Origin: Bradyrhizobium sp. NFR13
GTDB taxonomy: Bacteria; Pseudomonadota; Alphaproteobacteria; Rhizobiales; Xanthobacteraceae
DNA: 64,000 bases
Assembly: GCF_900114605.1 (NCBI RefSeq)
Contig: NZ_FOTP01000001.1
Location: forward strand, 1,488,001 to 1,552,000
Reading direction: 5' to 3'
The notes under the pieces are model-generated. The model searched no databases and was not told the DNA's origin. It worked only from the letters and a program-made list of their open reading frames with translations. This document shows positions 1 to 64,000 of this stretch, piece by piece. Positions within the stretch are counted from its first letter, which is position 1; every line of letters begins with the position of its first letter. Made by a program: the position numbers and the translations under genes.

Positions 1-149
1 CGTCGAACACCTTTCTCGCTTTGAAGAATGCTGGCGTCGCCGATGTGCGGATGTATTTCGGTTCCTGGAATGAATGGAGCCGCGATGTGAAATATCCGAT
101 CGAGGAAGGTCTGCCGGTGGTGGGTGAGAAACAGGCGGTGGCAGCTTAG
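1..149 (+). CDS. Sulfurtransferase (rhodanese family), C-terminal fragment
   Basis: Only the last 48 codons are in the window, in frame from base 3, ending in TAG. The visible protein reads SNTFLALKNAGVADVRMYFG and then SWNEWSRD, which is how the second rhodanese domain of 3-mercaptopyruvate or thiosulfate sulfurtransferases ends (DVRxYxGSWxEW). Such enzymes move sulfane sulfur from mercaptopyruvate or thiosulfate to an acceptor thiol through a persulfidated cysteine. That active-site cysteine lies upstream of the edge, so catalytic competence cannot be judged. The gene is convergent with the minus-strand block that follows, separated by a palindromic repeat and a bidirectional hairpin. Confidence 0.75.
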   Translation, partial: SNTFLALKNAGVADVRMYFGSWNEWSRDVKYPIEEGLPVVGEKQAVAA

Positions 150-154
150 GCTCC

Positions 155-260
155 ATTGTCGTCGCCCGGCTTGACCGGGCGACCCAGTATACTCGTGCGT
201 TAGACGTGATCTCGACCGACAACGTTTACTGGATCGCCCGCTTTCGCGGGCGATGACAAT
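155..260. repeat. MITE-like palindromic intergenic element
   Basis: A 106-bp element with terminal inverted repeats of about 34 bp. The left arm begins ATTGTCGTCGCCCGG and ends GACCCAGTA; the right arm begins TACTGGATCGCCCG and ends CGATGACAAT. Each arm also folds on itself (CGCCCGGCTTGACCGGGCG and CGCCCGCTTTCGCGGGCG). Closely similar cloverleaf-like palindromes are dispersed between genes in Bradyrhizobium and Rhodopseudomonas genomes. It sits directly after a stop codon, at the usual position for such elements, and has no coding capacity. Confidence 0.75.
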
Positions 261-273
261 CCGAGCATTAAAA

Positions 274-341
274 CAAAAGGCCCGCTCTCACGAGCGGGCC
301 TTTCTTATTCAGTCCAATGCTTCCGGGTTTACTTGCCGGCG
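274..341. repeat. Direct repeat, copy A (distal boundary of the low-G+C block)
   Basis: This 68-bp stretch matches positions 4197-4264 at 61 of 68 positions without gaps, and the first 32 bases are identical. It contains a terminator hairpin, a spacer, and on the minus strand the codons GCC GGC AAG TAA, which end the 138-residue gene here and sucD at the other copy. The pattern is what a duplicated 3' end of sucD would leave. See the findings for alternatives. Confidence 0.8.
276..304. terminator. Bidirectional intrinsic terminator between convergent genes
   Basis: The stem GGCCCGCTC (279-287) pairs with GAGCGGGCC (292-300) around a TCAC loop. A-rich bases lie on the left and TTTCTT on the right, so it can stop transcription of the sulfurtransferase (plus) and of the minus-strand block. 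The same hairpin recurs after sucD. Confidence 0.8.
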
Positions 342-745
342 GCATATCCCCAGCGGTTCCACCGCTGATCCAAAAACTGCTGCGCGATGTAGTTCTTGTC
401 CGTTTCGCTGTACTGACTGTGCATGTAAAGGCGACTACCATCGGGCATCTCAGCCACGGCCATCGAACCGTCTTTGTTCCACTCGTTTTGATATTTCCAC
501 TCAACCTTGTAAAATTTGACGCTTAACTTCTCGGCGGAGCGTGACCGCATGGTCTCATCGAACGGCTTACTAAAGTCGATCTTCCAAGGATCAACTATTC
601 CGCCTTTTGCCATCCAGCGCGGCTGGAATGCGCCGCGTATAGTATCAGGTTCGACCACGTTGTATGCGACGAAGCTTGCACCGATGATCCAAAGCACCGA
701 GATCAAGACCCAAGCACGAAACAGTCCTCGGCCGACGTTCATCAT
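329..745 (-). CDS. Hypothetical single-span membrane protein (138 aa)
   Basis: No named family recognised. One hydrophobic span (about residues 9-28, FRAWVLISVLWIIGASFVAY) follows a short basic N-terminus; the remainder is a soluble, aromatic- and charge-rich domain with no catalytic motif I can identify. GAGGG lies 4 nt before the first ATG and 7 nt before the second (742), so either start may be used. The last residues (AAGK) and the stop lie inside the direct repeat shared with the sucD terminus. It begins 27 bp after the AbiJ-like gene in the same direction and is probably cotranscribed. A role as membrane partner of the cassette is inference only; an ordinary chromosomal orphan is possible. 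Confidence 0.6.
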   Translation of the reverse strand: MMNVGRGLFRAWVLISVLWIIGASFVAYNVVEPDTIRGAFQPRWMAKGGIVDPWKIDFSKPFDETMRSRSAEKLSVKFYKVEWKYQNEWNKDGSMAVAEMPDGSRLYMHSQYSETDKNYIAQQFLDQRWNRWGYAAGK

Positions 746-772
746 AAAGCCCTCTTACGCATCGCGCGTACA

Positions 773-1810
773 TCACACCCTGCGAATAAGACTTTTAATC
801 CAGATCATCGAGTTTTCGACTGCCCAATTGGTCTGATGATCAGTGAGGCTCGGCATGGGCGCGGCTCCCGGGCCGTGTCCAAAGGGATTGCGGACCTTCG
901 TAAAGAAGTCCTTCAACGCCTGCATCTCCCATACCTCGATCAGTTTCGCGCCCCTCAGATTATCAATGTAATTGTGAGCGCCCTTCTCGTTGCCTTTAGT
1001 CAGCTGTTTTTCGTCCGAGATTATCTTGATAGCGCTCTCCAATGCGCGGGCGGCATAGAAGGCAGGGTCGCGCCCGCCCGTATCGCGCAGATCAATAGCC
1101 TCTTTCATGTCGTGGTCGACGTTGTGCCACTTCGGCCCCGCCACCAATTTCCAAAAGGGCGTTTCAATCTCCCGCGCGACTGTTTGGTCGTCAGAGAGTT
1201 GAATAAAGCCATTGTGGTAATGCAACTGACAGCTTGCTTGGCGGAAGCGGGCATTTAGCTCTGTCACCGCCCCCTGAAATTTGGCGTTCAAACCGGCGTT
1301 TGCCGCCCGCACCCCATCCGCACTGCTGCCGGGGACCCGAAGGCCCTTGCGTTCGCCTCGCTTGTCGAACATTTCGGCGATCAGGATATTATCGGGAAGC
1401 TTAGTATTCAATCCCGCCACGAAATTCTCGTGCTCACGAAAGCCAATTTCAACTAAGCTAAGGCGCTCTTTGACATAACGATCAGCGGATATTTTGCTAT
1501 CGAATGGCGTGAACATCCAAGTTTCGCACATCTGTATTCTGCTAGGGGAATAGCCCTGCCATAGATTTTGGTTGTTGAAGTAACCGACGTGCGACGGAGA
1601 TAGCTCCTTCAGCCCAAGCTCTCTCGCTAGCAAATCATGTATCTGCGTCCAGAAATCCTTCCCGCGCTTGTCCTCGTTGCCGTCCACATAGAATGGGCAA
1701 AGATCGTTCAGGAGCTGGAAACTCTGCACGAGAAGGCGGCGATGTTCCTCGTAAAACGTCTCCCAAATACGAGGCTGTGCGTAACGATACGCAAAAATGT
1801 CGGTCAGCAT
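773..1810 (-). CDS. AbiJ-NTD4/HEPN-type protein, putative abortive-infection RNase
   Basis: The 345-residue protein opens MLTDIFAYRYAQPRIWETF and continues through FWTQIHDLLARELGLKELSP and a W/Y-rich stretch to RYVKERLSLVEIGFRE. That pattern matches my recollection of the AbiJ N-terminal domain 4 family. The C-terminal third (about 245-345) is helical and carries R307-NPFG-H312, the R-x4-H signature of HEPN ribonucleases, preceded by an acidic helix (AARALESAIKII). In the AbiJ family such proteins are thought to arrest phage-infected cells by RNA cleavage. The ATG is preceded by GAGGGA about 11 nt away. It lies 173 bp downstream of the coupled three-gene unit and is A+T-richer than the flanking core genes. 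Family assignment is by eye; activity is inferred from the intact motif. Confidence 0.7.
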   Translation of the reverse strand: MLTDIFAYRYAQPRIWETFYEEHRRLLVQSFQLLNDLCPFYVDGNEDKRGKDFWTQIHDLLARELGLKELSPSHVGYFNNQNLWQGYSPSRIQMCETWMFTPFDSKISADRYVKERLSLVEIGFREHENFVAGLNTKLPDNILIAEMFDKRGERKGLRVPGSSADGVRAANAGLNAKFQGAVTELNARFRQASCQLHYHNGFIQLSDDQTVAREIETPFWKLVAGPKWHNVDHDMKEAIDLRDTGGRDPAFYAARALESAIKIISDEKQLTKGNEKGAHNYIDNLRGAKLIEVWEMQALKDFFTKVRNPFGHGPGAAPMPSLTDHQTNWAVENSMIWIKSLIRRV

Positions 1811-1983
1811 CAGTAGCTAGTTCCCTCGCGACTCAAGAGCCTTCACGATGGCACAATGTAGGGTAGCGGCACGAGGTTTGGGACGATTGTACGGGTTATT
1901 CACAGGGGCTGCGTGAAGGTCGCGCGACGGTGACATGCGAGCGAGAGGACGAACTTTGTGCGCGGCACTACGCTTGTTCGCCG

Positions 1984-2508
1984 TTAGCTCGCTGCAGTTT
2001 CCTCGTCTTCTTCGTCAGTGAGCGTGAATAGAAACAGCGCGGCTTCCAGAGGATCGCAACGAAACCAATACTCATTGGTAGCAACACGGTCGAAGTTTTC
2101 GGAGCCGTAGGCATACACAATGAGTGCATCATGCTCGGTCAACCCTTCGGTCAGATCTAGAGCCTGAAATGAAAAATTGCCTTGATCGTCATCGGCGGCG
2201 GAAACCAAATACGGCTTGGCCCTCAAATCAACTAGAAAAGCATAGATGATATCGTTCGGCCTTTTGCCGGATGGCTCCAAGTCGTGATCGAAGTCGAAGC
2301 CCGGCGCATTCCACATTGATGAAGTTTCTCTTCTGTCGGTGCCGGTCCTTCGAACAACCTCCAGGTTATCGACCTCCACCGCATCATCTGTGCAAACGTT
2401 GTCGAAGGTGACGCGCGCAAAATTGCGCACCAATAGAGGGCTACGTTTTGTCTCAGTACGCAGAGCGGCCTCAAAATCGGTCCACGATTTGAGTTTAATT
2501 TCTTTCAC
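1984..2508 (-). CDS. Hypothetical acidic protein (174 aa), coupled to the protease-like gene
   Basis: No recognisable family. The protein opens VKEIKLKSWTDFEAALRTE and ends in the very acidic tail TDEEDEETAAS; the middle is a mixed alpha/beta stretch with no obvious catalytic residues. I chose the GTG at 2508 because GGAG lies 8 nt upstream and the start falls one base past the stop of the preceding gene. An in-frame GTG at 2517 would overlap that stop, and longer starts would read far back into the neighbour. Third in a coupled trio, it is likely made in fixed ratio with the trypsin-like protein. Adaptor, inhibitor or immunity roles are all open. Confidence 0.6.
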   Translation of the reverse strand: MKEIKLKSWTDFEAALRTETKRSPLLVRNFARVTFDNVCTDDAVEVDNLEVVRRTGTDRRETSSMWNAPGFDFDHDLEPSGKRPNDIIYAFLVDLRAKPYLVSAADDDQGNFSFQALDLTEGLTEHDALIVYAYGSENFDRVATNEYWFRCDPLEAALFLFTLTDEEDEETAAS

Positions 2509-2509
2509 G

Positions 2510-3379
2510 TTATTCACTCCGAGAATATGATGCCGTCGATCCCTGCGTGGCTCCATCCGCATCTTGCGCTGTAGATGGTGGCTGCTCTTGTTGCGAGAGC
2601 CATTCGTGATGTCGGAAAAACGCATTGATCGCGCGAGGGTCTATGAAGTGTAGGATGTCGCTGGTTTCGCTGCCCCGGATTACCAAGCCAGCGAAGCCGC
2701 AATAGAAGCCCTGCGCGTCTTCCCCAACATGATGGATCGTTGCGCCGCTCAAGCCATCGGACTTGTAATCGCCTGATCGCTGCATTTTGATGGTATGAAC
2801 GCCAGCCGCCTGAGATGCGCTGACATAAGACGCCGCTGTCGCGATCATCTTCACTCTAAGCCCGCTCAGTGCGCCGCTGACATCGTCAATCTCGACAGAA
2901 CGCAGGTTGGTTGGATAACCGAACACCAGAAACGTGGTTTCCGGGTCACCATTCCAGACATCGGCGCTTTTGATGTCGAAAAATCCAAGATCGATGTCTG
3001 AGGGTTCGTATTTGGTGGGATCAAAATGCATTGCGGTGAGGTCGAGTACTTCCTCGCCTTGCAGTGCCGGGACTTCTTTATTGAGGTTGACCATTTGCTG
3101 GCCTGAAATCAGCATTCGGCCTTCCTTGTCGAGCGGGATGACGACATTCCGAGGCTCGATGTCCGCGATTTGATGGCTGCAGCAAAACAGCAAGTGCTGA
3201 TCCCGAAATTTCAGACCGGTCGCACTGCCGCGAAGCGAATAAGGATGATCGTCTGACCCTGTGAGGCCGAACAGGAGCTTGGTGTGTCGCGCCAGCGCCG
3301 CAGGAAGGCTGCGAACCGGAACATGGATCGATCCTATGCGGATGCTGGCATTCGAAGGCACCTTCTTGATCACCATCAC
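2510..3379 (-). CDS. Trypsin-fold (chymotrypsin-like) protein, probable serine peptidase of a conflict system
   Basis: The 289-residue protein shows the layout of a cytoplasmic trypsin-like peptidase. GSATGLKF (51-58) resembles the G-(T/S)-G-F strand; LLFCCSHQI follows with His69 as the likely catalytic histidine; acidic residues occur at 128-130; FGYP (153-156) matches the usual V-x-G-(F/Y)-P turn; GLSGA (209-213) with Ser211 replaces the classical G-D-S-G-G; GFAGLVIRG closes the barrel. There is no signal peptide. The serine motif lacks the Asp-Ser-Gly-Gly form, so activity is plausible but unproven. The start overlaps the previous stop by one base (TAGTG), or an ATG immediately follows. 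Trypsin-like modules occur in bacterial conflict systems as signal-activated effectors; that role here is inferred. Confidence 0.55.
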   Translation of the reverse strand: MMVIKKVPSNASIRIGSIHVPVRSLPAALARHTKLLFGLTGSDDHPYSLRGSATGLKFRDQHLLFCCSHQIADIEPRNVVIPLDKEGRMLISGQQMVNLNKEVPALQGEEVLDLTAMHFDPTKYEPSDIDLGFFDIKSADVWNGDPETTFLVFGYPTNLRSVEIDDVSGALSGLRVKMIATAASYVSASQAAGVHTIKMQRSGDYKSDGLSGATIHHVGEDAQGFYCGFAGLVIRGSETSDILHFIDPRAINAFFRHHEWLSQQEQPPSTAQDADGATQGSTASYSRSE

Positions 3380-4050
3380 TACATCCGCGCAAACAATCGG
3401 CCACTGCCAAGGAGATCAAAGCAAACGAAGTGCTTGCCGAGGACACTGATTGTGCACCTGTTTGCAATGCCAACGTAATCAGTTCGTCGCGTGTCTATTA
3501 ACTGCGTCAAGATCGAAAAGGCATTGCGCTCGTGTTCTTCGCTGCCGACCAAGACCGAGGCGTTGGAATTTGGATAGATGACGAGGTGCCGGCTCTCGGC
3601 ATCCATCGAATAGATTGATTTTCCTGCTTTGCGCTCCATTGCATCTACGATGTCGGACGCCCAAACGTGTCCCGGCTCGCTTGCGCCATCCGAAAATCGT
3701 CCACCAAGCTCGCCAATCAGCATTACCGACTTGTCCGACCGCTCGAATTTCGTCATCTCCCGCTGGTCATCCGGATGCGTCGCCTCTGTTATTTCAATGA
3801 ACGCTGGGCTAGGTGCGCTACCGAACTCAACACCGAAGTCTGGCAACGGTGGTTGCTCTTTCCAGACCGCCAGTGGCGTCGTGAAGACGTTCGCCAGCAA
3901 GGCTGCCTTAAGAAAGCGGCGGACCACCCACCACTCCTTGTCATCCTGCGTTCGCTTGTCCGAGCCGGATCGTGGACCAACGCGCTGGCCAACCGAGTTA
4001 AACGCCTGATCGAAGGTCGAGATATCTGCGATATAAATCCGAATGGCCAT
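3379..4050 (-). CDS. Hypothetical protein, possible PD-(D/E)XK-like fold (223 aa)
   Basis: First gene of the coupled trio. The segment EWWVVRRFLKAALLANVF is followed by PPLPDFGVEFGSAPSPAFIEITEATH; the pairing of PD71 with a strand ending IEIT (Glu86, Thr88) about 15 residues later resembles degenerate restriction-endonuclease folds (PD...E-x-K), but the lysine is replaced, so nuclease activity is uncertain. The rest is alpha/beta without a clear motif. I prefer the ATG that gives MAIRIYIADIS; an upstream in-frame GTG at 4089 adds 13 residues and neither start has a good Shine-Dalgarno. Low G+C compared with sucD next door. It could equally be a sensor rather than an enzyme. Confidence 0.5.
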   Translation of the reverse strand: MAIRIYIADISTFDQAFNSVGQRVGPRSGSDKRTQDDKEWWVVRRFLKAALLANVFTTPLAVWKEQPPLPDFGVEFGSAPSPAFIEITEATHPDDQREMTKFERSDKSVMLIGELGGRFSDGASEPGHVWASDIVDAMERKAGKSIYSMDAESRHLVIYPNSNASVLVGSEEHERNAFSILTQLIDTRRTDYVGIANRCTISVLGKHFVCFDLLGSGRLFARM

Positions 4051-4196
4051 GTCGCCATTACGCCGCTGATCGGGAGCGGTGTCCAGCACGGGGAACCGTC
4101 CGCAAAGGACGCAATGCGGACACCGATTTCGATTTATCCAGCGACTTCAACGCGCTAGATAGAAGATCATTCTCCCACAAGGGGAGACGGGAAAAG

Positions 4197-4264
4197 CAAA
4201 AGGCCCGCTCTCACGAGCGGGCCTTTCTCATTCAGTCCGATGTGTCGCGGCTTACTTGCCGGCG
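4197..4264. repeat. Direct repeat, copy B (3' end of sucD plus terminator)
   Basis: Partner of positions 274-341: 61 of 68 bases identical. It spans the sucD terminator, the short 3' untranslated region and the last four codons of sucD including its stop at 4252-4254. Together the copies bracket about 3.9 kb of low-G+C DNA. Confidence 0.8.
4199..4229 (-). terminator. Intrinsic terminator of the mdh-sucC-sucD operon
   Basis: The perfect 9-bp stem GGCCCGCTC/GAGCGGGCC with a 4-nt loop lies about 25 bp after the sucD stop. On the minus strand it is followed by TTTTGCTTTTC. It is identical to the hairpin at 279-300. Confidence 0.8.
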
Positions 4265-5139
4265 AGTACATCCACCAGCGTGGTGCCGAGGCGTGCCGGT
4301 GATGGCGAGACGCGGATGCCGGCGGCTTCCATGGCTGCGATCTTCGACTGGGCGTCGCCCTTGCCGCCCGAGACGATGGCGCCGGCATGGCCCATGCGAC
4401 GGCCGGGAGGTGCGGTGACGCCGCCGATGAAGCCGACCATCGGCTTCTTGCGGCCGCGCTTGGCTTCGTCCTTGATGAACTGTGCCGCGTCCTCTTCCGC
4501 CGAACCACCGATTTCGCCGATCATGATGATCGAGGTGGTCTTGGGGTCGGCCAGGAACATCTCAAGCACGTCGATGAATTCGGTGCCCTTGACCGGGTCG
4601 CCGCCGATGCCGACGGCCGAGCTCTGGCCGAGACCGGCCTGGGTGGTCTGGAACACGGCTTCATAGGTCAGCGTGCCGGAGCGCGACAGGATGCCGACGC
4701 TGCCGGGCTTGAAGATGTTGGCCGGCATGATGCCGATCTTCGATTCACCGGCGGTGACGACGCCCGGGCAGTTCGGCCCGATCAGGCGCGACTTGGAGCC
4801 GGACAGCGACCGCTTCACGCGCACCATGTCGAGCACCGGAATGCCTTCGGTGATGCAGACGATCAGCGGGATTTCCGCGTCGATGGCTTCGCAGATCGCG
4901 TCGGCTGCGCCCGGCGGCGGCACATAGATCACCGACGCATCGGCGCCGGTCTTGTCGCGGGCTTCGGCAACAGTGTCGAACACCGGCAGGCCGATATGGG
5001 TGGAGCCGCCTTTGCCCGGCGAGGTGCCGCCGACCATCTTGGTGCCGTAGGCAATCGCCTGTTCGGAGTGGAAGGTGCCGTTCTTGCCGGTGAAGCCCTG
5101 GCAGATGACCTTGGTGTTCTTGTCGATCAGGACGGACAT
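4252..5139 (-). CDS. sucD: Succinyl-CoA synthetase (ADP-forming), alpha subunit
   Basis: With SucC this cytoplasmic enzyme converts succinyl-CoA, phosphate and NDP to succinate, CoA and NTP in the TCA cycle. The 295 residues are close to the usual 290. The CoA-binding Rossmann part has [15 protein letters not shown] (14-28); PNCPG appears at 122-126; and His251 in [15 protein letters not shown] is the phosphohistidine. The ATG is 4 bp after the sucC stop, so the two are translationally linked, matching their 1:1 heterotetramer. The downstream sucA/sucB genes often found here in related bacteria are absent; instead a low-G+C block begins just after the terminator. Identification is secure. Confidence 0.97.
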
Positions 5140-5143
5140 CGGC

Positions 5144-6340
<1,197 letters not shown>

Positions 6341-6402
6341 AAGTTGCTCCCGAACCCCGGATGGTGAACTTGGAATTCACGTCATTTTCTTTGAACTGGC
6401 AT

Positions 6403-6430
6403 ACCGTATACCAAGCGTGCTGCATGTCAA
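6403..6430 (-). promoter_or_regulatory. Possible sigma-70 promoter for sucCD
   Basis: On the minus strand TTGACA (6430-6425) is followed after 16 bp by TACGGT (6408-6403), about 60 bp before the sucC start. The -35 box is perfect and the -10 weak. The repeated ATACC-GT-ATACC overlapping the -10 might be a regulator site. Unsupported beyond the match. Confidence 0.35.
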
Positions 6431-6499
6431 AGCCGATGGAAATTCCGCGTGACGGACGAATTGGCTGAGGGGTTCGTTGCAGTGTTTGCCAACGTCGTC

Positions 6500-6533
6500 A
6501 AATGCAAAACCGGCACCCAGAGGGTGCCGGTGA
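6500..6533 (-). terminator. Intrinsic terminator after mdh
   Basis: A perfect 10-bp stem ACCGGCACCC/GGGTGCCGGT (6509-6531) with a 3-nt loop, followed on the minus strand by TTTGCATTT, 15 bp after the mdh stop. Confidence 0.8.
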
Positions 6534-6546
6534 AGTGAGCTTGATC

Positions 6547-7719
<1,173 letters not shown>

Positions 7720-8904
7720 TCAGGTTTCGACCAGACCGGTGGTGGCGCCCGATGCGGTGGAATCGCTGCGGCCATGGGGCAGGGCCAGATATGTTTCAGA
7801 GCCCATCTCGAACAGGCGCGATGCCGTGCGTACGAATTCAAACTTTTCGACGCCCTCGGTCGCCGAATAGAGCTCCGGCGGTTCAGCTGCAGCGGTCGCC
7901 ATTAGTTTCACTGCATTGTCATACATCGTGTCGATCAGTGAAATGAAACGCTTGGCCGCGTTACGATTGGCATAGTCCATCATCGGCACGTGCTCGATGA
8001 ACAGCGTGTGATATTCGTGCGCGAGCTTGAGATAGTCGGACGCTCCGAGCGGCTTCTCGCACAGGTCGCTGAAGGTGAAGCGCGCGACGCCCTGCGCTTC
8101 CAGTGACACATGCAGCTTGCGTCCCTTCACCGCAAGATCGCGTGATCTACCGGGCGCACCGCCGGTGAGCTTCGCCCAGGCCGCATCGAGCGCGGCCTTG
8201 GATGCGTCGTCGTCCGGCACCAGCCAGCTCTTCACACCGACCAGCTTTTCCATACGGAAATCGGTGCGCGAATCTAGTTTGCGCACGTCCATGTGGTCTT
8301 CGATCTGCTTGATGAAGGGCAGGAACAGTGCGCGGTTGAGGCCACCTTTGTAGAGATTGACGGGTTCGACATTGGATGTGGCGAAGACGACGGTGCCGAG
8401 TTCGAACAGCCGCGCAAACAGGCGGCCGAGGATCATCGCGTCGGCGATATCGGTGACGTGAAATTCGTCAAAGCAAAGGAGCCAGGCTTCGTCGAAGATC
8501 GAATTCGCCGTCAGCGCGATGACGTCACCCTCGGGGATCTCCCCGCTCGCGATTTTCTGGCGAAAATTATAGATGCGCTCATGGGTGTCAGCCATGAACT
8601 CATGGAAATGAGCGCGACGCTTGTGCGTGACCGCGCTGGCTTCGAAGAACAGGTCCATCAGCATGGTCTTGCCGCGACCAACCTCGCCGTGGACGTAAAG
8701 ACCGCGCGGCGGTTGCATATCCTTGTCGCCGAACAGGCGTCCGAAGAAGCCCTGCTTGCGCGGTGGCTTATAGGTGGACAGAGCAGCATCGAGCGCCGCG
8801 ATGGCCTCGACGGCGCCGGCCTGCGCCGGGTCAGCCTCGATGGCGCCGGAGGCAATGAGGGCTTGATATTGTTCGCGGAAGGATTTCGGAGGGCTGGACG
8901 ACAT
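7720..8904 (-). CDS. zapE: Cell division protein ZapE (AFG1-family ATPase)
   Basis: ZapE is an AAA+-like ATPase that associates with the FtsZ ring and modulates constriction; the family also includes mitochondrial AFG1/LACE1. The 394 residues contain the Walker A GEVGRGKTMLMDLFF near 80, the Walker B LLCFDEFHVTD with IADAMILGRLF after it, and the sensor-like VVFATSNVEPVNLYKGGLNR. The C-terminus (LFIEHVPMMDYANRNAAKRFISLIDTMYDN) is typical. It lies upstream of mdh in the same orientation with about 200 bp between, as in many Hyphomicrobiales. Confidence 0.93.
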   Translation of the reverse strand: MSSSPPKSFREQYQALIASGAIEADPAQAGAVEAIAALDAALSTYKPPRKQGFFGRLFGDKDMQPPRGLYVHGEVGRGKTMLMDLFFEASAVTHKRRAHFHEFMADTHERIYNFRQKIASGEIPEGDVIALTANSIFDEAWLLCFDEFHVTDIADAMILGRLFARLFELGTVVFATSNVEPVNLYKGGLNRALFLPFIKQIEDHMDVRKLDSRTDFRMEKLVGVKSWLVPDDDASKAALDAAWAKLTGGAPGRSRDLAVKGRKLHVSLEAQGVARFTFSDLCEKPLGASDYLKLAHEYHTLFIEHVPMMDYANRNAAKRFISLIDTMYDNAVKLMATAAAEPPELYSATEGVEKFEFVRTASRLFEMGSETYLALPHGRSDSTASGATTGLVET

Positions 8905-8969
8905 GAGGCCCTAACGGCCCCATGTGCCCGGAAAATGCAAGGTGCGAATTGGTCGAAGCGGATATGCGC

Positions 8970-9506
8970 TCATGCGCAGAGCGCGTAGGAATCCTCGACC
9001 AGATAAGGGCCGCCGCCCGTGGATGCCCGCGAGGAGAACAGCACGAAGCGCGAGGCGGTGAAGATCTTCGTCGGGAAGTAGCCGCGCACCGAAAGATAGT
9101 CGGCGACGTCGCGGTCGCAGGAATCGCGCAGTCGGGCCAGCGTGACATGCGGCGTGAATTTGCGGCCCTCGGGCTCGAGCCCGCAGCGGCGCACCAGCCG
9201 TTCCAGCTCGGATTGCAGTTCAAGCAGCGGACGGCTCGGCTCGACCGCAGCGACGACAGCGCGGGGCTTCTTGCCGCCGAAGCTCGACAAGCCGCGCACG
9301 GCGACCTCGAAGGGTCTGCGCTCCACACGCGACATCAGATAGGCGATCTCGTTGGCGGAAACGCCATCGATGTCGCCGATGAAGCGCAACGTGACATGAT
9401 AATTTTCGGGATCGATCCAGCGTGCGCCTGGCAGGCCGCCACGCAAATTGGCCAATGTCTGGCCGATCTCGGCTGGTATCTCCAGTCCGGCGAACAAACG
9501 CGGCAT
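8970..9506 (-). CDS. thpR: RNA 2',3'-cyclic phosphodiesterase
   Basis: A member of the 2H phosphoesterase family (formerly LigT) that opens 2',3'-cyclic phosphate ends of RNA. Both catalytic H-x-T-x motifs are present: His37 in YHVTLRFIG and His120 in FTPHVTLARL, spaced as in the family; total length 178 residues is normal. The N-terminus MPRLFAGLEIPAEI also fits. It is a single gene between zapE and the TesA-like esterase on the same strand, with a long palindrome just upstream of its start. Confidence 0.9.
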   Translation of the reverse strand: MPRLFAGLEIPAEIGQTLANLRGGLPGARWIDPENYHVTLRFIGDIDGVSANEIAYLMSRVERRPFEVAVRGLSSFGGKKPRAVVAAVEPSRPLLELQSELERLVRRCGLEPEGRKFTPHVTLARLRDSCDRDVADYLSVRGYFPTKIFTASRFVLFSSRASTGGGPYLVEDSYALCA

Positions 9507-9531
9507 AGTCAGCTCCTCTTTGCCGGGGCGC

Positions 9532-9583
9532 GATTTTCGCCGAAAGGTGTGGCACCACGTGCCTGCACCTCTCGGCGAAAATC
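9532..9583. repeat. Long imperfect palindrome upstream of thpR
   Basis: The arms at 9532-9549 and 9566-9583 (GATTTTCGCCGAAAGGTG against CACCTCTCGGCGAAAATC) pair over 18 positions with one mismatch. Inside, GGCAC-CAC-GTGCC forms a second stem. It starts 26 bp upstream of the thpR ATG. The shape resembles dispersed palindromic elements of this order rather than a terminator, because no T-run follows on either strand. Confidence 0.6.
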
Positions 9584-9722
9584 ATGCCCGAACAAACGAG
9601 CCGGTGACGAATCACCGTTGTCTTTTTTGTACCCGATCTATGTGACTCTGCGAAGCAGATGCCGCGGTCAGTGCATGAAGGTTCCGTGAAAAACCGTCAT
9701 TAAGGTTGAGACTGCCTGTTTC

Positions 9723-10379
9723 TCAACTGCGTTGCCCAGCGATCGTGCCGACAAATGCCTCGACGCTGGGCAGGATATTTTTCACGACGATGTCGACGCC
9801 GTCGGCAGTCGGATGCATCGCGTCGGCCTGGTTGAGTTTGCTGTCCCCGGCGACGCCTTCGAGGAAGAACGGGTAGAGCGGTACGCCGAACTGCCTGGCC
9901 AGATCCGGATAGATCGAATTGAACTTTTCGGCATAATCGGCACCGTAGTTCGGCGGTGCTACCATGCCGCAGAGAAGCACAGATATGTTGCGCGCTTTCA
10001 GCCGCGTCAGAATCTCGGTCAATGCAGCGCGCGGGACTTTCGGATCGGTGCCGCGCAGCGCATCGTTGGCGCCGAGTTCGACGATCACGCCATGCGTTCC
10101 CTCCGGGATCGACCAGTCAAGCCGACCGAGGCCGCCGGAGGTGGTATCCCCGGATACACCAGCATTGATCATCTCGACCTCTATCCCCTTGTCCTTCAGG
10201 GCCTTTTGCAGCCGGACCGGAAATGCGGCCGCGGCCGGCAGCCCGTAGCCGGCGCTCAGGGAATCGCCGAGCACGACCAGCTTGATCGGCTTGCCCGCGC
10301 TGATACTGGCTGCCTGTGCCGTGGCGGAGCGGATCGGAAGTGCGACTATCAGCCCAGCAACGACCAGCCACATAAACAT
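9723..10379 (-). CDS. TesA-like arylesterase / acyl-CoA thioesterase I, periplasmic
   Basis: An SGNH-fold hydrolase of 218 residues. The ATG was chosen because GAGGGG lies about 9 nt upstream and it yields a clean signal peptide (MFMWLVVAGLIVALPIRSATAQA), implying export. Block I GDSLSAGYG (Ser40), block II glycine in SGDTTSGGLGRL, block III GANDALRG and block V DAMHPTADG (Asp and His of the triad) are all visible. In E. coli tesA is divergent from ybbA-ybbP, and the same divergent pairing occurs here with the ABC genes, which supports TesA-type rather than generic GDSL. The natural substrate is unknown; these enzymes cleave thioesters and aryl esters and have lysophospholipase activity. Confidence 0.88.
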   Translation of the reverse strand: MFMWLVVAGLIVALPIRSATAQAASISAGKPIKLVVLGDSLSAGYGLPAAAAFPVRLQKALKDKGIEVEMINAGVSGDTTSGGLGRLDWSIPEGTHGVIVELGANDALRGTDPKVPRAALTEILTRLKARNISVLLCGMVAPPNYGADYAEKFNSIYPDLARQFGVPLYPFFLEGVAGDSKLNQADAMHPTADGVDIVVKNILPSVEAFVGTIAGQRS

Positions 10380-10428
10380 GCGCAGCAGCCCCTCGACCGC
10401 CGCAAACGAAGTGCCATATGAAGCTCGC

Positions 10429-11169
10429 ATGGATACTTTCATTGAAGCCTCATCATTGGCCGGCGTTTCGCCGGACACCATTTCAATCTCGAACATCAAC
10501 CTCTCGCTCGGCGCCGGTGCCGCACGCGTGCATATCCTCAAGGATATCAGCCTGCGCGTCGGATCGGGTGAAGCGATCGGGCTGATCGGCCCGTCGGGCT
10601 CCGGCAAGTCCACGCTGCTGATGGTGATGGCGGGGCTGGAACGTCCTGACTCAGGTCAGGTGGTGGTCAACGGCACCTCTTTCAATGATCTCGATGAGGA
10701 CGGATTGGCGCGGTTTCGTGGCCGTCATGTCGGTATCGTCTTCCAGTCCTTTCACCTGATCCCGACCATGACGGCGCTGGAGAACGTCGCGGTGCCGCTG
10801 GAATTGGCCGGTCATTCTGATCCGGCCGGGCGTGCGGCGCGCGAGCTGGAAGCGGTCGGTCTCGGTGCCCGTCTACATCACTATCCGACCCAGCTTTCCG
10901 GCGGCGAACAGCAGCGCGTCGCGCTGGCGCGCGCATTGGCGCCGGATCCCGCGATCCTGGTCGCCGACGAGCCGACCGGCAATCTGGACGAATCCACCGG
11001 CGGCCAGATCGTCGATCTGCTGTTCGCGCAGCACGCCCAGCGCGGCATGACGCTGGTGCTGGTCACCCACGACAACACGCTGGCGCATCGCTGCGACCGC
11101 GTGGTGCGATTGCGTTCGGGCCGGATCGATGGTCCCGCTACCGAGCGTAACTGGGTTGAGACGGCCTGA
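10429..11169 (+). CDS. ABC transporter ATP-binding protein, YbbA/LolD type
   Basis: The 246-residue ATPase belongs to the MacB/LolD-like group that drives mechanotransmission rather than import. Walker A GPSGSGKST, signature LSGGEQQRVALARAL, Walker B ILVADEPTGNLDE and the switch histidine in LVTHD are intact. The chosen ATG gives MDTFIEASSLAGVSP before the ABC core; an upstream extension would overlap the divergent esterase. The stop lies 4 bp before the permease start, so the two form an operon. Function in E. coli homologues is unclear. Confidence 0.9.
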   Translation: MDTFIEASSLAGVSPDTISISNINLSLGAGAARVHILKDISLRVGSGEAIGLIGPSGSGKSTLLMVMAGLERPDSGQVVVNGTSFNDLDEDGLARFRGRHVGIVFQSFHLIPTMTALENVAVPLELAGHSDPAGRAARELEAVGLGARLHHYPTQLSGGEQQRVALARALAPDPAILVADEPTGNLDESTGGQIVDLLFAQHAQRGMTLVLVTHDNTLAHRCDRVVRLRSGRIDGPATERNWVETA

Positions 11170-11173
11170 TCCG

Positions 11174-13744
11174 ATGGCCACCATCACCGATACCGTTCCC
11201 AATAGCCGCGGGCCCTCGCTGGCGCTGCGCTACGCTTTCCGTGAAATGCGCAGCGGCCTGCGAGGTTTCTACGTTTTCATCGCCTGCATCGCGCTGGGGG
11301 TCATGGCCATCGCCGGCGTTGGCTCAGTTGCGGCCAGTCTCGGTGAGGGCGTGGCGCGCGAAGGCCGCACGTTGCTCGGCGGTGATGTCGCATTCTCGCT
11401 AATGCAGCGTGAGGCCAAACCGGAAGAACTTGCCTTTCTGCGCTCACGCGGCGCGGTGTCGGTCGCTGCAACGCTGCGCGGCATGGCGCGCGCGCCAGAT
11501 GGCAATCTTGCGCTGGTTGAGATCAAGGCCGTCGATGGCAGCTATCCCTTGCTTGGCAAGGCGACCCTGGCGCCGGACGTGCCGATGAACGATTTGCTCG
11601 CCGAACGCGACGGCGCGTTTGGGGCTGCGACAGATGCGACCCTGATGGCGCGGCTCGGCCTCAAGGTCGGTGACCGCCTCACGGTCGGCAACGCCACGTT
11701 CCAGATTCGCAGCGAGATCTCAGCCGAGCCGGACAAGCTCGCGGGCGGCGTCGGTTTCGCGCCGCGCTTCCTCGCCAGCGAAGATGCCCTGCGAGCCACC
11801 CAGCTTTTGCAGCCGGGCAGCCTGGTGCGCTGGATTTATCGTGTTCGCCTGCCGGACGCGGTTTCTGGCGACCGTGCAGCAAAGGCGCTGGCCGACGATG
11901 CGCGGGCCCAACTGCCGCAGGCAGGCTGGGAAATCCGTTCGCGTGATAATGCGTCGCCGCAACTCGAGCGCACCATTACGCGCTTCACCCAATTTCTCAC
12001 TCTGGTCGGCCTCGCGTCACTGCTGGTCGGCGGCGTCGGTGTCGCAAATGCCGTGAAGAGCCATATCGATCGTCGCCGCGACGTCATCGCGGCGCTGAAA
12101 GCACTTGGCGCCACCGGCCGCGACGTGTTCGCGATCTATCTCACCCAAGTGCTGGTGCTGGCGGTGATTGGTTCGCTGATCGGCCTGGTGGTCGGCGCGT
12201 CCCTGCCGTTCGTCATTGTCGGTCTGTTCGGCAAACTGCTGCCGCTGCCGGTGGTGCCGGCGCTTCATCTCGGTGAGTTGGCCTTGTCGCTGTTGTACGG
12301 GCTGCTGACCGCGTTAGCCTTCGGCCTGTGGCCCTTGGCACGTGTGCATGACGTACCAGTCGCGGCGCTGTTTCGTGACGCGGCGCTGACGGAATCGCAC
12401 CGGCCGAAGCTGCGCTATATGCTCTGGATGGCACTCGTGGTCGGCGTGCTGATCGCGGTCGTGGTCGGGCTTGCCTACGACAAGCGCGTCGCTTCCGTAT
12501 TCGTGGTGTCGTCGATGGTCGTGTTCGCCTTGCTGCGCGGCATCGCCGGCGCATTGATGGCCTTTACGCGCAAATTGCCGCGTCCGAGTATGACCATGCT
12601 GCGGCTCGCCATCGCAAATATCCATCGGCCGGGCGCGCTGACGCCGTCGGTGGTGATGTCGCTCGGGCTGGGTTTGACAGTGCTGGTGACCGTCACCCAG
12701 ATTGACGGCAATCTGCGCCGGCAGTTCATGGCGGCACTGCCTGAGAAAGCGCCGTCGTTCTATTTCATCGATATTCCCTCCACCGATGCCGACCGCTTCA
12801 GCGCGTTTCTCAAGGAGAAGCAGCCGCAATCGACGGTCGAGGATGTGCCGATGTTGCGCGGCCGGATCGTCGCCGCGCGCGGCGTCAAGGCAGAAGACCT
12901 CAAGCCGTCATCCGATGCCGAATGGGTGCTGCAGAGCGACCGCGGCCTCAGTTACACCAACGAGGTTCCGCGCGGCTCCAAGCTGGTCGAGGGCGAATGG
13001 TGGGCGCCCGACTATAGCGGTCCGCCGCTGGTCTCGTTCGAGAAGAAGCTGGCCGATGGGCTCGGGCTCAAGCTCGGCGACGAGGTCACCGTCAACGTGC
13101 TCGGCCGCGACATCACCGCCAGGATTGGTAACATGCGGTCCGTCGACTGGCAGAGCCTCGGCATCAATTTCGTGCTGGTTTTCTCGCCCAATACTTTCCG
13201 TGGTGCACCGCATACTCATATCGCCACGCTGACCGAACCGAAGTCTGATCCGTCCCAGGATGCCAGTCTGGTCAAGGCGGTGGCCGACGCATTCCCGATG
13301 ATCACCACCGTCCGGGTGCGGGAAGCGCTCGACACCGTCGGGAGTGTGGTCACCAACCTCGTCCTGGCGATCCGTGGCACCAGCGCGGTCACGCTGCTCT
13401 CGGCCATCCTCGTGCTCGGCGGCGCGCTGGCCGCCGGTCACCGGCATCGCGTCTATGACGCCGTGATCCTCAAGACCCTCGGCGCCACGCGCGCGCGGCT
13501 GCTCGGTGCCTATGCGCTCGAATATCTGATGATCGGCCTGGCCACGGCTGTCTTCGGTGTCATCGCTGGCTCGGTGGCGGCCTGGCTGATCGTCACGCGT
13601 CTGATGTCGCTCAGCTTCGTCTGGCAGGCGGGCAGCGCCGCTGGCGTGGTGCTGGCGGCGCTTATTGTCACAGTGGGGCTCGGTCTGGCGGGTACGCTGG
13701 TAGCCTTGAACCAGAAGCCTGCCACCGTGTTACGGAATTTGTGA
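11174..13744 (+). CDS. ABC transporter permease, YbbP-like (FtsX/MacB superfamily)
   Basis: The 856-residue membrane protein has the duplicated layout of YbbP: an N-terminal transmembrane helix (GFYVFIACIALGVMAIAGVGSV), a large periplasmic MacB-like core, FtsX-type helices around residues 270-420 (LVGLASLLVGGVGVANAVK, then DVIAALKALGATGRDVF), a second pair of helices, another periplasmic domain, and a closing FtsX block (LSAILVLGGALAAGHRHRVYDAVILKTLGATRARL split over the last 120 residues). The two K-(A/T)-LGAT motifs are the coupling helices. Partner of the ATPase 4 bp upstream. No substrate can be inferred; a lipid or lysophospholipid role linked to the divergent TesA is a guess. Confidence 0.88.
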   Translation: MATITDTVPNSRGPSLALRYAFREMRSGLRGFYVFIACIALGVMAIAGVGSVAASLGEGVAREGRTLLGGDVAFSLMQREAKPEELAFLRSRGAVSVAATLRGMARAPDGNLALVEIKAVDGSYPLLGKATLAPDVPMNDLLAERDGAFGAATDATLMARLGLKVGDRLTVGNATFQIRSEISAEPDKLAGGVGFAPRFLASEDALRATQLLQPGSLVRWIYRVRLPDAVSGDRAAKALADDARAQLPQAGWEIRSRDNASPQLERTITRFTQFLTLVGLASLLVGGVGVANAVKSHIDRRRDVIAALKALGATGRDVFAIYLTQVLVLAVIGSLIGLVVGASLPFVIVGLFGKLLPLPVVPALHLGELALSLLYGLLTALAFGLWPLARVHDVPVAALFRDAALTESHRPKLRYMLWMALVVGVLIAVVVGLAYDKRVASVFVVSSMVVFALLRGIAGALMAFTRKLPRPSMTMLRLAIANIHRPGALTPSVVMSLGLGLTVLVTVTQIDGNLRRQFMAALPEKAPSFYFIDIPSTDADRFSAFLKEKQPQSTVEDVPMLRGRIVAARGVKAEDLKPSSDAEWVLQSDRGLSYTNEVPRGSKLVEGEWWAPDYSGPPLVSFEKKLADGLGLKLGDEVTVNVLGRDITARIGNMRSVDWQSLGINFVLVFSPNTFRGAPHTHIATLTEPKSDPSQDASLVKAVADAFPMITTVRVREALDTVGSVVTNLVLAIRGTSAVTLLSAILVLGGALAAGHRHRVYDAVILKTLGATRARLLGAYALEYLMIGLATAVFGVIAGSVAAWLIVTRLMSLSFVWQAGSAAGVVLAALIVTVGLGLAGTLVALNQKPATVLRNL

Positions 13745-14056
13745 CCTGTTTTGACACGAAGCAGCCTTTGCGCAGGCTGATTCGTGCAAAATGGCTGAGA
13801 AATCGCCAAGCTTGCGTCAGGCTGAAAGTTTACCAGGTTGCCTGAATGTAAATCGGAGCGACATTCCGCCACGCGTGGAAGCTTGCAGCGAATGTGTTAG
13901 TTTACCACATACCCTTTGGGTCAGATACCGAGCGCAGATGACATCGATTTTTTATGAAATCGAATTAAGTGTCAGGAAGTGCAGATATCTGGGATACAAT
14001 TCGAACCGGCGACGCGAACCCTTTGCGATCAGCCGGACAACATCGAGGTTTCGACC
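13745..14056. other. Intergenic region before the BI-1 gene, no gene seen
   Basis: About 310 bp without a credible coding frame. TCGATTT-TTTATG-AAATCGA (around 13944-13963) is a small inverted repeat and TACAAT (13994-13999) could be a -10 box for the next gene, but no convincing -35 accompanies it. Confidence 0.4.
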
Positions 14057-14845
14057 ATGTCGGATCTAGACCGTAACTATGCTTCCCCCTTCGGCCGGGC
14101 CGGCGCGCGCGATGCCGCTGCCGTGGATGCCGGACTGCGCTCCTACATGTTGCGCATCTACAACTACATGACGATCGGTCTGGCCATCACCGGCCTGGCT
14201 GCTCTCGGCGTGTACATGGCGGCTGTCACCACCGATCCGTCGGGTGCTGCTGCCCGGATCGGTAGCTCCTACCTGACGCCGTTTGGCTATGCGATGTTCG
14301 TGAGCCCCCTGAAGTGGGTGTTCATCCTGGCGCCGCTGGTCATGGTGTTCGCCATCTCGTTCGGCATCAACCGGCTGAAGCCGGCCACTGCGCAGCTGCT
14401 GTTCTGGGCATTCTCGGCTCTGATGGGCATCTCGCTGTCGTCGATCTTCCTCGTGTACACGCACACGTCGATCGTGCGGGTGTTCTTCATCACCGCGGCC
14501 TCGTTCGGTGCGCTGAGCCTCTATGGCTACACCACCAAGCGTGACATGACTGGTATGGGCTCGTTCCTGCTGATGGGCCTGTTCGGCATCATCATCGCGA
14601 GCGTCGTGAACATCTTCGTCGCTTCGTCGATGCTGCAGTTCATCGTGTCGGTTGTCGGCGTGCTGATCTTCGCGGGCCTCACCGCTTACGACACCCAGCG
14701 CCTGAAGAACGACTACATCTACGGTTATGCCTCGCAGGGCGGAGACATTGCCGAGCGCGCGGCAATCACTGGTGCCCTGTCGCTCTACTTGAACTTCATC
14801 AACCTGTTCACGCTGCTGCTGCAGCTGCTCGGACAGCGCGAATAA
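14057..14845 (+). CDS. Bax inhibitor-1/YccA family membrane protein
   Basis: An inner-membrane protein of 262 residues with seven hydrophobic segments after a short Asp/Arg-rich N-terminus (SDLDRNYASPFGRAG). The family traits are LRSYMLRIYNYMTIGLAITG at the first span, the TAYDTQRLKNDY motif near residue 215 containing the conserved acidic residue, and ALSLYLNFINLFTLLLQLLG at the end. Bacterial members (YbhL, YetJ) leak calcium in a pH-dependent manner; YccA also interacts with FtsH. GAGG lies about 9 nt before the ATG. Single-gene unit with its own terminator. Confidence 0.93.
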   Translation: MSDLDRNYASPFGRAGARDAAAVDAGLRSYMLRIYNYMTIGLAITGLAALGVYMAAVTTDPSGAAARIGSSYLTPFGYAMFVSPLKWVFILAPLVMVFAISFGINRLKPATAQLLFWAFSALMGISLSSIFLVYTHTSIVRVFFITAASFGALSLYGYTTKRDMTGMGSFLLMGLFGIIIASVVNIFVASSMLQFIVSVVGVLIFAGLTAYDTQRLKNDYIYGYASQGGDIAERAAITGALSLYLNFINLFTLLLQLLGQRE

Positions 14846-14869
14846 GCTTCAGGACATCAGGAAGATCTT

Positions 14870-14900
14870 AGCCCCGGCCAAGAGCCGGGGCTTTTCTTTT
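14870..14900 (+). terminator. Intrinsic terminator after the BI-1 gene
   Basis: AGCCCCGGC (14870-14878) pairs with GCCGGGGCT (14884-14892), followed by TTTTCTTTT, 25 bp after the stop codon. Confidence 0.9.
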
Positions 14901-14927
14901 GGGTCGGGCAAAAATAGTCTCTGCGCC

Positions 14928-15452
14928 ATGTCCGATATTGAAATCAGGCCCGCAGTCGCGGCGGATCTGCCCGCGATCACCGCGATCTATGACGAGGCGG
15001 TGCAGTTCGGCACGGCCACGTTCGAACTTGTCCCGCCAGATTTGGCCGAGATGACGCTGCGTTTCGAGACGCTGGTGAGCGGAGGCTATCCGTATCTCGT
15101 GGCTGTGCTGGAAGGCCGGGTTGTCGGCTATGCCTATGCCAGTGCGCATCGCCCGCGGCCGGCCTATCGCTTTACCGTCGAGAATTCGATTTATCTCGAT
15201 CCGAAAGCCCAGCGGCGGGGCGTTGGCGGCAAACTTCTGGCGCGGCTGATCGCCGAATGCGAGAGCCGCGGCTATCGCCAGATGGTCGCCGTGATCGGTG
15301 ACAGCGCCAATGCCGGCTCCATCGCGGTTCATCGCAATGCCGGCTTCCAGATGATCGGGGTACATCCCGATGTCGGTTTCAAGTTCGATCGCTGGCTTGA
15401 TACCGTCTCGATGCAGCTCGCACTTGGCGAGGGCGCCCGCACGCTGCCCTGA
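14928..15452 (+). CDS. GNAT N-acetyltransferase, phosphinothricin acetyltransferase-like
   Basis: The 174 residues match the PAT/Bar and MddA subfamily: IRPAVAADLPAITAIYDEAV at the N-terminus, YAYASAHRPRPAYRFTVENSIY in the middle, the acetyl-CoA loop QRRGVGGKLLARLI and GFQMIGVHPDVGFKFDRWLD at the end. Such enzymes acetylate phosphinothricin, methionine sulfoximine or methionine sulfone; in soil bacteria they are core genes and not a sign of acquired resistance. It begins about 28 bp after the preceding terminator and is convergent with the DUF2794 gene. Confidence 0.85.
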   Translation: MSDIEIRPAVAADLPAITAIYDEAVQFGTATFELVPPDLAEMTLRFETLVSGGYPYLVAVLEGRVVGYAYASAHRPRPAYRFTVENSIYLDPKAQRRGVGGKLLARLIAECESRGYRQMVAVIGDSANAGSIAVHRNAGFQMIGVHPDVGFKFDRWLDTVSMQLALGEGARTLP

Positions 15453-15468
15453 CGCTCCGCGAATCGAT

Positions 15469-15831
15469 TTACACGACCGCCAGCTTGCGATCGATCACCA
15501 GGAGCACGCGGTCGAGTTCCTGGCCGCGGCGCAGGATCATGCCACTCGCTGAAATGACGCTATACATGCCCTGCTTGCGCGCCAGTCGCGGATCTTTCTC
15601 GATGCGATAGAGCGGCACTTCCGACGAGCGGCGGAATACCGAGAACACCGCGCGGTCGCGCAAAAAGTCGATGGCGTAATCGCGCCACTCACCGTCGGAG
15701 ACCATACGGCCGTACAGGTTGAGGATGCGGCTGAGTTCAAGGCGATTGAAGCTGACGACGGGCGCGGCGGCGGCAGAGCCCGTCGCCGCGCGATTCTCGG
15801 TGGGCTCAGTATCTCCCGGAATCACATTCAT
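15469..15831 (-). CDS. DUF2794 family protein
   Basis: A 120-residue conserved alphaproteobacterial protein without known function. The recognisable core is VVSFNRLELSRILNLYGRMV, then GEWRDYAIDFLRDRAVFSVFRR and YRIEKDPRLARKQGMYSVI. The low-complexity N-terminus (about 1-24) is variable in the family. No catalytic motif or membrane segment is seen. It is monocistronic, convergent with the acetyltransferase (16 bp between stops), with a perfect palindrome in its presumed promoter region. Confidence 0.85.
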   Translation of the reverse strand: MNVIPGDTEPTENRAATGSAAAAPVVSFNRLELSRILNLYGRMVSDGEWRDYAIDFLRDRAVFSVFRRSSEVPLYRIEKDPRLARKQGMYSVISASGMILRRGQELDRVLLVIDRKLAVV

Positions 15832-15916
15832 GCAGCGCCTCCTGTCATATCCCCGACATGATCGCGCCGACTGAGGCCCTCTGCAAGGGCCGATCCGCGG
15901 GCCTAGCGGTAGAAAT

Positions 15917-15931
15917 TTCCCGTCACGGGAA
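15917..15931. promoter_or_regulatory. Perfect 15-bp palindrome, possible operator
   Basis: TTCCCGTCACGGGAA (7-1-7, no mismatch) lies 86 bp upstream of the DUF2794 start. Size and symmetry fit a dimeric regulator site. No cognate regulator is evident nearby. Confidence 0.35.
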
Positions 15932-15999
15932 CGTCAGGTGAATCTTATTGCCGCCAAATTTTGGCCCATCGGGCGCCCTTCTGGATTGCGACAAGAAGA

Positions 16000-16127
16000 T
16001 ACTGCGTCGGGTCCGGTTCTTCCGGTCTCGGATTCCTCAGCCCCCAGCCCCCCGCGGTCGTTGGGATCGGACCCTGCGCAGGAAGTTAATCCCCACTGGG
16101 CCAACGCAAGTTGGTCCTTTTCTTTTT
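16000..16127 (+). ncRNA. Candidate small RNA in the DUF2794-DUF1223 gap
   Basis: Both flanking genes read on the minus strand, yet the gap contains a compact plus-strand RNA architecture. A long stem pairs CTGCG-TC-GGGTCCG (16002-16015) with CGGACCC-TG-CGCAG (16068-16081), enclosing a C-rich interior with CCTCAGCCCCCAGCCCCCC. A second, terminator-like hairpin with a GCAA tetraloop and T-tract follows. The C-rich loop could pair with Shine-Dalgarno sequences, as in several rhizobial sRNAs. The 5' end is uncertain because I find no strong promoter. Identity with a known family (including 6S RNA) could not be settled by eye. Confidence 0.55.
16098..16127 (+). terminator. Intrinsic terminator of the candidate sRNA
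   Basis: GGGCCAAC (16098-16105), GCAA loop, GTTGGTCC (16110-16117), then TTTTCTTTTT. The polarity is plus, although neither adjacent protein gene reads in that direction. Confidence 0.8.
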
Positions 16128-16227
16128 GGTGAGTGCTTCGGCAATAGCCGGTCAGCGATAACGATCTCTCAAAACGGCGTAGCTCTGCCTGCGAAAACAA
16201 AGCAACGATTCCAGAGTTTTGAAAAAC

Positions 16228-16980
16228 CTACTGCAGCGACGTATACGCCGCGCCGCGCATAGCGCCGGGCTTGTCACGCGTGCCATCCTGGACATAGACG
16301 ACAGCGGCATCGACGCCATCCCTGGAAATGTTCTCCAGCGGTAACGTCCAGCTAGCGGCGTTGCCGGTCCAGTCGCCGACCTTCAGCCAGTTCCGGACGA
16401 CATTGTAATAGGTCAGTTGCTTGCCGCGATTCTCGCCGCGACCGACTGTAATCGGCACAGCCTTGGACACCGAGCAGATCCAGACTTCGCCATGCGCCGT
16501 ATCGGGCGCATTGCTCGATGCGGCAACGGACACGTTGACGTGTTTGCCGGAAACCGACATCGACACCGGCACCGTCATCACGGCGCCTTTCTTGGTTTCG
16601 CTGATAGCGCCCTGGATACGATCGGCATCGCTGCCGATCACCTGAGTGGCGCCGTTAACGACGACTTGCGGCGTGTAGACGTCGCGATCACCGCGCATCT
16701 GCGAATAGGCTTTCTGCCGCGCGCTGAAACGCGAGTCGGCCAGCGTATCCTTCCAGCCGAGGTAGTCCCAGTAGTCGATCGGCATGCTTAATGCGATCAC
16801 GGACGGGTCTTTGGCGAGGTCGCCGATAATTTTGTCGGCAGGCGGGCAGGACGAGCAACCCTGTGAGGTGAAGAGCTCCACCACCGCCCGGGGCTGGGCC
16901 AGCGCGCTACCGCTCGCTGCAATGGCGGCGCACACGCTGAGCGCGCCAGTCCACTGCGATATGCCGCCAAAGGATTTCAT
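16228..16980 (-). CDS. DUF1223 family secreted thioredoxin-like protein
   Basis: A 250-residue conserved proteobacterial protein of unknown role. The signal peptide (about 1-28, ending SGSALA-QP) predicts export. The thioredoxin-like N-domain contains VVELFTSQGCSSCPPADK with a C-S-S-C redox motif near 42-45 and YTPQVVVNGATQVIGSD, the cis-proline loop region. The C-terminal half is a beta-rich domain (RGENRGKQLTYYNVVRNW). The family is thought to act on disulfides in the periplasm, which would suit the nearby cytochrome c maturation genes, but that link is inference. Confidence 0.88.
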   Translation of the reverse strand: MKSFGGISQWTGALSVCAAIAASGSALAQPRAVVELFTSQGCSSCPPADKIIGDLAKDPSVIALSMPIDYWDYLGWKDTLADSRFSARQKAYSQMRGDRDVYTPQVVVNGATQVIGSDADRIQGAISETKKGAVMTVPVSMSVSGKHVNVSVAASSNAPDTAHGEVWICSVSKAVPITVGRGENRGKQLTYYNVVRNWLKVGDWTGNAASWTLPLENISRDGVDAAVVYVQDGTRDKPGAMRGAAYTSLQ

Positions 16981-17148
16981 GAGGTTTTGCTACGCTCGAG
17001 GTGGGACACATAACAGACGGTGTCGCACATTGGTGTCGCTAACACGTTCATGCCCCCAAACGCCAGAAGGCGACCATTTCATAGGCCGCCTTCCGTTCAC
17101 TAGCCACTCACTTCGCGGTGAGGCACTACGTCACACCACGTATGGGCG

Positions 17149-19866
<2,718 letters not shown>

Positions 19867-20093
19867 GTGAGGGCGTCCCAATTCAGTTGACTGATACCCG
19901 ACAAAAGGTATCAAAACACCCTCGGCGAGGAAGGCCGGTTGGCTTGCAGGCGCCGATTGTGTGCTGCATCAAGTTCCGGCTTATAGAATCTTTCTAGAGA
20001 CGCTGCCATATCGACAATCGTTTGCAGCCTTGCGAAATGATGCAACAACGCCGCGCGACTTCTGATCCAATCGGAAGCCATGGAAGGATTATG

Positions 20094-20696
20094 ATGCGGC
20101 TCTCGGGGCGCAATTTGCGATGCGTACGAGGCGGCCGCGAAGTGTTTGCCGGGCTCGATTTTAATGCCGTGGCGGGCGAGGCGGTGGCCATCGTCGGGCC
20201 TAACGGGGCGGGCAAGACGTCGCTCTTGCGCCTGATCGCCGGCCTTCTGCTGCCGGCCGAGGGCGCCATCACCCTCGAGGGTGGTGACGGCGAGATGACG
20301 GTTGCCGAACAGGCTCATTATCTGGGCCACCGCGATGCCATGAAGCCGGCTTTGACGGTGACGGAGAACCTGATCTTCTGGGCGGAATTTCTCGGCGGCA
20401 CGCCGGCCGATCCAGCCGCATGCATTGCCGCAGTGGGTCTCTCTCATGCTGCAGCGCTGCCCGCGGGTTTTCTCTCGGCCGGCCAGCGCCGCCGGCTGTC
20501 GATTGCGCGATTGCTGACCGTCCGCCGGCCGATCTGGCTGCTCGACGAGCCTACCGCGGCGCTTGATCTGGCCAGCCAGCGGGTGTTTGCGGGCCTGATG
20601 ACGGATCATCTCGCATCGGGCGGGCTGGTTATCGCCGCGACCCATGGTCCGCTTGGGATCGATGCACGCGAATTGCGGATCGGGGGTGAGGTGTGA
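20094..20696 (+). CDS. ccmA: Cytochrome c biogenesis ATP-binding export protein CcmA
   Basis: ATPase of the CcmABCD complex that releases holo-CcmE during cytochrome c maturation (System I). Walker [20 protein letters not shown], signature [15 protein letters not shown], Walker [12 protein letters not shown] and the TH of ATHGPLG are present; length 200 residues is normal. Two ATGs stand in tandem; the second has AAGGA 5 nt upstream and was preferred. The frame ends four bases past the GTG of ccmB, a coupling overlap. Opens the ccmA-B-C-D-G run. Confidence 0.95.
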
Positions 20697-21367
20697 GCGC
20701 CCTGGGTGCGTTGATTCGCCGTGACGTCCACATTGCCGTCCGGGTTGGCGGCGGCGCCCTGATCGGCGTGCTGTTCTTCCTTACAGTCGTTGTGTTGATG
20801 CCCTTCGCGCTGGGGCCGGATCTCGCGCTGCTGGCACGGCTGGGGCCGGCGATCCTGTGGCTCGGGGCGCTGCTTGCGAGCCTGCTGACGCTGGACAGAT
20901 TGTTTACCGCCGATCACGACGATGGCTCGCTGGATCTCATTCTGATGAGCCGGATGCCACTGGAACTCGCCTGCGCTGCCAAGGCTCTCGCACATTGGCT
21001 GGCCGCAGGCGTGCCGCTGATCGTCGCGACGCCAGTGCTGGGGCTGCTGCTCAATCTGGACGGTCGGGCGACGCTGGCGGTGGCGCTGACCCTGCTGGCG
21101 GGTACGCCAGCGCTGACCTTCACCGGCATGATCGGCGCCGCCCTGGCGGTGACGCTGCAGCGCGGAGGGCTCTTGCTGGCGGTGCTGGTGTTGCCGTTGT
21201 CGATCCCGGTGTTGATTTTCGGCGTCGCGGCGTCGAATGCCGCCATCCTCGAGCAGGGAACGCTGACTTTCTCGACACCGTTCTCCATTCTCTGCGCGCT
21301 ATCGCTGGCGAGCCTCGTGATCGGGCCTTTTGCGGCGGCGGCGAGCCTGCGGCATGGATTGGATTAA
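20693..21367 (+). CDS. ccmB: Heme exporter protein CcmB
   Basis: Integral membrane subunit of the CcmABCD complex, 224 residues with six hydrophobic helices. Typical features are the N-terminal [17 protein letters not shown], the GTG start overlapping the ccmA stop, and LLDRLF... followed by [28 protein letters not shown]. It works with CcmA in ATP-dependent remodelling that frees heme-loaded CcmE; heme itself is probably handled by CcmC. Confidence 0.94.
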
Positions 21368-21504
21368 GACGGTTGGAACAATCTCGACGGGCTGAGACAC
21401 TGGATTGACTTCGCTCGATTGACTTGGGTCAACTCGTCGCGAGCCGTGTTGAACGAGAATAAGTTGCATTGATCGCGGACAGAGCCGCGACTATTGGAAA
21501 TGCC

Positions 21505-22242
21505 ATGACGCTGACCGAACTCGCCAATCCGACCCGGTTCCTATCGCTTGCCACACGCATCCTGCCGTGGCTGGCGATACTGACGGGCGTTCTGCTCGCA
21601 ATCGGCCTGTATCAGTCGGCCGTGGCCCCGGATGATTATCAGCAGGGCGCCACCGTCAAGATCATGTTCATCCATGTGCCGAATGCCTGGTTATCGATGT
21701 TCGTCTGGGGCGTCATGAGCGTGGCATCGCTGGGCACGCTGGTGTGGCGGCATCCGCTTGCCGATGTTGCAGCCAAGGCGGCGGCGCCGATCGGCGCAGC
21801 CTTCACCTTTCTCGCATTGGTCACGGGGTCGCTGTGGGGCCGGCCGATGTGGGGCACCTATTGGGAGTGGGACGCACGGCTCACCTCGGTGCTCATTCTG
21901 TTTTTGATGTATCTCGGCCTGATCGCGCTGTGGCGTGCCGTCGAAGACCCATCGCGGGCGGCGCGCGCCGCTGCGGTGCTGACGCTGGTCGGCGCGATCA
22001 ATATTCCGATCATCAAGTTCTCGGTCGATTGGTGGAACACGCTGCACCAGCCGGCATCGGTGATGAAGATGAGCGGCTCGTCGCTCGACAAATCGTTCCT
22101 GATCCCCCTGCTGGTGATGGCGGTGGCGTTCTCGCTGCTATTCATCACGTTGCATCTCGCGGCCATGCGTAACGAGATTCTGCGACGTCGTTTGCGCGCG
22201 CTGCAGATGTTGCAGGCGTCAAAGCCGGTGGCACTCCCGTGA
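21505..22242 (+). CDS. ccmC: Heme lyase / heme handling protein CcmC
   Basis: Inner-membrane protein of 245 residues with six helices that places heme on CcmE. The tryptophan-rich WWD signature [22 protein letters not shown] lies at the expected place; conserved external histidines occur in [11 protein letters not shown] and [11 protein letters not shown]. The ATG follows TTGGAA at about 5 nt; an earlier TTG in frame adds 12 residues of no family similarity. A 137-bp gap separates it from ccmB, while the stop overlaps the ccmD start. Confidence 0.95.
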
Positions 22243-22421
22243 TGGCGCTCGGTCCCTACGCATCCTTCATCGTCACGTCCTACGCGCTGGTTGCAGCGGT
22301 GGTGCTGATCCTTATCGTGTGGATCGCCATCGATCATCGTCGCGTCCGCGCACGGTTGCACGAGATGGAGTCTTCTGGCGTGGCACGGCGCTCGGGTCGT
22401 GGTGCGGCGGACCTCACATGA
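22242..22421 (+). CDS. ccmD: Heme exporter protein CcmD
   Basis: A 59-residue single-span protein that stabilises the CcmABCD complex and helps release holo-CcmE. It opens [20 protein letters not shown], followed by a basic stretch ([13 protein letters not shown]) as usual for CcmD. The ATG shares a base with the ccmC stop (TGATG), and its own stop overlaps the start of ccmG. Confidence 0.92.
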
Positions 22422-22996
22422 CCACACAAGCCGCTCCGAAGCGCCGCTGGGTGCTGGCGCTGCCTCTGCTGGTCTTCGCCGCGCTGGCGGCGCTGTTCTG
22501 GTTTCGGCTCGGTGCCGACCCTGCGAAACTTCCCTCTGCATTGATTGGCCGCGCCGCGCCGCAGACGGCGTTGCCCGCGCTGGAAGGGCTCACCGATAAC
22601 GGCGCGCCGGTCCCGGGGCTCGATCCCGCAGCGTTCAGGGGCAAGGTCAGTCTCGTCAATGTCTGGGCGTCGTGGTGCGTGCCGTGTCACGAGGAGGCGC
22701 CGCTGCTGACGGAGCTCGGCAAGGACAAACGGCTGCAACTGGTCGGCATCAACTACAAGGACGCGCCGGACAACGCGCGCCGCTTTCTCGGCCGCTACGG
22801 TAATCCGTTCGGTATCGTTGGCGTCGATGGCAACGGCCGTGCCGCGATCGAATGGGGTGTCTATGGCGTGCCCGAAACCTTCATCGTCGGCCGCGACGGC
22901 CGCATCGCCTACAAGATGGTCGGCGGGATCACGCAGGAAAACTACGAGCGCGTGCTGAAGGTCGAGATCGACAAGGCGCTGCAGGCGGGGTCCTAA
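22418..22996 (+). CDS. ccmG: Thiol:disulfide interchange protein CcmG/DsbE
   Basis: A membrane-anchored periplasmic thioredoxin (192 residues) that keeps apocytochrome c cysteines reduced for heme attachment. An N-terminal anchor ([21 protein letters not shown]) precedes the thioredoxin domain with the [13 protein letters not shown] active site, the CcmG-specific [15 protein letters not shown] and the cis-proline loop [10 protein letters not shown]. The ATG overlaps the ccmD stop (ATGA). ccmE, ccmF and ccmH are not in this window, so the pathway is split in the genome. Confidence 0.95.
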
Positions 22997-23141
22997 GTGT
23001 AGTCCCTATGATGACAAAGGCAGCCTAACTACCAAAATAAATTTCAGCTTTTATCTGCGGTTCATTTTCGCGCCACGGCGTCGCCATGAATTCGCAGCTA
23101 GCTTGATGGCGTTACTTAACCGTCCTTGGAGGGACACCACG

Positions 23142-23534
23142 ATGCGCTATTTCAAGCTTGCTACTTTGACTGCCGCCGCTCTCTCGCTCGGCATGCTGGC
23201 CGCAGCGCCATCTATGGCGCAGGCACCGCAGGCAGCTTCCGCGCCTGCCAGCAAGATGGCTCCCGCGGATTCCAAGATGGCACCGTCCGCCACCAAGACG
23301 TCGCCTGCCGCGGGTACCACGGGAGCCGCGTCAGCCAAGGTCGAGCTGCTCGATCTCAACTCTGCCAGTGTCGAAGCGCTTGAGGCGTTGCCAGGTATCG
23401 GCAAGGCCTATTCGGCGGCGATCGTCAAAGGCCGTCCGTATAAGGGCAAGGACGAACTCGTTCAGAAGAAGATCGTGCCCGAGAAGACCTATGACGGCAT
23501 CAAGGACAAGGTGATCGCCAAGCAGAAGAGCTAG
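23142..23534 (+). CDS. Exported helix-hairpin-helix (ComEA-like) protein
   Basis: A 130-residue protein with a signal peptide (about 1-27, ending SMAQA), a low-complexity Ala/Pro/Ser/Lys linker with repeated SKMAP units, and a C-terminal HhH module: LLDLNSASVEALEALPGIGKAYSAAIVKGRPYKG in outline, with LPGIGKAYA-type hairpin. ComEA proteins bind DNA in the periplasm during uptake, but no competence genes are near, and many rhizobial relatives are uncharacterised. GGAGGGA 8 nt before the ATG fixes the start. Followed by a good terminator. Confidence 0.8.
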   Translation: MRYFKLATLTAAALSLGMLAAAPSMAQAPQAASAPASKMAPADSKMAPSATKTSPAAGTTGAASAKVELLDLNSASVEALEALPGIGKAYSAAIVKGRPYKGKDELVQKKIVPEKTYDGIKDKVIAKQKS

Positions 23535-23558
23535 GCGCGATCGCTTCACTTATCCGGA

Positions 23559-23595
23559 AACGCATCGGCGCAGCCACGCCGGTGCGTTTTCTTTT
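23559..23595 (+). terminator. Intrinsic terminator after the HhH protein gene
   Basis: AACGCATCGGCG (23559-23570) pairs with CGCCGGTGCGTT (23577-23588) with one G-U, followed by TTCTTTT. Confidence 0.85.
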
Positions 23596-23609
23596 GCGGC
23601 CCATCTCGA

Positions 23610-24515
23610 TCAGCCGATAACGCTGTCCTTCACCACATCGCCCAATGCGGCGAAGTCCGCCTTGCGCGGCGACGTCTTGCGAAAGGCGAGGCCGATGGTG
23701 CGCCCGGGCTGCGGATTCTCCAGCCGCAGGAATTTGACGCGCTGGTCGCGTTGTTCGACATCGGCGGCGATTTGCGGGATCAACGTCACGCCATAGCCGC
23801 TGGCGACCATCTGCATCACGGTGGAGAGGCTGGACGCCGCGAAGGCCATGCCGTTGCTGCCGGATTGATGGCCGCGCGCGGCAGTGGCGCAGAACGCCAG
23901 CGCCTGATCGCGCAGGCAATGGCCATCTTCCAGCAGGATCAATCGGCTCTGGTCAATCTCCATCGCCTTGATGCGTTTGTCGGCCGGGCGTGGATCGTCC
24001 GCTGGTACCGCGAGCAGAAATAGGTCGTCGAACAGTTTGGCTGTGTCGATCTCGGACTCGCCGAGCGGCAGTGCCAGCATGGCGGCATCGAGCGCGCCCG
24101 ATTTGATGTCGTCGACGAGTTGCTTGGTCTGCGTCTCGCGCAGTTCAAGCCGCAATTCCGGAAACTGCTTTTGCAGCACCGGCAGGATCCGCGGCAGCAG
24201 ATACGGTGCCAGCGACGGAATCACGCCGAGCGTCAGCCGCCCGGTCAGGAGCCCGCCGCGGTGTCGCGCAAAGTCTACCAAGTCGCGCGACGCCGCCAAT
24301 ACATCCTCCCCCCGCCGCGCCACTTCGCGTCCGACATCGGTCAGCATCACCTCGCCGGGCCGGCGCTCCACCACCTGGACGCCCAGTGTCCGTTCGAGAT
24401 CACGTATCTGCATCGACAGCGCAGGCTGGGTGACGTTGCAGGCCTCGGCCGCACGGCCGAAATGGCCATGTTTGGCAAGCGCGGCGAGATAACGGAGCTG
24501 GCGGAGCGTAATCAT
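23610..24515 (-). CDS. oxyR: LysR-family hydrogen peroxide sensor OxyR
   Basis: A 301-residue LysR regulator. The N-terminal winged helix (MITLRQLRYLAALAKHGHFGRAAEACNVTQPALS in outline) binds DNA; the C-terminal domain holds the peroxide switch, Cys200 and Cys209 in GHCLRDQALAFC, with the same nine-residue spacing as C199/C208 of E. coli OxyR. Peroxide oxidation forms a disulfide between them and converts the protein to an activator. It is divergent from katG with 236 bp between, the standard OxyR target arrangement, so it very likely controls katG and itself. Confidence 0.95.
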   Translation of the reverse strand: MITLRQLRYLAALAKHGHFGRAAEACNVTQPALSMQIRDLERTLGVQVVERRPGEVMLTDVGREVARRGEDVLAASRDLVDFARHRGGLLTGRLTLGVIPSLAPYLLPRILPVLQKQFPELRLELRETQTKQLVDDIKSGALDAAMLALPLGESEIDTAKLFDDLFLLAVPADDPRPADKRIKAMEIDQSRLILLEDGHCLRDQALAFCATAARGHQSGSNGMAFAASSLSTVMQMVASGYGVTLIPQIAADVEQRDQRVKFLRLENPQPGRTIGLAFRKTSPRKADFAALGDVVKDSVIG

Positions 24516-24520
24516 GGATC

Positions 24521-24535
24521 ATCAGATAAACTGAT
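24521..24535. promoter_or_regulatory. Dyad next to the oxyR start, possible OxyR site
   Basis: ATCAG-ATAAA-CTGAT, a perfect 5-5-5 inverted repeat 6 bp from the oxyR ATG, has the size of a LysR half-site pair. A second dyad TAATT-GA-AATTA sits at 24642-24653, nearer katG. Either could serve OxyR; no experimental motif was compared. Confidence 0.35.
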
Positions 24536-24607
24536 CGAGAGGCGAAGACAATTCGACTGGACCTGATCTAAGAATTCTTCCAATCTCTCGTCACGAAATC
24601 CGATTAG

Positions 24608-26956
<2,349 letters not shown>

Positions 26957-26980
26957 TCTCGGCCTGCCATCGTGAATGTG

Positions 26981-27013
26981 AAAGCCCTCGCGACCATGTC
27001 GCGGGGGCTTTTT
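26981..27013 (+). terminator. Intrinsic terminator after katG
   Basis: AAAGCCCTCGCGAC pairs with GTCGCGGGGGCTTT around a 3-nt loop, followed by TTCTT. A smaller hairpin (GGCCGAG-TAAT-CTCGGCC) spans the katG stop codon. Confidence 0.85.
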
Positions 27014-27046
27014 CTTGTCGCGCCCCATCACGCTCAACTGTCATCG

Positions 27047-27120
27047 CCCGGCCTGGCGCGCAATTGCGCGGTTGGAACAGGCTGTCCAGTAAACGCCGCA
27101 GTTCGTGCTTCATCACGCGC
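27047..27120. repeat. Possible degenerate palindromic element
   Basis: TGTCATCGCCCGG and, about 50 bp on, TCCAGTAAACG resemble parts of one arm of the 155-260 element in reverse, with GCGCGCAATTGCGCG between them. Probably a decayed relative; similarity is partial. Confidence 0.25.
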
Positions 27121-27189
27121 GACGGCCACCTTGCACGATCCTCCGAATCCTCGCACAAATGGTAAAACATTCTGCCGGAGGACATTGTG

Positions 27190-27795
27190 ATGATGAAACT
27201 CTACTGGTCGCCGCGCTCGCGCTCGTTCACCGCGCTCTGGCTGATGGAAGAAACCGGCGTCGCTTATGAGCGCGTGCTGACCGACATCTCCACCGGTGCG
27301 CAGCGGACGCTGGAATTCCTCGCCGTCAATCCGATGGGCAAGGTGCCGGCTTTGCAGGATGGCGAGGCCACCATGGCCGAGGCCGCGGCGATCTGTGCTT
27401 ATGTAGCCGAGCGCTATCCCGAAGCGAAGCTGGCACCTCCACTCGGCGACTCGCATCGCGCGAAATATCTCTACTGGCTGTTCTTTGCGCCGGGCTGTAT
27501 CGAACCGGCGATCGCACAAATCGCGACCAAGATGGAGCTGAATCCGGTGGCCGCGGGTTGGGGCGATGCGCAGCGCGTGTTCGATGTGCTCGAAGCCGCG
27601 CTTGATGAAGGTCCATGGATTCTCGGCGCACAATTCTCTGCCGCCGATATCGCCATTGGTTCAGGACTGAACTTTGCCGTGCGCAATTTCAAAATGGTGC
27701 CGTCGCGCCCGGCGTTCGAGCGCTATCTCGACCGTTGCAGCGCCCGTCCGGCCTTCCAGCGCGCGATGGAATTTGCGTCAGGGGAGAAGACGTAG
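27190..27795 (+). CDS. Glutathione S-transferase family protein
   Basis: A 201-residue cytosolic GST. The thioredoxin-like N-domain begins MMKLYWSPRSRSFTALWLMEE with an N-terminal serine/tyrosine region, and NPMGKVPALQDGEATMAEAAAICAYVAE in outline supplies the cis-proline and the E-S/A loop that binds the glutathione gamma-Glu. The helical C-domain has ILGAQFSAADIAIGSGLNF. GGAGG 8 nt before the second of three tandem starts (GTG, ATG, ATG) favours this ATG. Substrate unknown. It is convergent with fabI, only 6 bp between stops. Confidence 0.88.
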   Translation: MMKLYWSPRSRSFTALWLMEETGVAYERVLTDISTGAQRTLEFLAVNPMGKVPALQDGEATMAEAAAICAYVAERYPEAKLAPPLGDSHRAKYLYWLFFAPGCIEPAIAQIATKMELNPVAAGWGDAQRVFDVLEAALDEGPWILGAQFSAADIAIGSGLNFAVRNFKMVPSRPAFERYLDRCSARPAFQRAMEFASGEKT

Positions 27796-27801
27796 GGCGA
27801 A

Positions 27802-28608
27802 TTACTCGCCTGCGTCCGCCTTCAGCGCATCCGGATGCGGCATCGAGATGATGTTGTAGCCGGAGTCGACGAAATGCGTTTCGCCGGTCACGCCGCCGGA
27901 CAGGTCCGACAGCAGATACAGCGCGGTGCCGCCGAGCTCTTCCAGCGTCACGCCACGGCCGAGCGGCGAATGTTTCTGCTGGAATGCGAACATCGCGCGG
28001 GAATCGCCGATACCCGAGCCGGCCAGTGTGCGCACAGGCCCGGCAGACACCGCATTGACGCGAATGCCCTGACGGCCGAAGTCAGATGCGAGATAGCGTA
28101 CCGAAGCTTCGAGCGCCGCTTTGGCGACGCCCATCACATTGTAGTTCGGCATCACGCGGGTCGATCCGCCGAAAGTCAGCGTGATCATGGCGCTGCCGGG
28201 TTTCATGATTTCCGACGCGTGCTTGGCGACTTCGGTGAAGGAGAAGCAGGAGATTACCATGGTGCGCGAGAAATTGGCGCGCGTGGTGTCAGCGTAGCGG
28301 CCCTTGAGTTCGTTCTTGTCGGAGAAGCCGATGGCGTGGACCAGGAAATCCAGCCCGCCCCATTTCTCCTTGATCGCAGCAAAGGTCGCATCGACGCTGG
28401 CGACGTCCTCGACGTCGCAGGGCAGGATCAGATCCGCATTGAGAGATTCTGCCAGCGGTTTGACGCGCTTGCCGAGCGCATCGCCCTGATAGGTGAAAGC
28501 CAGTTCGGCGCCCTGCGCATGCAATGCCCGAGCAATCCCCCACGCGATTGAATGATCATTGGCGACGCCCATGATCAGTCCGCGCTTGCCCTGCATCAAT
28601 CCTGACAT
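27802..28608 (-). CDS. fabI: Enoyl-[acyl-carrier-protein] reductase (NADH) FabI
   Basis: Performs the last reduction of each fatty-acid elongation cycle. The SDR-type protein of 268 residues has the FabI cofactor loop GVANDHSIAWGIA, and the catalytic pair Tyr156-(x6)-Lys163 in NYNVMGVAK. The residue matching E. coli Tyr146 is Phe here, a natural variation outside the catalytic dyad. It follows fabB by 5 bp, completing fabA-fabB-fabI. Confidence 0.95.
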   Translation of the reverse strand: MSGLMQGKRGLIMGVANDHSIAWGIARALHAQGAELAFTYQGDALGKRVKPLAESLNADLILPCDVEDVASVDATFAAIKEKWGGLDFLVHAIGFSDKNELKGRYADTTRANFSRTMVISCFSFTEVAKHASEIMKPGSAMITLTFGGSTRVMPNYNVMGVAKAALEASVRYLASDFGRQGIRVNAVSAGPVRTLAGSGIGDSRAMFAFQQKHSPLGRGVTLEELGGTALYLLSDLSGGVTGETHFVDSGYNIISMPHPDALKADAGE

Positions 28609-28613
28609 TGGGC

Positions 28614-29840
28614 CTACGCATCCATCCGCTTGAAGACCAACGTGGCGTTGGTGCCGCCGAAGCCGAAGGAGTTCGACAGTACGGTGCCGACCTTCACATT
28701 GTCGATGCGCTTACGCACGATCGGCATGTCCGCAAATACCGGGTCGAGTTCGGTGATGTTGGCGCTCTCGCAGATGAAGCCGTTATTCATCATCAGGAGC
28801 GAATAGATCGCTTCCTGCACGCCGGTAGCGCCGAGCGAATGGCCGGTGAGGGCCTTGGTCGCCGAGATCGGCGGACATTTCTCGCCGGTACCGAACACGT
28901 TGCGGATCGCCTGCATTTCCGGCGGATCGCCGGCAGGCGTCGACGTCGCGTGCGGGTTGATGTAGTCGATCTTGATGCCGTCGGTGGTGGCCAGTGCCAT
29001 CTTCATGCAGCGTTCTGCGCCTTCGCCCGACGGCGCGACCATATCGTAACCGTCCGAGGTGGCGCCGTAACCGATGATCTCGCCGTAGATCTTGGCGCCG
29101 CGTGCTTTTGCGTGCTCGAGTTCTTCGACAACGACAACGCCGGCGCCGCCGGCGATGACAAAGCCGTCGCGGCTCACGTCATAGGGACGCGAAGCAGTGG
29201 AGGGCGTATCGTTATACTTCGATGACATCGCACCCATGGCGTCGAACAACACCGAGAGTGACCAGTCGAGTTCTTCGCAGCCGCCAGCAAACACGACGTC
29301 CTGCTTGCCCCACTGGATCATCTCATAGGCATTGCCGATGCAGTGGTTCGAGGTCGCACAGGCGGAGGAGATCGAATAGTTCACGCCCTTGATCTTGAAC
29401 CAGGTGGCGAGCGTCGCAGAAGCGGTCGAGGACATGGCCTTCGGCACAGCGAACGGGCCGACGCGCTTCGGACCCTTCGTTCGCGTAGTGTCAGCGGCTT
29501 CGACTATGGTGCGTGCGGAAGGTCCACCCGAGCCCATGATGATGCCGGTGCGCTCGTTGGAAATATCGGACTCTTCGAGGCCGGAGTCCTGGATCGCCTG
29601 TTCCATGGCGATATGATTCCAAGCGGCGCCTTCGCCGAGAAACCGCATCGCGCGGCGGTCGATCACATCGGCCGGATTGATGGTCGGTGCGCCTTGCACC
29701 TGCGAACGGAAACCGAGCTCTGCATATTTGTCGGCGCGCGTGATGCCCGACTTTGCCTCATGGAGGCTCGCAAGCACTTCCTGAGTGTTGTTTCCGATAG
29801 ATGAGACAATGCCCATCCCCGTGACGACAACCCGCCTCAT
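28614..29840 (-). CDS. fabB: Beta-ketoacyl-ACP synthase I FabB
   Basis: Condensing enzyme that elongates the cis-unsaturated intermediate made by FabA. The 408 residues show the Cys-His-His triad: Cys161 in SSACATS, His297 in [11 protein letters not shown] and His334 in [24 protein letters not shown] is the normal start. Pairing with fabA identifies FabB rather than FabF. It is separated from fabA by 82 bp and from fabI by 5 bp, so the three form an operon for anaerobic-type unsaturated fatty acid synthesis. Confidence 0.95.
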
Positions 29841-29922
29841 GATCGCCTCGCCCTTTGAACTACGTTGTTGTGGAACTGGCGGTCGCCCCCTCGGAGACCG
29901 CCGTTGAATGGCACCCGGTAAA

Positions 29923-30462
29923 TTACGTTCCCGGCTGCAATGCGGCAGGTGCTTCCTGCTTGAACAGGCCGACCTTCAGGTCCTTGGCGCGATAGATAAT
30001 CTCGCCATCGGCCGAAAGCGAGCCGTCGGCAATCCCCAACCACAATTTTGAACGCATCACCCGTTTGATGTCGATGGTGTACACGACCTTCTTGATGTTC
30101 GGGAGAACCTGACCGGAAAACTTCAGCTCGCTCAGTCCGAGCGCGCGTCCGGGACCGATGCCGCCCGACCAGCCCAGAAAGAACCCGACCATCTGCCACA
30201 TGGCGTCCAGGCCGAGGCAGCCCGGCATGACCGGATCGCCCTTGAAGTGGCAGGCAAAGAACCAAAGGTCCGAATTGACGTCGAGTTCAGCGCGCACGAA
30301 ACCCTTGCCGAACTCGCCGCCATCAGCCGTGATCTGGGTGATGCGGTCGAACATCAGCATCGGCGGCAGCGGTAATTGCGCGTTGCCGGGTCCGAACAGC
30401 TCGCCGCGGCCGCAGGCCAGCAGGTCTTCATATGCGTAGCTGTTGCGTTGTTCCTGGATCAT
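29923..30462 (-). CDS. fabA: 3-hydroxydecanoyl-ACP dehydratase/isomerase FabA
   Basis: Dehydrates 3-hydroxydecanoyl-ACP and isomerises the product to the cis-3 form, the branch point to unsaturated fatty acids. The 179-residue hot-dog protein carries the catalytic His72 in [14 protein letters not shown] and Asp86 in [11 protein letters not shown], with the FabA-specific helix rather than FabZ spacing. First gene of the operon, divergent from irr across about 300 bp, an order conserved in Bradyrhizobium relatives. Confidence 0.96.
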
Positions 30463-30685
30463 GCCGGCTTTCTGGGTCCATTAATGGTGGTGGCTACCCG
30501 GGGTCGAGTCGCCACATATAGAATTGTTCCAAATGACACGGGAACTTGCCCCGGTTGGGCGCTCTCTATCATAGGCTTATGGGGCGGCAAAGCGCCGGAT
30601 CGCCTGCTTTTGGCGGTCTATTGACCATGTTGCGATGCACTGGGGAAGCATCCCTTCTGATGCATGGCTCCTAGTTGCGAAAACC

Positions 30686-30714
30686 TTGCATCTGAGACCC
30701 CGTCTTTCTATAAT
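30686..30714 (+). promoter_or_regulatory. Sigma-70 promoter of irr
   Basis: TTGCAT, exactly 17 bp, then a perfect TATAAT. The expected transcript start near 30721 leaves a leader of about 50 nt to the chosen irr ATG. One of the strongest consensus promoters in the window. Confidence 0.75.
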
Positions 30715-30769
30715 AGAAGGCTAATTCAGTGTTCTTTTGAGTATGAACGGCAGGATTACTGACGTGGAT

Positions 30770-31258
30770 ATGAGCGACAGCGTTTCAGTTTTGGATGACG
30801 CAGCTGCGGTTGCGGAAATCAATCATGGCCGCCAGCCGGCTTTGACTGGTTGCCCGTGGCATGACGTCAACGAGATGCTGCAGTCGGTCGGGCTGCGTCC
30901 CACCCGTCAGCGCATGGCGCTGGGTTGGCTGCTGTTCGGCAAGGGCGCCCGTCATCTCACTGCGGAAATGCTCTACGAGGAAGCGACCCTCGCCAAGGTG
31001 CCGGTATCGCTCGCAACCGTCTACAATACGCTCAATCAGCTTACGGATTCCGGCCTGCTCCGTCAGGTCAGCGTCGATGGTACGAAGACCTATTTCGATA
31101 CCAACGTGACCTCGCATCACCACTACTATCTCGAGAACAATCACGAGCTGGTCGATATTCCGGACCAGAACCTCGTGCTGACCAAGATGCCGGAAGTCCC
31201 CGAGGGCTTCGAAATCAGCCGCATCGATATGGTCGTCCGTCTGCGCAAGAAGCGCTAA
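30770..31258 (+). CDS. irr: Iron response regulator Irr (Fur family)
   Basis: Irr represses or activates heme and iron genes when iron is scarce and, in Bradyrhizobium, is degraded on binding heme. The 162 residues contain the heme regulatory motif GCPWHDV with Cys28 and the second heme site HHH at 116-118, nearly the positions (29 and 117-119) reported for B. japonicum Irr. That agreement is why I chose this ATG; an ATG at 30743 would add nine residues. The winged helix LRPTRQRMALGWLLF and SLATVYNTLNQLTDSGLL is Fur-like. A strong promoter lies upstream and a terminator overlaps the convergent neighbour. Confidence 0.95.
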   Translation: MSDSVSVLDDAAAVAEINHGRQPALTGCPWHDVNEMLQSVGLRPTRQRMALGWLLFGKGARHLTAEMLYEEATLAKVPVSLATVYNTLNQLTDSGLLRQVSVDGTKTYFDTNVTSHHHYYLENNHELVDIPDQNLVLTKMPEVPEGFEISRIDMVVRLRKKR

Positions 31259-31280
31259 CGGCTCTATCCAAATTCTGACG

Positions 31281-32108
31281 TTATTTGCGCCGCCGAACCG
31301 TTTTCGGCGGCGTTTCCATGTTGGTTTGCGTGACTGTCACAATTGCGCGCGCCAGTGCACGACCTATGCATTCGTAGCCGGCTGCGGAATTGTGTAGTCC
31401 ATCCCAAGCCGTCAGCGCTCCCATGGTGAGCCCTGCGTCCATCGCACGGCGCATCAGCTCGAAGCGCGAGAACAGCGGCACGCGTTCCTGTTGGGCGGCC
31501 TCAGCTATGCTTGCCTGCATCTTGGAATATTGCGATGCGAGAATGACCGGCGCGTATTGCTGATCCATCAGGATGACGTCGGCCCTGTCAGCCTTCAGCA
31601 GGCGAATGCCCTCGACGATCCGGCCGGTCAGGCTGTCCGCGCTTTGCAGCCAGGTCACGTCATTGGTGCCGATCTGCCAGATCACCAGATCCGGGCGATG
31701 CATCAGCACATCGCGGTCGAAGCGCGCGATATTGCCCGGGATCGTATCGGCATTACGCCCGCTATTGACGACCTCCAGCCGCAAATCCGGCCTCAGACGT
31801 CGCAGCTCGCTCTCCAGCATGCCGGGATAGGTTTTGGCGGGGTCGGACTGCCACAAGCCGAGCGTCGAGGACGAGCCCATGGCGACGATCTTGAGCGGCC
31901 CATTGGCTTTGAGCGCCGCCGTAGTGCGCGGAAGGGTCGCATCCGCTGATAGCCGCTGGTCCACAGCCAGGCAGGTCTCGGTGGCGGATTGCGCACGAGC
32001 CGGGCTGGACCATGACAGCGCGGCAGCCCCGATCAGCGCGCCGGCGCAAGCCAGGCTCCTGATGCGGGATGGGCTCAGTTTACCTTCTCGTCGGCATAAA
32101 CGCCCCAT
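31281..32108 (-). CDS. Exported SGNH/GDSL hydrolase
   Basis: A 275-residue protein with a signal-like hydrophobic segment (about 20-40: SLACAGALIGAAALSWSSPARAQ) and an SGNH fold: block I VAMGSSSTLG (nucleophile in S-S-S), block II glycine/Asn in NSGRNADT, block III WQIGTNDVTW, and block V WDGLHNSAAGY with Asp and His. Probably an O-deacetylase or esterase on an envelope carbohydrate, by family only. The ATG overlaps the end of the SH3 gene by 34 bp, so the two are linked; its last codons form part of the irr terminator. Confidence 0.8.
   Translation of the reverse strand: MGRLCRREGKLSPSRIRSLACAGALIGAAALSWSSPARAQSATETCLAVDQRLSADATLPRTTAALKANGPLKIVAMGSSSTLGLWQSDPAKTYPGMLESELRRLRPDLRLEVVNSGRNADTIPGNIARFDRDVLMHRPDLVIWQIGTNDVTWLQSADSLTGRIVEGIRLLKADRADVILMDQQYAPVILASQYSKMQASIAEAAQQERVPLFSRFELMRRAMDAGLTMGALTAWDGLHNSAAGYECIGRALARAIVTVTQTNMETPPKTVRRRK
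31288..31318 (+). terminator. irr terminator embedded in the end of the convergent gene
   Basis: CGCCGCCGAA (31288-31297) pairs with TTCGGCGGCG (31303-31312), followed by TTT. The hairpin begins 30 bp past the irr stop and lies inside the last ten codons of the GDSL hydrolase. Confidence 0.75.
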
Positions 32109-32602
32109 AGCCGCTGCTGTTCGATCCAGCCGTCAAAACCGTTGCCGATAACCCGGCACCAGCCATTGTTACAGCGCTTCACCTGCGCCACGACACCCGC
32201 CTGTAACCGCGCTGCGACGGCGCTGGTTGCATCCGGATTGTCATAGATCGAGGCGAGCTCGTCCTTCGATTTCATGGTCACGACCGCGGTGCGGCGGCCG
32301 GAGAGCAGTGAGTGATAGACCCAACCCTCGGCGCCCTCGGAATCGCGGACGCGGCGCCAGTTCTCGTATTCGGCGGTGATCTCGACCGGCAGGCCGGAGC
32401 GGGTATAGACCCAGGCGACATCATTGTCCTTGGTGGGGCCGGCGCGGACATTGACGTGATCCGACTTGAGGCTGACATAGCGCGGCACCGGCAGGCCGCT
32501 GGCGCCCAGCGGCGTATCCTTGGCAGCGAGAGCCGGATCGATTGCTGCCGCGATCAGAGTACCCATCGCCAACATCGCACACGCAAATCGCCGGAACGCC
32601 AT
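32075..32602 (-). CDS. Exported SH3-domain protein
   Basis: A 175-residue protein with a signal peptide (about 1-26, ending PALAA) and two bacterial SH3-like segments: RYVSLKSDHVNVRAGPTKDNDVAWVY in outline, and AARLQAGVVAQVKRCNNGWCRVIG with GFDGWIEQQRLWGVY. SH3b proteins bind peptidoglycan or other envelope partners; the DUF1058-like architecture is widespread in Hyphomicrobiales. GAGG lies about 10 nt before the ATG. It precedes the GDSL hydrolase with overlap, suggesting a joint envelope role, and is divergent from the dehydrogenase. Confidence 0.85.
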   Translation of the reverse strand: MAFRRFACAMLAMGTLIAAAIDPALAAKDTPLGASGLPVPRYVSLKSDHVNVRAGPTKDNDVAWVYTRSGLPVEITAEYENWRRVRDSEGAEGWVYHSLLSGRRTAVVTMKSKDELASIYDNPDATSAVAARLQAGVVAQVKRCNNGWCRVIGNGFDGWIEQQRLWGVYADEKVN

Positions 32603-32825
32603 CAACCCCACCTCAACCCAATCCCAAGAACGCAAGTGTCGCCGCGCCGCACGCGCCCGTTGGGTTCTTGTTTTGGCTCGGTCTTCTGCTAGAGAGGACC
32701 GAAGGCCAAGGCACCAAAAGGGTGTCGGGGAACCCGAGGAAACGGTGAATTCGCGGCTGCGGCAGTTTCGAACAACCGGGTTAATGCGGACTGAACGGAT
32801 TAGCCAAAGCGCGAGTGAGCAGGAC

Positions 32826-33827
32826 ATGTCGGTCAAGAAAAAGCCTCTCGTCGTCGTCACGCGCAAGCTGCCGGACTCGATCGAGACCCGCATGCGCGAA
32901 CTGTTCGATGCGCACATTAATCTCGACGACACGCCTCTGACGCCCGAGCAACTCGCTGAAGTGACCCGCACCGCCGATGTGCTGGTGCCGACCGTCACCG
33001 ACGAAATCACCAAGGAGCTGCTCGAGCATCCTGACTGCAAGCTCAAGCTGATCGCCAATTTCGGCAACGGCGTCGACAATATCGACGTCACCGCCGCCCA
33101 TGCCCGCGGCATCACTGTCACCAATACGCCGAAGGTGCTCACCGAGGACACCGCCGACATGACCATGTCGATGATCCTCGCAGTGCCGCGCCGGCTGATC
33201 GAGGGTGCCTCGATCCTGACCGAGGGCAAGGACTGGCAAGGTTGGTCGCCGACCTGGATGCTGGGCAAGCGGCTCGGTGGCAAGCGGCTCGGCATCATCG
33301 GCATGGGCCGCATAGGTCAGGCCGTGGCGCGCCGCGCCCGCGCCTTTGGGCTACAGATCCACTATCACAATCGCAAACCCGTCGCGCCGAAGATTGCCGA
33401 AGAACTCGGCGCGACCTATTGGGACTCGCTCGACCAAATGCTAGCGCGCATGGACATCATCTCGGTGAACTGTCCGCACACGCCGGCGACGTTCCACCTG
33501 TTGTCAGCACGTCGTCTCAAGCTGATCCGTAAGGACGCCTATATCGTCAATACCGCGCGGGGCGAGGTGATCGACGAAGAGACGATGATCAAGCTGATCG
33601 AGTCGGGCGACATTGCCGGCGCCGCGCTCGACGTGTTCGAGCATGAGCCCGCGGTAAGTCCGAAACTGGTGCGTCTCGCGCGCGCCGGCAAAGTCGTTCT
33701 GCTGCCACATATGGGCTCGGCGACGATCGAAGGCCGTGTCGAGATGGGCGAGAAAGTCATCATCAACATCCGGGCCTTCCTCGACAATCACAAGCCGCCG
33801 GATCGTGTACTGCCGAACATGCTGTAG
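32826..33827 (+). CDS. D-2-hydroxyacid dehydrogenase (glyoxylate/hydroxypyruvate reductase type)
   Basis: A 333-residue NAD(P)-dependent enzyme of the D-isomer family. Substrate-binding NFGNGVDNIDV (residues about 78-88), the dinucleotide fold GIIGMGRIGQAVARRA, arginine in NTARGEVID, catalytic Glu in the ALDVFEHEP segment, and the active-site histidine in LLPHMGSATIE are in order. The pattern fits D-glycerate dehydrogenase/glyoxylate reductase rather than SerA, because there is no C-terminal ACT domain. The ATG with GAGCAGG upstream was chosen; an open frame extends far upstream without similarity. Confidence 0.9.
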   Translation: MSVKKKPLVVVTRKLPDSIETRMRELFDAHINLDDTPLTPEQLAEVTRTADVLVPTVTDEITKELLEHPDCKLKLIANFGNGVDNIDVTAAHARGITVTNTPKVLTEDTADMTMSMILAVPRRLIEGASILTEGKDWQGWSPTWMLGKRLGGKRLGIIGMGRIGQAVARRARAFGLQIHYHNRKPVAPKIAEELGATYWDSLDQMLARMDIISVNCPHTPATFHLLSARRLKLIRKDAYIVNTARGEVIDEETMIKLIESGDIAGAALDVFEHEPAVSPKLVRLARAGKVVLLPHMGSATIEGRVEMGEKVIINIRAFLDNHKPPDRVLPNML

Positions 33828-33828
33828 G

Positions 33829-33856
33829 GCGCAGCCTTAGGCACGCTGCGCTTGAT
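33829..33856. terminator. Possible shared terminator hairpin
   Basis: GCGCAGC (33829-33835) pairs with GCTGCGC (33845-33851) between the convergent stops of the dehydrogenase and trmB; the T-run is short (TTGATTT). Confidence 0.5.
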
Positions 33857-34615
33857 TTACGAGACCAGCTTGAAGATGAGATAGGCGGCGATGCGGCCCT
33901 CGCGGGTGGCTTTGCGGCCGTAGCGCGTCATGGTGTAGTTCGGCCATGGCAGGCGCCAGTCATCGGCGCGCTCTGCGGTCCAGATGAAATCCGGCGATCG
34001 CGACACATGCCAGAGTGTCCACGCGACGTAATCCGGAATGTCATGCACGAAACGAAATTCGCCTGACGGCTTCAGCACGCGCGCCATCGCCGCCAGTGTT
34101 GCGTCCTGCACGAAGCGGCGCTTCCAGTGACGCTTCTTCGGCCACGGATCCGGATGGATCAGGTCGATGCGTGACAGCGATTGCGCCGGTGCCCATGTGA
34201 GAAGTTCAGCGGCGTCGCCGGCGACGAGGCGGATATTGCCGATATTCTGCGCCTCGATCTGCGTCAGAATCTTCGCCATGCCGTTGATGTAGGGCTCGCA
34301 GCCGATGAAGCCGATGTCAGGATGCGCCAGCGCTTCCGCGACCAGATGCTCGCCGCCGCCGAAGCCGATCTCCAGACGCACGGTCTCGACCTCAGTGCCG
34401 AACAGCGTGCGGATATCGTCAGGTGCGGGATGTGCGATGTCGACGGTGAGCGCCGGCAGCAGCGTCGCCATCAGGTCGGCTTGATGGTCGCGCAGCTTGT
34501 GGCCCTTGCGGCGTCCGAAGAACGAGCCGGTGTAGTAGCCGCTCTCGGCATGCGGGGACGCACCCGCGTCAGCGGGGCGGTCGTGATCGTTATGGTCGGA
34601 ATCGGCTGTGGTCAT
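33857..34615 (-). CDS. trmB: tRNA (guanine-N7)-methyltransferase
   Basis: Makes m7G46 in the variable loop of tRNAs using SAM. The family signatures appear in order: SFFGRRKGHKLR near the N-terminus, LEIGFGGGEHLVAEA (SAM loop), FIGCEPYINGMAKIL, LIHPDPWPKKRHWKRRFVQ and the C-terminal NYTMTRYGRKATREGR. I took the ATG giving MTTADSDHND; an ATG 13 codons earlier is also open and neither has a strong ribosome site. It follows the xre gene by 77 bp. Confidence 0.93.
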   Translation of the reverse strand: MTTADSDHNDHDRPADAGASPHAESGYYTGSFFGRRKGHKLRDHQADLMATLLPALTVDIAHPAPDDIRTLFGTEVETVRLEIGFGGGEHLVAEALAHPDIGFIGCEPYINGMAKILTQIEAQNIGNIRLVAGDAAELLTWAPAQSLSRIDLIHPDPWPKKRHWKRRFVQDATLAAMARVLKPSGEFRFVHDIPDYVAWTLWHVSRSPDFIWTAERADDWRLPWPNYTMTRYGRKATREGRIAAYLIFKLVS

Positions 34616-34692
34616 CGCGCGCGAGTGATACAGCCGAAACGCCACCGGCGCCATCAGGCGCTATGACGTTTTTTCCGTGAAATACCGTGATT

Positions 34693-35109
34693 CTAGCGAT
34701 GATCCGGGGCTTCGCGCGAAGCGATCTGCTCGACCAGGTCGACGATGCTGCGGCGGAGCTTGGCATCGGTGATGCGCGTGAAGGCGCGGGTCAGAGCGAG
34801 GCCTTCGGAGGTGGCGAGGAAGTCGGAGACATAGGCAGGCGAGGACGCTTCAGCGAAGCCTTCGCCGTTATGGATCGCGCCGGGGCCGCCTTCGAACAGG
34901 AACGAGACGGGGACCTGCAGAATTTCCGAAATCTGCTGCAGCCGGCTGGCGCCGACCCGGTTGGTGCCCTTCTCGTATTTCTGAACTTGCTGAAACGTCA
35001 GACCGAGGGCTTCGCCCAGCTTTTCCTGACTCATGCCGAGCATAATGCGCCGCATGCGCACACGGCTGCCGACATATTTGTCAACAGGATTGGGCGCTTT
35101 CGTCGACAT
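34693..35109 (-). CDS. XRE-family helix-turn-helix regulator
   Basis: A 138-residue regulator with a Cro/CI-type HTH at about 15-70 (RVRMRRIMLGMSQEKLGEALGLTFQQVQKYEKGTNRVG in outline) and a conserved C-terminal helix pair (LTRAFTRITDAKLRRSIVDLVEQIA). Orthologues sit next to lnt and metK in many Hyphomicrobiales. Its upstream region is dense with dyads, which suggests autoregulation. Targets are unknown. In several relatives metK follows directly; here trmB does. Confidence 0.9.
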   Translation of the reverse strand: MSTKAPNPVDKYVGSRVRMRRIMLGMSQEKLGEALGLTFQQVQKYEKGTNRVGASRLQQISEILQVPVSFLFEGGPGAIHNGEGFAEASSPAYVSDFLATSEGLALTRAFTRITDAKLRRSIVDLVEQIASREAPDHR

Positions 35110-35204
35110 CTCAATTACTCCTGGATCACATCAAGGGAGACGGATCATGCGTGGCAATCCGTCATTTAGGGCGGCTTCGGTTGTAACCAAAGGTATCCTA
35201 GTGG

Positions 35205-35351
35205 ATTATAACAACCGCGCAAATTTTCCTAAGCGGAAAATTTAAGCCACTGCACCTTTATTTCTCAATAGGTGAGAAATAAAGCTTACAAAGCTAGCTT
35301 AAAAAGCAATCACATCGAGAGGGTTGTTCGGTAGGCGGCGAAAGCTAGCTT
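35205..35351 (-). promoter_or_regulatory. Dyad-rich control region of the xre gene
   Basis: On the minus strand a perfect TATAAT (35210-35205) would start a roughly 90-nt leader for xre. AAATTTTCC-TAAGC-GGAAAATTT (35221-35243) covers its -35 position. CTTTATTTCTCA-ATAGG-TGAGAAATAAAG (35256-35284) follows, then two copies of the palindrome AAGCTAGCTT at 35291-35300 and 35342-35351, 51 bp centre to centre. All are perfect. The block is A+T-rich, with no coding frame. Confidence 0.65.
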
Positions 35352-35382
35352 GCAAGCTATATCAAATGCTTCAAGTATCAAG

Positions 35383-36990
35383 CTAGTGGCGTGCCGGCGT
35401 GCGCCGCCGAACGGCGAAAATGATCGCGAGCGCGACAAACATCGCGGCGGGAATATCGCCGATTTTCGAGTAGACCGTCGGCGAAATGGCCGCTGGTAAT
35501 CCCGAATCCAGCACGCCTTCGATACCGAGATCGAGCCGCGCGATCAGGCGGCCGACGGGGTCGACCACGACGGAAATGCCGGTGTTCGCAGCGCGAACCA
35601 GCGGCAGGCCTTCCTCGATGGCGCGGACGCGGCTTTGCTGCAGGTGCTGATAGGGGCCGGTAGAAATGCCGAACCAGCCATCGTTGGTGAGATTGACGAT
35701 CCAGCCCGGCCGATCGTTCCGCGTGGTGATATCGTCCGGGAAAACTGCTTCGTAGCAGATCAGCGGCAGCATGCGCGGCGCGCCGGGAATTTCCATAGGC
35801 TTCCGACGCGTGCCCGGAATGAAGCCGCCATGGACTTTGGTCAACTGCTGGAAGCCGATCTTCTCCATGAAGCTCTGAAACGGCAGATATTCGCCGAACG
35901 GCACCAGATGAAGTTTGTCGTAGGTCGACAGGATGCTGCCGTCGTGGTCGATCACATAGATCGAATTATAGGCCTGCGTGATGCGCATGCCGAGCGGCGC
36001 ATCCGGCGGGCGCACGGCTCCGGTGATCAGCACAGTGCCCTTCGGCAGCAGATTGGCGATCTGCGCCATCGCATCGGGTTCGCGCGACAGGAAGAAAGGG
36101 AATGCGGATTCCGGCCAGATCAGGATGTTGGCGGAGCCAACGCCTGAATTCTGCGGACCAGTCGCGCGGTCCGACAGCGCAAGATATCTGCTCATGACAT
36201 CCGCCTTGGCGGAATAGTTGAAGCGCGTGTCTTGCGACAGGTTCGGCTGCATGATGCGCAGCTTCACATTGGCAACCAGTTGCGTCGGCGTGCGCGATAG
36301 TCGGGCCATGCCATAGGCGCCCATGACGACGAGCAGCACGAGCGCAAGCGCCGGCGCCAGCCATGGCCGCTGCGTGCGCGAGCGGCCGTCGATGAGCACC
36401 GCGGGCGATGCAAAGATCGCGACGGCGACAAATGTCAGTCCCCACAGGCCGATCAGCGATGCGCTCTGCGCCAGCGCGAGCGGTTCGGTGAGAGCGTAGC
36501 CAAAGGCATTCCAGGGAAAGCCCGTCAATACATGACCGCGCAGCCACTCGCCGATCGTCAGGCTCGCGGCGAGCGCGAAGATCCGCGCGACATCCTTGGT
36601 CCAGAGTAGACGTGCCAGCCCGAAACCGATCGCCGTGAATAGCGCGAGATAGGCGGGCAGGCCACAGATCGCGGCGGGCAACAGCCATGCGAAGGTCTGC
36701 GCGTCGACGAGGAAAGCGTAGCCAATCCAGTACAGGCCCGGCACGAAATAACCGAAACCGAACCACCAGCCCGCCATGGCGGCCGCGGGAATGCCGCGCA
36801 TCTTGCCGGCGGCGGCGCCATCGATCAGCCAGACGACGACGGGGAACGTGATGAACAGCACCGGCCAGACGTTGAACGGCGCCATCGCCAGCGACGATAC
36901 CGCGCCGGCCAGCAGCGCGATGCCTGCGCGCTTCCAACCCCATGCGAGAATGATGCTGAGTGCGACCGAGCGCAGGCTACGTGATGTCAC
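35383..36990 (-). CDS. lnt: Apolipoprotein N-acyltransferase
   Basis: Adds the third acyl chain to the N-terminal cysteine of lipoproteins in the inner membrane. The 535 residues comprise about six N-terminal helices and a periplasmic nitrilase-like domain with the Glu-Lys-Cys triad: Glu in ILIWPESAFPFF, Lys in YDKLHLVPFGEYLPF, Cys in LPLICYEAVFPDD. The ATG overlaps the end of the corC-like gene by 4 bp, so the two are coupled. Confidence 0.95.
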   Translation of the reverse strand: MTSRSLRSVALSIILAWGWKRAGIALLAGAVSSLAMAPFNVWPVLFITFPVVVWLIDGAAAGKMRGIPAAAMAGWWFGFGYFVPGLYWIGYAFLVDAQTFAWLLPAAICGLPAYLALFTAIGFGLARLLWTKDVARIFALAASLTIGEWLRGHVLTGFPWNAFGYALTEPLALAQSASLIGLWGLTFVAVAIFASPAVLIDGRSRTQRPWLAPALALVLLVVMGAYGMARLSRTPTQLVANVKLRIMQPNLSQDTRFNYSAKADVMSRYLALSDRATGPQNSGVGSANILIWPESAFPFFLSREPDAMAQIANLLPKGTVLITGAVRPPDAPLGMRITQAYNSIYVIDHDGSILSTYDKLHLVPFGEYLPFQSFMEKIGFQQLTKVHGGFIPGTRRKPMEIPGAPRMLPLICYEAVFPDDITTRNDRPGWIVNLTNDGWFGISTGPYQHLQQSRVRAIEEGLPLVRAANTGISVVVDPVGRLIARLDLGIEGVLDSGLPAAISPTVYSKIGDIPAAMFVALAIIFAVRRRTPARH

Positions 36991-38102
36991 GGCGTTCCCG
37001 CGCTGTCGCCTGGCGGAGGCGTATTCACATTGTCATTGGACGGTGCCGCGCCGGCGTCCGGCGGTGCATCGCGGCGGCGCGGTTCGCGGGCGCGGGGCGC
37101 AGGCCGCTCCTTGCGGGGCCCGACGCGCAGCCGCTTGACGCGGCGCGGATCGGCATCGAGCACTTCGATCTCGAAATTGCCGGGGCCGGAAATCACTTCG
37201 CCGCGCACGGGCAAACGGCCGACATGGGTGACGAGATAGCCGCCGAGCGTTTCGACTTCCTCGCCGTCTTCGCCGGTCTCGAATTCCTCGCCGATCATGG
37301 CACGCACGTCATCGAGGCTGGCGCGTGCATCGGCGATGAAGCTGTCGCCCTGTCTGACAATGGATGGCGGCTCGTCGCTGTCGTGTTCGTCATCGATCTC
37401 GCCGACGATCTGCTCGACAATGTCCTCGATAGAGACGAGGCCGTCGGTGCCGCCATATTCGTCGACAACGAGTGCGAGATGGATGCGTGCTGCCTGCATC
37501 TGCGCGAGCAGATCGATGGCGCGCATCGATGGCGGCACGTAGAGCAGCTTGCGGATGATGCCGGTATCAACGACGGTCTGCGCCAGATCGACCGAACGCA
37601 GGTCGAGGCCCGCGGGAAACACTTTCTTCTTCTTGGCTGTCGATGGCACGACGTTGCGCGCCTTCACGGTCATGTAGGCCAGCAGGTCGCGGATATGGAC
37701 GATACCGACGGGATCGTCGAGGGTTTCGTTGAATACGACGAGGCGCGAATGGGCTGCGCTCTCGAACAGGCCCATCAATTCGCCGAGCGAGATGTCCTGC
37801 TTCACCGCAACGATATCGGCACGATGTATCATGACATCGGCGATACGGCGCTCGTTGAGGCCGAGAATGTTGCGCAGCATCGTGCGCTCGATGGTGGAGA
37901 AACCGGTCTCGTCCGGCGCGGAGGCGTCGAGCACGACTTGCAGGTCGGCACGCACCGAGCCCGGCTTCCAGCCGAACAGCGAGCGGATCGCGCGGGTCAG
38001 CCAGGTCTCCGACGTCGGGCGCATGACCTCGCCGTCGTGAACCACCGCAGGCAGATTGCTTGAGGTCTTCGAATGATCGTTTCTAGTGTCGCCGTCCGGC
38101 AT
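36987..38102 (-). CDS. CBS-domain hemolysin/CorC family protein
   Basis: A 371-residue cytoplasmic CorC/TlyC-type protein lacking the DUF21 membrane domain. It has a CBS pair (ADVMIHRADIVAVKQDISLGELM through LVVDEYGGTDGLVSIEDIVEQIVGEI) and a C-terminal CorC_HlyC domain (GGYLVTHVGRLPVRGEVISGPGNFEIEVLDADPRRVKRL in outline), with a Pro/Arg-rich tail. Relatives are linked to magnesium/cobalt efflux. It lies between ybeY (1 bp away) and lnt (4-bp overlap), the conserved order in proteobacteria. Confidence 0.9.
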   Translation of the reverse strand: MPDGDTRNDHSKTSSNLPAVVHDGEVMRPTSETWLTRAIRSLFGWKPGSVRADLQVVLDASAPDETGFSTIERTMLRNILGLNERRIADVMIHRADIVAVKQDISLGELMGLFESAAHSRLVVFNETLDDPVGIVHIRDLLAYMTVKARNVVPSTAKKKKVFPAGLDLRSVDLAQTVVDTGIIRKLLYVPPSMRAIDLLAQMQAARIHLALVVDEYGGTDGLVSIEDIVEQIVGEIDDEHDSDEPPSIVRQGDSFIADARASLDDVRAMIGEEFETGEDGEEVETLGGYLVTHVGRLPVRGEVISGPGNFEIEVLDADPRRVKRLRVGPRKERPAPRAREPRRRDAPPDAGAAPSNDNVNTPPPGDSAGTP

Positions 38103-38103
38103 C

Positions 38104-38616
38104 TCAGGTCACCCGATCCTGATCTGCATAGGGGTCTGGGATTCCAAGTGTCGCCAGGATCTCGCGCTCCAGCGCTTCCATCTCTTCTGCTTCGTCGTCT
38201 TTCTCATGATCGTAACCGACCAGATGGAGGAAGCCGTGGATCGCGAGATGGCTGAGATGGTTGGCGAAGGTTTTCTCTTCCTCGTCGGCCTCGCGGCGCG
38301 TGGTCTCGTAAGCGATCGCAATGTCGCCGAGCATGCGCGGCATATCGTCAGGCTCGTCCGCGCCTTCGGGCGGCTGTAGCGCCGGGAATGACAGGACATT
38401 GGTCGGTTTATCAATGCCGCGCCAGTTCTGGTTCAGGGTGCGGATGCCGGCGTCGTCGGTGAGCATGATGGCGAGTTCAGCGTCGGCCGTATCGGTATCG
38501 ACCATGGCGGCGGCCGCTTCGATGGCGCGGTGGATCACGGCGTCGGCATCGGCCTCGGCAGACCAGCAGTCGGCGACAATGAGAACCTCTGTCGCGGGGG
38601 ATGAATAGGTCGGCAT
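38104..38616 (-). CDS. ybeY: Endoribonuclease YbeY, rRNA maturation factor
   Basis: A zinc-dependent RNase that trims the 16S rRNA 3' end and supports ribosome quality control. The metal motif HGFLHLVGYDH (H-x3-H-x5-H) is intact, and LNQNWRGIDKPTNVLSFP is the family core. I chose the ATG giving MPTYSSPATEVLIVADCW, which fits homologues and has GAAAGAAG upstream. An alternative ATG at 38682 overlaps the phoH stop (TGATG) and adds 22 residues that include an 8-bp perfect hairpin in the DNA. Follows phoH as in most bacteria. Confidence 0.93.
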   Translation of the reverse strand: MPTYSSPATEVLIVADCWSAEADADAVIHRAIEAAAAMVDTDTADAELAIMLTDDAGIRTLNQNWRGIDKPTNVLSFPALQPPEGADEPDDMPRMLGDIAIAYETTRREADEEEKTFANHLSHLAIHGFLHLVGYDHEKDDEAEEMEALEREILATLGIPDPYADQDRVT

Positions 38617-38638
38617 TGGTATCGAACTTCTTTCGCGA

Positions 38639-38660
38639 ACGGACCCGATCCCGGGTCCGT
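38639..38660. repeat. Hairpin at the phoH-ybeY junction
   Basis: ACGGACCC and GGGTCCGT (perfect 8-bp arms, 6-nt loop) lie between the phoH stop and the preferred ybeY start. No T-run follows, so a processing or translation-control role is as likely as termination. Confidence 0.45.
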
Positions 38661-38681
38661 CGTCAGCGTATGAGTGTGTCA

Positions 38682-39737
38682 TCAGGTCTTGGCAGTGGCC
38701 GCCTTCTGCGTCGTTCCTTCGTAAGCGGCGACGATGCGGGCCACGAGTTCATGGCGGATCACGTCTTCGCCGGTGAATTTCACCTGCGAGATGCCCTGTA
38801 CGCCGTCGAGCAGACGCGCGGCTTCGGCGAGACCCGAGGTCTGGCCGTTGGGCAGGTCGACCTGAGAGGGATCGCCAGTGATGATCATGCGGCTGTTCTC
38901 GCCAAGACGCGTCAGAAACATCTTCATCTGCATCGAAGTGGTGTTCTGCGCTTCGTCGAGGATGATCGCCGCATTGGTCAGGGTGCGGCCGCGCATGAAG
39001 GCGAGCGGCGCGATTTCGATTTCGCCGGTCTGCAACGCGCGCTCCACGATGCGCCCGTCCATCAGGTCATACAGTGCGTCGTAAATGGGCCGCAGATAGG
39101 GATCGACCTTCTCGCGCATGTCGCCGGGAAGGAAGCCCAGGCGTTCGCCCGCTTCCACCGCGGGGCGCGACAGGATGATGCGGTCGACTTCCTTGCGCTC
39201 GAACAACATCGCCGCCTGCGCGACCGCAAGCCAGGTCTTGCCGGTACCGGCGGGGCCGATGCCGAACACCAGTTCGTTGCTTTTCAGCGCGCGAATATAG
39301 GCGTCCTGCGTCGCAGTGCGGGCGCGCACCGGGCGCTTGCGCAGATTGATGGTCTCGAAATTCGAGGCGGCATTTTTCGATCCTTTGGGATCGAACGGAA
39401 ACAGCGTGCCTTGCGCCAGTGTCGCGCGGATCGTGCCTTCGACATCGCCGGGGGCAAGGTCATGGCCCTGCACCGCCTGCGCATACAGCGTTTCGAGTAC
39501 GCGCCGGGCCGAGTCGCAGGCGTCGCGGGTGCCGGTGATTGTGATGTGATTACCGCGGGAGTCGACGACGACATTCAGTCGGCGTTCGATGATCGCGAGA
39601 TTCTGACCATAAGGGCCGACCAGCGAAGAGGCCGCCCGGTTGTCATCAAAGTCGATGACGACCTGCGTCTCGGCCTGCGGTGGAGTATCGAGTTTACGAA
39701 CAGCGAGCGTAGACGAATCCGATGCGCTTTTGGCCAA
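38682..39737 (-). CDS. phoH: PhoH family ATPase
   Basis: A 351-residue PhoH-type ATPase: N-terminal KH-like region (VVIDFDDNRAASSLVGPYGQNLAIIERRL in outline), Walker A FGIGPAGTGKTWLAV, Walker B AAIILDEAQNTT, and GDPSQVDLP. The gene has no suitable ATG; TTG at 39737 has GGAG 9 nt upstream and starts 5 bp after the miaB stop, so I place the start there. It is thought to act with YbeY in RNA metabolism, and the two genes adjoin here. Confidence 0.92.
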   Translation of the reverse strand: MAKSASDSSTLAVRKLDTPPQAETQVVIDFDDNRAASSLVGPYGQNLAIIERRLNVVVDSRGNHITITGTRDACDSARRVLETLYAQAVQGHDLAPGDVEGTIRATLAQGTLFPFDPKGSKNAASNFETINLRKRPVRARTATQDAYIRALKSNELVFGIGPAGTGKTWLAVAQAAMLFERKEVDRIILSRPAVEAGERLGFLPGDMREKVDPYLRPIYDALYDLMDGRIVERALQTGEIEIAPLAFMRGRTLTNAAIILDEAQNTTSMQMKMFLTRLGENSRMIITGDPSQVDLPNGQTSGLAEAARLLDGVQGISQVKFTGEDVIRHELVARIVAAYEGTTQKAATAKT

Positions 39738-39741
39738 GAAT

Positions 39742-41160
39742 TCAGGCTCCCGTGACGGTGTGAGAACGGACTGGCTGCAACACTGGTGGAACTGGAGAAC
39801 TAGCAACTGGAGGTGACGTGAGGCTGCCGAGCAGGCTGTAGCGCTCGAGGCTTTCAATGGTGACCGGAAGCACCTGGCCGATGATGTCGTCGGAGGCCAT
39901 CACATGGGCCGGTTGCAGGTAAGCGGTGCGTCCGACGATCTGGCCGGGATTGCGGGCCTTACGTTCGAACAGCACATCCACAGTGCGTCCAATCGTGGCC
40001 GCGTTGAAGGCCGATTGCTGGCTGTCGATCAGTTTCTGAAGCCGCACTAATCGCTCGTCCATGTCAGCCTGTGACACCGTCTCCTGCAAATCCGCGGCCG
40101 GCGTTCCCGGACGCGGCGAATACTTGAACGAATAAACGCCAGCGTATCCGATTTGTGTGACGAGCGCGAGCGTGGCCGCAAAATCTTCCTCGGTCTCGCC
40201 GGGGAAGCCCACGATAAAATCAGAAGTAAAAGCAATGTCTTGCCGTGCGTCACGAAAACGGTCGATGACGCGGCGATAATCTTCGGCTGTATGTTTGCGG
40301 TTCATGGCCGCCAGAACGCGGTCGGAACCCGACTGCACGGGCAGATGCACGAAGGGCATCAGCTCCGGCAAATCGCGATGCGCCGCGATCAGCGTGTCCT
40401 CGACATCGCGGGGATGGCTCGTGGAATAGCGCAGCCGGGCGATGCCGGGAATCTCGGCGAGGCGATAGAGTAGTGTGCCCAGCGCCCACGGGCGACCGTC
40501 GGGGCCATCGCCATGATAGCCGTTGACGTTCTGACCGATCAGCGTGATCTCGCGCACGCCATTGTCGGCGAGCCGCTGCACGTCGTCGATGATCTTCGCC
40601 ACGGGGCGCGAGACTTCGGAGCCGCGGGTATAGGGCACCACACAGAAGGTGCAGAACTTGTCGCAGCCTTCCTGCACGGTCACGAAAGAGGAAATGCCGC
40701 GGGCGCGAATCGCTGCCGGCTTTGGCGGCGGCAGGAAGCCGAATTTGTCCTCGATGGGAAATTCGGTGTCGAGTGCGCGGCCGCCGGCTTTAGCCTGTTT
40801 CAGCAGCGCCGGCAGGTTGTGATAGCTCTGCGGCCCGACCACGACATCGACAACGGGGGCGCGGCGAATGATTTCGTTGCCTTCGGCCTGAGCGACGCAG
40901 CCGGCGACGACCACGTTCATCTTGCGTCCGGCCTGCGCGGCTTCCGCCTTGGCGACGCGCAGCTTGCCGAGCTCCGAATAGACCTTCTCGGACGCCTTCT
41001 CGCGGATGTGGCAGGTGTTGAGGATCACCAGATCCGCGTCGTCGACATTGGCCGTCTCGACGAAGCCTTCAGGCGCCAGCGTGTCCACCATGCGCTGGGC
41101 ATCGTAGACGTTCATCTGGCAGCCGTAGGATTTGATATGCAGCTTACGCGGCGCGGTCAT
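39742..41160 (-). CDS. miaB: tRNA-2-methylthio-N6-dimethylallyladenosine synthase MiaB
   Basis: Radical-SAM methylthiotransferase acting at A37 of tRNAs reading UNN codons. The 472 residues have the N-terminal UPF0004 domain ([19 protein letters not shown]), the radical-SAM cluster motif [15 protein letters not shown], and a C-terminal TRAM domain. The ATG giving [13 protein letters not shown] was preferred over an upstream TTG. It heads the miaB-phoH-ybeY-corC-lnt run, a widely conserved order; TATAAT on the minus strand (41225-41220) may be its -10 box. Confidence 0.95.
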
Positions 41161-41279
41161 GGAACCTGCAAGGTTTGGAACCTGAATGGGCTGGAAATGC
41201 GCTTGCTGCGCAGCGTTCAATTATAGGCTGACGCCCGGAAAATCCAGCATTTCCGCAAAATATAAGGTCTTGCAAAGGT

Positions 41280-41984
41280 TTAGGTGAGATTGGCCGGTTC
41301 GCCAGCCAGTGCGCCCCTGGTCACGAGATCCGGAAGCTGCCGCATGTCGTCGAAAATGAGATGGGCGCCGGCGGCCGTCAGGGCGGCTGCCGTGGCCGGA
41401 CTGCAGTGGCCGCCGCCATGATAGCCGAGCACGGTCATGCCGGCGGCGACGCCCGCGGTCACGCCGGGAATACTGTCCTCGATCACCACGCAGCGCTCCG
41501 GCGCGGCATTCATTTGGGCCGCGGCAAACAGAAACAGATCGGGCTGTGGCTTGCCGCGCTCGACCTGCAGGGCGGAAAACAGATGCGGATCGAAGCGATC
41601 CAGCAGTCCAGTCGTGGTGAGGCTGCTGCGAATGCGCGTCGGCGTGCCCGAGGACGCGACGCAAACGGGGTGGGACAGGATCGCGAGTGTCTCGGCGATA
41701 TGCGGGATCGGCTGCAGCTTCGCGCCGAACACCTCGTCGATCGTGGCTTTCAGCGTCGCGGTGTAGTCATCGGGCAGCACGCGGCCGAGCTCGGTCTCGA
41801 CTTCCAGGCGCGCCTCGCGCGCGGACCGGCCGAGGAAACGCTCATGCACCTGATCGGCGGTGATGGGATAGCCGAACTGTGTCAGAACATCCGCATGGAC
41901 GACACAAGCGAGGGCCTCACTGTCGACGAGCACGCCGTCACAATCGAAGATGACGAGATCAAAGCGCGACGAAATTGAACTCAC
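41280..41984 (-). CDS. HAD-superfamily hydrolase (phosphatase/phosphoglucomutase-like)
   Basis: A 234-residue HAD-IA protein. Motif I DLVIFDCDGVLVDSE carries the nucleophile and general-acid aspartates; motif II is CVASSGTP; the lysine is in RGKPQPDLFLFAA; motif IV is CVVIEDSIPGV. The helical cap (residues 20-85) suggests small phosphosugars. The ATG overlaps the fur stop by 4 bp, so it is translated after fur; specificity is unknown. Confidence 0.88.
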   Translation of the reverse strand: MSSISSRFDLVIFDCDGVLVDSEALACVVHADVLTQFGYPITADQVHERFLGRSAREARLEVETELGRVLPDDYTATLKATIDEVFGAKLQPIPHIAETLAILSHPVCVASSGTPTRIRSSLTTTGLLDRFDPHLFSALQVERGKPQPDLFLFAAAQMNAAPERCVVIEDSIPGVTAGVAAGMTVLGYHGGGHCSPATAAALTAAGAHLIFDDMRQLPDLVTRGALAGEPANLT

Positions 41985-42433
41985 TTGGTGGTTTTGTCCT
42001 CATCGAGCGGTACGCAGTACAGCTCCAGCCGGTGATCGACCAGCTTGTAACCGAGCTTCGCGGCGACTTCAGCCTGCAATTTCTCGATCTCTTCAGATGT
42101 GAATTCGATGACGGTCCCGTCGCGCAAGTTGATCAGATGATCGTGATGGCTGTCACGCATCGTCTCGTAACGCGCGCGGCCTTCGCGAAAATCGTGGCGC
42201 TCGATGATGCCGGCGTCCTCGAACAGCTTTACCGTGCGATACACCGTCGAGATCGAGATCTTGTCATCCACCGCAACGCAGCGGCGATACAGTTCCTCGA
42301 CATCGGGGTGGTCGTCGGCTTCCGCCAGAACGCGCGCAATCACGCGGCGCTGTTCCGTCATGCGCATGCCGGTCGCGGCGCAGCGCGCCTCGATACCAGC
42401 AGATTTCATCGCAGATGATTTCAGTGCAGTCAT
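41981..42433 (-). CDS. fur: Fur-family ferric/manganese uptake regulator
   Basis: A 150-residue Fur protein. The winged helix is GMRMTEQRRVIARVLAEADDHPDVEELY and ISTVYRTVKLFEDAGI; the metal-binding HHDH in RDSHHDHLINL is present, while the paired CxxC zinc cysteines are absent, as in many alphaproteobacterial Fur/Mur proteins. In this order Irr takes over much iron control and Fur/Mur may respond to manganese, so metal specificity is open. The first ATG lacks a strong ribosome site; MKSAGIEARC eight codons later is an alternative. Confidence 0.92.
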   Translation of the reverse strand: MTALKSSAMKSAGIEARCAATGMRMTEQRRVIARVLAEADDHPDVEELYRRCVAVDDKISISTVYRTVKLFEDAGIIERHDFREGRARYETMRDSHHDHLINLRDGTVIEFTSEEIEKLQAEVAAKLGYKLVDHRLELYCVPLDEDKTTK

Positions 42434-42475
42434 GATCCGGATCCCATAGTGGCTTCTTTTGCCACTCCGCAGGCG

Positions 42476-42964
42476 TCAGGACAAGTCGCGCCGCATCACC
42501 AGCGCATTCAATTCCGCTCCATCCGCTTCCTTGTAGTAGCGTTCGCGGCGCCCGGCGACTGCGAAGCCGGTTCGATCATAAAGCCGCCGCGCCGGTTGAT
42601 TGTTTTCCTCAACTTCGAGGAACACGGTACGCACGCCGCGACCGGCCAGATGACCGAGATGGGTGAGGAACAGGTCGCGCGACAGGCCGCGGCCGCGATA
42701 ACCGGGCGACACCGCAACGGAGAGAATCTCGGCTTCATCGGCGGCGATTCTTGAGACGGCGAAGCCGATGAGGCGGCCGTGCAATTTCAGCCGATGCACG
42801 AGGGTGTTCTGTTCGCGTAGCATCTGTTCGAACTCCCCGGCACCCCAGCCGCGATGGAAGGAAGCCGCATGCAACTGCGCGAGCTGTCGCGCGTCGCGCA
42901 ATGTGGCGGGCTCAACCACGGCATTGCCATGGCCGAACAGGCGTAGCCACCAGTCCGGCATCAT
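42476..42964 (-). CDS. rimI: Ribosomal protein S18 alanine N-acetyltransferase
   Basis: A GNAT enzyme of 162 residues. The acetyl-CoA loop is SVAVSPGYRGRGLSRDLFLTHL, and FLEVEENNQPARRLYDRTGFAVAGRRERYY is the RimI C-terminal pattern in outline. The ATG overlaps the tsaB stop (ATGA), and the tsaB-rimI pairing is common. The N-terminal MMPDWWLRLFGHGNAV is specific to this group. RimI may acetylate other proteins in alphaproteobacteria. Confidence 0.9.
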   Translation of the reverse strand: MMPDWWLRLFGHGNAVVEPATLRDARQLAQLHAASFHRGWGAGEFEQMLREQNTLVHRLKLHGRLIGFAVSRIAADEAEILSVAVSPGYRGRGLSRDLFLTHLGHLAGRGVRTVFLEVEENNQPARRLYDRTGFAVAGRRERYYKEADGAELNALVMRRDLS

Positions 42965-43656
42965 AAGGCGGCTTGTGCGGCCTGCTGCATCAGGCTGCTT
43001 TGCGGCTTGGCATCGGGTGCGCGCAGATAATACGGGCGCGGCAGCGCGGTTTCCGGATTTACCGCAGCGCCGAGCCATGCCACCCATGAGATTTCGGGAG
43101 CAGGCTGCATATCGACACGCAGCGGCGCCGGTGCATCGGACGGCCAGCGCGCGGCAACGATCTCTGCGGCATTGCCGACCAGATGCGGTGCGCCGAACTG
43201 TGCGGCCTCAAGGGCCTCCTCAATGGGAACGACGCCCGGTCGCACCAGCGAGGTTCCGTTACCGCTGACGACCTGGAAATAGACATGGTCATGCCGCGCA
43301 TCGATGGCGGCAATGACCGGTGCGTCCATGTTTTCGCTGACCACAGGTGCCGCATAGGCCGTCAGTGTGGTGATGCCGACCACGGGCTTGCTGGCTGCTA
43401 GGCCGATGCCGCGTGCCGCCGACAGTCCGACGCGCAGACCAGTGAAGCTGCCCGGCCCGGTGGTGACGGCAATGCGGTCGAGGTCGGCGAAGGCAATGCC
43501 GGAGTCCGCCATGACACGCCCGAGCAATGGCATCAGGGCCTCGGCATGACCGCGCTTCATCGGCATGGACTCATGCGCAATGAGCTTGCTGGTACGGGTA
43601 TCGAGGATGCCTGCGGCGCAGGCGTCGAGGGCGGTATCAATGGCAAGGATCAACAT
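42961..43656 (-). CDS. tsaB: tRNA threonylcarbamoyladenosine biosynthesis protein TsaB
   Basis: A 231-residue ASKHA-fold pseudo-enzyme that, with TsaD and TsaE, makes t6A37 in ANN-decoding tRNAs. MLILAIDTALDACAAGI and GRVMADSGIAFADLDRIAVTTGPGSFTGLRVG in outline are diagnostic. The ATG was chosen by this N-terminus; the upstream open frame has no similarity. First gene of tsaB-rimI-fur-HAD, each pair close or overlapping. Confidence 0.94.
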   Translation of the reverse strand: MLILAIDTALDACAAGILDTRTSKLIAHESMPMKRGHAEALMPLLGRVMADSGIAFADLDRIAVTTGPGSFTGLRVGLSAARGIGLAASKPVVGITTLTAYAAPVVSENMDAPVIAAIDARHDHVYFQVVSGNGTSLVRPGVVPIEEALEAAQFGAPHLVGNAAEIVAARWPSDAPAPLRVDMQPAPEISWVAWLGAAVNPETALPRPYYLRAPDAKPQSSLMQQAAQAAL

Positions 43657-44027
43657 GAAAGAGACGCTACCACGGCTTGCGAGGGTTTGCGCCTGCCACT
43701 CGCAGAATATCGCTCCACGCGCAATGGTGCTGTGATTCGCGTTGCTGCCGGAGAGGGGGCGGCAGCTCTGGCGTGCACCCACTACTCGCTTCCTCATAAA
43801 GATATTTTCACAAGATACGAGAGCGAGACCATGAAAGTTCCCGCGAGCAAAATGGGCCCGTGGAACAGCTTCAGCTCTGGTTAAAAGCTTCACTTAATAA
43901 ATTCTTCGGAGATCGATGAGATAAGCATACCGTTCGGAAGCGACATTTCGCGGATGCGCGTGGCTTTCATGCGGGCTGAAATTATTCGTCTAAATTTTTT
44001 TGAATACGATTCTATGGAGGCGATCCG
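43657..44027. other. Intergenic region between tsaB and the chemoreceptor gene
   Basis: About 370 bp separating divergent genes. It is visibly richer in A+T towards 44000, with TTTTTTTGAATACG before the receptor's ribosome site (GGAGG near 44016). No gene, RNA or clear promoter was recognised. Confidence 0.4.
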
Positions 44028-45707
44028 ATGCTGCATTGGTTGAGCAGTTCCGAGGCGCGCCAGGGGCTGGCCCTGGCGGCAGCGATCAAAAAATCGCAAG
44101 CAGTGATCGAGTTCAGCGCCGACGGCACGATCCTCGGAGCCAATCAAAACTTCCTGTCCGCCCTTGGATATACGCTTGAGGAAATCGTCGGCAAGAACCA
44201 CAGCATGTTCGTGACGCCGGAGATGAAGAGCAGCGCGGAATATCGCACGTTCTGGAATAACCTCAATCGCGGCGAGTACCAGGCCGGCGAGTTCAGGCGT
44301 CTCGGCAAAGGTGGCAAGGAAGTCTGGATTCAGGGTTCCTACAACCCGATCCTTGGGAACGATGGCAAGCCCCTGAAAATCGTTAAGTTTGCCATGGATA
44401 CAACTGCAGTGAAAATCCGCAGCATGGACGATGCCGGCAAGATCGCAGCCATCGGTCGTTCGCAGGCTGTCATCGAGTTCAAGCTCGATGGGACGATTGT
44501 CACGGCCAATGACCTGTTCCTGAATGTCATGGGTTACAATCTCGCGGAAATCGAAGGCAAACATCACAGCATGTTTGTCGATCCTGCAACCCGAGACGGT
44601 GCGGCCTATCGCGAATTCTGGGCCAGCCTCAATCGTGGTGAATATCAGGCCGCCGAATACAAGCGGATCGGCAAGAACGGCAAAGAGGTCTGGATTCTCG
44701 CGACCTACAATCCAATTCTTGATGAGACAGGCCGGCCAATCAAGGTGGTCAAGTTCGCGTCAGACGTCACCGAACAGAAGCTGCGCACGGCGAATTTCTC
44801 AGGTCAGATCGAGGCCATTGGCAAGTCGCAGGCGGTGATCGAATTTAACATGGATGGCATCGTTCTCAGCGCGAACGAGAATTTTCTGAGCGTGCTCGGC
44901 TACGCACTCTCGGAAATACAGGGCAAACACCACAGCATGTTCGTTGTGCCGAGTGAGCGCGACGGCGCGGACTATCGCGAATTCTGGGCGGCGCTCAAGC
45001 GGGGTAACTACCAGGCGGCGGAGTACCGGCGAATCGGCAAGGGCGGCAAACAAGTCTGGATACAGGCTTCGTACAATCCGATCCTCGATCTCAATGGCAA
45101 GCCCTACAAGGTCGTGAAGTATGCCACCGACACTACCGCGCAGGTGATCGCGCGCATGAAGAGCGAACGCGTCCGCGCGATGATGGAGTCGGTTGCCGCC
45201 GGCGCTGAGGAACTGAACGCGTCGGTGCGCGAAATCTCCGAAGCCATGATGAAGTCAAAGACCACGGCGATGTCTGCTGTGGGCAAGGTCGAGTTGGCGG
45301 ATGATCAAGCGCAGCGTCTCAGCACGGCAGCGCAGGCGATGAGTGGGATCGTCGAGCTGATCGGCAACATCACCGGCCAAATTAACTTGTTGGCGCTGAA
45401 TGCCACCATCGAATCTGCGCGTGCCGGTGAAGCCGGTCGAGGCTTTGCGGTCGTTGCATCGGAGGTAAAAAATCTGGCCAACCAAGCCAAGCAGGCGACC
45501 GATAAGATCGCCAGCGAGATCGGCAGTCTCAATGGCATTTCGAGCGATGTCGTTGATGCGCTGAACGCGATCAAGCAGGAAATCCAGAATGTCAGCGAAT
45601 ATGTGACCGCAACAGCGGCTGCGGTTGAGGAGCAGAGCACGGTGACGAATGAGATGTCGTCGAGCATGCAGCGGGCGGCCGAGGAAGCTGCGAGCATCGG
45701 GCGTTAA
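44028..45707 (+). CDS. Cytoplasmic triple-PAS methyl-accepting chemotaxis protein
   Basis: A 559-residue soluble receptor with no membrane span. Three PAS domains repeat at a fixed 122-residue period (SQAVIEF at 23, 145 and 267; KHHSMFV-type and YNPILD-type motifs in each) and are strikingly alike. The signalling part (about 385-559) has the MCP hairpin NLLALNATIESARAGEAGRGFAVVASEV (453-480). PAS domains of this Aer/BdlA type often bind heme or FAD to sense oxygen or redox, but the ligand here is unknown. It stands alone on the plus strand inside a minus-strand housekeeping run and has its own terminator. Confidence 0.92.
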   Translation: MLHWLSSSEARQGLALAAAIKKSQAVIEFSADGTILGANQNFLSALGYTLEEIVGKNHSMFVTPEMKSSAEYRTFWNNLNRGEYQAGEFRRLGKGGKEVWIQGSYNPILGNDGKPLKIVKFAMDTTAVKIRSMDDAGKIAAIGRSQAVIEFKLDGTIVTANDLFLNVMGYNLAEIEGKHHSMFVDPATRDGAAYREFWASLNRGEYQAAEYKRIGKNGKEVWILATYNPILDETGRPIKVVKFASDVTEQKLRTANFSGQIEAIGKSQAVIEFNMDGIVLSANENFLSVLGYALSEIQGKHHSMFVVPSERDGADYREFWAALKRGNYQAAEYRRIGKGGKQVWIQASYNPILDLNGKPYKVVKYATDTTAQVIARMKSERVRAMMESVAAGAEELNASVREISEAMMKSKTTAMSAVGKVELADDQAQRLSTAAQAMSGIVELIGNITGQINLLALNATIESARAGEAGRGFAVVASEVKNLANQAKQATDKIASEIGSLNGISSDVVDALNAIKQEIQNVSEYVTATAAAVEEQSTVTNEMSSSMQRAAEEAASIGR

Positions 45708-45728
45708 GTGAAGACTAGTTCCAGAAAC

Positions 45729-45760
45729 GAAAATGCCCGGGATTGTCCCGGGCATTTTTA
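45729..45760. terminator. Bidirectional terminator between the chemoreceptor gene and nfu
   Basis: AAATGCCCGGGA (45731-45742) pairs perfectly with TCCCGGGCATTT (45746-45757) around a 3-nt loop, with A-rich and T-rich flanks for use from both sides. Confidence 0.9.
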
Positions 45761-45781
45761 TGTGTAGCAGAGCGACCGAAC

Positions 45782-46351
45782 TTACATCGGGCGGACTTCG
45801 ATCACATCCGGCACGAAGTGCTTCAGCAGGTTCTGGATGCCGTGCTGCAGGGTTGCCGTTGATGACGGGCAGCCGGCGCATGAGCCCTTCATGTTCAGAT
45901 AGACGATGCCGTCCTTGAAGCCGCGGAAAGTGATATCGCCGCCGTCATTGGCCACGGCCGGGCGCACGCGGGTCTCGATCAGGTCCTTGATCGTGTCGAC
46001 CGTCTCGGCGTCAGCCTCGTTGAAGAACTCAGCTTCGTCGTCGGAGATCACGTCGCCGCTCACGCTGCCGTCGGCCATCAGCGGTGCGCCGGACATGTAA
46101 TGCTCCATGATGGCGCCGAGGATTGCCGGCTTGAGGTGCTGCCAGTCGCTATCGTCCTTGGTCACGGTGACGAAATCGGAGCCGTAGAACACGCTGGTGA
46201 CGCCTTTCACGGCGAACAGCTTTTCGGCCAGCGGCGAACGCGTGGCGGCTTCCGCGGACGTAAATTCCATGGTGCCGCTGTCGAGCACGTTGCGGCCGGG
46301 AATGAACTTCAGCGTGGCGGGATTGGGGGTAGCTTCGGTCTGGATGAACAT
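45782..46351 (-). CDS. NifU/NfuA-type iron-sulfur scaffold protein
   Basis: A 189-residue Fe-S carrier. The N-terminal Nfu_N domain (MFIQTEATPNPATLKFIPGR) precedes the NifU C-domain with MKGSCAGCPSSTATLQHGI, whose C-x2-C binds a [4Fe-4S] cluster in a dimer. Such proteins deliver clusters to enzymes such as aconitase and MiaB, both in this window. Start chosen by the family N-terminus. It belongs to the run murJ-trpS-usp-nfu-tsaB, interrupted here by the chemoreceptor. Confidence 0.93.
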   Translation of the reverse strand: MFIQTEATPNPATLKFIPGRNVLDSGTMEFTSAEAATRSPLAEKLFAVKGVTSVFYGSDFVTVTKDDSDWQHLKPAILGAIMEHYMSGAPLMADGSVSGDVISDDEAEFFNEADAETVDTIKDLIETRVRPAVANDGGDITFRGFKDGIVYLNMKGSCAGCPSSTATLQHGIQNLLKHFVPDVIEVRPM

Positions 46352-46487
46352 CGGTATCTCCTGCGTCGCCGGTTCAAGGCCGGCGCGTAAGTATCCCCTA
46401 GCAGATGGCGACGGAAAACGCACGATCAAGGCGCGAAATTGCCGAATTCGGCCTATTTCGCAGTCCCTTAGTCGTCTGAAAGGGGGG

Positions 46488-46982
46488 CTACGACAGCGCG
46501 TCGATGTCGAGGTCGCTGAGGGCGCCTGACACGATGACGACCGGCACCGGAAACGAGCCGACCAGTTTGGCCATCATGGTGACGATCGGGCCGGGGCCTT
46601 CCGCGCCAGCCGATGCGGCCAGCACCAGCATGGAAATGTCGACGTCCTTGTCGATCACGTCGAGGATCTGCTCGGTCGGATCGCCCTCGCGGATCACGCG
46701 TTCAGGTGTGATGGCAGCGATGCCATTGGCGCGGCCCGAGGCGCGGTCCAGCGCGGCATTGGCGCCTTCTTCCGCTTCGGCGCGCATGATGTCGGCAACG
46801 CCGAGCCATTGCTGGTTGCGATCTTCGGTCTCGATGATGCGCAGCATCACCACGCCACCGCCGACGCGGATGGCCCAGCGGCTGGCATAATACACCGCGC
46901 GGTCCCATTCCTCGCTGTCATCGACAACCACGAGGCATTTCGGCTTGTGGCCGCTTTCATAGCTACGTCGCTGGGTGCTCAT
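46488..46982 (-). CDS. Universal stress protein (UspA family)
   Basis: A 164-residue Usp domain protein: KCLVVVDDSEEWDRAVYYASRWA at the start, a hydrophobic strand VVMLRIIE, a variable acidic helix (IMRAEAEEGANAALDRA) and VPVVIVSG at the end. The ATP loop G-x2-G-x9-G is only partly matched (GAEGPGPI), so nucleotide binding is doubtful. Start ATG chosen at MSTQRRSYES. Lies between trpS and nfu. Confidence 0.87.
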   Translation of the reverse strand: MSTQRRSYESGHKPKCLVVVDDSEEWDRAVYYASRWAIRVGGGVVMLRIIETEDRNQQWLGVADIMRAEAEEGANAALDRASGRANGIAAITPERVIREGDPTEQILDVIDKDVDISMLVLAASAGAEGPGPIVTMMAKLVGSFPVPVVIVSGALSDLDIDALS

Positions 46983-47139
46983 GCATGTCCCGATGCTGTC
47001 GCGCTTATCATGCGCCAAAATGTGAGCGGCTTGGCAATGACGTCATGCTGCCACGGCGCAGCAGCGTTCGACAAGCGCGACGCAGAGAGCATCTGCGTCG
47101 CGTCGATTGTGGCGGAGACAAGGAAAGCGACGAGGGAAA

Positions 47140-48192
47140 TTACCGCTTGTGGACGAAGCCGATGATGTCCTTCACGGACTTGATGGTTTCGGCGGCAATG
47201 ACCCCGGCGCGCTCACCGCCATCGACCAGAACCTGATCGACATAGGCCAGATCGGATGTCGTCAGCCGCTTCATCTCACCGGCGATTGGTGACAGTTTTT
47301 CGACAGCGAGATCAACAAGGCTCGATTTGAAGCCGGAAAACTGTGCGCCGCCGAATTCCGTGAGAATGTCAGCCTTCGACCGGTTGGAGAGGGCCGCATA
47401 GATGCCGACGAGATTGTCGGCTTCCGGACGCGGCTCCAGGCCTTTCTCTTCTGATGGCAACGGTTCCGGATCGGTCTTCGCCTTGCGGATCTTCTGCGCG
47501 ATCGTGTCGGCATCATCCGTAAGGTTGATGCGCGAATTGTCTGAGGCGTCCGACTTCGACATCTTCTTGGTGCCGTCGCGCAGGCTCATCACCCGAGTCG
47601 CCGGGCCGGTGATGACTGGCTCGGGCATCGGGAAGTAAGGACCCTCGTGGCCCTGTGCAGCAATGGACTCCGAGAAGTCGTTGTTGAACTTCTGCGAGAT
47701 GTCGCGGCACAGTTCGAGATGCTGCTTCTGGTCCTCGCCGACCGGCACGTGTGTGGCGCGATACAGCAGAATATCCGCGGCCATCAGCACCGGATAGTCA
47801 TAGAGGCCCACGGACGCGTTTTCGCGGTCCTTGCCGGCCTTCTCCTTGAACTGGGTCATGCGATTCAGCCAGCCGAGGCGAGCGACGCAATTGAAAATCC
47901 AGGCCAGCTCGGCATGGCCGGAGACTTGGCTCTGGTTGAAGATGATCTGCTTTTTCGGATCGATACCCGAGGCGATGAAAGCCGCAGTTACTTCACGCGT
48001 GTTGCGGCGCAATTCATCCGGGCCGCCCCACACGGAAATCGGCACGGTGACGGCATGCATATCAACCACACAGTAGAGGCAGTTATGCGTTTCCTGCAGT
48101 TTGACGAAATTCACGATCGCGCCGAGATAGTTGCCGAGGTGCAGATTGCCCGTCGGCTGGACGCCCGAAAAGACCCGTTGAGTAAAAGCCAT
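47140..48192 (-). CDS. trpS: Tryptophanyl-tRNA synthetase
   Basis: Class I synthetase of 350 residues charging tRNA-Trp. [20 protein letters not shown] holds the HIGH-type signature (HLGN), and [14 protein letters not shown] the KMSKS loop. Start chosen at [10 protein letters not shown], 13 codons inside the open frame, as in homologues. Downstream of murJ with about 90 bp between. Confidence 0.96.
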
Positions 48193-48285
48193 AACCAAGT
48201 TCCTGTACGCCCGTGGTGGAATGCGGGCCAAGGGGCGTGACTTGCCATAGGTGCCGGGCGGCGTCCATTGCCAATGTGACCATGG

Positions 48286-49836
48286 TTAGATGGCAGGTGC
48301 CTTCTTGAGGGCGGTGCGGACCTCAGCCCAGCGCACTGCGCCGGTGAGCGTGAGCAGTGCTGCGTAGATTGCCAGCCCGGAAGCGATCAGGAGGCCCAGC
48401 AAGCCTGCTCGTACGAGACCATGGACCTGCGCCGTCCAGGGCAAGACAATATGCGCAGCGAGCCATAGCAGCCCGCCCATGGCCAGCGACGACAGGACGA
48501 TGATCGGCAGCCGGCGTTTTGCATCATGGTCGAGTGAGAAGCCGAAAGCTGCTGCGCTCCGGAAGATCAAGAAGGTCGCGCTGCTCCACGCCGCCAGAGC
48601 GATCGCTGCCGCGATGCCGCTCGCACCGAATGGCCTATTCAAAACCAGTGCGGAGATGATCGCGACGAGCAGGCCGATAAGCGTTGCCAGCAGCGGTGTC
48701 ATCGTGTCCTCGCGCGCGAAGAAGGCGGGCGACAAGGCTTTCACAAGCACCTGAGCGGGCAGGCCCAGCGCCAGCCATATCAATGCACTCGCAGTCGAAA
48801 TCGTATCAGTTGCGCTGAACGCGCCGTGTTCGAACAGGAGCTGCACGATGAGATGGCTCAGCACCATCAGTCCAAGTGTTGCAGGTAGTGCAAGGCCGAC
48901 TGCGAGTTCAAGCCCGCGCGATTCCGCCTGCGCGATGGCTGCGTGATCGTCTGATCGCACGGCGCGCGTCAATGCGGGGACCAGCACAGTGCCCATGGCC
49001 GTGCCGACGATGCCGAGCGGCAGTTCAATCAGCCGATTTGCGAAATACAGCCACGACACGGCTGCCGGAGTCGTCGATGCGATGATTGCGCCGGTGACAA
49101 TGAGGAGCTGCGGCCCGGAATTGGCGACCATGCCAGGCAGTGCCTTGCGGAAGAAGCCGCGCATCTCGCTATCGAGCGACAGTCGCAAGGGTGCCGCAAG
49201 ATTGCCGCTGGATTGTCGCACGATCAGCATCAGCAACTGCAGCAGCCCGGCGATGCCGACGGTGGCCGCGATGGCCATAGCGGCGGTGTCCGGCTCTTGC
49301 CCCCACGCCAGCAGTAGGGTCATGACGGCGATAAGGGCGATGTTGAAGAGCAGCGGCGAAAATGCGGTCAATGCGAAGCGGTGCTGCGCATTCAGCAGTC
49401 CCATCATGACCGTGACCGGGCCGGCAAAGGCGAGATAGGGCAGCATCAATCGCGCATTGTCGACAGCGAGCTGCAGCGTCGGCTGGCCGACGAAGCCGGG
49501 CGCAAGTAGCGCGAGCACGACCGGCATCGCAAAGCCGATCAGGATGGTCGCGACGATCAGCGCAACACTGATGGTGCCGAGCAAACGACCTGCAAAAGCG
49601 GCGGCCGCGACGGGGCCCTGCGTCGTCTGGATGCGCAGCCAGGCCGGAATGAGCGCGGCATTCAGCGCACCTTCGGTGAGTAGCCGCCGGATTACGTTGA
49701 CCAGCTGGAATGCGACCAGAAAAGCATCCGCGACGGGGCCTGCGCCGAGCAGCGCGGCGACCATTGCGTCACGGGCAAAGCCCAGCAACCGCGACGCCAA
49801 AGTGCCCGTGGAAACGGTCAGGATGGAACGGATCAT
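48286..49836 (-). CDS. murJ: Lipid II flippase MurJ
   Basis: A 516-residue MOP-superfamily membrane protein with about 14 helices that moves lipid II across the inner membrane for peptidoglycan synthesis. It begins MIRSILTVSTGTLASRLLGFARDAMVAALLG with the conserved arginine in SRLLGF; LPYLAFAGPVTVMMGLLNAQHRF and ALSPAFFAREDTMTPL are diagnostic. The upstream open codons were rejected by homology. First gene of the murJ-trpS-usp-nfu run, divergent from the PfkB kinase. Confidence 0.95.
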   Translation of the reverse strand: MIRSILTVSTGTLASRLLGFARDAMVAALLGAGPVADAFLVAFQLVNVIRRLLTEGALNAALIPAWLRIQTTQGPVAAAAFAGRLLGTISVALIVATILIGFAMPVVLALLAPGFVGQPTLQLAVDNARLMLPYLAFAGPVTVMMGLLNAQHRFALTAFSPLLFNIALIAVMTLLLAWGQEPDTAAMAIAATVGIAGLLQLLMLIVRQSSGNLAAPLRLSLDSEMRGFFRKALPGMVANSGPQLLIVTGAIIASTTPAAVSWLYFANRLIELPLGIVGTAMGTVLVPALTRAVRSDDHAAIAQAESRGLELAVGLALPATLGLMVLSHLIVQLLFEHGAFSATDTISTASALIWLALGLPAQVLVKALSPAFFAREDTMTPLLATLIGLLVAIISALVLNRPFGASGIAAAIALAAWSSATFLIFRSAAAFGFSLDHDAKRRLPIIVLSSLAMGGLLWLAAHIVLPWTAQVHGLVRAGLLGLLIASGLAIYAALLTLTGAVRWAEVRTALKKAPAI

Positions 49837-49996
49837 AGAACCATCGTAAGGGGCTGTCCTTGCTGGCGCGGGGCAGAACGTGATAGTCGCTGCAGCCATC
49901 AAACCGGCCTTTACCGACGGCTCAACTTGGGCGACCGCGAGACGAGTTGAAACGGATTTTCAGCCTCATCGCAATTGCCGCAACGGGATATTCTTA

Positions 49997-50998
49997 ATGA
50001 CCTCAGCGAAATATGACGTGCTCGGAATCGGAAATGCGATTTTCGACGTGCTGGTGCAGGCCGATGACAAGTTTCTCGCCGCGCATGAGATGACCAAGGG
50101 CGGCATGGCGCTGATCGACGAAGCCCGCGCCACTGCGATCTACAATGCGATGGGCCCGGCCACCGAAATGTCCGGCGGTTCGGCCGCCAATACCATCGTC
50201 GGCCTCGCCAGCCTCGGCGCGCGCGCGGCCTATGTCGGCAAGGTCAAGGACGACCAGATCGGCACGCTCTACACCCACGACATCCGCGCCGCTGGCGTTG
50301 CGTTCGACACCAAACCCGCCACCGGCGGTCCGGCCACTGGCTGTTCCTATATCCTGGTGACGCCCGATGGCGAGCGCACCATGAACACCTATCTCGGTGC
50401 CGCGCAGGATCTGACGCCCGACGATATCGACGCCGCTGCAGTCGCAGCCTCGTCGATCGTCTATCTCGAAGGTTATCTGTGGGATCCCGCCAGCGCCAAG
50501 GAAGCCTTCGTGAAGGCCTCTAAGATCGCCCATGACGCCAAGCGTCAGGTCGCATTGACGCTGTCGGACGCTTTCTGCGTTGGTCGTTACCGCGCCGAGT
50601 TTCTCGATCTGATGCGCTCCGGCACCGTCGATCTCATCTTCGCGAACGAGGCCGAGCTGACCTCGCTCTACGAAACCACGGATTTCGATGCGGCGCTCAA
50701 GCAGCTTGGCCAGGACGTCAAGCTCGGCGTCGTTACCCGCAGCGAGAAGGGCTGTGTCGTAACATCAGGCGATGGCGTCGTTGCGGTGCCCGCCCACAAG
50801 ATCGAGAAGCTCGTCGACACGACGGGCGCCGGTGACTTGTTCGCGGCGGGGTTCCTGTTCGGCCTCGTGCGTAACGCCGGGTACGAGAATGCCGGCAAGC
50901 TCGGTGCGATGGCCGCCGCCGAAGTCATCCAGCATATCGGTGCACGTCCGCAGGTGTCGCTGAAGGAGCTGGCTGGTAAGAACGGGTTGCCGGTTTAA
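49997..50998 (+). CDS. PfkB-family kinase, probable adenosine kinase
   Basis: A 333-residue ribokinase-fold enzyme. Motif 1 is SGGSAANTIVGLASLG and motif 2 is DTTGAGDLFAAGFLFGL, with the catalytic Asp of GAGD and the anion hole. The start MTSAKYDVLGIGNAIFDVLV and FANEAEL are typical of the alphaproteobacterial branch annotated as adenosine kinase, which salvages adenosine to AMP; substrate is by family only. Start chosen at the ATG, as the upstream frame lies in the divergent promoter area. Confidence 0.88.
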   Translation: MTSAKYDVLGIGNAIFDVLVQADDKFLAAHEMTKGGMALIDEARATAIYNAMGPATEMSGGSAANTIVGLASLGARAAYVGKVKDDQIGTLYTHDIRAAGVAFDTKPATGGPATGCSYILVTPDGERTMNTYLGAAQDLTPDDIDAAAVAASSIVYLEGYLWDPASAKEAFVKASKIAHDAKRQVALTLSDAFCVGRYRAEFLDLMRSGTVDLIFANEAELTSLYETTDFDAALKQLGQDVKLGVVTRSEKGCVVTSGDGVVAVPAHKIEKLVDTTGAGDLFAAGFLFGLVRNAGYENAGKLGAMAAAEVIQHIGARPQVSLKELAGKNGLPV

Positions 50999-51006
50999 GA
51001 GCGTTG

Positions 51007-51030
51007 TTCCCTCCCCTCGCGGGGAGGGAA
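51007..51030. terminator. Hairpin between convergent PfkB kinase and serine hydrolase genes
   Basis: TTCCCTCCCC (51007-51016) pairs perfectly with GGGGAGGGAA (51021-51030), loop TCGC. Neither side has a long T-run, so efficiency is uncertain. Confidence 0.6.
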
Positions 51031-51040
51031 AGACGTCGTC

Positions 51041-52225
51041 TCACGCCGCCTTCTTCGCGCCCAGCCCCGCATAAACGGTGCGTTCGAAATCCGAAAACAC
51101 CTTCAAACAGGTCGGATCCGCAAATGGCAGCACCTGCATCATGATGACGCCGGTGATATCTCGCGCTGGATCGATCCAGTAGTAGGTGTTGGCGAGGCCG
51201 GCCCAGGCGAGGCTGCCGGCGCTCCGGCCTTCGGCTGACTGCGCCGTGTTGATCATGAAGCTGAGGCCGTATTTCTTGTCGATGCCCGGAAGGAAGTCGA
51301 CATTGTTGCTGGCGGTCGGCACCGCCGAGGTCATCGGCGTCATGTTGAGTTCCCCGATGTGATTTTGACTCATCAGTGCGACAGTCTCCGGCTTTAACAC
51401 CCGATGGCCCTTGCCCGTCCCGTTGTTCAGCATCATTTGCGTAAACTTGATGTAGTCGGGGGCGGTACCATAGAGCCCCCCGCCACCGGCGAAGAATTCC
51501 GGATCTTGTTTGATCTCGAACGGGATCGGGGTCAGTGCACCGTCGGCGCCGCGGCTGTGCATGGCAACGAGGCGCTTGCGCTGCGCGTCGCCAATCACGA
51601 AGGCGGTGTCGCTCATCCCGAGCGGGCCCAATAGATGGTCCTGGAAATAGACGTCGAGCCGCTCGCCGCTAACGGCCTCGATGACCTTGCCGACGAAGTC
51701 GATATTGGTGCCGTACTCCCAGCGGGTCCCGGGATCGCGCATGATCGGCACCTTCATGGCGGCGTTCAGTCCGGAGCGAAACGGCGGAATGCCGGTTGTT
51801 TCGAGATAGCGCACCATGTTGCCGTTCCACATGTCGTAACAGAAGCCGGCGGTGTGGGTCAGCAGATGCCGCAAAGTGATGGGTTGGCGCGGCGGACGTA
51901 GTTTCGGTGTGCCTTCGCTGTCGAAGCCATCCAGGACCTGCGTCTCCGCGAGGTCCCGAAGCACGGCCGCCAGCGGTGCATCCAGCGTCAATTTGTCCTG
52001 CTCCACCAGCTGCATTGCCGCAGCAGCCGTGATCGCCTTGGTCATGGAGGCGATCCAGAACACGCTGTCCGGCTTGATGGTGGTATCCTTGGATGCGTCG
52101 CGCTTGCCGAACGCCCCCTGGTAGATGATCTCGTTCCGCGATGCAGCCACCGCCACGACACCGGGAATTGCGCCTGTTTCGCTGGCTTGTCGCAGAATCC
52201 GATCAATCTCGACTTGAACTGACAT
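51041..52225 (-). CDS. Class C beta-lactamase-fold serine hydrolase (EstB-like)
   Basis: A 394-residue penicillin-binding-protein-like hydrolase without a signal peptide. Ser60-Met-Thr-Lys63 is the S-x2-K nucleophile pair and Tyr171-Gly-Thr-Asn174 the Y-x-N motif; ITLRHLLTHTAGFCYD and FFAGGGGLYGTAPDY are family landmarks. Lack of export and EstB-like features indicate an esterase rather than a beta-lactamase. Monocistronic. Confidence 0.88.
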   Translation of the reverse strand: MSVQVEIDRILRQASETGAIPGVVAVAASRNEIIYQGAFGKRDASKDTTIKPDSVFWIASMTKAITAAAAMQLVEQDKLTLDAPLAAVLRDLAETQVLDGFDSEGTPKLRPPRQPITLRHLLTHTAGFCYDMWNGNMVRYLETTGIPPFRSGLNAAMKVPIMRDPGTRWEYGTNIDFVGKVIEAVSGERLDVYFQDHLLGPLGMSDTAFVIGDAQRKRLVAMHSRGADGALTPIPFEIKQDPEFFAGGGGLYGTAPDYIKFTQMMLNNGTGKGHRVLKPETVALMSQNHIGELNMTPMTSAVPTASNNVDFLPGIDKKYGLSFMINTAQSAEGRSAGSLAWAGLANTYYWIDPARDITGVIMMQVLPFADPTCLKVFSDFERTVYAGLGAKKAA

Positions 52226-52414
52226 CCGTTTCCTCTCCGATTTTCTTTGATCTTACTGATTTCTGGCGTGGAAACTCAACTTGGGCGCGAGGTCGTCGGT
52301 CTCGCGGATGTGATTACATTTGCGCTGGTTTTAGCATTTGAGGGGAACCATATCGGTTTTGGGGCGAGTTTGATCGCGCATTGGAACGAAACTGGCGCAG
52401 CTGTGTTCAAAAAA

Positions 52415-52428
52415 TGACGTGAACGTCA
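52415..52428. promoter_or_regulatory. Perfect palindrome upstream of the 109-residue gene
   Basis: TGACGT-GA-ACGTCA, 70 bp before the start codon; a plausible operator. The regulator is not identifiable. Confidence 0.3.
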
Positions 52429-52498
52429 AAGTGCCTTCCGACACCAATCCGTAAGACCATGAGTACCTGATGCAGCGTGTCAGCTGCGGAGACCGACG

Positions 52499-52828
52499 AT
52501 GATCGCGAACTGGACCGACTGGAAACATTATCCCCGCGCTTCCCGTGGCGAGAGCATCGAGGCCCCGATCGGTCCGGGAATTTTCGAGGTTCGCGTGGCG
52601 CAGACCGGTGCCCTTTTCGCTTTCGATGCGTCTGACAATCTGGCGCAGGCGCTGGCGAAGATCTCGGCCCCACCCAAATCGTTTATTTCCTGGTTTGGTC
52701 GCAGCGATGCCGCGATGCTGCCGGAGCTAGAATACCGAACTTTCTCCACCACCACCCGTGCCAACGCCCGCATCGCTTTCGAGCGAATGATTGATCGGCG
52801 CGAGACCTATATGCGCGGCGCGGCCTGA
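52499..52828 (+). CDS. Conserved hypothetical protein (109 aa)
   Basis: No named domain recognised. The protein runs MIANWTDWKHYPRASRGESI, then a beta-rich part GPGIFEVRVAQTGALFAFDAS, an Ala-rich helix, SFISWFGRSDAAMLPELEYRTFSTTTRANARIAF and a final charged helix. No signal peptide or span. GGAGA about 7 nt before the ATG supports translation, and the pattern resembles small conserved Bradyrhizobiaceae proteins that often read EVR....FEF.A....A. It precedes the aldehyde dehydrogenase on the same strand by 154 bp; functional linkage is unproven. Confidence 0.65.
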   Translation: MIANWTDWKHYPRASRGESIEAPIGPGIFEVRVAQTGALFAFDASDNLAQALAKISAPPKSFISWFGRSDAAMLPELEYRTFSTTTRANARIAFERMIDRRETYMRGAA

Positions 52829-52982
52829 TCGGGCTTGCGGCGTTCTGCGACTGTTGAATTCGGGCATTAAATACCCCTGCGAGCGATAGCAGCCATTCGC
52901 CGTGAAGGGGAGCTTTCGGGCCTATACTCCTCTACAAGTCCGCGGCTATACGTTCGCGACACTTTCCGCAGGAGAACCGCCC

Positions 52983-54473
52983 ATGTCACCGACATCAGCC
53001 GCACGCCAGTCCACCGCCCTTTCGTTGCGCGACCGCCTCAAGGACCCCTCCCTGCTGCGCGACAAGTGCTATATCGACGGTGCCTGGGTCGGCACCGGCG
53101 AGACGGTGGTCACCAACCCGGTCAATGATGTCGAACTTGCCAAGGTGCCGAATATGAGCACCAAGGAAGCGACGCAGGCTGTCGAGGCCGCCGAAAGGGC
53201 GTTTCCGGCCTGGGCCAAGTTCACCGCCAAGCAGCGCTCCAATATCCTCCGCAAGTGGTTCGACCTGATCATCGCCAACCGTGAGGATCTCGCGCTGATT
53301 CTGACCACCGAGCAGGGCAAGCCGCTGGCCGAAGCGCTGGGCGAGGTCGATATCGGCGCCGCCTATATCGAATTCTTTGCCGAGGAAGCCCGCCGCGTCT
53401 ATGGCGAAACCATCCCGACCCAGCGAGCCGATGCCCGGCTCCTTGCCATCAAGCAGCCGATCGGTGTGTGCGGCGCCATCACGCCCTGGAATTTCCCGAA
53501 CTCGATGATCACCCGCAAGGTGTCCCCGGCGCTGGCCGCCGGCTGCACTGTGGTGCTGAAGCCTGCCAACGAGACGCCGCTGTCGGCGCTCGCACTGGCT
53601 GAACTCGCCGAACGAGCCGGCGTCCCGAAGGGGGTGCTCAACATCATCACCGGCGATGCGTCGTCCATCGGCCTCGTGTTGTGCGAACATCCCGCCGTGC
53701 GCTTCGTTGGCTTCACCGGCTCCACCAATGTCGGCAAGATTCTCTACAAGCAGGCTTCGGTCGGCGTGAAGAAGCTCGGCCTCGAACTCGGCGGCAATGC
53801 ACCTTTCGTGGTGTTCGACGATGCCGATATTGATGCCGCAGTCGAAGGTGCAATTGTTTCGAAGTATCGCAACATGGGCCAGACCTGCGTCTGCGCCAAC
53901 CGCCTCTATGCGCAGGATGGCATCTACGATCAGTTCGTCGAGAAGTTGTCGAAGAAGGTCGCGGCGATGAAGGTCGGCGACGGCACCGAGCAGGGCGTCA
54001 CGCAGGGCCCGTTGATCAACAAAAAGGCTGTCGAGAAGGTCGAGCGTCACATCGCTGACGCGGTGAAGGGCGGTGCGAAGATCGTAACCGGCGGCAAGCG
54101 TCATGCGCTCGGCAGCACGTTCTTCGAGCCGACGGTGCTCGCCAATGTGAGGCCGGATGCGCTGGTTTCGCAGGAAGAAACCTTCGGTCCGCTGGCGCCG
54201 GTATTCCGTTTCAAGGATGAAGCCGACGTCATCGCTATGTGCAACGCTTCGCCGTTCGGTCTGGCATCGTACTTCTATTCGCGCGATCTCGGGCGTGTAT
54301 GGCGTGTTGCGGAAGCGCTGGAGTCCGGCATGGTTGGCGTTAATACCGGCCTCATCACCACCGAAGTCGCTCCGTTCGGCGGCGTGAAGGAATCAGGCCT
54401 CGGCCGCGAAGGCTCGCATCACGGCATGGAAGAATATGTCGAGATCAAATACATCATGATGTCGGGGATCTGA
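52983..54473 (+). CDS. gabD: NAD(P)-dependent succinate-semialdehyde dehydrogenase
   Basis: A 496-residue aldehyde dehydrogenase oxidising succinate semialdehyde to succinate in GABA breakdown. Asn170 in TPWNFP, Glu268 in LELGGN and Cys302 in GQTCVC are the catalytic residues, and FVGFTGSTNVGK is the cofactor loop. The layout, with CVCANR after the nucleophile, matches GabD. AGGAG about 7 nt upstream supports this ATG over an earlier start in the same frame. Stands alone, with no gabT nearby. Confidence 0.92.
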   Translation: MSPTSAARQSTALSLRDRLKDPSLLRDKCYIDGAWVGTGETVVTNPVNDVELAKVPNMSTKEATQAVEAAERAFPAWAKFTAKQRSNILRKWFDLIIANREDLALILTTEQGKPLAEALGEVDIGAAYIEFFAEEARRVYGETIPTQRADARLLAIKQPIGVCGAITPWNFPNSMITRKVSPALAAGCTVVLKPANETPLSALALAELAERAGVPKGVLNIITGDASSIGLVLCEHPAVRFVGFTGSTNVGKILYKQASVGVKKLGLELGGNAPFVVFDDADIDAAVEGAIVSKYRNMGQTCVCANRLYAQDGIYDQFVEKLSKKVAAMKVGDGTEQGVTQGPLINKKAVEKVERHIADAVKGGAKIVTGGKRHALGSTFFEPTVLANVRPDALVSQEETFGPLAPVFRFKDEADVIAMCNASPFGLASYFYSRDLGRVWRVAEALESGMVGVNTGLITTEVAPFGGVKESGLGREGSHHGMEEYVEIKYIMMSGI

Positions 54474-54513
54474 GGCGCCCACCTCCGACCCGATTAAAAA
54501 TTCACTATGCGTC

Positions 54514-54556
54514 ATGCCCGGCCAGCGCGAAGCAAGCTTCGCGATGTGCCGGGCAT
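54514..54556. terminator. Extended hairpin after gabD
   Basis: ATGCCCGG (54514-54521) pairs with CCGGGCAT (54549-54556), enclosing a second stem GCGAAG-CAAG-CTTCGC. It may act as terminator for gabD and for the convergent small gene; its shape also resembles the dispersed palindromes of this group. Confidence 0.6.
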
Positions 54557-54598
54557 TTGCATTTGGGCTGGCAGTGCCAATGATTGAGCCAGCGTCGG

Positions 54599-54811
54599 TC
54601 AGTAGCAGCGACGTACGCGCACGCCATTGACCCAGACGGTGCGGCACGCGACCCCCACCGGGCGGCGCACCACGGCGGCGCCACGATAGCCGGCACAGCC
54701 GGCGCGGTAGACACCGCGTGCGCAGACGACCGCGTTGGCATCGCTGGCCTCGAATGTCATCGTTGTACCGAAGGTGAGAACGGCTGCAACCATCATCAAG
54801 AAAGTACGCAT
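54599..54811 (-). CDS. Small secreted Cys-containing protein (70 aa)
   Basis: A signal peptide (about 1-27, MRTFLMMVAAVLTFGTTM to SDANA) precedes a 43-residue mature part, VVCARGVYRAGCAGYRGAAVV then RRPVGVACRTVWVNGVRVRRCY, with four cysteines and many Arg/Val. Similar short exported proteins are common in Bradyrhizobium with no assigned role. Four cysteines suggest two disulfides in the periplasm. Monocistronic. Confidence 0.7.
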   Translation of the reverse strand: MRTFLMMVAAVLTFGTTMTFEASDANAVVCARGVYRAGCAGYRGAAVVRRPVGVACRTVWVNGVRVRRCY

Positions 54812-55092
54812 GGTGATCTCCCGGCTGTGTGTCGGTTGTCAAAGGTCTTGAGCAGAAAGGTTCGTTGGCTTCAGTAGTGGCGTAAGCGGAATACAAAGAG
54901 AGTTTCGGAAATCGCTTCAACTGCAAAGAGTAGTTCGCAAGAACGCGCAAAAATCTCGCGGGTGATCAGAAATCCTGCAACGGCGCCTTGCGTCCTGATC
55001 AGGCATTACATCTACTAAACCTCGCAAATACTTGCCGACTTGAAACATGCGACGGGGCTATTTCGCCCGATGTTGAATCAGCAGGAGAAAGC

Positions 55093-55449
55093 ATGTCTGA
55101 TTTCAGAACCAGGTGGCTTGCTTTTCACAATCGACATATCGAACCTGTCTCAAAGGAAATATTCGGTCACATCGAAAAGATGGTGATCGGCACTTTGATT
55201 ATATCGGCAGGGGCACATGTATCGAGCGATGAGCCCTCTATCGCTCTGTTCGGATACCTACGCCACAGTCTCGTCGGTCGTGGTGTCATGCTGTTCGGAA
55301 TCGTTCTGTTGTTGCTGAATTTCATCGACGGCCTCTACAAACTTGCAAAGCTGGAGTGGCACGTCGCGTTTCAGATTGCGATGTCATTCTGCTACGTCAT
55401 GCTATCTGCCCGGTTGATACAGTTGATCCTTGCGTTCCGTGGAGAGTAA
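55093..55449 (+). CDS. Hypothetical membrane protein with three spans (118 aa)
   Basis: Not assigned to a family. A charged N-terminus (SDFRTRWLAFHNRHIEPVSKE) is followed by three hydrophobic segments: MVIGTLIISAGAHV, GVMLFGIVLLLLNFIDGLY and VAFQIAMSFCYVMLSARLIQLIL. AGGAGA 5 nt before the ATG marks the start. No neighbours on the same strand, and A+T-richer than the core genes around it. Confidence 0.65.
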   Translation: MSDFRTRWLAFHNRHIEPVSKEIFGHIEKMVIGTLIISAGAHVSSDEPSIALFGYLRHSLVGRGVMLFGIVLLLLNFIDGLYKLAKLEWHVAFQIAMSFCYVMLSARLIQLILAFRGE

Positions 55450-55484
55450 CATGCGGCCGGCGAAGTGCCGTCGCGCAGCCTTGG

Positions 55485-56315
55485 TCATCGTTGAGCGAAC
55501 GGCGCCAGGACGCTGGTGCAAGCCGGCGAGAGCGAAGCGCTGTTGCTGGCCAGGCACTGCACGATACGGCCGCCACCCGGCGCAATGCCGCCGCAGAGCG
55601 ATCTGATGTCACCACCGCATGCTGATCTCATCACGAGCAATTCTTCGCGTGGCCGCATCGGCCGCAGCGCGAGGACCGCGGGAGCAGCTGCGGGTGCAGC
55701 GGTCGCGGCTGCCGCAGCCGGAGCTGCAGTTGTGCCTTGCGTAGCGGGCGCCGCTGCGGCGGCCGTCCCACCGCTGGCTGCACTGACGGCTTTCTCGCAA
55801 CCCGCTGAAAGCTTGGCCTTGTTCGCCTCGAGGCACTGCAATGCCGGCGCTCCGCCGGTCGGCACGCCCTTGCAGACCTTCGGGTAGTCGCTACTGCAGG
55901 CGCTGTGGATGGCCGCGATCTGTGCGCTGCTCGGTTGCTTCATCGCTGCTGCCTTCGGTGCGGCAGTTGTGGCGGCGGGCTTGGCAGCCGGGGGCGCCGC
56001 CTCGGTCTTCGGCGTTGCTGTAGGTGTCGATTCGGCGGCCTTTGGTGCAGCAGCCGGGGCTTCGACGGCCCGAACCGCGCCCGCACATGCTGACGAAAGG
56101 CTCGACATGTTTTTCTGCAGACACTGCAACGAGGCCTCTCCGCCGGGTGGAACGCTCGAGCAATGCGCGATGTAATCGGAGCGGCACTGCGTCTTGATCG
56201 CGTCACGCTGCGCCTGGCTTGGCGCTTGTGCAAACGCGGAGCTCGTGATCGTGAGTAGAGTAATAGTTGCCATCGACACGCGATGTCGCGCGGCTGAACC
56301 GAATATGAAATTCAT
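55485..56315 (-). CDS. Exported protein with three Cys-rich repeats
   Basis: A 276-residue protein with a signal peptide (about 1-29, ending SAFA) and three Cys-rich modules at about 40-80, 138-177 and 232-271, each C-x3-D-(Y/I)-x4-C then G(V/I)xP(P/T)GG, QCL, and LSxxC: four cysteines per copy. They resemble the Cys-rich repeat found in Golgi protein GLG1/ESL-1 and in many alphaproteobacterial exported proteins. Ala/Pro/Thr-rich linkers join the modules. GAGGG 8 nt before the ATG supports the start. Function unknown. Confidence 0.8.
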   Translation of the reverse strand: MNFIFGSAARHRVSMATITLLTITSSAFAQAPSQAQRDAIKTQCRSDYIAHCSSVPPGGEASLQCLQKNMSSLSSACAGAVRAVEAPAAAPKAAESTPTATPKTEAAPPAAKPAATTAAPKAAAMKQPSSAQIAAIHSACSSDYPKVCKGVPTGGAPALQCLEANKAKLSAGCEKAVSAASGGTAAAAAPATQGTTAAPAAAAATAAPAAAPAVLALRPMRPREELLVMRSACGGDIRSLCGGIAPGGGRIVQCLASNSASLSPACTSVLAPFAQR

Positions 56316-56532
56316 CGATGAAACCCTCGTTGCTACGGCCCGATCAATCAGGGCAACTGTGCAAAATCTTCAAGAAGTGTGAGTTCTGAAAGGCATTCGC
56401 AAAAACAACTTTGGTCCGCCATCATTTTACGGTTTCGGTTTCACTACAAGTGGATTGTTGCTATTGATCCGGACAGCCGTCGAATTTTTTTGGCCGAGGA
56501 TTTTTTGAGAGTCATTTGATTGAGGCAGGAAG

Positions 56533-57732
56533 ATGCGATTTGTGCGCGCCTGTTCATCTGGACCGAAAGATCGCATTGAGCAGCTGCAGCATGTCCCCGC
56601 TATACGCGCTGCCGGCGTTGTGCTGACGAGCATCTTTTTAAGTGCCTGCGAGCAAAACACTTTCGTGCCGCCACCGCCGCCGAAAGTTGAGGTGGCGGTT
56701 CCTGTGCAGCGCGGCATCACGCGCTTTCTCGAAGCGACAGGCAATACAGCGCCGATCAAGAATGTCGATCTCGTGGCGCGCGTTCAGGGCGTTCTGCAGT
56801 CGATCAACTATCAGGACGGCTCCTTCGTCAAGCAAGGCACCACGCTGTTCACGATCGAGCCTGAGACATACCAGTTGAAGCTGGAACAGGCGCAGGCTGC
56901 GGAAGCCGGTGCGCAGGCGTCTGCAAAGCAGGCGGAAGCGGATTTCAAACGCCAGTCGGACCTCGTATCCCGCCAGGTTGTTGCGCAGTCAACGCTCGAG
57001 CAGTCGACGGCGACACGAGAGAATTCACAAGCCAATCTGCAGCAGGCGCAAGTCAACACCAAGATCGCGGCCGTCAATTACGGCTATACGAATGTCATTG
57101 CGCCGTTTGACGGCATCGTCAGCGCACATCTGGTGTCGGTTGGCGAACTGGTCGGTGTGGCGTCGCCGACCCAGCTTGCGACGATCGTGCAGCTCGATCC
57201 GATTTATGTGAATTTCAACGTCAACGAACAGGACGTTCTGCGCATCCGGGATGAAGCCCGGCGACGCGGGCTGACGGTGAACGATCTCAGGCAGCTGCCG
57301 ATCGAGATCGGACTGCAGACCGAGACTGGTTTTCCGCACAAGGGTCAGATCGACTACATCTCGCCGACCATCAACCAGTCGACGGGTACGCTGCCGGTGC
57401 GAGGTGTTCTGCCAAATCCGGATCGCATCCTGTTGCCGGGTTTTTATGTTCGCGTGCGCGTGCCTATCGACCAGCAGGACAACGCCCTGCTGGTGCCGGA
57501 TGTATCGCTCGGCAGCGATCAGGCCGGGCGTTATGTGCTGGTCGTGAATGGCGACAATGTCATCGAGCAGCGCAAGGTCGTCACCGGCCCGCTGGAAGGT
57601 GAGCTTCGCGTCATTGAAAGCGGTCTGAAGCCGGATGATCGCGTCGTCATTGCAGGCCTGCTGCGTGTCATTCCGGGGCAGAAAGTCGATCCGCAACTGA
57701 GAAAGATCGAAGCGCCGACCCCGACCAAATAG
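56533..57732 (+). CDS. RND efflux pump periplasmic adaptor (MexA/AcrA family)
   Basis: A 399-residue lipoprotein-type membrane fusion protein linking an RND pump to an outer-membrane channel. Basic residues precede a hydrophobic segment ending LSAC (lipobox cysteine near residue 39), then two biotinyl-lipoyl halves (VQGVLQSINYQDGSFVKQGTTLFTIEP in outline and VIAPFDGIVSAHLVSVGELV), a coiled-coil hairpin (about 110-175) and beta-barrel. AGGAAG precedes the ATG. The pump gene begins 8 bp after the stop. Confidence 0.93.
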   Translation: MRFVRACSSGPKDRIEQLQHVPAIRAAGVVLTSIFLSACEQNTFVPPPPPKVEVAVPVQRGITRFLEATGNTAPIKNVDLVARVQGVLQSINYQDGSFVKQGTTLFTIEPETYQLKLEQAQAAEAGAQASAKQAEADFKRQSDLVSRQVVAQSTLEQSTATRENSQANLQQAQVNTKIAAVNYGYTNVIAPFDGIVSAHLVSVGELVGVASPTQLATIVQLDPIYVNFNVNEQDVLRIRDEARRRGLTVNDLRQLPIEIGLQTETGFPHKGQIDYISPTINQSTGTLPVRGVLPNPDRILLPGFYVRVRVPIDQQDNALLVPDVSLGSDQAGRYVLVVNGDNVIEQRKVVTGPLEGELRVIESGLKPDDRVVIAGLLRVIPGQKVDPQLRKIEAPTPTK

Positions 57733-57740
57733 GACAGGCC

Positions 57741-60700
57741 ATGATTTCGAAGTTCTTCATCGAGCGGCCGGTCCTGTCCAATGTCATCGCGTTGCTGATG
57801 ATCCTGATCGGCGGCGTCTCGCTCTATGGCCTCGCAGTCGCACAATATCCGGACGTGGTGCCGCCGACCGTCCACGTGACGACGCGCTATCCCGGCGCTA
57901 GCGCCAAGACCATCGTCGACACGGTGGCGCTGCCGATCGAGCAGCAGGTGAATGGCGTCGAGGATATGCTCTATATGCAGTCCTACAGCGCAGCGGATGG
58001 CACCTATTCACTCACGGTCACGTTCAAGATCGGCACCGATTTGAATTTTGCGCAGGTGCTGGTGCAGAACCGCGTATCGAGTGCGCTGTCGTCGCTGCCG
58101 ACCGCCGTGCAGAATCAGGGCGTGACCGTTCAGAAGAAATCGACGGCGATCCTGTTGTTCGTGACACTGACGTCACCGAAGGCGACCTATGACAGCCTGT
58201 TTCTGAGCAATTACGCCACGATCAACATCCGGGACGAGTTGTCGCGTCTGTCGGGGGTCGGCAATGTGACGGTGTTCGGCGCCGGCCAGTATTCGATGCG
58301 GATATGGCTGGATCCGAGCAAGCTGCAAGTGCGCGGGCTGATGCCGCAGGATATCATCCAGTCCATCCAGCAGCAGAGCCAGCAGGTTTCTGCGGGGCAA
58401 ATCGGCATGCCGCCGACGCCCGCGGGACAGGCCTTCCAGTACACGCTGAACATCAACGGGCGGCTGGATGATCCCGGTGAATTCGAGGACATCATCGTCA
58501 AGACCGGTGACAATGGCGATGTCACGCGGGTCCGTGACGTCGGACGCGTCGAATTGGGTGCGCAGACCTACAGCCAGATCTTTTCGCTCAACCAGAAGCC
58601 GGCCGTCGGCATCGGCGTGTTCCAGTCGCCAGGCGCCAATGCGCTCGAGGTGGAGAAGGCTGTCGAGAAGAAGATGGCGGCGCTGGCCACGCAATTTCCC
58701 GACGACATCAAATACGACACGCCGTTCGACACCACGAAATTCGTCCAGGCATCGATCAATGAGGTCTACAAGACGCTCCTCGAAGCAGGTTTGCTAGTGC
58801 TGGTGGTCATCCTGATCTTCCTGCAGGACTGGCGCGCGATGCTGGTGCCGGCGACCACTGTGCCGGTGACGATCATCGGCGCCTTCGCGGCGATGGCGGC
58901 GCTCGGTTTCACCATCAATCTGTCGACCCTGTTTGCCATTGTGCTGGCGATCGGCATTGTCGTCGATGATGCCATCGTGGTTGTCGAAGGCGCGGCGTAC
59001 AATATCGAGCAGGGCATGTCCGGCCACGACGCGGCGATCAGCGCGATGGACAAGCTGTTCGCCCCGATCATCGGCATCACGCTGGTGCTGATCTCTGTGT
59101 TCTTGCCGGCGGCATTCCTGCCCGGCCTGACGGGGCGCATGTATGCGCAATTTGCACTGGTTATCGCGGCCACGGCGCTGCTCAGCGCCGTCAATGCGGC
59201 CACGCTGAAGCCGACACAATGCGCATTGTGGCTGCGCCGCCCGGTGCCGCCGGAGAAGCGCAATTTTTTCTATCGTGGGTTCAACAGGGTCTACGATCGG
59301 CTCGAACGGGCCTATGCCGCTCTGATCGGTCGCATGGTCGCGCACAGCAATCTCTCGGTTGTCCTAGCATTGATCCTGATCAGTATTGGCGGTTACGGCC
59401 TATCCCGGATTCCCACCGGCTTCATCCCGATCGAGGATCAAGGTTATCTGCTGGTCGCAGTCCAGTTGCCCGATGGTGCCGCGCTGGATCGGACTCAGCG
59501 TGTACTCGATCGGGTCAGTGAATTGGCCGCGAAGACGCCAGCGGTGGAACAGGTGGTTACCATCGCCGGCATCTCCGCGCTCGACAGCAGCTCCAGCCTG
59601 GCCAATGCCGGTGTCGCCTATCTGATCCTGAAAGAATGGAGCGAGCGCGGACCGGGACAGGATCTTCGTTCGTTGTTCGTTGGATTGAACGAGAGCCTGT
59701 CGGTGATTCCAGAGGCGCGCATTCTGGTGATCCCGCCGCCGCCCATTCAGGGCATCGGCAACGCGGCGGGCTTCGCCATGCAGATCGAACTGCGCGATGG
59801 CAATGCCGATTACAGCAAGCTGCAGGCGATCACCGGGGCGATTGTAGCTAATGCAGAGACGCAGAGTGCTTTGCAGCGCGTCAGTTCGCCGTTCCGCTCA
59901 ATGGTGCCGCAATTCGATATCGAGATCGACCGTATCAAGACCCAGACCCTGCATGTCACGACGGATCAGGTGTTCTCAACCCTGTCGTCCTATCTGGGCT
60001 CGTCCTTCGTCAACCAGTTCAACAAGTTTGGCCGCACCTTTCAGGTCTACACACAAGCAGATGCCAAATTCCGGCTGACTGCCCGGGACATCGAGAACCT
60101 GATGGTCCGCAACCAGCAGGGCAACATGGTCCCGCTTGGCACCGTAGCGAAGATTACGCCTGCTGTGGGGCCGTCGCTGATCAGTCTCTACAATCTCTAT
60201 CCGACGGCGACGGTGATCGGCCTGCCAGCACAGGGCTACAGCTCCGGGCAGTCGATGGCCTTGATGGAGCAGATCGCAGCGAAGACTTTGCCTCCGGGAA
60301 CGGGATTCGAGTGGACGGCGATGTCGTATCAGGAAAAGATCGTCGGCAATCAGCTCTATTATGTGTTCGGTCTTGCGTTGCTGCTCGTCTATCTGGTGCT
60401 CGCGGGGCAGTATGAAAGCTGGTACGCGCCGATTTCGGTGATCCTGGCCGTGCCGCTGTCACTGCTCGGCCCGATGGCGGTACTCACCGCGCTGCGAATC
60501 GAGAATAATCTCTACACCCAGATCGGCATTATTCTTTTGATCGCGCTGTCGGCGAAGAACGCGATCCTGATCGTTGAGGTGGCGATCGAACTGCACGTGC
60601 ATGATCGCAAGCCACTACTGGAGTCGGCGGTCGCAGCCGCACGTGCGCGATTCAGGCCGATCCTGATGACGTCCTTCGCCTTCATTCTCGGCGTGCTGCC

Positions 60701-60908
60701 GCTGGTGCTCGCGACCGGCGCCGGCGCCAACGCTCGCAAGTCGATCGGCATCACCGTATTCTCGGGCATGCTCGCCTCGACCTGCCTTGCCGTCCTGTTC
60801 GTTCCGACCTTTTTTGTCGTTGTCCAAAGGTGGGAGAACTGGCGCGCCAGCCGCAAGGCAACGAAACCTGCCAATTCGGCCGTCGGTGTCGGCGGCTCCA
60901 ACTCGTAG
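57741..60908 (+). CDS. RND multidrug efflux permease (HAE1/AcrB family)
   Basis: A 1,055-residue inner-membrane proton-drug antiporter with two six-helix halves and large periplasmic loops. MISKFFIERPVLSNVIALLMI, the VVDDAIVVVE Asp pair in TM4, GRMYAQFALVIAATALLSAVNAATLKP (motif in outline) and the TM10-12 LSAKNAILIVEVAIE are landmarks. No outer-membrane channel or dedicated regulator gene is adjacent, so it must share a TolC-like protein encoded elsewhere. Substrates cannot be inferred. Confidence 0.95.
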   Translation: MISKFFIERPVLSNVIALLMILIGGVSLYGLAVAQYPDVVPPTVHVTTRYPGASAKTIVDTVALPIEQQVNGVEDMLYMQSYSAADGTYSLTVTFKIGTDLNFAQVLVQNRVSSALSSLPTAVQNQGVTVQKKSTAILLFVTLTSPKATYDSLFLSNYATINIRDELSRLSGVGNVTVFGAGQYSMRIWLDPSKLQVRGLMPQDIIQSIQQQSQQVSAGQIGMPPTPAGQAFQYTLNINGRLDDPGEFEDIIVKTGDNGDVTRVRDVGRVELGAQTYSQIFSLNQKPAVGIGVFQSPGANALEVEKAVEKKMAALATQFPDDIKYDTPFDTTKFVQASINEVYKTLLEAGLLVLVVILIFLQDWRAMLVPATTVPVTIIGAFAAMAALGFTINLSTLFAIVLAIGIVVDDAIVVVEGAAYNIEQGMSGHDAAISAMDKLFAPIIGITLVLISVFLPAAFLPGLTGRMYAQFALVIAATALLSAVNAATLKPTQCALWLRRPVPPEKRNFFYRGFNRVYDRLERAYAALIGRMVAHSNLSVVLALILISIGGYGLSRIPTGFIPIEDQGYLLVAVQLPDGAALDRTQRVLDRVSELAAKTPAVEQVVTIAGISALDSSSSLANAGVAYLILKEWSERGPGQDLRSLFVGLNESLSVIPEARILVIPPPPIQGIGNAAGFAMQIELRDGNADYSKLQAITGAIVANAETQSALQRVSSPFRSMVPQFDIEIDRIKTQTLHVTTDQVFSTLSSYLGSSFVNQFNKFGRTFQVYTQADAKFRLTARDIENLMVRNQQGNMVPLGTVAKITPAVGPSLISLYNLYPTATVIGLPAQGYSSGQSMALMEQIAAKTLPPGTGFEWTAMSYQEKIVGNQLYYVFGLALLLVYLVLAGQYESWYAPISVILAVPLSLLGPMAVLTALRIENNLYTQIGIILLIALSAKNAILIVEVAIELHVHDRKPLLESAVAAARARFRPILMTSFAFILGVLPLVLATGAGANARKSIGITVFSGMLASTCLAVLFVPTFFVVVQRWENWRASRKATKPANSAVGVGGSNS

Positions 60909-60950
60909 ACGATCGCGACGTCCGTTTCAGATGCGCTGTGTCGGCTATTC

Positions 60951-63143
60951 TTACCTTCGCAGCACCGCGATCATCTGGCTCGCAAAAGCCAGCCTCTCCG
61001 CCATCACAGACACGAAATAAGTCAGCAGTTTCTGGCTCAATGCCGGGTGGTTCTGCTTGATGTCCTCGAAGGCGTCGGCGCGCAGCAGATACAGCACGCT
61101 CGCGATCTCTGCCTGGATGGTGGCGCTGCGCGGTGCATAGGCGACAAGGCCCATTTCGCCCACCGTCGTGTAACGCCCGAGGCTGCGGACCCGCGTCAGC
61201 TTGCCATCGCCCGCCGGCACCATGATGCCGAGTCGGCCGTCCAGAATGAAGTGCATGGAATCGGCAGCGTCGCCGGCCTGAGCGATGATCTCGCCGGCAA
61301 CGACCTCGACGCGCTGGCAGCGGCGCATCAGTTCTTCGGAATCGTCGGCGGTGCGCAGGATCTTGGTGAACCAGTCGCGCAAGTTGGCTTCTTCTTCGGC
61401 GAGCCCGCGATGCCGCGCGATCACCTCGTTCTCGCACCACTCTAGCGCGTGATCGAGTTCGCCCATGACCTTGACGACGTCATCGATGAACAGGCTGGCA
61501 CGCAGGTTGCGATTGGCTGAGGGATGAAGATTTGCGAGCACCAGCGTGGTGCCGTGGCCTTCGGCAATGCGCTTGATCTGGGCGAAGCTGTGGGCGGCCG
61601 ACGAGTCGATGCCCGTGACCAGCTTGAAGTCGAACACTAGATAGCGGCATTCGGGATGACGGCGCAGCAGCGCCTTGACGTGCAGATAGAGCCGGTTGGC
61701 CGAGCCGAAGAACAGATAGCTCTGCAGGTTAAGGCCCTGGATTTCGCGGCCATGCGCCACCAGCGTGCGCTGATCCTCAAGCGACCGATCGAGCGAACTG
61801 CGATATTCCGAGCCATCGAAACTGTATTTGATCGAGGACACCCGTGACACGCTGAGCGCGAAGGTGGCGCAGCCGATCACGATGCCGATCAGCACGCCGG
61901 CCACGAACCCCCATGTGAGAATAATGATGATGATTGCCAACAGCGACAGGTAGTCGAGCAGCGACAGCCGCTTGCGGGAGTCGACGATCCAGCGATGAAG
62001 TTGCTCCAAGCCGAGATACAGCAATAGGCCGCCGAGCACGAAGCGCGGCATATAGGCCAGCAGCGCGGGGTCGACGACGAGCATCAGCGCGGCTGCCGCC
62101 GCGACGGTGAGGCCCGAAAGCCGCCCCGTGGCACCGCTGTTGCGATTCAGGAGCGAACGACTGATCGAGATGCAGCCGGCATAGCCGCCGAGTACACCGG
62201 CCAGGATATTGGCCGCCCCGGTCGCATTGAGCTCGCGTTCGATATCGGCTTCCCGATGTGCGGCGACTTCGAGGCCCGTCGTATTGAACAGGGTACTCAC
62301 GGCCGTCACGAAGATCACAGCGATGAAATTGCCGATGAGTCCGGGCAGCGCCTGCCATGGATAGCCGTCGCTGAAGAAGGCCCAGGGTAAGGTCAGGTTG
62401 GCCTTAGGCGGCGATGCGAAGGTCCAGCCCATAGCCTGGGCCTCGATCACGGACACACCGGCGATCTTGAAAACTAGATGAGCCGCTATGACGCTCCCGA
62501 TGAGAATCATCGGCAGGCCTAGTGGCTTACGGGACCGATGCCAGGTCGCATAGATGGTGAGTGCGACGGCTACCGCGGCCAGCAACTCGTAGAACATCAT
62601 CGGATTGGCGAGTTTTGCCAGGTTCGCCCATTGCAGCTTGTAGCCGGTGATCACCTGAATGGCGCCGGTGACGATCAGGCAGGCGGTGGCTCCCAAAAAT
62701 CCGCCGATCACCGGATAGGGCACATAGCGGATAGCGCGTCCCATGCGGGTAACGCCGAAGCCGCACAGCACAATGCCGGTGATGATCGTGGCCGAGGATA
62801 GGGTGATGAGCACCGGGCCAAGCAAGGCAGACGGTGCATCGGCCGTAACGATGTGCTCGACCAGAGCCGCCGCCAGGATGGCGGTGACGGCTGCGGTCGA
62901 GCTCTCGGGGCCGGCGACCGCGAAGGGGAACGAACTGCCAAGGGCGATCACGGCGGCTATGACGCTTGCAGAGATGAAGGTCGCGGCAATGCCGTAGGGC
63001 AGCAGCGAGGCCAGCGGCCCGGTGAAGATCAGCACCGAATAGGACAGGCCGAAGCTGATGGTGAGGACGCTGGCGATCAGGCCGCCGAACACGTCATTAC
63101 GCCATGCGTGCAACACGCCCGGGCTGACAAGGGAGTCAGTCAT
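60951..63143 (-). CDS. SulP-family anion transporter with STAS and cyclic-nucleotide-binding domains
   Basis: A 730-residue fusion. Residues 1-430 form a SulP transporter (GLIASVLTISFGLSYSVLIF, GPESSTAAVTAILAAA, NTTGLEVAAHREADIEREL). A STAS domain (about 460-580) has FDFKLVTGIDSSAAHSF, the site usually phosphorylated in anti-sigma antagonists. A cyclic-nucleotide-binding module (about 600-725) has MHFILDGRLGIMVPAGDG and VGEMGLVAYAPRSATIQAE, including the G-E of the phosphate cassette. Bicarbonate, sulfate or dicarboxylate transport is possible; gating by cAMP or cGMP is an inference. Confidence 0.88.
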   Translation of the reverse strand: MTDSLVSPGVLHAWRNDVFGGLIASVLTISFGLSYSVLIFTGPLASLLPYGIAATFISASVIAAVIALGSSFPFAVAGPESSTAAVTAILAAALVEHIVTADAPSALLGPVLITLSSATIITGIVLCGFGVTRMGRAIRYVPYPVIGGFLGATACLIVTGAIQVITGYKLQWANLAKLANPMMFYELLAAVAVALTIYATWHRSRKPLGLPMILIGSVIAAHLVFKIAGVSVIEAQAMGWTFASPPKANLTLPWAFFSDGYPWQALPGLIGNFIAVIFVTAVSTLFNTTGLEVAAHREADIERELNATGAANILAGVLGGYAGCISISRSLLNRNSGATGRLSGLTVAAAAALMLVVDPALLAYMPRFVLGGLLLYLGLEQLHRWIVDSRKRLSLLDYLSLLAIIIIILTWGFVAGVLIGIVIGCATFALSVSRVSSIKYSFDGSEYRSSLDRSLEDQRTLVAHGREIQGLNLQSYLFFGSANRLYLHVKALLRRHPECRYLVFDFKLVTGIDSSAAHSFAQIKRIAEGHGTTLVLANLHPSANRNLRASLFIDDVVKVMGELDHALEWCENEVIARHRGLAEEEANLRDWFTKILRTADDSEELMRRCQRVEVVAGEIIAQAGDAADSMHFILDGRLGIMVPAGDGKLTRVRSLGRYTTVGEMGLVAYAPRSATIQAEIASVLYLLRADAFEDIKQNHPALSQKLLTYFVSVMAERLAFASQMIAVLRR

Positions 63144-63318
63144 GGGCGGCTACTTTCGCAATGACGGGCGATGAGGAGTGCGGGCCGGAAGTATGTCACG
63201 CGCGAACCTGTAGGAGCGCTGCGCGACAGGCGCAACCGCCGCCGTCTCTGGTAGACGACGGTGAGATGTACGGACAAGACTATTTTTATGACAGTCCGCG
63301 GGAAAGACGGTCAGTTTG

Positions 63319-64000
63319 TTAGTTGATGACCAGCTCCGTGCCGGTCAGGCGGCGATAGGCCTCCAAATAGCGCTTGCTGGTGGCGTCGATCACCTCAGGG
63401 GGGAGCGGCGGCGGCGGAGCTTCGCCGTTCCAGCGGCCGGCGCGGCGCTCGATGTCGAGATAGTCGCGCAGCGGCTGCTTGTCGAAGCTCGGCTGTGGCT
63501 GGCCCAGTCTATAGACGTCGGCGGCCCAGAAGCGGGAGCTGTCGGGGGTCATCACCTCGTCGATCAGGATGATGCGGCCATTGCCTTCCCTGCCGAATTC
63601 GAACTTGGTGTCGCCGATGATGATGCCTGCCTCGCGGGCGATCTCTTGACCCTGGGTGTAGACGGCGCGAGTCATGCTCTCGAGGGTGAAGGCATCCTCC
63701 TCGCCGATGATCTCGCGCATCCGGGCGATGGTGATGTTCTCGTCATGGCCGGTTTCGGCCTTCGTCGCCGGGCTGAACACCGGTTCGGCGAATTTCTGGC
63801 TTTCGAGCAGCCCCGCGTCCAGCTTCTCGCCGGCCAGCGTGCCTGACGCGGCATATTCCTTCCAGGCCGAGCCCGATATGTAACCGCGAATCACGCATTC
63901 GATCGGAAACACAGTGGTGCGGCGGCACAGCATGGCGCGTCCGGCCAGCGCGGCGCGGTGGCCCTGGAGTGCCGGCACCTGCCTGATGATCTCGTCGGCA
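63319..64000 (-). CDS. purC: SAICAR synthetase PurC, C-terminal part
   Basis: Phosphoribosylaminoimidazole-succinocarboxamide synthase, step 8 of inosinate synthesis. About 227 codons are visible and the N-terminus lies beyond the edge (the frame continues as ADEIIRQVP at 64000). [19 protein letters not shown], then [26 protein letters not shown] and [14 protein letters not shown] are diagnostic. The visible part is uninterrupted, so the gene is likely intact. Confidence 0.95.

Follow-up and report, generated by a model that had tools for sequence, protein, structure and literature searches.

A cassette of five rare genes next to the sucD 3' end in Bradyrhizobium sp. NFR13, with a predicted trypsin-fold protease and a candidate nuclease

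Introduction

How did a compact group of five A+T-rich genes come to lie beside the core gene sucD, and which of these genes may act together? The question is raised by a 64-kb stretch of the Bradyrhizobium sp. NFR13 genome, which was analysed as a whole and is here called the window. A first-pass annotation had described the genes, termed A to E in this work, as an acquired, defence-type cassette with an AbiJ/HEPN protein, a trypsin-like protein and a PD-(D/E)XK-like protein. Pairs of nucleases and proteases have been described in defence. The accessible part of Tuck et al. (2025, PMC12799240) reports an upstream pro-nuclease that is activated by a trypsin-like protease, and such MBL pro-nuclease/trypsin-like pairs are found there in HamMAB Hachiman, Avs1, Lamassu and DRT. 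The MBL pairs have gating insertions that the protease cuts. For the NucA-trypsin 'System 3' and the Trypco/trypsin VMAP systems, a proteolytic cascade is proposed in the available sections of Kaur et al. (2020, PMC7159879).

Results

The block A-E (329-4089) consists of five genes that are all on the minus strand, as had been read at first pass (Table 1). Its G+C content is 53.7% against 61.4% in the remainder of the window, and none of the 559 other overlapping segments of 3,851 nt within the window is as low. The block is indeed A+T-richer than both its sides, and the two lines quoted earlier are exact (45.0% G+C at 1381-1440 and 71.7% at 4741-4800), but the contrast is smaller block-wide. 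Stop-start overlaps had been said to join three of the genes. A and B do share one base (TAGTG), whereas B and C lie one base apart (TAAcGTG); C is followed by D after a gap of 173 nt. A pattern scan returned 5 promoter-like sites (2.6 in shuffles) and 4 terminator-like sites (5.9 in shuffles), so neither is in excess. Three of the latter coincide with hairpins in the two 72-nt repeats described below, and one of these is nested inside another. Among A-E no sensor or ATPase family was found, and comparison with the PADLOC families gave zero matches at E up to 1. Pfam contains Trypco1 and Trypco2 domains, and neither was matched in A-E as the partner that a VMAP system would have.

Table 1. Features of the cassette and its borders, in window coordinates
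Feature	Position	Strand	Description
Distal direct repeat	270..341	-	end of E, then terminator-like hairpin
Gene E	329..745	-	138 aa; N-terminal hydrophobic stretch by eye; orphan
Gene D	773..1810	-	345 aa; AbiJ-NTD4 and C-terminal HEPN
Gene C	1984..2508	-	174 aa, acidic, orphan family; GTG 2508 start by homology
Gene B	2510..3379	-	289 aa; predicted triad H69-D113-S211 (alignment A3, AlphaFold2, Foldseek)
Gene A	3379..4089	-	up to 236 aa; candidate nuclease, conserved W/PDF/EITEAT core (alignment A1)
Proximal direct repeat	4193..4264	-	final sucD codons and terminator-like hairpin
sucD	4252..5139	-	core gene, 3' end is the insertion site; outside the cassette

The two direct repeats at the borders are 72 nt long and 89% identical, and consist of the sucD end codons and terminator; they are the only full copies in the 6.22-Mb genome. 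The hairpin half of the distal repeat matches the resident sucD terminator in two congeners (G066 and G088) without a mismatch over 41-42 nt, and the AGK-stop codons that end E fall within the repeat shared with sucD. These repeats are absent from the first-pass annotation. In 12 genomes of the genus, NFR13 included, the interval between sucD and sseA could be compared; it is filled with unrelated DNA in 8 and has no insert in 4, which marks it as an insertion hotspot. This count covers the genus genomes in which both sucD and sseA were located. It leaves out G200 and G203, G155 and G202 (stretch without an sseA match) and likewise G198 and G199, whose contigs end before any sseA match. None of A-E is present at the sucD hotspot in the loci of 15 relatives, and congeners carry a mixed cargo there, which in G140, G169 and G189 includes genes that look metabolic by eye.

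Each gene of the block is rare. Counting the NFR13 genome itself, homologues were found in 2 of 198 family genomes for A, 2 of 198 for B, 1 of 198 for C, 4 of 198 for D and 2 of 100 for E. In the family samples searched, the five families are accessory and rare and are not core genes of the relatives, in line with the earlier proposal of an acquired, defence-type cassette. As expected of an integrative element, repeats of the target 3' end stand at both borders and relatives have empty sites; an integrase of its own was not found among A-E. The 72-nt repeat, the empty sites in 4 of 12 genomes, the low G+C content and the rarity of each gene together argue for acquisition. We read the block as one horizontally acquired cassette at the sucD 3' end, in which the duplication is directly visible and a single insertion event is the likely origin.

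The trypsin-like motif order noticed in B at first pass is real. H69, D113, S211 and the G-x-S-G motif are invariant in the seven sequences of alignment A3, which share 20-70% pairwise identity. The AlphaFold2 model of B (pLDDT 75.8, pTM 0.76) has a modelled part of 271 residues that precedes a low-confidence tail (272-289). With this model the best Foldseek E is 1.7e-6, and the best 50 titles are chymotrypsin-fold proteases or inactive paralogues, matched with low TM-scores (0.39-0.51 by query length) and an rmsd of 5-9 Å. Neither phmmer with B nor a seven-sequence B profile found a protease in the PDB, and Trypsin_2 appears in one B homologue at 0.088, below cut-off. We let the fold comparison decide over these PDB sequence searches, and alignment and model agree in showing the features of an active-looking trypsin-fold serine protease. 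The PADLOC LmuA model is reached by three of seven B family members (E up to 1, best 3.7e-4), the B protein of the window giving no match to it. Plasmids yielded no B protein with the window query at 1e-5 or with the G714 homologue at 1e-3, and three weak matches with the G676 homologue. An Agrobacterium plasmid match (21.7% identity, E 1e-4) was taken into the nine B homologues considered below, while two Gluconobacter records were dropped because the match spans only 35% of the G676 query. Scans for B in genome contigs and viral contigs were unproductive.

What lies upstream of B varies. In four of the nine intact B homologues a nuclease- or HEPN-family gene (DUF4145, DUF6602, HSDR_N_2 and an XcyI restriction enzyme) precedes B on the same strand at a distance of 200 nt or less, a raw count in which chance neighbours are possible. 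No nuclease or HEPN gene is directly upstream in G751, G669, G1103 and G1064, according to ORF lists read mostly by eye, so the pairing is not obligatory. The ninth homologue (G714) was counted as ambiguous; its upstream 385-aa protein has an R-x4-H seen by eye and matches no Pfam family. Three records were excluded before counting, namely G167 (the G714 locus type, where a stop interrupts B), G749 (a broken B) and G689 (a fragment). One B homologue lies near a retron III-A (RT 7.9e-141, PRTase 8.4e-106) and another near a ThsA-like SIR2 gene (2.6e-28). In nine loci of genus g25, A, C, D and E were not found near the B matches within the 13-15.5 kb read.

Gene A probably starts at ATG 4050 (223 aa), as judged by its homologues. 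P83-D84 and E99 are invariant, and Thr101 stands where a lysine is expected in all five sequences, so that the canonical PD...(D/E)-x-K active site is not present. In the PD-(D/E)XK superfamily the lysine varies or migrates. A matches no Pfam family above cut-off and none of the MBL families at E up to 1. Its AlphaFold model is poor (pLDDT 47.7), and Foldseek with this model gave a best E of 0.018, probability 0.13, to an unrelated protein. Thus, of the PD-(D/E)XK-like call made at first pass, the PD...E-x-T motif stands, but the lysine is replaced and neither a Pfam family nor a fold match backs it; because the model failed, the superfamily assignment is unproven. The motif makes A a candidate nuclease. 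Of the A homologues without B, one lies amid prophage-like genes and two are on Bradyrhizobium plasmids, behind a related gene whose family is unassigned. The A homologue of a Caulobacterales MAG adjoins an ordinary DegP-like protease ORF, which we take for chance, as we do the sub-threshold Pfam match of A to TiaS_FLD (0.13) and weak PHROGs matches (D 0.0059, B 0.042, A 0.17, C 0.22). A caspase link was also dropped: two 'caspase domain' annotations near the A homologue on pNK6a are confirmed by Pfam in neither case. Scans for A in phages and for A and C in viral contigs were unproductive.

The ORF of C opens at 2625, upstream of the start placed by homology. The protein has a pI of 4.33, with 36 acidic and 18 basic residues, and its sole homologue is on the Sphingopyxis plasmid pSREG01, beside repA and without a B match. 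The two establish a family, and C may serve as a small acidic partner. No metabolic family was matched above cut-off by A, B or C, again as the first-pass annotation would have it, and a reading of the trio as metabolic genes was dropped.

D was called AbiJ/HEPN from the outset, and this holds. It matches Pfam AbiJ_NTD4 PF18863 at 2.5e-16, above cut-off, and NCBIfam STM4504_CBY0614 at 7.3e-8, below that model's cut-off. Its R-x4-H motif (RNPFGH) is kept in five of five covering aligned sequences, the window included; a sixth row is an N-terminal piece that does not cover the motif. AbiJ-NTD4 with a C-terminal R-x4-H is the arrangement of the AbiJ HEPN family in the accessible part of Anantharaman et al. 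(2013, PMC3710099), and by sequence D is a new member with nothing distinctive against the AbiJ proteins presented there and a predicted RNase and phage-exclusion role. Seven plasmids carry D matches at 35-70% identity, three of them covering less than half of D. Neither these plasmids nor G006, G133 and G168, the three family genomes in which D has a homologue, have A, B or C matches, and D in turn has no match in the A-bearing genome G042, in the plasmids bearing A or in the plasmid with C. Co-occurrence of the trio and of the AbiJ gene had been named as a check; homologues of A, B, C and D were met apart. D is best read as a separate abortive-infection gene.

Discussion

The reading that we favour, though tentatively, is a cassette with two separate effector units, a protease-gated nuclease-type unit A-B-C and a self-contained D. 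The pairing of A and B is suggested by their shared base and by the nuclease or HEPN genes upstream of B in four of nine homologues. In the first unit, with its operon-like packing, A would be kept in an inactive state, either through its own form or by C. An unspecified trigger during phage infection would then lead B to cut A or C, and the freed A might damage nucleic acid, so that the phage is stopped and the cell sacrificed. In the second unit the N-terminal domain of D would control the HEPN RNase, as its family suggests.

A-B(-C) is best read as a putative protease-nuclease-type pair that follows the logic of the published MBL nuclease-trypsin pairs without being one of them. As in the pairs of the accessible text of PMC12799240, a candidate nuclease gene lies directly upstream of trypsin-fold B, the predicted triad of B is intact, the distribution is patchy and mobile, and a proteolytic switch is proposed. 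Unlike in those pairs, as that text presents them, A is not MBL by Pfam, B is a standalone protein unfused to HamA, Avs1a or LmuA, and a helicase, STAND or SMC sensor was not found in A-E. With the NucA-trypsin 'System 3' and VMAP systems, as far as the available sections of PMC7159879 describe them, the locus shares a nuclease (here a candidate) and a trypsin-like peptidase in alphaproteobacteria; however, NucA/HNH, EAD1, Trypco, vWA and MoxR were not found by Pfam in A-E.

The same tight spacing could belong to a toxin-antitoxin-like set, with A as toxin, C as inhibitor and B removing C under stress or infection, so that the gated component is the inhibitor instead of the nuclease. The strong acidity of C, its opening one base past B and the rarity of A, B and C as accessory genes in the family sample would suit this. 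Yet C has no match in the genome and plasmids bearing A, nor A in the plasmid bearing C, and an order such as A-B-C is unusual in toxin-antitoxin pairs, which makes the scheme rather improbable. It is also doubtful, though worth keeping in view, that the genes are unrelated passengers at a common insertion hotspot, with A, B, C and D separate and no mechanism joining A to B. The absence of A-E from the relatives' hotspot loci, the homologues occurring apart and the mixed congener cargo all fit such a history, against which stand the one-base spacing of A-B-C and the nuclease- or HEPN-family genes directly upstream of B in four of nine cases.

In the scheme of the first-pass annotation, infection is sensed by the trio, which leads to activation of B and to release or activation of the HEPN RNase D as the shared effector. 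D does lie downstream of C on the same strand at 173 nt, and DUF4145, upstream of one B homologue, is also HEPN. However, the genomes and plasmids with a D homologue gave no match to A, B or C, the nine B loci are without D, and D has, by its family, a putative sensor domain of its own. We consider this scheme very unlikely and have rejected D as effector of the trio.

Returning to the protease-gated reading of A-B-C, a wider and speculative extension, to which we give limited credence, is that B represents a family of small, unfused trypsin-fold proteases, so far undescribed, whose members serve as portable switches for nucleases of unrelated kinds. The upstream partner slot would be variable, taken by nuclease-like A, DUF6602, a type I-R-like HSDR_N, a type II restriction enzyme or HEPN/DUF4145. 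If true, proteolytic gating of defence nucleases would reach beyond the MBL class, even to restriction enzymes and RNases. The cassette and the B family offer concrete candidates in which the partner is non-MBL and the protease unfused, and the sucD 3' end is a named site at which acquired cargo can be sought across the genus.

Gene E stands aside from both proposed units. It has no family above cut-off, and its sub-threshold Pfam match to TrbM (0.081) was taken as chance; E is probably a small, membrane-bound passenger.

A low-G+C block behind sucD

The first-pass annotation had described a low-G+C five-gene block beside sucD, and both the ORFs and the G+C windows bear this out. The five genes, called A to E here, directly follow sucD and share its direction. 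A and B overlap by one base and a single base separates B from C, with spacings of 173 nt from C to D and 27 nt from D to E. The block has a G+C content of 53.7% against 61.4% in the remaining window, and none of the 559 other overlapping windows of block size in the 64 kb is equally low. Measured against these averages, the individual G+C lines quoted earlier are exact in value, yet extreme cases. The best reading of the block is one acquired cassette of defence type, sitting at a hotspot.

Cassette genes and bounding direct repeats in the window
Feature	Position	Strand	Remark
Distal direct repeat	270-341	-	72 nt
Gene E	329-745	-	ORF
Gene D	773-1810	-	ORF
Gene C	1984-2508	-	ORF; start GTG 2508, fixed by the pSREG01 relative
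Gene B	2510-3379	-	ORF
Gene A	3379-4089	-	ORF
Proximal direct repeat, next to sucD	4193-4264	-	72 nt

The two flanking repeats are 89% identical to each other and contain the final sucD codons and the terminator-like hairpin behind sucD, so the final codons of E are those of sucD. In the genome's own 6.22-Mb assembly, these two full copies were found; nine further matches are partial: two, with E 0.032, are palindromes at these two sites, and the others have E 0.2 or worse. In the distal copy, the half with the hairpin matches the resident sucD terminator of two congeners (G066 and G088) without a difference over 41-42 nt. Because of this match, we infer that the distal repeat looks like the resident sucD end and the copy adjoining sucD like the imported one. 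A palindromic repeat-like stretch lies at 150-270, between the sulfurtransferase gene and the distal repeat, and similar stretches are seen by eye at the same place in G066 and G026.

The sucD-sseA junction

sucD is present in all 18 genomes of the genus searched, and its 3' side was examined in 16 of them, including the own genome. The distance from sucD to sseA, the gene beyond the cassette, was counted in the 12 genomes where both match on the stretch. It is below 0.25 kb in four (G066, G107, G180, G201) and 0.9-17 kb in eight (own, G026, G088, G124, G140, G169, G189, G204). The sucD 3' end is duplicated in 3 of the 16 genomes (own, G088, G198), and in G026 only its hairpin is present twice. 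Cargo varies among congeners. The 17-kb insert of G088 encodes a 1,133-aa protein, part of which matches the Dsr1 defence model (2.1e-12; L044:2092-5493), G198 carries a HARE-HTH protein (2.9e-18), G199 a TPR protein adjoining a P-loop-like protein (in part by eye), and the genes of G140, G169 and G189 look metabolic by eye. With eight of the 12 junctions filled and four not, the junction is an insertion hotspot in the genus, but not purely for defence. No A-E gene was found in the sucD 3' stretches of 15 relatives and no integrase among A-E; literature searches on sucD as an integration site returned nothing apparently relevant. The 0.9-kb insert of G204 holds an ORF resembling, by eye, a VapC-type PIN protein (L047:840-1830).

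Counting the own genome, A occurs in 2, B in 2, C in 1 and D in 4 of 198 sampled family genomes, and E in 2 of 100. B was found in 9/195 genomes of the genus of G167, 3/249 of an order sample (profile search) and 2/398 of a phylum sample; these samples and that of the family overlap. In the class sample C occurs in 1/240, the own genome.

The individual genes

That B is a trypsin-fold protease, as annotated at first pass, is a well-supported prediction. In an alignment of seven family proteins (20-70% pairwise identity, 17 invariant columns), H69, D113 and G-x-S211-G are invariant, and the H-D and D-S spacings of 39-44 and 93-98 residues are close to those of chymotrypsin. The AlphaFold2 model (pLDDT 75.8, pTM 0.76) matches chymotrypsin-fold proteases in Foldseek (best E 1.7e-6, probability 1.00), with 195 matches at E <=0.001. 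Among the 50 matches listed, the TM-score by query length is low, at 0.39-0.51. Sequence search alone found no PDB protease. At a cut-off of E 1, three of the seven family members matched the PADLOC LmuA model (best 3.7e-4), and the window protein did not.

Four homologues of A were found: one in G042 (53% identity) surrounded by prophage-like genes, two on Bradyrhizobium plasmids (48-50%), each behind a related gene of no assigned family which on pNK6a it overlaps, and one in a Caulobacterales MAG (39% over residues 18-181). The invariant core (W53, PDF 83-85, EITEAT 99-104) resembles a PD-(D/E)XK site, yet threonine replaces lysine in all five sequences. A structure model from three sequences was poor (pLDDT 47.7) and gave no fold match; with this and the threonine, we infer only that A is a candidate nuclease. 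The pNK6a homologue is annotated as 'syntaxin-like protein' (L063:5989-6735) and two neighbours as 'caspase domain-containing'; Pfam found no caspase in either.

C encodes an acidic protein (pI 4.33) whose one relative found adjoins a replication gene on the Sphingopyxis plasmid pSREG01. For E no family match was found. D is well supported as an AbiJ/HEPN gene by its AbiJ_NTD4 match (2.5e-16) and by an RNPxxH motif kept in all five sequences covering it, the window's included. It had been proposed that A, B and C control this HEPN RNase. Alongside the D homologues of three family genomes and seven plasmids, no match to A, B or C was found, which leaves that proposal unsupported; one homologue adjoins SAVED/ThiF-type genes. 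Most simply, D would be an RNase of the AbiJ type that carries a sensor in its N-terminal part, from the family treated in PMC3710099.

A possible protease-nuclease pair

In Hachiman and AVAST, according to Tuck et al. 2025 (PMC12799240), an upstream MBL pro-nuclease is cut and activated by a trypsin-like protease; in a Canu locus a caspase complex does likewise, and further enzyme classes are deemed possible. A similar cascade is proposed for NucA and trypsin in alphaproteobacteria by Kaur et al. 2020 (PMC7159879). A and B share with both systems the gene order and an intact-looking protease. However, Pfam places A in neither the MBL nor the NucA class, and B stands unfused; the pair is therefore a member of neither system. 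A-B may work like these systems, and to propose that protease and nuclease form a pair is reasonable and open to testing. Literature searches limited to open-licence papers found, among the listings and in text of PMC12799240, PMC7159879 and PMC13092281, no paper combining such partners.

The surroundings of nine intact B homologues were compared. In four, a nuclease/HEPN-family gene by Pfam lies on the same strand within 200 nt upstream: DUF4145 in G632 (6.3e-10), DUF6602 in G676 (1.2e-23; nuclease character read from the motif), HSDR_N_2 in G769 (3e-7) and an XcyI restriction enzyme on an Agrobacterium plasmid (1.6e-104), where the B match itself is weak (21.7% identity, E 1e-4). In G714 the product of the upstream gene is 385 aa long, contains an R-x4-H motif and matched nothing in Pfam. 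In G751, G669, G1103 and G1064, ORF lists read by eye gave no such gene directly upstream; G751 has a 226-aa gene about 1.5 kb upstream with a sub-threshold HEPN_AbiU2 match (0.0026), and in G669 the opposite strand carries, nearby, a SIR2 gene as well as one for DUF4145/MtlR. A tendency of nuclease/HEPN genes to lie upstream of B is suggestive, not proven.

Near the G769 homologue lies a type III-A retron with reverse transcriptase and PRTase (L084:3555-5957). In G751 a divergent second ORF faces the B homologue, with a weak Trypsin_2 match below cut-off (0.011; L080:5965-7110).
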